From a virus, in the IMG/VR virus record IMGVR_UViG_3300008267_000319, positions 1 through 25,859 of that record: DNA of 25,859 nt; one strand, given 5' to 3'. Below, piece after piece: positions 1-25,859 of this stretch (position 1 is its first letter; each line of letters starts with the position of its first letter). The translations under genes were made by a program, and so were the position numbers. The notes under the pieces were generated by a model. The model worked only from the letters and a program-made list of their open reading frames with translations, did no database searches and was not told the DNA's origin.

Positions 1-311
1 TTGTAAACTTTTGCGACAAAAGGCCACAGATTATGACAAGTAATAGCTTGACTTTCAACCAGTTATAGTAAAGCTATATGCTGACCCCTGTTCGCTGTTT
101 TCAAACAAAAAACACCCTTATTTATCCAACTTACAGGTGTTACGGCTGTCCTAAATAAATTTAGTTAGGAATAGACTTATTGAACAACTTAATTGTTCCA
201 AGTAGTCAACTTGACCCTTTACTGCTTCACTAAGGATGAACTGACCCATATAGGTAACTAACCTACTTCTCATCATTCAGGGCTGAACTATCTGCTGTGA
301 CACAGAACGTG
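1..311. other. Non-coding stretch, possibly structured RNA
   Basis: No convincing open reading frame is present on either strand. There are small inverted repeats, for example GAACAA/TTGTTC around 182-198 and CCTAAA/TTTAGG-like arms around 150-170. No canonical tRNA T-loop other than that of the neighbouring tRNA-Leu was found. It could hold an unrecognised structured RNA or be the trailer of the tRNA transcript. Confidence 0.4.
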
Positions 312-397
312 TACTCAGGATGGGAATTGAACCCACACTCTCATTGCTGAGAACAGGATTTTAAGTCCTGCGTGTCTACCAGTTCCACCACCTAAGT
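312..397 (-). tRNA. tRNA-Leu (anticodon UAA)
   Basis: Read on the minus strand, a full cloverleaf is visible. The 7-bp acceptor pairs ACTTAGG with CCTGAGT (one G.U) and has discriminator A. The D-arm is GTG/CAC, and the anticodon stem CAGGA/TCCTG carries loop CTTAAAA with anticodon TAA. A long variable arm (CTCA/TGAG) marks a type II tRNA. The T-arm is GTGGG/CCCAT with loop TTCAATT. The 3' CCA is not encoded, so the host must add it. Anticodon, long variable arm and discriminator A agree on leucine. It probably supplements decoding of UUA codons, which are common in this A/T-rich phage. Confidence 0.92.
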
Positions 398-405
398 AAA
401 TAAAA

Positions 406-432
406 CCCCCCAGTATAGAAATACCAGGGGGT
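406..432 (-). terminator. Hairpin terminator, minus strand
   Basis: On the minus strand CCCCCTGGTAT pairs with ATACTGGGGG (11 pairs including G.U) around a TTCT loop and is followed by TTTTATTT. It lies between the 76-aa membrane protein gene and the tRNA-Leu gene, so it may end the upstream operon or be a processing site before the tRNA. Confidence 0.7.
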
Positions 433-467
433 CATCATTCTAAACTACACAATACACATAAATTTAT

Positions 468-698
468 CTAGCTTGCTGTATTACTTTTTTTGAAAGGATC
501 AAATCCCATCAATAGTACAAATACTAAAGCGCTGATTTTTGCAACAATAACAGGCAGCTCACTACCACCAAATGACAATCCAAACTTATACCCAAACCAG
601 TTCCACAAATAAATCTCAGGTTTAGTGTCAAATGATCCAGTGAAAATAATAGCTAGCGATAGAGCTAACCCAATCCAGTAAATTGTAATTCTTTTCAT
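468..698 (-). CDS. Small membrane protein, function unknown
   Basis: This 76-aa protein has two hydrophobic segments, about residues 5-21 and 48-64, joined by a Trp/Tyr/Gly-rich loop. It is probably a two-pass inner-membrane protein. The C-terminus is short and basic (DPFKKSN). No enzymatic motif is visible. It is the last protein gene of the minus arm before a hairpin terminator and tRNA-Leu. A holin-like role is possible from size and topology but nothing specific supports it. Confidence 0.6.
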   Translation of the reverse strand: MKRITIYWIGLALSLAIIFTGSFDTKPEIYLWNWFGYKFGLSFGGSELPVIVAKISALVFVLLMGFDPFKKSNTAS

Positions 699-738
699 AG
701 TAAAGGTTTTAGCTTATAAAGATAAGATTTTTATAAAA

Positions 739-1125
739 TTAATCAAGTCTATTTTCTGAAAATCCTAACTCCTTAGCTTCCAATGGATTAAGTTCTATAT
801 AACTATGACAATCTCTACACACAGCCATCCAAGAGGTTATTTTATTGTGATTTTCACCTCTTCCTTTTTTATGATGTATGTCTGTAGCTTTGCCTGTGCA
901 ACCAGCAAGTTTTGCTTGACAGTTAGAATGTAATGCTAGAAACGCCACACGCTTCTTTGTATACTCATCCATTACACCCCTCATCTTCTGTGAAACTTGT
1001 TTGATTTTTTTAGGAGGTTCTTGCTTATACCAACATTCTTTACAGAATTTCTCCTTCCCGTGACTCTTCCAGATGTGTTTGAGCTGATTGCACCCTGCAC
1101 ACATCTTCTGTTTTGCTTGTATCAT
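739..1125 (-). CDS. HNH endonuclease with N-terminal zinc ribbon
   Basis: This 128-aa protein has two Cys pairs at its N-terminus (C9-x2-C12 and C28-x2-C31), forming a probable zinc ribbon. A compact HNH domain follows: C69 and C76, the catalytic-type DIHHKKGRGE segment (H84, H85), then C103-x2-CH ending in an IELNP-type helix. HNH domains of this layout are metal-dependent DNA nucleases common in phages, where they act in packaging, recombination or homing. It is far from the terminase and not inside another gene, so packaging or intron homing is not indicated. Its start overlaps the end of the upstream 90-aa ORF by 86 bases. The Cys pair at residues 9-12 argues for a start at 1125 or at the Met eight codons in. 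Confidence 0.8.
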   Translation of the reverse strand: MIQAKQKMCAGCNQLKHIWKSHGKEKFCKECWYKQEPPKKIKQVSQKMRGVMDEYTKKRVAFLALHSNCQAKLAGCTGKATDIHHKKGRGENHNKITSWMAVCRDCHSYIELNPLEAKELGFSENRLD

Positions 1126-1312
1126 CTGATTTTAATTTTCTAATCACTATACCATCTTTGACTGATACACCTAATACCCCAACAGGTTGTCTAATATATA
1201 CTATCTCTAATGGTCCCTGATCTATTAAAGCATCAAGAAGTACTTTTTCCACTTCATTGTCTGCTTTTAATACCAATTGTGTTATACCGTTTTGTAAGAA
1301 TATGTAATTCAT
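1040..1312 (-). CDS. Hypothetical protein, 90 aa
   Basis: I do not recognise this protein. The first 65 residues look like a small alpha/beta domain (hydrophobic strands around IVYIRQPVGVLGVSVKDGIVIRK would be its core). The last 25 residues are polar and lie in the part that overlaps the HNH gene in another frame. The overlap of 86 bases is unusually long for this compact operon. The start overlaps the stop of the 107-aa gene by four bases, typical of translational coupling. The C-terminal tail may be non-conserved read-out of the overlapping frame. Confidence 0.55.
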   Translation of the reverse strand: MNYIFLQNGITQLVLKADNEVEKVLLDALIDQGPLEIVYIRQPVGVLGVSVKDGIVIRKLKSDDTSKTEDVCRVQSAQTHLEESREGEIL

Positions 1313-1632
1313 TCTTCTTCTGATTCATCTAATTTAATGTCAAAAATTTTGTTTATTTCCTCCACTAATTCTGGTTCTGTATCAACGATGAGATCGTAGA
1401 TATTTTCAAGTTTGCTCATTACATTTTTCATAATAGTGTAATGTTTGCTTTTAGACAAAGTTTCAATCACATCATCTGAAATCAAAGTTCTCACTTCAAT
1501 TATCCCCATATCTGTGGATAATGATTGTTTTAAACTACTATTCAAAAATGTGTCTTCATACTGTGTCACTACTGATTTAGCAACATTGTAAAGAAATACG
1601 ATCTCTTCGTTTGATAAGTCATGGTATCCCAT
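1309..1632 (-). CDS. Hypothetical helical acidic protein, 107 aa
   Basis: This small protein is predicted to be mostly helical, with an acidic C-terminus rich in Glu and Asp. The segment LSNEEIVFLYNVAKSVVTQYED near the N-terminus resembles an amphipathic helix. No catalytic or metal-binding motif is visible. It lies between the 175-aa and 90-aa genes with start/stop contact at both ends, so the three are probably co-translated. Function unknown. Confidence 0.6.
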   Translation of the reverse strand: MGYHDLSNEEIVFLYNVAKSVVTQYEDTFLNSSLKQSLSTDMGIIEVRTLISDDVIETLSKSKHYTIMKNVMSKLENIYDLIVDTEPELVEEINKIFDIKLDESEEE

Positions 1633-2159
1633 TAGCTGAATTTTTTGAATAGCCCCTTTTGCAATAAATATTCTGCGATTTGTTGCTCAGAAACTAAACT
1701 GTGAATACTGATGTTATTAAGATAGTCACTATCCTCATAATCAGTTCCCACTTCAACCATTTGTTTTACCATTGTAGAATTAGGAAACAGCTTAAGAAGA
1801 AGACTATCTACTTTTGTAAAGATAATTTCTTTTTTCCATTCTGTCAATATCCTTTCTACTTCTTTTGCTATCACTAAAATTCTGTACTTTCGATTTACTG
1901 GTAGCAAATCAATCTCCTGTTGGGTCATTCTTTTTCTAGAATAGAGCAGGTCATCAAATAGTTCTCTTTGTTGTGGTGTAAGAAAGTCTTTTCTAATTTC
2001 TGATGCCTTTTGTCTCTTAAAGGATTTACCAAACAGTTTAATGTCCCGTAGTGCACCATGATCTTTTTGTACTGGGTAGACAAAATGTTTTTTAGTGTCA
2101 TGGTAATTAACAGTGATGAAGTCTTTTCCCACTGTTATTGTTTTGTTTTCTTTTTTCAT
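1632..2159 (-). CDS. Hypothetical protein, 175 aa
   Basis: I do not recognise this protein. It is basic and mixed alpha/beta. An N-terminal part of about 35 residues looks like short beta strands (TITVGKDFITVNYHDTKKHFVYPV). A Lys/Arg-rich helical middle follows (about residues 40-115), then an acidic stretch and a C-terminal amphipathic region (SIHSLVSEQQIAEYLLQKGLFKK). The basic middle would suit nucleic-acid contact, but no known domain is visible. It is the first gene of a three- or four-gene overlapping cluster ending with the HNH nuclease, and a hairpin terminator lies upstream. Confidence 0.65.
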   Translation of the reverse strand: MKKENKTITVGKDFITVNYHDTKKHFVYPVQKDHGALRDIKLFGKSFKRQKASEIRKDFLTPQQRELFDDLLYSRKRMTQQEIDLLPVNRKYRILVIAKEVERILTEWKKEIIFTKVDSLLLKLFPNSTMVKQMVEVGTDYEDSDYLNNISIHSLVSEQQIAEYLLQKGLFKKFS

Positions 2160-2192
2160 GATAATGAAAATTTAACGGTGATTAATATATAT

Positions 2193-2225
2193 AAAAAAAG
2201 GGATGGAGATACAGGTCCCCATCCC
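2193..2225 (-). terminator. Intrinsic terminator, minus strand
   Basis: On the minus strand GGGATGG pairs with CCATCCC (7 bp, 12-nt loop) and is followed by seven T. It lies just downstream of the 88-aa gene and upstream of the 175-aa gene, separating two transcription units. Confidence 0.85.
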
Positions 2226-2260
2226 TCATTTCTAAAGGATATAAAATAATGTGGATTTAA

Positions 2261-2527
2261 TTAATCTTCTTCTGGCACAAAGTCTATAGAATTATCAATT
2301 TCATCAGCAGGTGGTATTTCTAACTCATAATAAACATCTGGAGTGTCTATAAATTCAGGACTTTCTATGATTGACCCAAAAAATGGATTTTGTATTGCTT
2401 CTCCATAGTTAAGTCCAATCAAATACTCTAGATCTTCATCAGTCATATCAAAAAACTGATCAATTGATATCTCTATAACCTTTCCATTTGGTAAGCTAAA
2501 TAGCATATATAGTTGGGTTATATACAA
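2261..2527 (-). CDS. Hypothetical acidic protein, 88 aa
   Basis: A strongly acidic small protein rich in Asp, Glu and Pro in its C-terminal half (ends DFVPEED). The N-terminal half looks like a beta hairpin followed by helices (LFSLPNGKVIEISIDQFFDMTDEDLEYLIGLN). No known motif is visible. Small acidic phage proteins sometimes act as anti-host or DNA-mimic proteins, but that is speculation here. It is a single-gene unit: an 18-bp repeat element lies upstream and a strong terminator downstream. Confidence 0.6.
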   Translation of the reverse strand: MYITQLYMLFSLPNGKVIEISIDQFFDMTDEDLEYLIGLNYGEAIQNPFFGSIIESPEFIDTPDVYYELEIPPADEIDNSIDFVPEED

Positions 2528-2575
2528 ACTTAACTATATATACTTAAATATCAATGAGTTATGATAAAAATACCG

Positions 2576-2593
2576 CAGTATAACGCTATAAAA
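2576..2593 (-). repeat. 18-bp repeated element, copy on minus strand
   Basis: On the minus strand this reads TTTTATAGCGTTATACTG and is identical to the plus-strand copy at 19863-19880. It lies between the 70-aa and 88-aa genes, 49 bases upstream of the 88-aa start in the same direction. The other copy is likewise between two co-directional genes. A promoter or regulator-binding role is inferred. Confidence 0.6.
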
Positions 2594-2597
2594 AGAC

Positions 2598-2810
2598 TTA
2601 ATTTTCCTTTTTAGGCTTTTTGTCTTTATTTTTCATATTATAAATCTTTTTTTTATAATATGAATTTGTTTTGTTAATCTGCTCTTGCTTGTCTACTAGT
2701 CTTTCTTTCAAAAGTTCATTTTCAATTACTAGCGTCCGCACAGCATCTTCTAAGTCTTTTAGACTTTCTTTACAATTGCTGCTAAACATGTTTTTAATCT
2801 TATTCCACAT
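2598..2810 (-). CDS. Small coiled-coil protein, 70 aa
   Basis: A Lys/Glu-rich 70-aa protein. Residues about 15-60 show heptad-like hydrophobic spacing (LKDLEDAVRTLVIENELLKERLV), consistent with one coiled coil, and the tail is very basic (KNKDKKPKKEN). No enzymatic motif. It follows the secreted 129-aa gene by seven bases on the same strand, so the two are probably one unit. Its job is unknown; a small structural or adaptor role is possible. Confidence 0.55.
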   Translation of the reverse strand: MWNKIKNMFSSNCKESLKDLEDAVRTLVIENELLKERLVDKQEQINKTNSYYKKKIYNMKNKDKKPKKEN

Positions 2811-2817
2811 AGTCTTA

Positions 2818-3207
2818 TTATTTTACAAAAAATGTGATATAATATGAATTTAAATATATCATTGTAAACCATTTAACATCAGATAGTTTAGATGCACAAA
2901 TCTGTATTTCTACACGCTTGTTTTGTTCATCTATTCCTATGTAATCAAGACAGCGGTATTCACTATCATTTGTTTCTCCTGTTTTTTCCAGAAGCTTATA
3001 CTCTGATCTTGCTTCATTGGATATTAAGATTTTGTCATCTTTGAGAAATATTGACATGTTGCCCCCATCTTCTTTCTTATAAAACTCATATTCATCTAAA
3101 CTGGGTTTGTATATATATGACGCAGTTTCTAGGACTCTAAACTTAGTAATATCTTGTGCAGATGCACAATTAATACTAAACAACAGTAAAAATAATAACT
3201 TTTTCAT
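2818..3207 (-). CDS. Secreted or periplasmic protein, 129 aa
   Basis: The N-terminus is a clear signal peptide: Lys-Lys, a hydrophobic Leu/Phe core, and a cleavage site of the A-S-A/Q type near residues 15-18. The mature part of about 110 residues is mostly beta with two Cys that could form a disulphide (RCLDYIGID and IQICASK). The product should therefore act outside the cytoplasm, in the periplasm or the envelope of the host. No domain was recognised. Superinfection exclusion or envelope modification is a reasonable but unproven role. Confidence 0.65.
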   Translation of the reverse strand: MKKLLFLLLFSINCASAQDITKFRVLETASYIYKPSLDEYEFYKKEDGGNMSIFLKDDKILISNEARSEYKLLEKTGETNDSEYRCLDYIGIDEQNKRVEIQICASKLSDVKWFTMIYLNSYYITFFVK

Positions 3208-3227
3208 TTAATTTATTAAAGGATGAT

Positions 3228-3258
3228 AAAAAAACCTCCCAAGTAGAAACAAGGGAGG
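3228..3258 (-). terminator. Intrinsic terminator downstream of the tmRNA
   Basis: On the minus strand CCTCCC pairs with GGGAGG around a 12-nt loop and is followed by seven T. It sits 42 bases beyond the 3' end of the tmRNA, so it probably ends that transcript. Confidence 0.85.
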
Positions 3259-3299
3259 GTGTACCTGAGCTAAAACATCTCTGTGAGACAATCTTAATG

Positions 3300-3812
3300 T
3301 GGAGGTGAGGGGAGTCGAACCCCTGTGTCTACATCAATCTGTACCACCATTTTTACATGCTTAGTACTGTGTTACCACTGCACCGTAGTTTGTACTGAGG
3401 GTATGAACAGGTCACGTAATAACGTGTCGACCAGACAATCCTCTGCACCCTAAATTGGGAACTAACTAGTGGACCACAAGCTGCAGTCACCAGCTCCACC
3501 ACCTGGTTTATTAGTATAACTCCAGGAAACTATTACTTGCTATCTTTTTACATCATATAGTCTTGGATGGTCAGTGTCTGAGGAAGACCCTCAGTCTTTA
3601 CTGCTGTTCTGTTGCTAGGCTATCAGCTGCCCCACCAATGCTAGGCTACTTCGAGCTCAGCACCCTCAAGTTCTGCGAACAGAGACTCAAGAGTATAATT
3701 GGAAAGTTCAACAGTTGTGTTGTCCTTTAAATTTTAATCAGTCTGTTTGGTCACTGACTAGACCTTGCATGTGATGTTACCTCTTGAGTGTAGGTCAATG
3801 CCTGGCACCCCC
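3300..3812 (-). ncRNA. ssrA: tmRNA (transfer-messenger RNA)
   Basis: A one-piece tmRNA of about 513 nt releases ribosomes stalled on broken mRNA and tags the product for proteolysis. The 5' GGGGGTG pairs with the 3' CACCTCC (7 bp, one G.U) with discriminator A. The T-arm is AGGGG-TTCGACT-CCCCT. The conserved ACTAAGCATGTA block precedes it, as in bacterial tmRNAs, and a D-like segment GGCATTGAC follows the acceptor. Pseudoknot 1 is clear: GGTC/GACC, with loop TAGTCAGT pairing with ACTGATTA. Further hairpins (CTGAGG/CCTCAG and CACGT/ACGTG) fit the other pseudoknots. The tag frame most likely runs from about 3724 to the TAG at 3641-3643 and ends in AELEGAELEVA. CCA is not encoded. SmpB is not visible in the window, so the host protein is probably used. 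Confidence 0.88.
3641..3724 (-). other. Tag reading frame inside the tmRNA
   Basis: This open frame begins about 13 nt after pseudoknot 1, the usual distance to the resume codon, and ends at a TAG. It encodes about 27 residues, rich in Glu and Leu, with C-terminus ELEVA. Bacteroidota tags known to me are short, of the GENNYALAA type. The exact resume codon cannot be fixed by eye; a GCA 11 codons before the stop, preceded by TGTTC, is an alternative. The other two frames end early or give a hydrophobic basic peptide. Confidence 0.55.
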
Positions 3813-3823
3813 ATTAAAGTCTA

Positions 3824-3913
3824 CAGCACACCAGATAAGGGTCCTACGCTACTAAACTAACCCAAAATTGTTAATAATTTTGGTTTGGTTAATAAATCCT
3901 CGCTGGTGTACTG
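3824..3913 (-). ncRNA. Structured RNA leader just 5' of the tmRNA
   Basis: An 11-bp arm (CAGTACACCAG with CTGGTGTGCTG on the minus strand) encloses about 68 nt with an inner perfect hairpin CCAAAATT/AATTTTGG at 3862-3883. The single non-Watson-Crick pair of the outer arm is U.G in minus-strand RNA but would be C-A in plus-strand RNA, which favours a minus-strand transcript. It ends 12 nt before the tmRNA. It may be the tmRNA precursor leader or a separate small RNA. It does not fold as a tRNA. Confidence 0.45.
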
Positions 3914-3963
3914 TAAAACTTTAGCTTTTATGAATCCTTTTCTTTTACAAATATAGTGAAATA

Positions 3964-4653
3964 TTACAAATCAATAGGAATTTTTTCATCACACACCCAA
4001 TCTGCAGGCATAGGATCATCATCTAGGTCTAAATTAGGAATAGGAGTCTTTAATTTGCGGATGTATTGAATCTCAGAAAAGTTATCTGTTATTTCACCAT
4101 CTACTACATCAAATACCCAGCTGTATTTCTTGCCAAATTTTTCAGAACACTCTGCACCATAAAAATAGTCTTGACATAAAAAAAGACTACTATTTGGGGT
4201 TATGCACAAGATTGCTTCTACATCTCCTCCTTTAAAGTCTGGATTAGAAGAATAGTTTGGTGGTATATTAATTATAACAGTTTCTCCATGTTCAAATGTA
4301 TCTTCACCTATTGTAATTGTCATGGGAGCTTTAGTTTTAGGAGTTCTTTTCTTTGGGGTTTTCTCACCATCTGCAAGTTGAAGATTTTTGACTGAACTGT
4401 CTATTTTACCATTTTTTACATGAAATGCCCAGCTATATTTATAACCTAATTTATCTTCAGATATAGCACCATCCTTTTTATTTTGACAAATAAAACATCT
4501 AATAAGTTCCTCTTCAATTTCTCCAGCAACATAGATTTTACCATCAGTTACTTTGGCTTTAACCTCAATTCTATCTTGATCAGTTAGTTCACATGTTACT
4601 TTATCGCCTGTTTTATATACAATGCCATCAATAGTTACAGTTTTCTTTTCCAT
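3964..4653 (-). CDS. Protein with two tandem copies of one domain, 229 aa
   Basis: The protein is an internal duplication. Copy 1 covers about residues 1-93 and copy 2 about residues 109-195. A Lys/Pro/Thr linker (EKTPKKRTPKTKAP) joins them. Both copies start with a short beta hairpin (TVTIDGIVYKTGDKV and TITIGEDTFEHGETV) and carry a Cys segment (FICQN and FLCQD). Both end with LGYKYSWAFHVKNGKI or FGKKYSWVFDVVDGEI. The C-terminal 30 residues are acidic. I do not recognise the family. The beta-rich repeat could be a small binding fold. A terminator-like hairpin lies upstream and the tmRNA locus downstream. Confidence 0.7.
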   Translation of the reverse strand: MEKKTVTIDGIVYKTGDKVTCELTDQDRIEVKAKVTDGKIYVAGEIEEELIRCFICQNKKDGAISEDKLGYKYSWAFHVKNGKIDSSVKNLQLADGEKTPKKRTPKTKAPMTITIGEDTFEHGETVIINIPPNYSSNPDFKGGDVEAILCITPNSSLFLCQDYFYGAECSEKFGKKYSWVFDVVDGEITDNFSEIQYIRKLKTPIPNLDLDDDPMPADWVCDEKIPIDL

Positions 4654-4664
4654 AAAATAGTATT

Positions 4665-4696
4665 AAAACCCCCATAGCTTTTACACTACAGGGGGT
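4665..4696 (-). terminator. Terminator-like hairpin, minus strand
   Basis: On the minus strand CCCCC...TAG pairs with CTA...GGGGG across a small internal loop and is followed by TTTTAA. It lies between the 134-aa gene and the duplicated-domain gene and probably ends the AAA+/VWA operon. Confidence 0.65.
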
Positions 4697-4705
4697 ATTA
4701 AACTC

Positions 4706-5110
4706 TTATTCACTGTCATCCTCCATATTAGCAACTCTTTCAATAAATGTTTGAATAAACTTCTCACGTTTTTTCTTGCTTAATGCATAAAGCATTGCCA
4801 TCATAGACATAGTTTTTTCAGAAGCTTCATTTTCTTGACATAATACAGCATCAATTCTTGCTGCTTCCCAAGTTGCCATCATAAACTCTGCTGTGTTAGT
4901 GCACTCCTTAAAGATATTTTCTAATATCACAGTCTTTTTACGCAGCTCATGAGGAGCATCCATTGGATCATCATACAGTTCCTGAACCATTATCTGTTGA
5001 TTAATGATTTCAAACATAATTTTAGCAGTGATTTCTGCTGACTTAAGTTTGGAAATACCAATTGCATCTCCAATTGTGTTTTTTTCGTGGTCAAATTTTA
5101 AATCAATCAT
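4706..5110 (-). CDS. Hypothetical helical protein next to the VWA-like gene, 134 aa
   Basis: An all-helical, Met- and Glu-rich protein with acidic N- and C-termini. No catalytic motif is visible. Its start overlaps the stop of the VWA-like gene by four bases, so the two are translationally coupled and probably work together. It may be an adaptor of the AAA+/VWA pair, which is inference from position only. Confidence 0.6.
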   Translation of the reverse strand: MIDLKFDHEKNTIGDAIGISKLKSAEITAKIMFEIINQQIMVQELYDDPMDAPHELRKKTVILENIFKECTNTAEFMMATWEAARIDAVLCQENEASEKTMSMMAMLYALSKKKREKFIQTFIERVANMEDDSE

Positions 5111-5976
5111 GATTTTAGTTTTTTAATTTTATTAAATAATTCATTCACTTGTTTTACATTACCCGCTGCATTTAGTCCTATCACTGCACTATACCCAAAG
5201 TTATTCTGCTGTTGAATCTCTTTAGCCTCCATAGGTCTACCCAATCCTCCACCCACCTCATACTCACTTGTAATCCACGACATAAATATACTTTCACGAT
5301 ATGATCCTAGACAAAATATTGGAGCAAATGTTGTCCAATTAAATCTCTGCTGTGCAGACTTGATCTTTACGTGAGTGCATGAATATTTAAAATCATCAGG
5401 ATGAGTTTCCCTAGCAAATGCACAATAGTACACTTCAGTGGCTATCCCTGCAGTTTCTAATGCATAAATTGTAGGAACTGCTGTTTTTGCTACGTTTTTA
5501 AAATCGTTAGCATCTACACAAGCAGACCCACAGATATTAATACACAACTTCACTGTAGGCTTTCTTGCATTTGTAAAGGATGCAAAATACTTATCATCTC
5601 CAGATATTGCTCTTGCTACATTAAGTCTAAACCCTACATCTACAAACTTTATACGTTTTTTATACGTTAGAGCTTGTTGTAGTAGACTTTTATACTCTTT
5701 GCTAGCAATTACACTTTTAACATCTTCTTCACAAATGTTTTTACCTTTAGTGGGGTCAAATCTAGTAGAATAATAACCCTCTCTTGAGCTGTCATCACCA
5801 AATCGCCATGTTCTATCACCTCTGCCTTTCACTTCAGATTGATCTCCTTTGTTACCACTGTGCATTTTAGGATAGGACTTATTTGGGTCTGTGTTTTCAA
5901 AGAAGTCTGCTACACTATCATAATGTATATGAATGATTTTAGCATCAGCTAGTCCTTCTTCTTCTATTACATACAT
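5107..5976 (-). CDS. VWA-like (CobT-type) partner of the MoxR ATPase
   Basis: This 289-aa protein has a Rossmann-like core typical of von Willebrand A domains. The strand KLCINICGSACVDANDF (about residues 143-159) sits where the metal-binding DxSxS motif would be. It is followed by a helix, then GIATEVYYCAFARE as the next strand, and a later LGSYRES loop. The aspartate and first serine of DxSxS are replaced (N-I-C-G-S), so metal binding through MIDAS is probably lost. An acidic/basic spacer precedes the domain (about residues 40-80). MoxR-type AAA+ ATPases are commonly encoded beside VWA proteins and remodel target complexes with them. Here the AAA+ gene is 55 bases upstream, separated only by a hairpin. 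The VWA assignment rests on motif order and context. Confidence 0.6.
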   Translation of the reverse strand: MYVIEEEGLADAKIIHIHYDSVADFFENTDPNKSYPKMHSGNKGDQSEVKGRGDRTWRFGDDSSREGYYSTRFDPTKGKNICEEDVKSVIASKEYKSLLQQALTYKKRIKFVDVGFRLNVARAISGDDKYFASFTNARKPTVKLCINICGSACVDANDFKNVAKTAVPTIYALETAGIATEVYYCAFARETHPDDFKYSCTHVKIKSAQQRFNWTTFAPIFCLGSYRESIFMSWITSEYEVGGGLGRPMEAKEIQQQNNFGYSAVIGLNAAGNVKQVNELFNKIKKLKS

Positions 5977-5994
5977 ATATGTAAAATTTAAGAT

Positions 5995-6026
5995 TAAAAA
6001 TAAGGGGAGGATATTTCACCTCCCCC
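5995..6026 (-). terminator. Hairpin between AAA+ and VWA-like genes, minus strand
   Basis: On the minus strand GGGGAGG pairs with CCTCCCC, followed by TTATTTTTA. It lies directly after the AAA+ stop. It could lower expression of the VWA-like gene relative to the ATPase, or stabilise the upstream mRNA. Confidence 0.75.
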
Positions 6027-6031
6027 ATTTG

Positions 6032-7048
6032 TCATACACCAACCGTACCAATAATCTTTTTATGAAGCTCTTTATCCCAATGACACGCAATCATATCAAT
6101 CACATCTATCTTAGCAAATCCATTAAACAGCAATGTTGCAGCATCATGAATAGATCTTGTAGAGAATTTCTCACCATCTACATATGAAGCAATAAACTTT
6201 CTGATTTTTATAAACCAGTCATAGTTATCACCTGCAATCATACGCTCAATGTTCTCATCATAGTCAATAAAGATTCTAGAAAGCTTAAATCTGTCCAAAA
6301 ATGCCATGTCTTGCATCTCTCTGCCCTGATATTCCACAGAACCAGAACCCCATGTGTTACCTGCTAGAATACAATAGAAGTCTTTATGCTTTTTAGCAAT
6401 AGGATTCTCTGTTCTATTAGGCACACTGAGCTGATTAGTGCGGTCAAATGCTGCGTTCAACACTACAGCAATAGATGGAGACATAGCATCATACTCGTCA
6501 ATAAGAAACACACCACCATTCTCATAAAAATCAAGAAACTGACTAGTGATATATCCATTCAGATTGGCAAAACCTGTCAATTCTGACTTACTAGCCTCCA
6601 TATTACAGGAGAAACTGCCATATCTCAGATTGAGACTCTTAGCAGCTTGTTTAGCTAGGGTTGATTTACCTGATCCTGTAGGACCTACAATCATTGCTTG
6701 CTTAAATAAAGACATGAAACTCAACAACTTAGGCAATTCTTTGTGTGCGGTTGTATCTTCTACAGTGGCTATCACCTCACCTTTGAGGATGATGTCTGTC
6801 TTTTTGCTCTCAAGATAGGCTTGTATAATTCTATCTTTAGCACCTAAGAAGTCTTGCTTTACTAAATCCAAGCATTTGTCTTTGATGTCATCTACCACCT
6901 TAGACCTTTCTTTAGAGATTACATCGGTTAATAACCCATGCAGTTTGTCATGTCTCAACTTGTACATGACTAATTTGTCCACCCTTTCTTGGATGGCTGT
7001 TTCTGGGATCAGCACCTGAAACCCAGAATTTGTAGAAGTGTTACTCAT
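6032..7048 (-). CDS. MoxR/CobS-type AAA+ ATPase
   Basis: This 338-aa protein has a complete AAA+ core. Walker A GPTGSGKS is at about 122-129 and Walker B GVFLIDE at about 179-185. The sensor-1 strand LAGNTWG is near 228-234, with an LDRFK segment near 251-255 where MoxR/CobS proteins carry the arginine finger region. The first 110 residues are a helical, charged N-terminal region. CobS/MoxR ATPases form hexamers that remodel protein complexes or insert metals with a VWA partner, and a VWA-like gene follows directly. Similar AAA+/VWA pairs occur in many large phages, where their target is not settled. An ATTAACCATTTAAAC motif about 20 bases before the start is shared with the 79-aa gene at 7572-7811. 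Confidence 0.88.
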   Translation of the reverse strand: MSNTSTNSGFQVLIPETAIQERVDKLVMYKLRHDKLHGLLTDVISKERSKVVDDIKDKCLDLVKQDFLGAKDRIIQAYLESKKTDIILKGEVIATVEDTTAHKELPKLLSFMSLFKQAMIVGPTGSGKSTLAKQAAKSLNLRYGSFSCNMEASKSELTGFANLNGYITSQFLDFYENGGVFLIDEYDAMSPSIAVVLNAAFDRTNQLSVPNRTENPIAKKHKDFYCILAGNTWGSGSVEYQGREMQDMAFLDRFKLSRIFIDYDENIERMIAGDNYDWFIKIRKFIASYVDGEKFSTRSIHDAATLLFNGFAKIDVIDMIACHWDKELHKKIIGTVGV

Positions 7049-7112
7049 CTTCTTGATTTTTGTTTAAATGGTTAATATTTATTTAGAGAAATATAATACA
7101 GAACTGTTTGTT

Positions 7113-7280
7113 CTATTCATACCCGTGACGCTTCATTTCATTGTCCATCCATTCTTCCATAATTTCTGTCTCAGACTTAGGAAACACTGCATTATAGCAT
7201 GATTCCACACCTTTAGCAATTAATCCCAGCACTGATAAAATAATGAACCATTGAAAAAATGATAGTTTTTTCTTTTCCAT
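7113..7280 (-). CDS. Small single-pass membrane protein, 55 aa
   Basis: A 55-aa frame that begins MEKKKLSFFQWF and continues with a hydrophobic segment (residues about 8-24, IILSVLGLIAKG). It ends in an acidic/basic tail (EEWMDNEMKRHGYE). The topology suggests one membrane anchor with a short soluble tail. The start is preceded by an A/T-rich leader, as in the other genes. No family recognised. Confidence 0.6.
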   Translation of the reverse strand: MEKKKLSFFQWFIILSVLGLIAKGVESCYNAVFPKSETEIMEEWMDNEMKRHGYE

Positions 7281-7383
7281 GTTGCTTTAATTAAAATTGT
7301 GATGATATTTTCACACTCTAACCAGGTGTGCTGGGGCAGGTTTAAAGCTTACCTGCCAGAACTGTTAGTTGCGTGAAGTTCAA

Positions 7384-7575
7384 CTAATCTAAGCCCTCCA
7401 TCATTGGGAGTAGTTGTAAGGCTTGCTCATAACTATCTGCCCAAATCTTGTAATGTTTTATCACCCACATCTTTTTACCTGATACAGGGTCAATTTCGTT
7501 TGGTGGCGGTGTTAATTTGTCTTTTTCGTATTCCCAGTCTGTATCATCTGGGAATGTTGGTGTGTAATCAGTCAT
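7384..7575 (-). CDS. Hypothetical protein, 63 aa
   Basis: A short acidic, Pro-rich N-terminus (PTFPDDTDWEYEKDKLTPPPNEIDP) precedes a small alpha/beta part (MWVIKHYKIWADSYEQALQLLPMME). That part resembles phage proteins carrying the ~YKIWADSYEQAL helix, but I cannot name the family. Start and stop overlap with the membrane protein gene upstream by four bases, so the two are coupled. Confidence 0.6.
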   Translation of the reverse strand: MTDYTPTFPDDTDWEYEKDKLTPPPNEIDPVSGKKMWVIKHYKIWADSYEQALQLLPMMEGLD

Positions 7576-7811
7576 ATATTATCGTTTGTGATTAATGTGT
7601 CCATCATCATTGGATTACTAAAGGACCCTAGTGTGTCATCATCAGGTGTGATCAGGGTATACACTTCAATACTATCTGTAGCATCACAGATCACACGATA
7701 TTCATATGGCAGGACATGCTTTCTATCACACGTTTTCATTCCTATCATCCAGCCTATTAATCCTCCTGCTAATAATACAGCAATACTCCACCACAATATT
7801 ATTGTTTGCAT
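7572..7811 (-). CDS. Single-pass membrane protein, 79 aa
   Basis: The N-terminal 25 residues (MQTIILWWSIAVLLAGGLIGWMIG) form a membrane segment. A soluble acidic domain of about 50 residues follows, rich in Asp and Thr. It has two Cys (KTCDRK, VICDATD). No family was recognised. The upstream leader carries an ATTAACCGTTTAAAC motif 20-30 bases before the start and a large structured region further up. Confidence 0.6.
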   Translation of the reverse strand: MQTIILWWSIAVLLAGGLIGWMIGMKTCDRKHVLPYEYRVICDATDSIEVYTLITPDDDTLGSFSNPMMMDTLITNDNI

Positions 7812-7894
7812 GGTTGTTTAGTTTAAACGGTTAATAATCCCTCTGCACTCAGATGTAATACACCACTGTCAAAGGACCTCGTAAGGCTGCTTTC

Positions 7895-7997
7895 GTGTAT
7901 AATATTACACCTGCTATCTCTTGGGAGTCTGCACACACACACTCTTAGCTGTGGTCAAGCACTGTCACTAAGAGTTGATCCGTGTCTGTCCCATGAG
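7895..7997. ncRNA. Candidate structured RNA with nested stems
   Basis: Two nested arms are visible. The outer arm is CTCTTGGGA (7918-7926) with TCCCATGAG (7989-7997), 8 of 9 pairs. The inner arm is ACTCTTAG (7941-7948) with CTAAGAGT (7968-7975), perfect. A further hairpin, GTGTA/TACAC at 7895-7910, precedes them. The strand cannot be decided. On the minus strand it would be a 5' leader of the 79-aa membrane gene. Confidence 0.45.
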
Positions 7998-8144
7998 AAT
8001 TGTGCATTGGGGGTTTTATTTGGGGCTAATTATGATTTAGCGGGTGTGCTTATAATATTCTATAGAGAGAGAACATTATCTATATACACTAGAGAGAGAA
8101 GACTATGTAGCTCTATATATTGAGCATGTACACTAGCCTTACAC

Positions 8145-8159
8145 TTATAGCGATATACT
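8145..8159 (+). repeat. Variant copy of the 18-bp element
   Basis: TTATAGCGATATACT differs from the element at 19863-19880 and 2576-2593 at one of 15 positions. It lies in an intergenic region with no plus-strand gene downstream for 2.7 kb. Confidence 0.35.
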
Positions 8160-8310
8160 CGCAGCACAATTTTTTTAGCTAATCTACTGTGTCTCAATGT
8201 ATTAAGAAATACACCCCTTGTTTCCTATCACTCACAACCTCTTGATTATCAATAAGTTACATTGATTTTAACCTTCACACTATGTTCTCTACACTGCACA
8301 CGGGGTATGC

Positions 8311-8347
8311 TATACTGTCCATAGTTTGTTCATATACTGTCCGTAGT
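8311..8347. repeat. Paired 15-bp direct repeats, operator-like
   Basis: TATACTGTCCATAGT (8311-8325) and TATACTGTCCGTAGT (8333-8347) match at 14 of 15 positions. The 22-bp spacing is about two helical turns, as is typical of paired protein-binding sites. They lie in the intergenic region downstream of the 176-aa gene. Confidence 0.4.
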
Positions 8348-8402
8348 GTAGCGTAAGACAATGAGCGGAGGGATGGGTTGTAGTGTATAGAGTAATTACA
8401 AG

Positions 8403-8428
8403 AGTCCCCCTATATGATTAGAGGGACC
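8403..8428 (-). terminator. Terminator-like hairpin after the 176-aa gene
   Basis: On the minus strand GTCCCTCTA pairs with TAGGGGGAC (9 pairs, one U.G). The U-tract is weak (CTCTTG), so termination may be partial or the hairpin may protect the mRNA 3' end. Confidence 0.6.
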
Positions 8429-8444
8429 CCTGTATTACATCAAA

Positions 8445-8975
8445 TTAGAACGCTTCTTCTTCAGTCATAGATAATTCAGCATTAGCAGGAGCTTCTACCA
8501 ATGGTGTTTCATCTATAGAGGCATCTTCTGCTTTAGGAGCATTACGCTGTGCAAGTCTAGCAAGTTGCTTTTCTTGTTGTTGCATACGCTTCTCTTTAGC
8601 AAATTCTGCCTTCACTCTACCTTGAATAGCAGCATTAGCCTCAAAACGCTGTGCTTTAAATAGGTCAGAAAATACGATGTTAGCGTTCAATGGGTTGAAC
8701 AATACAATCCTACCATTACCTGCTACTACATCGCTAATCCTACTATCTACATTTACAATCTCTCCTGTACGATTGTCTACATATTCTTTGGTGCTAATCT
8801 TACAGCCTACAAGACTGTCAGGAGATAAAATGTCAGCACCTACCCTTGTGAGATAATTCTCTGTTACACCTACTGTAAGGGATTGACCGTCAGGTGTAGA
8901 GGCAGTAAACATTACATAAGAGTTACTACCAAAGAATTGAGAAACATTTTCTAACGCTGTTAATGTCAGTTGCAT
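8445..8975 (-). CDS. Possible single-stranded DNA-binding protein, 176 aa
   Basis: The first 110 residues look beta-rich, with strands such as SYVMFTASTPDGQSLTVGVT and GRIVLFNPLN, which could form an OB-like fold. A basic helix follows (about residues 112-145, RVKAEFAKEKRMQQQEKQLARLAQR). The tail is Ala/Glu-rich and ends in MTEEEAF. An acidic tail ending in Phe after a beta domain is the layout of phage SSBs such as T7 gp2.5, where tail and final Phe contact the replication partners. No SSB-specific motif was identified, so this is a hypothesis from shape. The gene follows the repeated 21-bp element by about 60 bases and has a hairpin behind it. Confidence 0.5.
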   Translation of the reverse strand: MQLTLTALENVSQFFGSNSYVMFTASTPDGQSLTVGVTENYLTRVGADILSPDSLVGCKISTKEYVDNRTGEIVNVDSRISDVVAGNGRIVLFNPLNANIVFSDLFKAQRFEANAAIQGRVKAEFAKEKRMQQQEKQLARLAQRNAPKAEDASIDETPLVEAPANAELSMTEEEAF

Positions 8976-9031
8976 AAAAACTTAAGTTTTAAATTAAAAA
9001 ATAAATAACAAATTATAAAAGGACAATATAG

Positions 9032-9052
9032 CAATATTATAAAGGTGTCCTG
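9032..9052 (-). promoter_or_regulatory. Repeated 21-bp promoter-like element, copy 1
   Basis: The element contains AATATTATAAAGGTGTCC on the plus strand (CAGGACACCTTTATAATATTG in minus sense). It matches copy 2 at 9552-9572 at 20 of 21 positions. In minus sense it follows a terminator and precedes the 176-aa gene by about 60 bases. The arrangement terminator-element-gene is repeated at copy 2. Confidence 0.65.
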
Positions 9053-9088
9053 TACGCTAGTACAGAGTGGAATATCTCTGATAAAGTA

Positions 9089-9118
9089 AAAGACCCCTGT
9101 ATTGCTACAGAGGTCTTT
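9089..9118 (-). terminator. Terminator after the 129-aa gene, minus strand
   Basis: On the minus strand AAAGACCTCTGTA pairs with TACAGGGGTCTTT around a GCAA loop (13 pairs, one G.U), followed by TTTTAC. It is a very stable hairpin in the right place after the stop at 9129. Confidence 0.85.
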
Positions 9119-9128
9119 GAGATCTTAA

Positions 9129-9518
9129 TTAAGCCAAGTCATCTTCCCAAGATGTGGGGATGCTGGTATCATCTAGTAGATCTAATGCAAAATGATAGAC
9201 TTTAGAGTCATCAGTCTTTTTAGGCTGTTCATCTGTAGCCCAAGCATACTTTGCCTGAATCTTCTTAATAGCATGTTGCTCAAGATGTTGTACAATAGCC
9301 TTCTGCATTCTTTCATGCTCTGTATAGTCCATTGTACAATAAGTGAGTAACACCCGCTTTTGACCTTTTTTGGTCTCAATAAAGTTTGCATTAACACCTT
9401 GTATGATAGGCAGAGCAGACTCTGTTATCATAATTTTACAGGTGAAGACATAGTAGGTGCTATCAATGATCACTCTACTGAATCCAAATTTACCCTTGAG
9501 ATGGATGGCTGCTGACAT
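9129..9518 (-). CDS. Hypothetical protein, 129 aa
   Basis: An alpha/beta protein of unknown family. The N-terminal part is beta-rich (KFGFSRVIIDSTYYVFTCKIMI). A helix with His/Gln (QKAIVQHLEQHAIKKIQAKYAWA) follows, and the tail is acidic and ends PTSWEDDLA. Its neighbour downstream (8445-8975) also ends acidic. The gene has its own upstream element (copy 2) and its own terminator, so it is a single-gene unit. Function cannot be inferred beyond a possible nucleic-acid role. Confidence 0.6.
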   Translation of the reverse strand: MSAAIHLKGKFGFSRVIIDSTYYVFTCKIMITESALPIIQGVNANFIETKKGQKRVLLTYCTMDYTEHERMQKAIVQHLEQHAIKKIQAKYAWATDEQPKKTDDSKVYHFALDLLDDTSIPTSWEDDLA

Positions 9519-9551
9519 GTTAAAATAGTTTTAGGTTAAAAGATTATATGT

Positions 9552-9572
9552 CAATATGATAAAGGTGTCCTG
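9552..9572 (-). promoter_or_regulatory. Repeated 21-bp promoter-like element, copy 2
   Basis: It contains AATATGATAAAGGTGTCC on the plus strand and matches copy 1 at 20 of 21 positions. In minus sense it lies after the terminator at 9598-9640 and about 35 bases before the 129-aa gene start. Confidence 0.65.
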
Positions 9573-9597
9573 CGTAGCAGAGTAGAATAGTGTAGTA

Positions 9598-9640
9598 TAA
9601 AAAAGAACCCCTCAAGAGATTTCTCTCAATTGGGGTTCTT
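9598..9640 (-). terminator. Intrinsic terminator, minus strand
   Basis: On the minus strand AAGAACCCC pairs with GGGGTTCTT. An inner AGAGA/TCTCT extends the hairpin, and six T follow. It lies after the 45-aa gene. Confidence 0.85.
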
Positions 9641-9654
9641 AACCTAGTCTGATT

Positions 9655-9792
9655 TTAATAGCCTAGCTGCTCAAGCATATTTGCCTGTGCATCTACTATC
9701 ACTTGTCCATGTGATATGGCAAAGTCATAGTTAAAGGTGGCTATATCCCTGAAGTTCATGAACTCTACTAGGGATAAGATGATGCGTCTCAT
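9655..9792 (-). CDS. Small hypothetical protein, 45 aa
   Basis: The frame begins MRRIILSLVEFMNFRDIATF and ends MLEQLGY. The same frame could be extended upstream to 9843, but that would overlap the membrane protein gene by 34 bases, so the shorter start is preferred. Slightly hydrophobic N-terminus, soluble remainder. No family recognised. Confidence 0.45.
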   Translation of the reverse strand: MRRIILSLVEFMNFRDIATFNYDFAISHGQVIVDAQANMLEQLGY

Positions 9793-9809
9793 ACTAAGAT
9801 GATAAAGGA

Positions 9810-10157
9810 TTAGTAACCATTGGGTCTGTGTCCTGTGATCCACTTAGACTTGCCCTTACATCCATAGCCTGTGGTCTTACAGCTAGACATACTGGCTATA
9901 AGTATGAATGCGAGTGCTAAGAGCATGAGTAGCCCAAACCCCTGGTTCAGTACACTCTTATCTCTTCTTACTTGCGCTGGTGTGGTCTTGGGTCTATTCT
10001 CCAGCATAATAAACAGTACACCACTGACCAGAGAGATGAACAGTGCACCTAGTAGTGCGCCTACACTCATGTCAGATGTGCTGTAGATACCATAGATAAA
10101 TAACACTGAGGACGCTACACTAGTGACGCCCATGAGTACGCAGATGATCTTTTTCAT
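9810..10157 (-). CDS. Multi-pass membrane protein with Cys/Gly tail, 115 aa
   Basis: Three hydrophobic segments are visible (about residues 3-23, 33-52 and 74-90). The C-terminus reads SSCKTTGYGCKGKSKWITG, a short Cys/Gly/Lys motif. I recall similar tails on small flavobacterial or phage lipoproteins, although here it follows a membrane segment and so is probably exposed outside the membrane. It is the first gene of the minus arm after the divergent region. An envelope role such as exclusion or lysis timing is possible but not shown. Confidence 0.65.
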   Translation of the reverse strand: MKKIICVLMGVTSVASSVLFIYGIYSTSDMSVGALLGALFISLVSGVLFIMLENRPKTTPAQVRRDKSVLNQGFGLLMLLALAFILIASMSSCKTTGYGCKGKSKWITGHRPNGY

Positions 10158-10266
10158 TGTAATATAGTTTAATAGTTAAGACTAATATCTAAAAGGACTA
10201 ATATATAATATTATAAGATGATATCACTTGTCTGTGTCCCTCATCATTTCTCTACTTCCCTTCATC

Positions 10267-10287
10267 TAATATCATAGAGGTGTCCAG
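10267..10287 (-). promoter_or_regulatory. Repeated 21-bp promoter-like element, copy 3
   Basis: AATATCATAGAGGTGTCC matches copies 1 and 2 at 17 of 21 positions across the element. It lies 110 bases upstream of the membrane protein gene ending the minus arm. A shorter relative, AGAGGTGTCTTGTAC, occurs near 10385. Confidence 0.5.
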
Positions 10288-10475
10288 ACATCGAGATGCA
10301 TGTGAAGCATGCAGCGAGATGGATGAGTAGAAGTTCTGTCTCTCCCCTTGAGACTACCCCTCCCCCCTTAGAATACCAGACAGAGGTGTCTTGTACAGAT
10401 TGCCAGGGGGTAGCATGACTTGTCCAGCTGGCTGGGGCTTGTTAGTAGTATACCCCACACATCTTCTAACATAGT

Positions 10476-10527
10476 AACTTAGGGGGTGACTAGGGGGGTC
10501 AACCTAGAGGGCGACTTAGGGGGGGGG
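10476..10527 (+). repeat. G-rich tandem array, potential G-quadruplex
   Basis: Four imperfect units of about 12-13 bp of the type ACTTAGGGGGTG carry G-runs of 5, 6, 3 and 9. Four runs with loops of 6-10 nt could fold into a G-quadruplex on the plus strand. The array abuts the parS-like palindrome. Confidence 0.55.
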
Positions 10528-10528
10528 A

Positions 10529-10544
10529 TGTTCCACGTGGAACT
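10529..10544. promoter_or_regulatory. parS-like palindrome (ParB-type binding site)
   Basis: TGTTCCACGTGGAACT contains a perfect 14-bp palindrome (10530-10543). It matches the chromosomal parS consensus TGTTNCACGTGNAACA at 13 of 14 defined positions; only the last base differs. ParB/Spo0J proteins bind this sequence. No parB gene is visible in the window, so host ParB, or a phage ParB elsewhere, would be the reader. Confidence 0.6.
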
Positions 10545-10882
10545 ATTTTTTGGTATATAGAGAATAAGTAGTATATTTGTAGTGTACCATCTGTTATACC
10601 ACAGAGGACGTCCACGAGGGGCTATATAGTGAGTAGTGGACCAGACGTTGGGTTGGAGGGGTCAAATAGATCCCAGGGTTTTCTCCAATAGGTACAAAAC
10701 TGGTTGCATTATAGATCTAGAGGATGGAACAACACACATAGGTAGAGTGTCCTGAAGTAACAGGGAGTTAAGTTTCCATGAGGGTGTAAGACTGAAAAGT
10801 CTGACGTACAGCTCAGGTTGAAGTGTGCAATTAAAAGGACATAGGGGAACCAGAGGTCTATCAAGTCAAAACCATAGCTAAT

Positions 10883-11542
10883 ATGAAAGAACCAAACAGA
10901 GAACGTAAGAATGAAATTAAATACGATATTACGCTAAATGATGAGCAGAAAGAAGCTAAAAGAGTTATTAGAGAGAATCAAATCGTGGTTATCACTGGGA
11001 GGGCGGGATGTGGTAAGAGTCTTGTATCAGCACAGACAGCACTGGATTTTCTCTTCAAAAAAGAATGCGAACAGGTCTTAGTAACCAGGGCAGCTGTAGA
11101 AGTGGGTCATTCTCTAGGGTTTCTACCAGGGTCTTTGGATGAGAAGTTCAACCCCTATCTAGAGGCGTTTATGGAAAACCTCACCAAGTGCTACGATAAG
11201 AACAAGATACAGAATCTAATATCAGAACAAAAGGTGATGGCTCTACCTGTACAGTTTATCAGAGGTAAGACCATAGATGATGTGCTTGTAGTGGAAGAAG
11301 CCCAGAATCTGACAAAGTCAGAGATGCTAGCCATCCTCACCAGGCTGGGAAAGACAGGGAAGATTATTATTAATGGGGACAATGAACAGACTGACATCAT
11401 CACCAGAAATGGTGAGATGAATGGTCTTTCTTACGTTATAGAACTATCAAAGAAGATTAGGGAGATACAGTGGGTGAAGCTAAGTCACAACCACCGATCA
11501 GACCTAGTGGGGAAAATACTAGACTACGAATATGGTAAATAG
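10883..11542 (+). CDS. PhoH-like ATPase
   Basis: This 219-aa protein is a PhoH-family P-loop ATPase. Walker A GRAGCGKS is at 39-46 and Walker B DDVLVVEEAQ at about 132-141. The family segment GDNEQTD is at about 165-171. The C-terminal SHNHRSDLV is the conserved late motif of the family. PhoH-like proteins are very common in phages, with proposed roles in RNA handling or phosphate stress, none firmly established for phages. The length is typical for the phage form without extra domains. It is the first gene of the plus arm and is closed by a terminator, so it is its own unit. Confidence 0.9.
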   Translation: MKEPNRERKNEIKYDITLNDEQKEAKRVIRENQIVVITGRAGCGKSLVSAQTALDFLFKKECEQVLVTRAAVEVGHSLGFLPGSLDEKFNPYLEAFMENLTKCYDKNKIQNLISEQKVMALPVQFIRGKTIDDVLVVEEAQNLTKSEMLAILTRLGKTGKIIINGDNEQTDIITRNGEMNGLSYVIELSKKIREIQWVKLSHNHRSDLVGKILDYEYGK

Positions 11543-11565
11543 GGAGACAAGTTCTCCCTTTTTTT
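11541..11565 (+). terminator. Intrinsic terminator after the PhoH-like gene
   Basis: GGGAGA pairs with TCTCCC around a 5-nt loop, and seven T follow. The stem overlaps the end of the stop codon. Confidence 0.85.
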
Positions 11566-11569
11566 ATTC

Positions 11570-11605
11570 TATGTTTAAAAAATAAATTTGGAAAGTTTAA
11601 ACATA
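11570..11605. repeat. 10-bp inverted repeat before the packaging operon
   Basis: TATGTTTAAA (11570-11579) and TTTAAACATA (11596-11605) are exact inverted copies with a 16-bp spacer. They overlap the promoter-like site at 11587-11618, so they could be an operator for a dimeric regulator. Confidence 0.45.
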
Positions 11606-11618
11606 ATATGTATATTTA
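11587..11618 (+). promoter_or_regulatory. Bacteroidota-type promoter for the packaging operon
   Basis: TTTG at 11587-11590 and TATATTTA at 11611-11618 are 20 bases apart. This fits the Bacteroidota -33 TTTG and -7 TAnnTTTG pattern with one mismatch. It lies between the PhoH terminator and the first small gene of the packaging cluster. Confidence 0.5.
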
Positions 11619-11639
11619 TATTATAAACCAATTTAAATT

Positions 11640-11957
11640 ATGTCAGAAGAACAAAAACAACCTACGAAGGAAGAGCTAGTAGACTTCCTAAATGAGTCAA
11701 TTGAGCTTGCTAAACTAAGAGCTGAGTTGCAGGAATTAAACACAAAGATTGCTGTGGGAAGAGCTGAAGAACTTAAAGCATTGGTAGTCATTGGACAAAT
11801 CACTAACCCTCAGCCTCAGGAGATGGAGAATCACACCATCACAGAAGAAGATATGGTTAATAACCCAGATCTCAAAGAAGCAGGGATTAGTGTGGGGGAT
11901 GTCATCCCAATTCCTAAAGAAGTGAAGAGAAAACTTAAAAGAGAAACTGCTCAATAA
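11640..11957 (+). CDS. Hypothetical coiled-coil protein, 105 aa
   Basis: A charged helical protein. Residues about 10-50 (KEELVDFLNESIELAKLRAELQELNTKIA) have heptad spacing consistent with a coiled coil. A Pro-rich, acidic segment and a basic tail (PKEVKRKLKRETAQ) follow. I do not recognise a family. It opens the packaging operon and ends two bases before the next start. A small terminase or virion protein role is possible from position but unproven. Confidence 0.65.
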   Translation: MSEEQKQPTKEELVDFLNESIELAKLRAELQELNTKIAVGRAEELKALVVIGQITNPQPQEMENHTITEEDMVNNPDLKEAGISVGDVIPIPKEVKRKLKRETAQ

Positions 11958-11959
11958 TT

Positions 11960-12322
11960 ATGGCCGTTGTTAACCTAGTAGAAAAGAAGGCTAAATTAGA
12001 TAAACAAGCTGCGGTACAATTTCAGATACTAACCCATTGTTTTTTGTCTGGGATTGTACTTAGCAGCTCGGAAATAGTTTGTTTAATAATGTTAGCTATG
12101 GATGGGGTGCAAGACTTAAATGCATTCTGTATGAAAGTACATGAACAAAAGGTATTTAAGTCACCTCAGTCTGCTAGAAATGCTATAGCTAGAGCAGAGA
12201 AGAATAAGTTAGTTATTAAAGAAGGGAAGAGTAAGAAGAAGATTTACATCAACCCAGAAATTAAAATCCAAACTGAAGGGAATATATTGTTGGACTATAA
12301 ATTCTTAAGCATTGCATCCTAG
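11960..12322 (+). CDS. Probable winged-helix protein upstream of terminase, 120 aa
   Basis: This 120-aa protein has a helical first half and an ending typical of a small DNA-binding domain. FKSPQSARNAIARAEKNKLVIKEGKSKKKIYINPEIKI looks like a recognition helix followed by a beta wing. The C-terminus TEGNILLDYKFLSIAS is well formed and probably conserved. I recall proteins with this SPQSARN...GNILLDYKFL pattern upstream of TerL in crAss-like phages. A small-terminase or late-regulator role is a fair guess. It overlaps the start of the IHF-like gene by 11 bases. Confidence 0.65.
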   Translation: MAVVNLVEKKAKLDKQAAVQFQILTHCFLSGIVLSSSEIVCLIMLAMDGVQDLNAFCMKVHEQKVFKSPQSARNAIARAEKNKLVIKEGKSKKKIYINPEIKIQTEGNILLDYKFLSIAS

Positions 12323-12710
12323 TAAAGTGAGAGATCTGATTCCCAGCTATGCCATGGAAATGGATAAGTCTGTGGATGAAGTGCAAGCAGTTATGTCTTT
12401 TTATTACAAAACAATAAGACAAAAGCTTTCTCAATTAGAGTCTGTTAATATACATTTAGAAAACCTAGGGCATTTCTATGTAAAAGAAAATGCTCTTAAC
12501 GCCTATGAGACTAAATGTAAACAGATAATAGATGCAATGAGCAATGACACCATCAGAGAATATTCTATCAAGAAAGACTATCAAGAAAAACTAAAACTGA
12601 TTGAGAAAATGAGGGAGATGTTAGATGAGGAAAGAGGAAGAAAAAAAGTTGCAAGAAATAAAAGATTCAACAATGAAATTCAAGAACCTAATACAGATTT
12701 GGAAAAATAA
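12312..12710 (+). CDS. IHF/HU-like DNA-binding protein
   Basis: This 132-aa protein starts at a TTG codon. The core (about residues 5-60) reads as two helices (VRDLIPSYAMEMDKSVDEV and VMSFYYKTIRQKLSQLES) followed by the beta hairpin entry IHLENLGHFYV. That resembles the bacterial IHF/HU fold, in which a NLGTF-like strand leads to the DNA-binding arm. An IHF-like subunit gene just upstream of TerL is known for crAss-like phages. The C-terminal half is a charged coiled coil. The TTG start is chosen because the following helix is part of the fold; an ATG 14 codons later would cut into it. It may bend DNA during packaging or replication. Confidence 0.65.
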   Translation: MHPSKVRDLIPSYAMEMDKSVDEVQAVMSFYYKTIRQKLSQLESVNIHLENLGHFYVKENALNAYETKCKQIIDAMSNDTIREYSIKKDYQEKLKLIEKMREMLDEERGRKKVARNKRFNNEIQEPNTDLEK

Positions 12711-13014
12711 AGGACAGATATTAGAAGGGATAACTAATTCTATTTTTAAAAAAGAGGATGTAGAAGAGATTGCACAACAGAGAATGCAGATTTGTAGAGA
12801 TTGTGACCTCTTTGATGTGCATGGTGAAGGATGCATGTTACCTGGCACAGAACCCTGTTGCAATGAAAACAAAGGGGGATGTGGTTGTTCTCTAAGGCTC
12901 AAAACTAGAAGCTTATCTTCAGAATGTCCATTTCAAAAGTGGGAAGCCCTACTCACTGAACAAGAAGATGAATATCTAAGGGCAAAACTTGGAATCACAG
13001 ATGATGATGAATAA
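12673..13014 (+). CDS. Cys-rich zinc-binding small protein, 113 aa
   Basis: The N-terminal helix reads KFKNLIQIWKNKGQILEGI. A Cys cluster follows: ICRDCDLF, GEGCML, EPCCNENKGGCGC, and SSECPFQKW. At least eight Cys in about 50 residues suggest two zinc sites. The TRSLSSECP ending is a recurring feature of such small phage proteins. The frame is open to 12625, but the Met at 12673 gives the natural beginning and reduces overlap with the IHF-like gene to 38 bases. The acidic tail ends ITDDDE. The role is unknown; its constant place before the nuclease and terminase points to DNA packaging or late transcription. Confidence 0.75.
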   Translation: MKFKNLIQIWKNKGQILEGITNSIFKKEDVEEIAQQRMQICRDCDLFDVHGEGCMLPGTEPCCNENKGGCGCSLRLKTRSLSSECPFQKWEALLTEQEDEYLRAKLGITDDDE

Positions 13015-13031
13015 GTTTAAAATCTAATCCT

Positions 13032-13859
13032 ATGTCAATTATATTTAAACCAGAGAAACACCAATATGAATCTTCAGATGAGGACAAGATAGAGTGGATG
13101 AGTGCTACAAGTTTCATATCAAATTTCAAACAGCCTTTTGACGCAGACACCATATCAAAGAAGGCTGCTAAAAATAAAAAGTCTAAGTGGTATGGTATAG
13201 ATCCAGAAGAGATTAAAGCTTTATGGAAAGCAGAGGCAGAGAGAGCAACAACACTAGGTACATGGTATCACAATCAGCGAGAGGCTGATCTTTGCGGACT
13301 AGATACTATTGAGAGAGAAGGAGTGGAAGTTCCTATATTTAAACCTGTTGAGATTGATGGGATTAAACACGCCCCTGCTCAAAAGCTTAAAGAGGGTGTC
13401 TATCCTGAACATCTAGTCTATCTAAAATCTGCAGGACTCTGTGGTCAATCTGACTTAGTGGAAGTGGTAAATGGGAAAGTGAATATTACAGATTATAAAA
13501 CTAACAAAGAAATTAAAATAGAAAGCTTTACAAACTGGGAGGGTCTTAAACAAAAGATGTCACACCCAGTGGCTCACCTAGATGATTGTAACTTCAATCA
13601 TTATTCTTTGCAGTTGTCGTTGTACATGTATATGATATTAAAGCATAATCCTCAGCTATCACCAGGCAATATGACTCTTCATCATATTATATTTGAAGAA
13701 GCTGGTAGGGATAAATACGACAATCCTATTACAGCTGTAGGAAATAATGGAGATCCTATAGTGAAGGATGTTATTCCTTACACTGTAGACTATTTAAAAA
13801 AAGAAATCATAGCATTAATAAACTATGCGGCTAATAACAATATAAAACCTAAAAAATAA
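13032..13859 (+). CDS. PD-(D/E)XK family nuclease (RecB/Cas4-like)
   Basis: This 275-aa protein shows the nuclease core. GTWYHN supplies the conserved His near residue 80. YPEHLVYL follows near 124-131, then GQSDLVEV with the metal-binding Asp near 141, and ITDYKTNK with the D-x-K motif at about 154-156. This is the arrangement of RecB/Cas4-type exonucleases. There are no Fe-S cysteines, so it is not a Cas4. It probably processes phage or host DNA in recombination, replication or packaging. Placement just upstream of TerL fits the crAss-like gene order. Confidence 0.82.
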   Translation: MSIIFKPEKHQYESSDEDKIEWMSATSFISNFKQPFDADTISKKAAKNKKSKWYGIDPEEIKALWKAEAERATTLGTWYHNQREADLCGLDTIEREGVEVPIFKPVEIDGIKHAPAQKLKEGVYPEHLVYLKSAGLCGQSDLVEVVNGKVNITDYKTNKEIKIESFTNWEGLKQKMSHPVAHLDDCNFNHYSLQLSLYMYMILKHNPQLSPGNMTLHHIIFEEAGRDKYDNPITAVGNNGDPIVKDVIPYTVDYLKKEIIALINYAANNNIKPKK

Positions 13860-13860
13860 A

Positions 13861-14235
13861 ATGTGGCTAGACATTGTAAACACAATCATTGAGGTGATTA
13901 GCAAGAAAGTTTCTATAGATGAAAAGAAACGTCTAAAGTTGTCACAATTATTTTTTGATGTGGCAAAACTATTAGAAGATACAGCTAAGGATTTAGAACA
14001 AGATGTCTATCCTCATGGTAAATGTGCAGCAATGGAATCTTTGTCAAGAGAATTAGTCAGTATACTAAAAAACAGTATGGATGAGGAGCCTTTACAAGAA
14101 TTGTCACATCAATTGTTTGTAGCATCAAATTTAGAACTAGAATATGCAATGCGCAAAAGCAAAGACACAATAGTAACATTACAAAAAACAGCTGGTAGAT
14201 TTGAAGCATTAGGGATGTTATATAAAGCAGTATGA
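13861..14235 (+). CDS. Hypothetical helical protein, 124 aa
   Basis: An all-helical protein with amphipathic segments throughout. No motif is visible. It ends with a four-base overlap into the 170-aa gene, so the two are coupled. The position directly before the terminase suggests a packaging or host-takeover helper. Confidence 0.65.
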   Translation: MWLDIVNTIIEVISKKVSIDEKKRLKLSQLFFDVAKLLEDTAKDLEQDVYPHGKCAAMESLSRELVSILKNSMDEEPLQELSHQLFVASNLELEYAMRKSKDTIVTLQKTAGRFEALGMLYKAV

Positions 14236-14744
14236 TAAGATTATTTGATATACAGAATAAAAGAGTGGTGGCGTCAGAACACTGTTACACCTTAAAGTTT
14301 CTTAAAGATGTAATGGACAATCACCCAGATGATTATTTAAAGATATACACCTATCTGTTCTACATGACTTGTCCTAATCCAGATATGAACCCCTTCTTCC
14401 ATTTTCCAGATGAGGAAAAAGAAGAGGTGATTTTAAAAGAAATAGAGGCTGAGTTTTCTACAGAAGATGATGATATTGTAAGAGCTATGAATCTTTGCAA
14501 TAAGATGTATCAAACAGAAACATCCAGAGCATATTATGGGATTAAGAAAGCTTTAGATAATATAGCATTCTATATGTCCACAACACAAATCACTGATGGA
14601 CGGGATGGAAATATTGCGCAGATAGGCAGGATAGCAAAAGACTTTGATGCAATACGTCAGAGTTATAAAGGAGTGTACAAAGACTTAATGGAGGAGCAAC
14701 AGTCATCAGTTAGAGGAGGACAATCACTAGCTTATGATCAATAA
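14232..14744 (+). CDS. Hypothetical protein before TerL, 170 aa
   Basis: I do not recognise a domain. The N-terminus looks alpha/beta (LFDIQNKRVVASEHCYTLKFL), the rest is helical with an acidic middle (EEKEEVILKEIEAEFSTEDDD). It includes a segment rich in Tyr/Met and ends GGQSLAYDQ. It lies five bases before TerL. A small-terminase role is conceivable because TerS often precedes TerL, but the helix-turn-helix expected of TerS is not obvious. Confidence 0.65.
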   Translation: MIRLFDIQNKRVVASEHCYTLKFLKDVMDNHPDDYLKIYTYLFYMTCPNPDMNPFFHFPDEEKEEVILKEIEAEFSTEDDDIVRAMNLCNKMYQTETSRAYYGIKKALDNIAFYMSTTQITDGRDGNIAQIGRIAKDFDAIRQSYKGVYKDLMEEQQSSVRGGQSLAYDQ

Positions 14745-14749
14745 ATAAA

Positions 14750-16951
14750 ATGGACACTGATTTTATAGAAATACCTACATATAAAGATGGTGATTGGACC
14801 ACTACAGTCTTTGCTACACGTGAAGACTTTAAACAGTTTTTGACATCTATATTCAAAGAACCTGGACAATATAATTTCGATGAAACCACACTTATATTCA
14901 ATTCAGAAGGAAGAAAATTTCAGAAACAACGCTACTACTGTTCTGCTCCCGTTAAAACTAAAGACTTTATTGCTTATTGGGAGGATCAAAAAAACAAGTG
15001 CAGGCAAGGTATCATTGTACATTCTAAAGATAGTACTTGGTATCTTAGTAGGGATTATTATATGTGGCTAAACTTTCTTCCCATCTATGATAAGGAAGAG
15101 AAGAAGTTTGACTTTGCCAAGGTGAGAGATGCACAGTATCACATGGCTTTGTATGAGCACCTGGCAGAACTGAATTATAAACATGCGATTATTCTTAAAA
15201 AACGTCAGATAGCATCTTCTTATTTTCACATGGCTAAACTTATTAACCAGTATTGGTTTGAAGAAGGCGCTGTGTTAAAGATAGGAGCTAGTCTAAAAGA
15301 CTATATAAATGAGAAAGGATCTTGGAAGTTTCTTAATGAATACAAGAACTTTCTTAATGAACACACTGCGTGGTATAGACCAGCTGAACCAGACAAGGTG
15401 GGAGCATGGCAGCAGCAGATTAAAGTGAGGGTTAATAACAGGGATACATACAAAGGACTAAAATCTACCATCAACTTATATTCGTTTGAGAAAGATCCTA
15501 CACATGGTGTGGGTGGACCTGTCACCTATTTCTTTCATGAAGAGGCTGGTATTGCCCCTAAGATGAATGACACCTATGGGTTTATGAAACCAGCTCTTAA
15601 ATCTGGTCATATAATCACTGGTCAGTTTATTGCAGCAGGATCAGTGGGTGATCTTGATCAATGCGAACCTCTCAAAGAATACATACTACATCCAGAGGAG
15701 AATGGATTTTTTGGGGTGGACAGTGCGCTAATAGATAGTGAAGGAACGCTAGGAAAGACTGGGTTATTTATTCCAGAACAATGGAGTATGCCTCCTTACA
15801 TAGATGACTATGGAAACTCTCTTGTTAAAGATGCATTAGCTGCATTAGATGAGGAGTTTATTAAACAAAAAAAGAATCTTGCTCCAGAAGCTTACCAGCT
15901 AGAAATATCACAGCATCCTAGAAATATTGAAGAAGCTTTTGCTTCTAGAAAAGTGAGTGTGTTCCCATCGCATCTAGTGACAAAACAAATGCAAAGAATT
16001 CAGGACAAAGAATATCCTGTAGAATACTTGGATTTGTCTAGAAATGCAGAAGGAAAGATTGTTGCTCTCCCCTCTAGAAAACTTCCTATAATGGAGTTTC
16101 CTATTTCTAAGAAAACAGAAGATAAAGAAGGTGTGATATGTATCTATGAACGTCCTCATAAAGACCCAACATTTGGTATGTATTATGCTTCGGTGGATCC
16201 TGTGGGCGAGGGTAAGACAACAACATCAGAATCACTATGTTCTATTTACATCTATAAAAATCCTGTAGAGGTGATAGAAGATGGGGGAGATGGGAAGGTG
16301 AAGAACTCTATTGAGAGGGATAAGATTGTAGCTTCTTGGTGTGGCAGGTTTGATGATATTAACAAAACCCATGAGAGACTAGAGCTAATGATTGAATGGT
16401 ATAATGCCTGGACTCTAGTGGAGAACAACGTCAGCTTGTTTATCCAGTATATGATATCTAAAAAGAAACAGCGCTATCTTGTCCCCAAAGACATGATATT
16501 GTTTCTTAAAGATATAGGGGCTAATAGAAATGTCTTTCAGGAGTATGGCTGGAGAAACGTAGGTACAATATTCAAGGGCACCATCTTATCTTATGGTATA
16601 GAATTCTTAAAAGAAGAACTGGATTATGAAACTCTACCTGATGGGACAATAGTTAAAACTATCTATGGGGTAGAGAGGATTCCTGACCCCATGCTTCTCA
16701 AAGAAATGCAAGCTTACAGAGAAGGACTAAACGTGGATAGAATCGTTGCATTCTGCTCTCTGATTGCGTTTGCTAAAATACAACAGTCTAACAGAGGACT
16801 GTCTAAACGTATAGAAGTTACCAAGGATAATTTGGAAAATTCAGAAAAAAGTTATAAATTAAAATTGAACCCCTTTAGACATATGGGGCAATCTTCTACT
16901 GTCAGAAGTAAGTATAATAAACCTCGATCTGCATTTAAAAATATAAAATGA
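14750..16951 (+). CDS. Terminase large subunit
   Basis: This 733-aa protein is the DNA-packaging motor with ATPase and nuclease domains. The ATPase half has a degenerate Walker A-like loop (LKKRQIASSY, about 149-158) and Walker B with catalytic glutamates in TYFFHEEAG (about 259-267). The RNase H-like nuclease half has YYASVDPVGEG (Asp about 483), VENN (Glu about 558) and NVDRIVAF (Asp about 663), fitting the three-acid site. Length and the FHEEAG and SVDPVGEG segments resemble crAss-like terminases. The C-terminus is basic. It is followed by overlapping small-gene and portal starts. Confidence 0.93.
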   Translation: MDTDFIEIPTYKDGDWTTTVFATREDFKQFLTSIFKEPGQYNFDETTLIFNSEGRKFQKQRYYCSAPVKTKDFIAYWEDQKNKCRQGIIVHSKDSTWYLSRDYYMWLNFLPIYDKEEKKFDFAKVRDAQYHMALYEHLAELNYKHAIILKKRQIASSYFHMAKLINQYWFEEGAVLKIGASLKDYINEKGSWKFLNEYKNFLNEHTAWYRPAEPDKVGAWQQQIKVRVNNRDTYKGLKSTINLYSFEKDPTHGVGGPVTYFFHEEAGIAPKMNDTYGFMKPALKSGHIITGQFIAAGSVGDLDQCEPLKEYILHPEENGFFGVDSALIDSEGTLGKTGLFIPEQWSMPPYIDDYGNSLVKDALAALDEEFIKQKKNLAPEAYQLEISQHPRNIEEAFASRKVSVFPSHLVTKQMQRIQDKEYPVEYLDLSRNAEGKIVALPSRKLPIMEFPISKKTEDKEGVICIYERPHKDPTFGMYYASVDPVGEGKTTTSESLCSIYIYKNPVEVIEDGGDGKVKNSIERDKIVASWCGRFDDINKTHERLELMIEWYNAWTLVENNVSLFIQYMISKKKQRYLVPKDMILFLKDIGANRNVFQEYGWRNVGTIFKGTILSYGIEFLKEELDYETLPDGTIVKTIYGVERIPDPMLLKEMQAYREGLNVDRIVAFCSLIAFAKIQQSNRGLSKRIEVTKDNLENSEKSYKLKLNPFRHMGQSSTVRSKYNKPRSAFKNIK

Positions 16952-17124
16952 TGTCTAAAAAACAGCTGGTAGAAGATTTAATTAAACTAGGTCACATTAC
17001 AATTGATGAGGCAATTTTGCTTTTGTCTGATGACGAACTAACTGATTTTCAAGAAGTTACAGAGGATGATAGCATGTGGACTAGCACAAGTACATTAGAC
17101 ATTAATTACATTATAACTTATTAA
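16948..17124 (+). CDS. Small acidic protein between TerL and portal, 58 aa
   Basis: The ATG at 16948 overlaps the TerL stop (ATGA), with a second ATG three bases on. The sequence is a basic start (MSKKQLVEDLIKLGHI) followed by an acidic stretch (LLLSDDELTDFQEVTEDD) and ends INYIITY. The frame fills the gap between TerL and portal exactly, which supports a real gene. Function unknown. Confidence 0.6.
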   Translation: MMSKKQLVEDLIKLGHITIDEAILLLSDDELTDFQEVTEDDSMWTSTSTLDINYIITY

Positions 17125-17129
17125 TAATC

Positions 17130-19862
17130 ATGCAAGTATATAACGCCCTAGACCTAAAAGCAGGTAAAAAGACGTCATATAATAAGATGGGTACGCTCAC
17201 CCAACCTATTCAGTTTCTTCCTAAAAAAGAAAAAGATGGGGAGTGGGGAGCTTGGAATATGGACTGGTTAGAGTGGCAGGGTATAAAACAAATTAGAAGA
17301 AATGCTAGAAAACTTCTAAAAAACTACAAACTTGCTAAAGGGATTATTGACAGAAATGACTACATCGTAGAAGATGACAATGAATATTCTGATCTTATAG
17401 ACACCCTAACTAAGGAAGATCAATCTGCATTAGAACTCAAGTTTTATCCCATCATTCCAAATGTAATCAATGTACTTACAGGAGAATTCGCAAAACGTAG
17501 TTCTAAAATCCTTTTTAGAGCGGTTGATGATCTATCATATAGCGAAATGTTGGAAGAGAAAAGAGCTATGATTGAAGAGACTCTTTTGTCTAAAGCAGAA
17601 AAGCGTATGATGGAAAATCTGATTGCACAAGGTGTAGACCCTCAATCAGAAGAAGGGCAACAGATGATGAACCCTGATAGTTTAAAGTCTCTTCCTGAGA
17701 TTGAAAACTTCTTTAAAAAAGATTATAGGAATATTGTAGAAGTTTGGGCAAATCATCAACTTAGAGTGGATGAAGAGAGGTTCCATATGTATGAGCTTGA
17801 GAACATGGCTTTTAGAGACATGCTCATTACAGATAGAGAGTTCTGGCATTTTAAGATGAATGAGGATGACTATGACATTGAATTATGGAATCCTCTGCTT
17901 ACATTCTACCATAAATCCCCTAGTGCACGATATATCTCTCAAGGCAATTGGGTGGGCAAGATTGAGATTTTAACAGTGGCTGACATCATAGACCAGTATG
18001 GGTATAAAATGTCACAGGATCAGCTAGAAGCGCTTGAGGCAATCTATCCTGTTAGGTCAGCGGGTCTACCTATACAGGGACTTCAGAATGATGGATCTTA
18101 CTATGATGCTACTAGGTCGCATGAATATAATGTTCAGGGTCCATCTTTAGCATATCGCCAGTTCTTGTCAGCTTATGAGAATATGCCTTACAATGGAGAC
18201 ATTGTGCAGTGGATATTAGCTGAGGGTGAGGACTTTATTGACTATGGTCCAAGTCACATGCTTAGAGCTACTACATGCTACTGGAAGTCTCAACGTAAGG
18301 TGGGGCACCTCACTAGAATTACAGATGAGGGAGAAATCATCCAGGATGTTATAGATGAAACCTATAAAGTGACAGAAAAACCTTTGTATAACACTACAGT
18401 AGTTAAAACAAAGAGTAAGGATAATCTAGTTTATGGTGAACATATAGACTGGATTTGGATTAATGAGGTGTGGGGAGGTGTTAAGATAGGGCCTAACAGA
18501 CCATCATTCTGGGGTATGAACAATCCAGGTGGTCTTGCTCCTATGTATCTTGATGTAAAAAGATTACCCTTCCAGTTTAAAGGGGACAGTACCATCTATG
18601 GGTGTAAGCTTCCAGTGGAAGGATCTGTATTCTCTGATCGTAATACAAGATCAGTAAGTCTTGTAGACTTGATGAAACCTTTTCAAATTGGGTATAACAT
18701 TGTAAACAACCAGATAGCTGACATCCTAGTAGATGAGCTTGGCACAGTGATTATGCTTGATCAAAATGCTCTACCTCGTCACTCTATGGGTGAAGACTGG
18801 GGTAGGCATAATCTTTCTAAGGCATATGTAGCTATGAAGAACTTCCAGATGCTAGCCTTAGATACAAGTATTACCAATACAGAGAATGCTTTAAACTTCC
18901 AGCATTACCAAGTGTTAAATCTTGAGCAGACACAGCGTTTGCTTTCTCGTATACAACTTGCCACTTATTTTAAGCAACAAGCTTTTGAAACTATAGGAAT
19001 ATCAGCACAGCGTCTTGGTGAAGTGGTGGGTCAACAAACTGCCACTGGTATTGAACAGGCAGTAGTTAATTCTCATGCGCAGACAGAACACTACTTTGTT
19101 CAGCACTGTGACTATCTAATGCCTAGGGTGCATCAGATGAGAACTGACTTAGCTCAGTTTTATCATTCAAAGAAACCTTCTGTAAGACTTCAGTATATGA
19201 CTTCTGCAGAGGAAAAGGTAAACTTTGAGATCAATGGAGTGAGTTTATTGTCTAGAGACTTTAATGTCTTTGCATCTACAAAAAGCAACCATAGAATCGT
19301 ATTAGAACAGCTTAAGCAGTTGGCTCTTCAAAATAATACTACAGGAGCTTCTATTTACGACTTAGGTAATATTATTAAATCTGAGTCTGTTGCAGAACTT
19401 ACTAGTGTGTTGAAAAAGTCAGAAGAAAAGACACTTGCTCTCAAACAACAAGAACTACAGCAGCAACAACAAATGCAGCAAGAACTTCTTAAGAGTCAAG
19501 AGCAGCAGAAACAAATGGAGATGCAGTATAAAGCTGAAGAAGCTGAAAAAGACAGACAGAATAATATTATTGTTTCTCAAATAAGGTCAGCTGGATATGG
19601 GTCAATGATGGATATCAATCAGAACCAAATGTCTGATTATCAAGATGCTATGAAGGATATTCAGAAGCAGGATAACTATAGAGAGCAGATGAATCTGGAT
19701 AGAGAAAGAGAAATTAACAAACAAATTTCTCAGCGTGAGACTAATAGTATTAAAGAACGTGAGATTCAGTCAAGAGAAAGAGTGGCTGATAAACAACTAC
19801 AGATAGCTAGAACTAATAAGAACAAATACGATAAGTCAGATAACAAGAAAAAGAAGGAATAG
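17130..19862 (+). CDS. Portal protein, 910 aa
   Basis: A very large portal directly follows the terminase and precedes scaffold and capsid, the standard head order. The N-terminal part contains RNARKLLKNYKLAKGIID, the helical Asp/Tyr region and a segment IPNVINVLTGEFAKR typical of crAss-like portals. The middle has the wing/stem-like segments (PMYLDVKRLPFQFKGDSTIYGC and IGYNIVNNQIADIL). The C-terminal region from about residue 770 is a Gln/Glu/Lys-rich coiled coil (KQQELQQQQQMQQELLKSQEQ). It forms the dodecameric ring through which DNA passes. The size is near the upper end of the usual range. Confidence 0.88.
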   Translation: MQVYNALDLKAGKKTSYNKMGTLTQPIQFLPKKEKDGEWGAWNMDWLEWQGIKQIRRNARKLLKNYKLAKGIIDRNDYIVEDDNEYSDLIDTLTKEDQSALELKFYPIIPNVINVLTGEFAKRSSKILFRAVDDLSYSEMLEEKRAMIEETLLSKAEKRMMENLIAQGVDPQSEEGQQMMNPDSLKSLPEIENFFKKDYRNIVEVWANHQLRVDEERFHMYELENMAFRDMLITDREFWHFKMNEDDYDIELWNPLLTFYHKSPSARYISQGNWVGKIEILTVADIIDQYGYKMSQDQLEALEAIYPVRSAGLPIQGLQNDGSYYDATRSHEYNVQGPSLAYRQFLSAYENMPYNGDIVQWILAEGEDFIDYGPSHMLRATTCYWKSQRKVGHLTRITDEGEIIQDVIDETYKVTEKPLYNTTVVKTKSKDNLVYGEHIDWIWINEVWGGVKIGPNRPSFWGMNNPGGLAPMYLDVKRLPFQFKGDSTIYGCKLPVEGSVFSDRNTRSVSLVDLMKPFQIGYNIVNNQIADILVDELGTVIMLDQNALPRHSMGEDWGRHNLSKAYVAMKNFQMLALDTSITNTENALNFQHYQVLNLEQTQRLLSRIQLATYFKQQAFETIGISAQRLGEVVGQQTATGIEQAVVNSHAQTEHYFVQHCDYLMPRVHQMRTDLAQFYHSKKPSVRLQYMTSAEEKVNFEINGVSLLSRDFNVFASTKSNHRIVLEQLKQLALQNNTTGASIYDLGNIIKSESVAELTSVLKKSEEKTLALKQQELQQQQQMQQELLKSQEQQKQMEMQYKAEEAEKDRQNNIIVSQIRSAGYGSMMDINQNQMSDYQDAMKDIQKQDNYREQMNLDREREINKQISQRETNSIKEREIQSRERVADKQLQIARTNKNKYDKSDNKKKKE

Positions 19863-19880
19863 TTTTATAGCGTTATACTG
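19863..19880 (+). repeat. 18-bp repeated element, copy on plus strand
   Basis: TTTTATAGCGTTATACTG directly follows the portal stop and is identical to the minus-strand copy at 2576-2593. A shorter partial match, TTTTTTAGCGTACATTTT, follows at about 19892-19909. It lies 85 bases before the scaffold gene start. Confidence 0.6.
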
Positions 19881-19964
19881 GCAACTTTTTGTTTTTTAGC
19901 GTACATTTTTAATGTTTATGAATATATATTTCGTATATTAATAATGTAGAATAAAACCAACAAT

Positions 19965-21206
19965 ATGGATACACAAAGTAGTAGTACACAAACAGTTGTA
20001 CAACAAGTAGACTTCGACATTGATTCTCTTTTTGATGGAGCTCCAAATGCAGATAGTGTTTTAACATCTGCCCCTACAACCCCTAAAAAAGATGAAGAAA
20101 AGAAACCTAACATTTTTAGTAAGAATAGCGTAGATCTAGGGTTTCTAGATCCAGGTGCTGAAAATGACCAAGAAGACTCTACAGATAAAGAAGAAAAAGA
20201 GAAGGTAGTTACAAAAGATGATTTAGATGCTCTTTTAGATCTACCTGACAATGAAGATAAAACAAAGACAACGGGAAGACCACGCACTGATAAATCAGGA
20301 CTGGTTGATACAATGTCAAAGCTCATTGATGAAGGATTAATAATTCCTTTTGATGATGAGAAATCGATGGAGGAGTATTCTCTTAAAGATTGGAAGGAGT
20401 TGTTAGAAGCAAACTTCCAGGAAAGAGAGAAAGCAGTTAGACAAGAAACTCCCCGTCAGTTCTTTGAAAGTTTGCCTGAAGAATTACAATATGCGGCTAA
20501 GTATGTTGCTGATGGTGGTCAAGATTTAAAAGGATTATTTAAAGCTCTTGCTGAAGTAGAGGAAGTTAGAGAGATGAGCACAGATGATTCTAATGATCAA
20601 GAATATATCATCAGAAGTTATTTAAGAGCTACAGGATTTGGAAATGATTCTGAAATAGATGAAGAAATCTCCACCTGGAAAGACCTTGGAAAACTAGAAC
20701 AACAAGCTAAAAAGTTTAAACCAAAGCTGGATGCAATGCAAGAGCAAGTGGTTAAACATCAGCTTGCTAGACAAGAAGATCTTAAAAGACAACAACAAGA
20801 AGCAGCAGAAGAATATGTAAGTCATGTCTACACTGCTTTAAAAGCAGCTGAAATTAATGGACTTAAGCTTGATAAAAAGACACAAGCTAGTTTATACACA
20901 GGATTGGTTCAACCTCAATATCCTTCTATTAGTGGTAAGCCCACTAACTTGCTAGGACATCTTTTAGAGAAATACCAGTTTGTAGAACCTAACTATTCTC
21001 TTATTGCAGAAGCTCTTTGGTTACTATCAGATCCTGATAACTATCGTCAATCGCTAGTAAAGCAGGGGAAGAATCAAGCAGTGGAGCAAACAGTAAGGCA
21101 ACTTAAAACAGAACAATCTAACAAAATTGCTAGTTCATCTACAGAAGAGTATGAACCAGAACAACAAAGACGAATTAGTAGAAACACTAATATATTTAAA
21201 AGGTAA
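19965..21206 (+). CDS. Probable scaffolding or head-assembly protein, 413 aa
   Basis: The first 120 residues are acidic and disordered (DIDSLFDGAPNADS, DQEDSTDKEEKEK). A helical, charged middle follows (QEREKAVRQETPRQFFESLPEELQYAAKYVADGG). A long coiled coil lies near residues 235-280, and the basic C-terminus reads RRISRNTNIFKR. Position between portal and capsid and the acidic, helical character are typical for phage scaffolding proteins, which guide capsid assembly and then leave or are cut. No protease motif is visible. It could alternatively be an internal virion protein. Confidence 0.6.
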   Translation: MDTQSSSTQTVVQQVDFDIDSLFDGAPNADSVLTSAPTTPKKDEEKKPNIFSKNSVDLGFLDPGAENDQEDSTDKEEKEKVVTKDDLDALLDLPDNEDKTKTTGRPRTDKSGLVDTMSKLIDEGLIIPFDDEKSMEEYSLKDWKELLEANFQEREKAVRQETPRQFFESLPEELQYAAKYVADGGQDLKGLFKALAEVEEVREMSTDDSNDQEYIIRSYLRATGFGNDSEIDEEISTWKDLGKLEQQAKKFKPKLDAMQEQVVKHQLARQEDLKRQQQEAAEEYVSHVYTALKAAEINGLKLDKKTQASLYTGLVQPQYPSISGKPTNLLGHLLEKYQFVEPNYSLIAEALWLLSDPDNYRQSLVKQGKNQAVEQTVRQLKTEQSNKIASSSTEEYEPEQQRRISRNTNIFKR

Positions 21207-21237
21207 ACAAATTTAATAATAAAAACTTTAAATTATT

Positions 21238-22863
21238 ATGGCAACTCCAGTTTTAAACAATGGTATATTTCTACGGGATACCAGCTACCAAGCTAGCTCA
21301 CACGTAGATTCTTACCACTTAGTTAACATGCTGAAGTCTGCTGAGCCCACAGATATGGGTCCAGTAGATCTTTGGGCAATGGCACAGAAGGTTGAAATGC
21401 CTCTGTATCAAATGTCTAGCTTTGGTGGCAAGAATGTAATTATGGTTGACAATGCTCGTGGTGAGTACAAGTGGCAAGTTCCAGTTTCTCAAGATCTTCC
21501 TTACATCGTTGAGAATATTGAAACTCCTGGTGCTCAGTTGGGTGTTGATGGTCAAACATTCAAAATTAAATTGAACAGGCGTGTATTTGGTCATGGTGAT
21601 ATCATCACTTATGATAAGTACAATGGTGTGGAATTGTATGTAGTTCCCACTGAAGACATTGTTCCTTTGACAGATGGTTTTGTGTACACTGTACAACTTG
21701 TTAACAATGACAACACTAAGTGGTTGGATGGTGACAAGTATCTGAGAATTGGAACTAAGTTCTTCCGCAAAGGTTCTGCTCGTGGTGAATATGGTGAGCG
21801 TTTCTCTGACATTGGTGCATATGGCGCTGGTTTTAGAGAGTTCTACAACTATGTTGGTGGAGCTGAAGCACACGTACACTACAGCATCTCTAGTCGTGCT
21901 GACTTGATGATGAAGGGTGGAATGCAAAATGATGGTTCTGTACCTGTAGTAGAGATCTGGCGTAACTTTGACAAGAGCTCTGATCCTTCTATCACTAACC
22001 TTGAAGGTTTAGCTGCTAAGATGGGTAAAGAGTATGTTAAGCGTGCTATCCAGGGTGGAACACTTTCTCGTACTTTCTTGACTTCTTTGGAAGCTGCTCA
22101 CCTGACTAAGATTGCTACTGATATTGAAACCTACCTCATGTGGGGACATGGTGGACGTGTTAAGCAAGATGGTCCAGATGATATTCGTCTGTCTGTGGGT
22201 CTTTGGAAGCAGTTGGATAACTCTTACAAGCGTATCTACAATAAGTCTAGCTTTAACTTGGATCTGTTTAAGTCTGAGATCTTCAACTTCTTCAATGGTC
22301 GTGTGGAGTTCAAAGGACCTGATCCTAAGCGCAAACTAGTTGTACAAACTGGTATGGGTGGTATGAGGCTTGTAAATGAAGCTATTAAGAAAGAAGCTGT
22401 AAACAGCGGTTTGATTATCAATGCTTCTGAGATTGGTGCAATCACTGGTCAAGGAATGGATTTGAACTTTGGATATGCATACACTAGCTATGTTATTCCT
22501 TTCTTGGCTAACATTCAGTTTGTATTGAACCCTGCATTTGATAATGTTCACACTAATGATATTGAGAATCCTATCATCGATGGTTTCCCTCTGTCATCTT
22601 ACAACTTTATTATTTTTGATATCACTGACAACACAAATGATAACATCTATCTTTTGAAGTTAGGATGGGATAATCAATTGAAGTGGTTCTATCAGAATGG
22701 TACTATGGACTATATGGGTCGTACTCAAGGATTCCAGTCTAGTGGTCAGTTTAATGGATATCGTGTATTCATGACTCAAACTATGCCAGCTATCTGGGTT
22801 AAAGATCCTACCAAAGTGTTGAAGATTGTTATGCGCAATCCTATCACTGGCGGATCATTCTAA
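21238..22863 (+). CDS. Major capsid protein, 541 aa
   Basis: A beta-rich protein with an HK97-like layout in the expected place after scaffold. The N-terminal arm (about 1-70) leads to TPGAQLGVDGQTFKIKLNRRVFGHGDIITYDKY. The middle has the EFYNYVGGAEAHVHYSISSRADLMMKGG segment. The C-terminal part (DLNFGYAYTSYVIPFLANIQFVLNPAFDNVHTNDI) is the kind of segment seen in crAss-like capsid proteins. It forms the icosahedral shell. Its codon use is more G/C-rich in third positions than its neighbours, as expected for a highly expressed gene. A clear terminator follows. Confidence 0.85.
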   Translation: MATPVLNNGIFLRDTSYQASSHVDSYHLVNMLKSAEPTDMGPVDLWAMAQKVEMPLYQMSSFGGKNVIMVDNARGEYKWQVPVSQDLPYIVENIETPGAQLGVDGQTFKIKLNRRVFGHGDIITYDKYNGVELYVVPTEDIVPLTDGFVYTVQLVNNDNTKWLDGDKYLRIGTKFFRKGSARGEYGERFSDIGAYGAGFREFYNYVGGAEAHVHYSISSRADLMMKGGMQNDGSVPVVEIWRNFDKSSDPSITNLEGLAAKMGKEYVKRAIQGGTLSRTFLTSLEAAHLTKIATDIETYLMWGHGGRVKQDGPDDIRLSVGLWKQLDNSYKRIYNKSSFNLDLFKSEIFNFFNGRVEFKGPDPKRKLVVQTGMGGMRLVNEAIKKEAVNSGLIINASEIGAITGQGMDLNFGYAYTSYVIPFLANIQFVLNPAFDNVHTNDIENPIIDGFPLSSYNFIIFDITDNTNDNIYLLKLGWDNQLKWFYQNGTMDYMGRTQGFQSSGQFNGYRVFMTQTMPAIWVKDPTKVLKIVMRNPITGGSF

Positions 22864-22874
22864 TATATATTCAT

Positions 22875-22915
22875 GTGAAAGGAGATCCCGTAAGATCTCC
22901 TTCACATTTATTTTT
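22875..22915 (+). terminator. Intrinsic terminator after the capsid gene
   Basis: GTGAAAGGAGATC pairs with GATCTCCTTCAC (one bulged A) around a short loop, followed by ATTTATTTTT. Confidence 0.88.
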
Positions 22916-22939
22916 AAACCAACATTAAAACTTAAAACA

Positions 22940-23080
22940 ATGGCAGGAAAAAACAAAGCAACTATGGGTAAGGGAATCGTTGTTAAATCCCCTACTAAAA
23001 AAGCATCAGTTACTAAGTCTTCTGCACCTAAAAGTGCAATGCCCGCTTATAAGATGGGTGGCAAGACTAAGAAAAAGTGA
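22940..23080 (+). CDS. Small Lys/Ser-rich protein, 46 aa
   Basis: The start at 22940 (MAGKNKATMGKG) is chosen because an upstream in-frame extension would run back through the terminator into the capsid gene. The protein is very basic and low in complexity, rich in Lys, Ala and Ser, and ends GGKTKKK. It should bind nucleic acid or be disordered. It is the first of several such basic proteins in the following 2.3 kb. Confidence 0.6.
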   Translation: MAGKNKATMGKGIVVKSPTKKASVTKSSAPKSAMPAYKMGGKTKKK

Positions 23081-23206
23081 TATTAAGATATCCGTCCCTT
23101 AGGTCTCAGTATCTAAGGTCTCACCTATAGTACGCATACCACTCTGATCAAGTGTTGGGTTTGCAGCCCAAAATAGGTTCTATATGATCATAAAATAAAA
23201 CCAACT
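23081..23206 (+). other. Structured spacer, possible tRNA-like or leader RNA
   Basis: This 126-bp spacer has several nested arms. CCTTAG/CTAAGG form one hairpin. ACCTAT and ATAGGT enclose CACT/AGTG and TTGGG-TTTGCAG-CCCAA. The last is a 5-bp stem with a 7-nt loop of anticodon-arm shape (TGC). AGGTCTCA occurs twice. No complete cloverleaf with D- and T-arms was found, so it is not called a tRNA. It could be an attenuator or leader for the 339-aa gene. Confidence 0.4.
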
Positions 23207-24226
23207 ATGAGTAGTGTAACAATGGTGGAGAAGTATCCACAAAACAAAAGGTCTAACATTTCAATAAGACCATTTTTTGATTCTAGTGCATCAAATATGG
23301 GTCTTGAAAAGTATGGACTTTCGCTCTTTGATAACACATTCCATGAAGAACAACTAGCTTGTCTTGAAGTTAATGGAATCAAAAGGTATGTAACAGGTCT
23401 TAATGAGTTTGCTCCAGATATTAAGAATATTTCTGATTTGGAAGAGCAGGCTGCTAAAATTAAACAAATTAGGACTATTGTTTCTCAGTTAGAAAAAGAA
23501 CTTGCTGCTAACGTAGTTAATCCTGATGACCCTGAATTTTGGAACAAAATCAAACTCTTAAAACCTGATAATGATGAGTTTTGGAGTAGGATTAGAATTG
23601 CATGTAGCAATGAACCTTTGTTCCTTGAGCCTGATAAAGATCCTTATGATCTTATTAAACTAATAGCAATTGAAGCTGGTGGGTTTTCTATAGTGGCAAA
23701 ATCATATGACGCTGCAAGACAATTACCTGTTCCTCCTAAGTTTTATTTAGATAAGATGGAAGAGACAGTGTCAACTAAAACTGAGGTTAAGAAACTTAGG
23801 AATAAAGCTCTTTCAGAACTTCAGAAGCTTTTTGACAAGAATCAGAACAAGTTGTTTTATGTTGCTAAACTAGTAGATATAAACAGCACTCAATATAAAA
23901 AGTCCACACCTAATGATATTTTGTACGATAATATGGACAAGTACATTAATGGTGAGACTGTTGATAAAAACAAGAAAAAGACTGCAGAAAGATTTATAGA
24001 AATATGCAATCTGGATATGGAAAGCTTAAAGATCAGAACAATTGTAAAAGATGCTACAGCATTAAAGCTTGTTGCTTCTAGATCTGATGGGTTTATCTAT
24101 CACATGGAAAGTTCTACTATTCTTGGAAAAACTATACTTGATGCAGTGGAGTATTTAAAGAACCCACTTAATGAACAACTATTAGTTGATCTGCAATCTA
24201 GAGTGGAGAAGACCTGGATTAAGTAA
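23207..24226 (+). CDS. Hypothetical virion or assembly protein, 339 aa
   Basis: A mostly helical protein with no catalytic motif. Recognisable segments are FWNKIKLLKPDNDEFWSRIRI (two similar FW..I.L repeats, about residues 115-135), PYDLIKLIAIEAGGFSIVAKSYDAA (about 147-170) and PPKFYLDKMEE. A long Lys/Glu-rich helix follows and the C-terminus contains a SRVEKTWIK end. I recall proteins with the EAGG-KSYD-PPKFYL pattern in the structural region of large phages but cannot name a function. Place between capsid and connector genes suggests a virion protein. Confidence 0.65.
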   Translation: MSSVTMVEKYPQNKRSNISIRPFFDSSASNMGLEKYGLSLFDNTFHEEQLACLEVNGIKRYVTGLNEFAPDIKNISDLEEQAAKIKQIRTIVSQLEKELAANVVNPDDPEFWNKIKLLKPDNDEFWSRIRIACSNEPLFLEPDKDPYDLIKLIAIEAGGFSIVAKSYDAARQLPVPPKFYLDKMEETVSTKTEVKKLRNKALSELQKLFDKNQNKLFYVAKLVDINSTQYKKSTPNDILYDNMDKYINGETVDKNKKKTAERFIEICNLDMESLKIRTIVKDATALKLVASRSDGFIYHMESSTILGKTILDAVEYLKNPLNEQLLVDLQSRVEKTWIK

Positions 24227-24239
24227 AATGTATATAATT

Positions 24240-24407
24240 ATGGGACAATTTAAAGGAGTAGAAACTCCCACTCAAATTATGAAAAAGATGCAAAAAGGTG
24301 GCAAAGTAGCAAAGACACCTGCACAAAAAAAGTTTGCTGCATTAGCACCACCTAAAAATAAAATCACCTTTGCAGATAAAATTGCAGGGGCAAAAAAGAA
24401 AAAATAA
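24240..24407 (+). CDS. Small basic protein, 55 aa
   Basis: Begins MGQFKGVETPTQIMKKMQKGG and ends with a Lys run (GAKKKK). Same-frame starts at 24228 (MYIIMGQ) and earlier exist; 24240 is preferred because AATTATG resembles the other start contexts. Very basic, with a helix NKITFADKIAGAK. It is probably conserved among crAss-like phages, but this is from memory. Confidence 0.6.
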   Translation: MGQFKGVETPTQIMKKMQKGGKVAKTPAQKKFAALAPPKNKITFADKIAGAKKKK

Positions 24408-24408
24408 T

Positions 24409-24564
24409 ATGAAAACACTTGGATTAATCGCATTAGTAACTCTATTTGCAGGATGCACTAATGGATCTACAGAATCAGAAATTGTAACCACAGATACAGC
24501 TACAGTTGTTGCTGATACTCTTGCAGTTGATAGCATTATAGTAGTTGTTGATACAACTAAGTAA
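24409..24564 (+). CDS. Small lipoprotein, 51 aa
   Basis: MKTLGLIALVTLFAGC is a complete lipoprotein signal: basic start, hydrophobic core, and an L-F-A-G-C lipobox with Cys16 as the lipidated residue. The mature part is about 35 residues, acidic and Thr/Val-rich (TDTATVVADTLAVDSIIVVVDTTK). It should be anchored in a host membrane. It sits oddly among basic presumed virion proteins. Superinfection exclusion or lysis control is possible. Confidence 0.65.
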   Translation: MKTLGLIALVTLFAGCTNGSTESEIVTTDTATVVADTLAVDSIIVVVDTTK

Positions 24565-24566
24565 TC

Positions 24567-24719
24567 ATGGCTAAAAAACAAATGATTAAGCGTAAGGATG
24601 GGTCGTATTCTCAGAGAGGTCTTTGGGATAATATCAGAGCAAACAAAGGTTCTGGCAAAAAACCTACTGCTGAGATGCTTAAACAAGAGCGTAAGATTAA
24701 AGCTAAATCTAAAAAGTAA
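24567..24719 (+). CDS. Small basic protein, 50 aa
   Basis: MAKKQMIKRKDGSYSQRGLW is followed by DNIRANKGSGKKPTAEMLKQ and a Lys-rich tail. It starts two bases after the lipoprotein stop and overlaps the next start by one base (TAATG), so it is coupled to it. The SYSQRGLWDNIRANKGSGKKPT segment is a pattern I associate with short phage proteins of the late region. Confidence 0.65.
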   Translation: MAKKQMIKRKDGSYSQRGLWDNIRANKGSGKKPTAEMLKQERKIKAKSKK

Positions 24720-24964
24720 TGGCAACCTCTAAAAAAAAGGTAGCTGCTGGTGGTGAAAAGCATGTTGTTTATAAAAGTAAAAAAACAACAACTAAAGCTA
24801 AAAAAGGTGATATTATGGTGACACATCCTACAATGGATAAGGGAAAATGGGACACTATAAATCTTACTAAGATAGGTAAAGCTAAAACAATTGCGCAAGG
24901 TGTAGCTTCTACAAAGAAGTGGCATAAGGATAATCCTGATTATAAATACAAGAAAAAGAAGTAG
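24719..24964 (+). CDS. Small Lys-rich protein, 81 aa
   Basis: A very basic protein with a Lys-rich N-terminus (ATSKKKVAAGGEKHVVYKSKK) and a small folded part (DIMVTHPTMDKGKWDTINLTKIGKAKTIAQGVASTKKWH). The tail is YKYKKKK. The middle could be a short alpha/beta unit. It overlaps the previous gene by one base and is followed by the DUF6321-like gene after two bases. Confidence 0.6.
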   Translation: MATSKKKVAAGGEKHVVYKSKKTTTKAKKGDIMVTHPTMDKGKWDTINLTKIGKAKTIAQGVASTKKWHKDNPDYKYKKKK

Positions 24965-24966
24965 TT

Positions 24967-25215
24967 ATGGCAAAAAGTCCAGCTTGGCAACGTAAAGAAG
25001 GTAAGTCTCCTAGTGGAGGACTTAATGCTAAGGGTAGAGCTTCTTATAATAAGTCTACAGGTGGAAATCTTAAAGCTCCTCAACCTGAGGGAGGTTCTAG
25101 AAAGAAATCATTTTGTGCTAGGATGTCTGGGATGAAAAAGAAACTTACATCTGCAAAGACTGCTAATGATCCTAACAGTAGGATTAATAAAAGTCTTAGA
25201 AAATGGAAATGTTAA
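24967..25215 (+). CDS. DUF6321-like small basic protein, 82 aa
   Basis: The sequence SPAWQRKEGKSPSGGLNAKG, GRASYNKSTGGNLKAPQPE, SFCARMSGMKKKLTSAKTAN and DPNSRINKSLRKWKC is the characteristic pattern of a family of small phage proteins that I know as DUF6321. It is rich in Lys, Ser and Gly with two Cys and is probably virion-associated, but its role is not established. It ends directly before the connector gene. Confidence 0.7.
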   Translation: MAKSPAWQRKEGKSPSGGLNAKGRASYNKSTGGNLKAPQPEGGSRKKSFCARMSGMKKKLTSAKTANDPNSRINKSLRKWKC

Positions 25216-25859
25216 ATGAAAAACACTTTAGTTCAAATAAAGGTTAAAGAAAGGTTGAATAAACTTTCTTCAATGGACTATGACAATATTGAGTGTTGGC
25301 AGATTGTAGAGGCATTTAATAAAGCGCAGCGAGAGTGGTTTAGAAGACAAGTAAAGGGAATTAATACAATGAGACAGGGCACTGAACAAACTGTTCCTTT
25401 GATTGATGATCTTCAAAAGTTTATTAAATCTAAAAATGTCAAGGGTAAGTCTGCAACAAGATATTTTGAAACAGATATATTTCCTACTGACTATATGTAC
25501 TTTGTAAGAGTGACTGCAATAGCAGATTCCTCTAAATGCAAAGGAAGATATATGACAGTTTATATAGGTGAGGAAGCAAATGCTGATATCATCTATGATG
25601 ACAAATACAAGGGTCCTAGTTTTGAATGGGGTGAGACCTTTGCTACAATATCAGGAGATAAGATTAAAATTTATAAGACTGAAGACTTTGTAATAAAAGA
25701 AGCAAATCTGATGTATTATAGAAAACCAGTTGATATAGCTTTTGATAATTGTATTAATGCATCTACTGGTAAAGTGAGTATAGATACAGAATGTGAGTTT
25801 AAAGATGATATTGTTGAACTAATAATAGATGAGACAGTATCAATTTTAGCAGGAGATAT
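25216..25859 (+). CDS. Head-tail connector (neck) protein, 3' end cut by window
   Basis: At least 214 residues are visible with no stop before the window ends. The N-terminal part (LVQIKVKERLNKLSSMDYDN followed by ECWQIVEAFNKAQREWFRRQV) and the late segment ECEFKDDIVELIIDETVSILAGD resemble a neck/ring protein found after the capsid cluster in crAss-like phages. The middle is beta-rich (TDIFPTDYMYFVRVTAIADSS). It would connect the portal to the tail. Assignment comes from memory of the family and from position. Confidence 0.7.
   Translation, partial: MKNTLVQIKVKERLNKLSSMDYDNIECWQIVEAFNKAQREWFRRQVKGINTMRQGTEQTVPLIDDLQKFIKSKNVKGKSATRYFETDIFPTDYMYFVRVTAIADSSKCKGRYMTVYIGEEANADIIYDDKYKGPSFEWGETFATISGDKIKIYKTEDFVIKEANLMYYRKPVDIAFDNCINASTGKVSIDTECEFKDDIVELIIDETVSILAGD

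Follow-up and report, generated by a model that had tools for sequence, protein, structure and literature searches.

The window, by which we mean the whole stretch of 25,859 bases analysed here, carries a one-piece tmRNA gene (ssrA) on the minus strand at positions 3300–3812, with the mature 5' G1 at 3812 and the discriminator A73 at 3300. It lies between genes for a 229-aa protein (3964–4653) and a 129-aa protein (2818–3207), and it was assigned from its match to Rfam model RF00023, its acceptor stem (7/7 pairs) and its syntenic homologs. Comparison of positions 3200–3970 (771 bases) with RF00023 by cmscan gave a match at 3297–3812 of the minus strand, covering model positions 1–374 of 374, with 42.3 bits (E=2e-15), slightly below the model's gathering score of 47 bits; a window-wide Rfam search at the gathering threshold did not recover the tmRNA, and ARAGORN called none in the window. 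Scores of the relatives described below range from 45 to 91 bits. That the RNA gene is a tmRNA is close to certain. The first-pass annotation had placed a tmRNA at exactly these coordinates, and the acceptor, T-arm, ACTAAGCATGTA block and 8-bp pseudoknot stem that it read there were confirmed; the check it proposed, with Infernal/Rfam and ARAGORN, bore it out in the end-to-end alignment and its E-value, but not in the bit score or in ARAGORN.

The acceptor stem is formed by GGGGGUG (3806–3812) and CACCUCC (3301–3307), the latter followed by A73 at 3300 with no encoded CCA, and it covaries across the 65 relatives. It includes a G3-U70 pair, the signal read by alanyl-tRNA synthetase. The T-arm (AGGGG-UUCGACU-CCCCU, 3308–3324) has all five pairs and a stem that covaries among relatives, and the ACTAAGCATGTA block at 3354–3365, read in the sequence and aligned in the RF00023 match, is the 3' strand of helix 2. 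Pseudoknot 1 (3735–3764) consists of a 4-bp stem 1 (GGUC/GACC, 3764–3761 with 3752–3749) and an 8-bp stem 2 (UAGUCAGU/ACUGAUUA, 3760–3753 with 3742–3735) that includes one G-U pair; compensatory changes are found in the relatives. Pseudoknots 2–4 align poorly to the model, and the 3' half is enlarged. The tag reading frame (3641–3724) runs for 27 codons from GAC to GCC, is followed by a TAG stop and encodes DNTTVELSNYTLESLFAELEGAELEVA; purifying selection is seen in this frame alone. Its resume codon GAC follows UUUAAAG, which places an A four bases upstream of the G, in keeping with the A86 rule of E. coli tmRNA (PMC2481249).

Further elements flank the gene, all on the minus strand. An intrinsic terminator-like hairpin (CCUCCC...GGGAGG plus U7, 3228–3258; -13.3 kcal/mol, z -2.8) sits 42–72 bases 3' of the tmRNA, and the related loci L064, L007, L044 and L004 have a comparable hairpin and U-run with a stem sequence different from that of the window. 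A structured leader hairpin (3813–3925; -38.1 kcal/mol, z -5.4) abuts the 5' end; it is missing in the closest relative, L003/L064, and in L007 and L044 its position is taken by a long hairpin of unlike sequence. The sequence TATATTTG at 3948–3955 weakly resembles the Bacteroidota -7 box TAnnTTTG and is present near and upstream of the tmRNA in L064 too, and a scan for sigma-70 promoters gave scores hardly above those of shuffled sequences.

The IMG/VR contig that forms the window comes from a crAss-like phage, as judged from matches of its terminase, portal and major capsid proteins to PHROG families. The terminase is about 25% identical to those of crAss-like phages of Bacteroides, Flavobacterium and Cellulophaga. 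The closest public relative of the major capsid protein is that of Leptolyngbya phage Lbo-JY46 (30% identity), and relatives of this protein are encoded on at least 600 IMG/VR stretches. We considered the cyanobacterial host that the Leptolyngbya phage would suggest and rejected it, the identity being only 30% and that phage having no full tmRNA match. Metagenome-assembled genome (MAG) bins holding related phage contigs are assigned to Chitinophagaceae, Bacteroidia and Bacteroidales, and also to Campylobacteraceae, Pseudomonadales and Patescibacteria. Reassignment of TAG, which would prolong the tag, was likewise rejected: long genes of the window, the portal gene included, terminate at TAG, TGA and TAA, so the genetic code is standard. 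The sole tRNA gene of the window is a tRNA-Leu (UAA) at 311–397 on the minus strand.

Relatives and conservation of the RNA

Of 22 viral contigs linked to the window by its neighbouring AAA-ATPase gene, eight have RF00023 matches above the cut-off. With the addition of IMG/VR pattern scans the collection comprises 76 distinct tmRNA genes, 65 of which encode long tags; most of the others are of prophage type or come from MAG chromosomes and have ordinary tags (e.g. ANDSNYSLAA, GEAMPLAA). In L003, L007, L044 and L009 the gene order around the tmRNA, with the AAA-ATPase gene block, is that of the window. Not every crAss-like phage has the tmRNA, though it is common in the group: only a minority of the near-complete records searched have a clear match. 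One locus, L242, has a tmRNA-like 3' fragment at a contig end beside an integrase-like frame, possibly a prophage attachment site.

The G3-U70 pair is present in all 65 long-tag genes, and pairs 4–7 are of various Watson-Crick types, giving 12 different acceptor sequences. Seven standard acceptor pairs were required at extraction, so full pairing follows from the selection itself. The variety of pairs and the constant G-U do not, as G-U over G-C at position 3 was not a criterion. An A at -4 and a Gnn resume codon (GAC, GCA, GGC, GCT or GTA) are likewise found in 65/65, the A at -4 being a search criterion and the agreement with ARAGORN tags being independent of it. In the window's clade (five distinct relatives) stem 2 of pseudoknot 1 is 100% paired and 96.7% of cells are paired overall; four of the 12 pairs have changed on both sides, with a covariation score of 0.400 versus 0.163 in shuffles, and with the partner strand slid by 1–3 bases no more than 45% are paired.

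Long tags are present in both crAss-like and T4-like phages. The window's type of major capsid protein is encoded in 5 of 43 tmRNA-linked records at 82–86% identity, with a distant form (about 25%) in three, and the T4-like capsid protein Gp23 in 6 of 44. One Gp23 record (L322/L416, 174 kb) has a major capsid protein 53% identical to that of Flavobacterium phage immuto, and no long-tag tmRNA was found in immuto itself. A PhoH-like protein of the window (10883–11542) is 73% identical to one of the T4-like record (L416:178–879), which indicates that genes have passed between the crAss-like and T4-like lineages and that the two probably had hosts in common. Against 50,697 phage records, BLAST with two of the tmRNAs and with three tags returned nothing; with a third tmRNA, the matches were confined to other tmRNAs at their conserved 3' end.

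Composition and conservation of the extended tags

The 65 long tags have 23–28 residues and fall into four classes: class I (DEMSTMTFDDLMAFVGADYALAA), class II (the window type), class III (AMTQSERVAEGEAILASIFGEVAVAA) and class IV (DNTISRQEEGARIINMAFANVEMAVAA). In profile comparisons class II is the partner of class I (E about 8e-5) and class IV that of class III (E about 1e-7), the profiles being very short. Net charge is -4 to -7 in classes I and II and -3 to +2 in classes III and IV. A C-terminal AA is kept in classes III and IV and in nearly all of class I; it is missing from the window's class, in which the tags end in LELA, LEVA, LALA or AVLA. The window tag itself ends in LEVA, lacking the hydrophobic-A-A end typical of ClpXP tags.

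Compared with the one-piece tmRNA of Bacteroidota (RF00023, GENNYALAA-like tag), the window gene has in common the tRNA-like domain (TLD) with G3-U70, pseudoknot 1, the A at -4, ACTAAGCATGTA in helix 2 and the tag stop, but its tag has 27 codons rather than 9–10 and no C-terminal AA, its 3' half is enlarged and remodelled, and it is 513 nt long versus about 350–400. Among the Bacteroidota genomes sampled with ARAGORN, 48 of 50 tags are of 9–10 residues ending in AA, and the two exceptions appear to be frame errors.

The tag frame is constrained at the protein level. Relatives compared in 19 non-overlapping pairs show 96 synonymous against 85 nonsynonymous changes, where a ratio of about 3:1 in favour of nonsynonymous changes would be expected (binomial p about 1e-17); pS is 0.288 and pN 0.078, and pN/pS is 0.27 in this frame, compared with 1.15 and 2.51 in the other two. 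The differences are distributed 48/21/112 over codon positions 1/2/3, a three-base period that is not explained by RNA structure alone. Between the window tag and its neighbours pS is 0.33–0.48 and pN 0.07–0.21 (0.48 and 0.07 against L048). These values make it very likely that the tag is translated and selected as a peptide. An amphipathic helix in the tag was considered and dropped, the hydrophobic moment being no better than that of shuffled tags, and an origin by copying from a phage protein was rejected, as HMMs of the tag classes run against 16,537 six-frame ORFs found no convincing protein besides the tmRNA loci.

The first-pass annotation had described a long acidic tag of about 27 residues, unlike the short tags of Bacteroidota. 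Its length and its distinctness hold, purifying selection supports its coding nature, and its acidity extends to class I but not to classes III and IV. Conservation of the pairings and of the tag frame in related phages, set beforehand as the test that could refute the tmRNA, was found in the 65 relatives, in the covariation of pseudoknot 1 and in the low pN/pS. At the level of sequence comparison, these data show a complete one-piece tmRNA of a crAss-like phage, within a phage family with protein-conserved tags of 23–28 codons. Phage tmRNA is already known and the conserved extended tag appears to be the new part; in the openly searchable literature, no paper was found that describes such a family of extended tags.

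Possible fates of the tagged products

The question of why phages carry tmRNA genes becomes testable with a tag that is long, differs from those of the Bacteroidota sampled, is conserved as protein and is common to unrelated phage lineages, features which together argue that the phage must depend on the tag peptide as such. Long, protein-conserved tags across phages suggest that phages alter the fate of stalled protein products.

During infection, host alanyl-tRNA synthetase would charge the phage tmRNA with alanine via G3-U70, and host SmpB and EF-Tu would deliver it. SmpB was found in none of the 65 phage records (control genomes were positive), so the host protein is presumably used, and we consider the use of host SmpB and alanyl-tRNA synthetase probable. 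Some huge phages are reported to carry SmpB besides tmRNA (PMC7162821). The phage tmRNA would free ribosomes stalled on broken mRNAs, and the stalled product would receive an extended, phage-specific degron. In most classes the tag end (ALAA, AVAA) would retain an ordinary C-terminal signal, and the conserved extension ahead of it would be read by a second factor, either an adaptor or another protease. The window's class has lost the AA (LEVA), which makes handling by something other than ClpXP more likely.

Lon is the obvious candidate for the second factor, by analogy with Mesoplasma florum, whose tag has 27 residues and which is, to our knowledge, the only known precedent of a long tag with another reader. 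The long ssrA tag of M. florum is degraded by Lon, according to the account of Gur and Sauer (2008) given in PMC8138137. This tag is unusual in length and sequence and sets a precedent for a protease switch, but its likeness to the window tag is one of length only, and M. florum has lost ClpXP, no such loss being known for the window phage. A Lon-type protease gene was found in 0/32 phage records, so the second factor would be a host protein or an unrecognised phage protein.

We favour, at roughly 0.55, a host-served tmRNA that would add a phage degron read by a second factor. A different protease fate of the products, which the first-pass annotation had suggested, is plausible: we put a tag effect on how, or how fast, proteolysis proceeds at a little under even odds. 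With an ordinary AA end in most tag classes, the extension need not alter the protease. A broader proposal, in which a mobile tmRNA family is common to crAss-like and T4-like phages of aquatic origin and its conserved tags re-route stalled nascent chains from the host's normal ssrA-ClpXP pathway to another protease or adaptor, is offered tentatively; if true, phages rewrite the output code of trans-translation. Long tags would in addition offer new natural degron sequences.

The most credible alternative, though one we think somewhat improbable, is an ordinary phage tmRNA that supplements host rescue during mRNA breakage by phage or host nucleases, with ClpXP still degrading the products and the extension improving this without a new route, for example as a longer unstructured handle. 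The AA ends of classes III, IV and nearly all of class I fit such a role, and so do the phage tmRNAs already recorded, in huge phages (PMC7162821) and in 402 of 18,146 phage genomes, for which maintenance of hijacked machinery or recycling of host proteins has been proposed (PMC9004378). A plain handle, however, needs no conserved sequence, whereas the extension is under purifying selection and conserved across phage lineages, and the window class has lost the AA end. It is unlikely that the tag is host-derived, captured or mimicked by phages from an unsampled host clade with the same long tag. The genomes sampled represent the phylum of one Bacteroidota MAG, which leaves room for such a clade, but the sampled tags are short (9–10 aa in 48/50), the class I motif occurs in 0/396 Bacteroidota genomes versus 23 phage loci found with the identical pattern, and the phages hold four different classes.

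Two further explanations fare worse. A decoy that titrates SmpB or charged alanine and thereby shuts off host trans-translation would match what has been suggested for the TLD-only RNA of mycobacteriophage DS6A; a TLD-only molecule inhibits tmRNA (PMC4131195), and TLD-only-like matches occur in two huge phages, but a decoy would not need the full-length gene, intact resume context and selected tag frame seen here, and we regard it as very improbable. Decay of the window copy into a functionless remnant is the least credible of all: its score under the Rfam cut-off and the silence of ARAGORN would fit, but every acceptor, T-arm and pseudoknot 1 pair is intact, the tag frame is intact with low pN/pS versus its neighbours, and the close relative L003 likewise fails ARAGORN with all features kept. 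The long-tag family would also show that standard tools (ARAGORN, the Rfam cut-off) overlook or misinterpret some phage tmRNAs.

tmRNA genes of other phages

Lists of phages with tmRNA genes go back to at least 2014, and the mycobacteriophages Bxz1 and Wildcat, Bacillus phage G, huge phages and the marine phage Melnitz also encode them. In Wildcat the tmRNA is the most highly expressed lytic gene (PMC7474061). The genes of Melnitz and cyanophages are two-piece (permuted), unlike the one-piece gene of the window. The gut crAss-like Burzaovirus phages cr7_1 and cr124_1 (L263, L264) have RefSeq-annotated tmRNAs at about 2236–2592 of the minus strand, but these are permuted two-piece genes (RF04321, 63–66 bits) with an ARAGORN tag of 13 aa and a layout unrelated to that of the window. 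Maribacter phage Panino (L434:27590–27798), a candidate for a cultured long-tag phage, was rejected as its tmRNA is permuted too. These three permuted genes score 62–66 bits with RF04321 and belong to phages of Bacteroidota or presumed Bacteroidota hosts, whereas the sampled Bacteroidota chromosomes have one-piece genes.

A 484-kb phage (L425, LR756508.1, 92434–92880) has a tmRNA with a 36-codon frame, GVNNADYESAGFTAEDFAQMDGESLYHGSERKPAAV, in a good resume context (UAACU followed by GGC), for which ARAGORN gives another tag. Huge-phage loci L429 and L430 (LR756508.1, LR756511.1) have tmRNA-like matches of 112–137 bases that are TLD-like, almost without an mRNA part, and reminiscent of mycobacteriophage DS6A. 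Permuted tmRNAs that lack an annotation are present in cyanophages S-SSM7 and S-CAM1 (L422, L423); ARAGORN reads their tags as 31 and 21 residues long, with AANNIVAFSR in both, and longer tags may thus occur in cyanophages as well.
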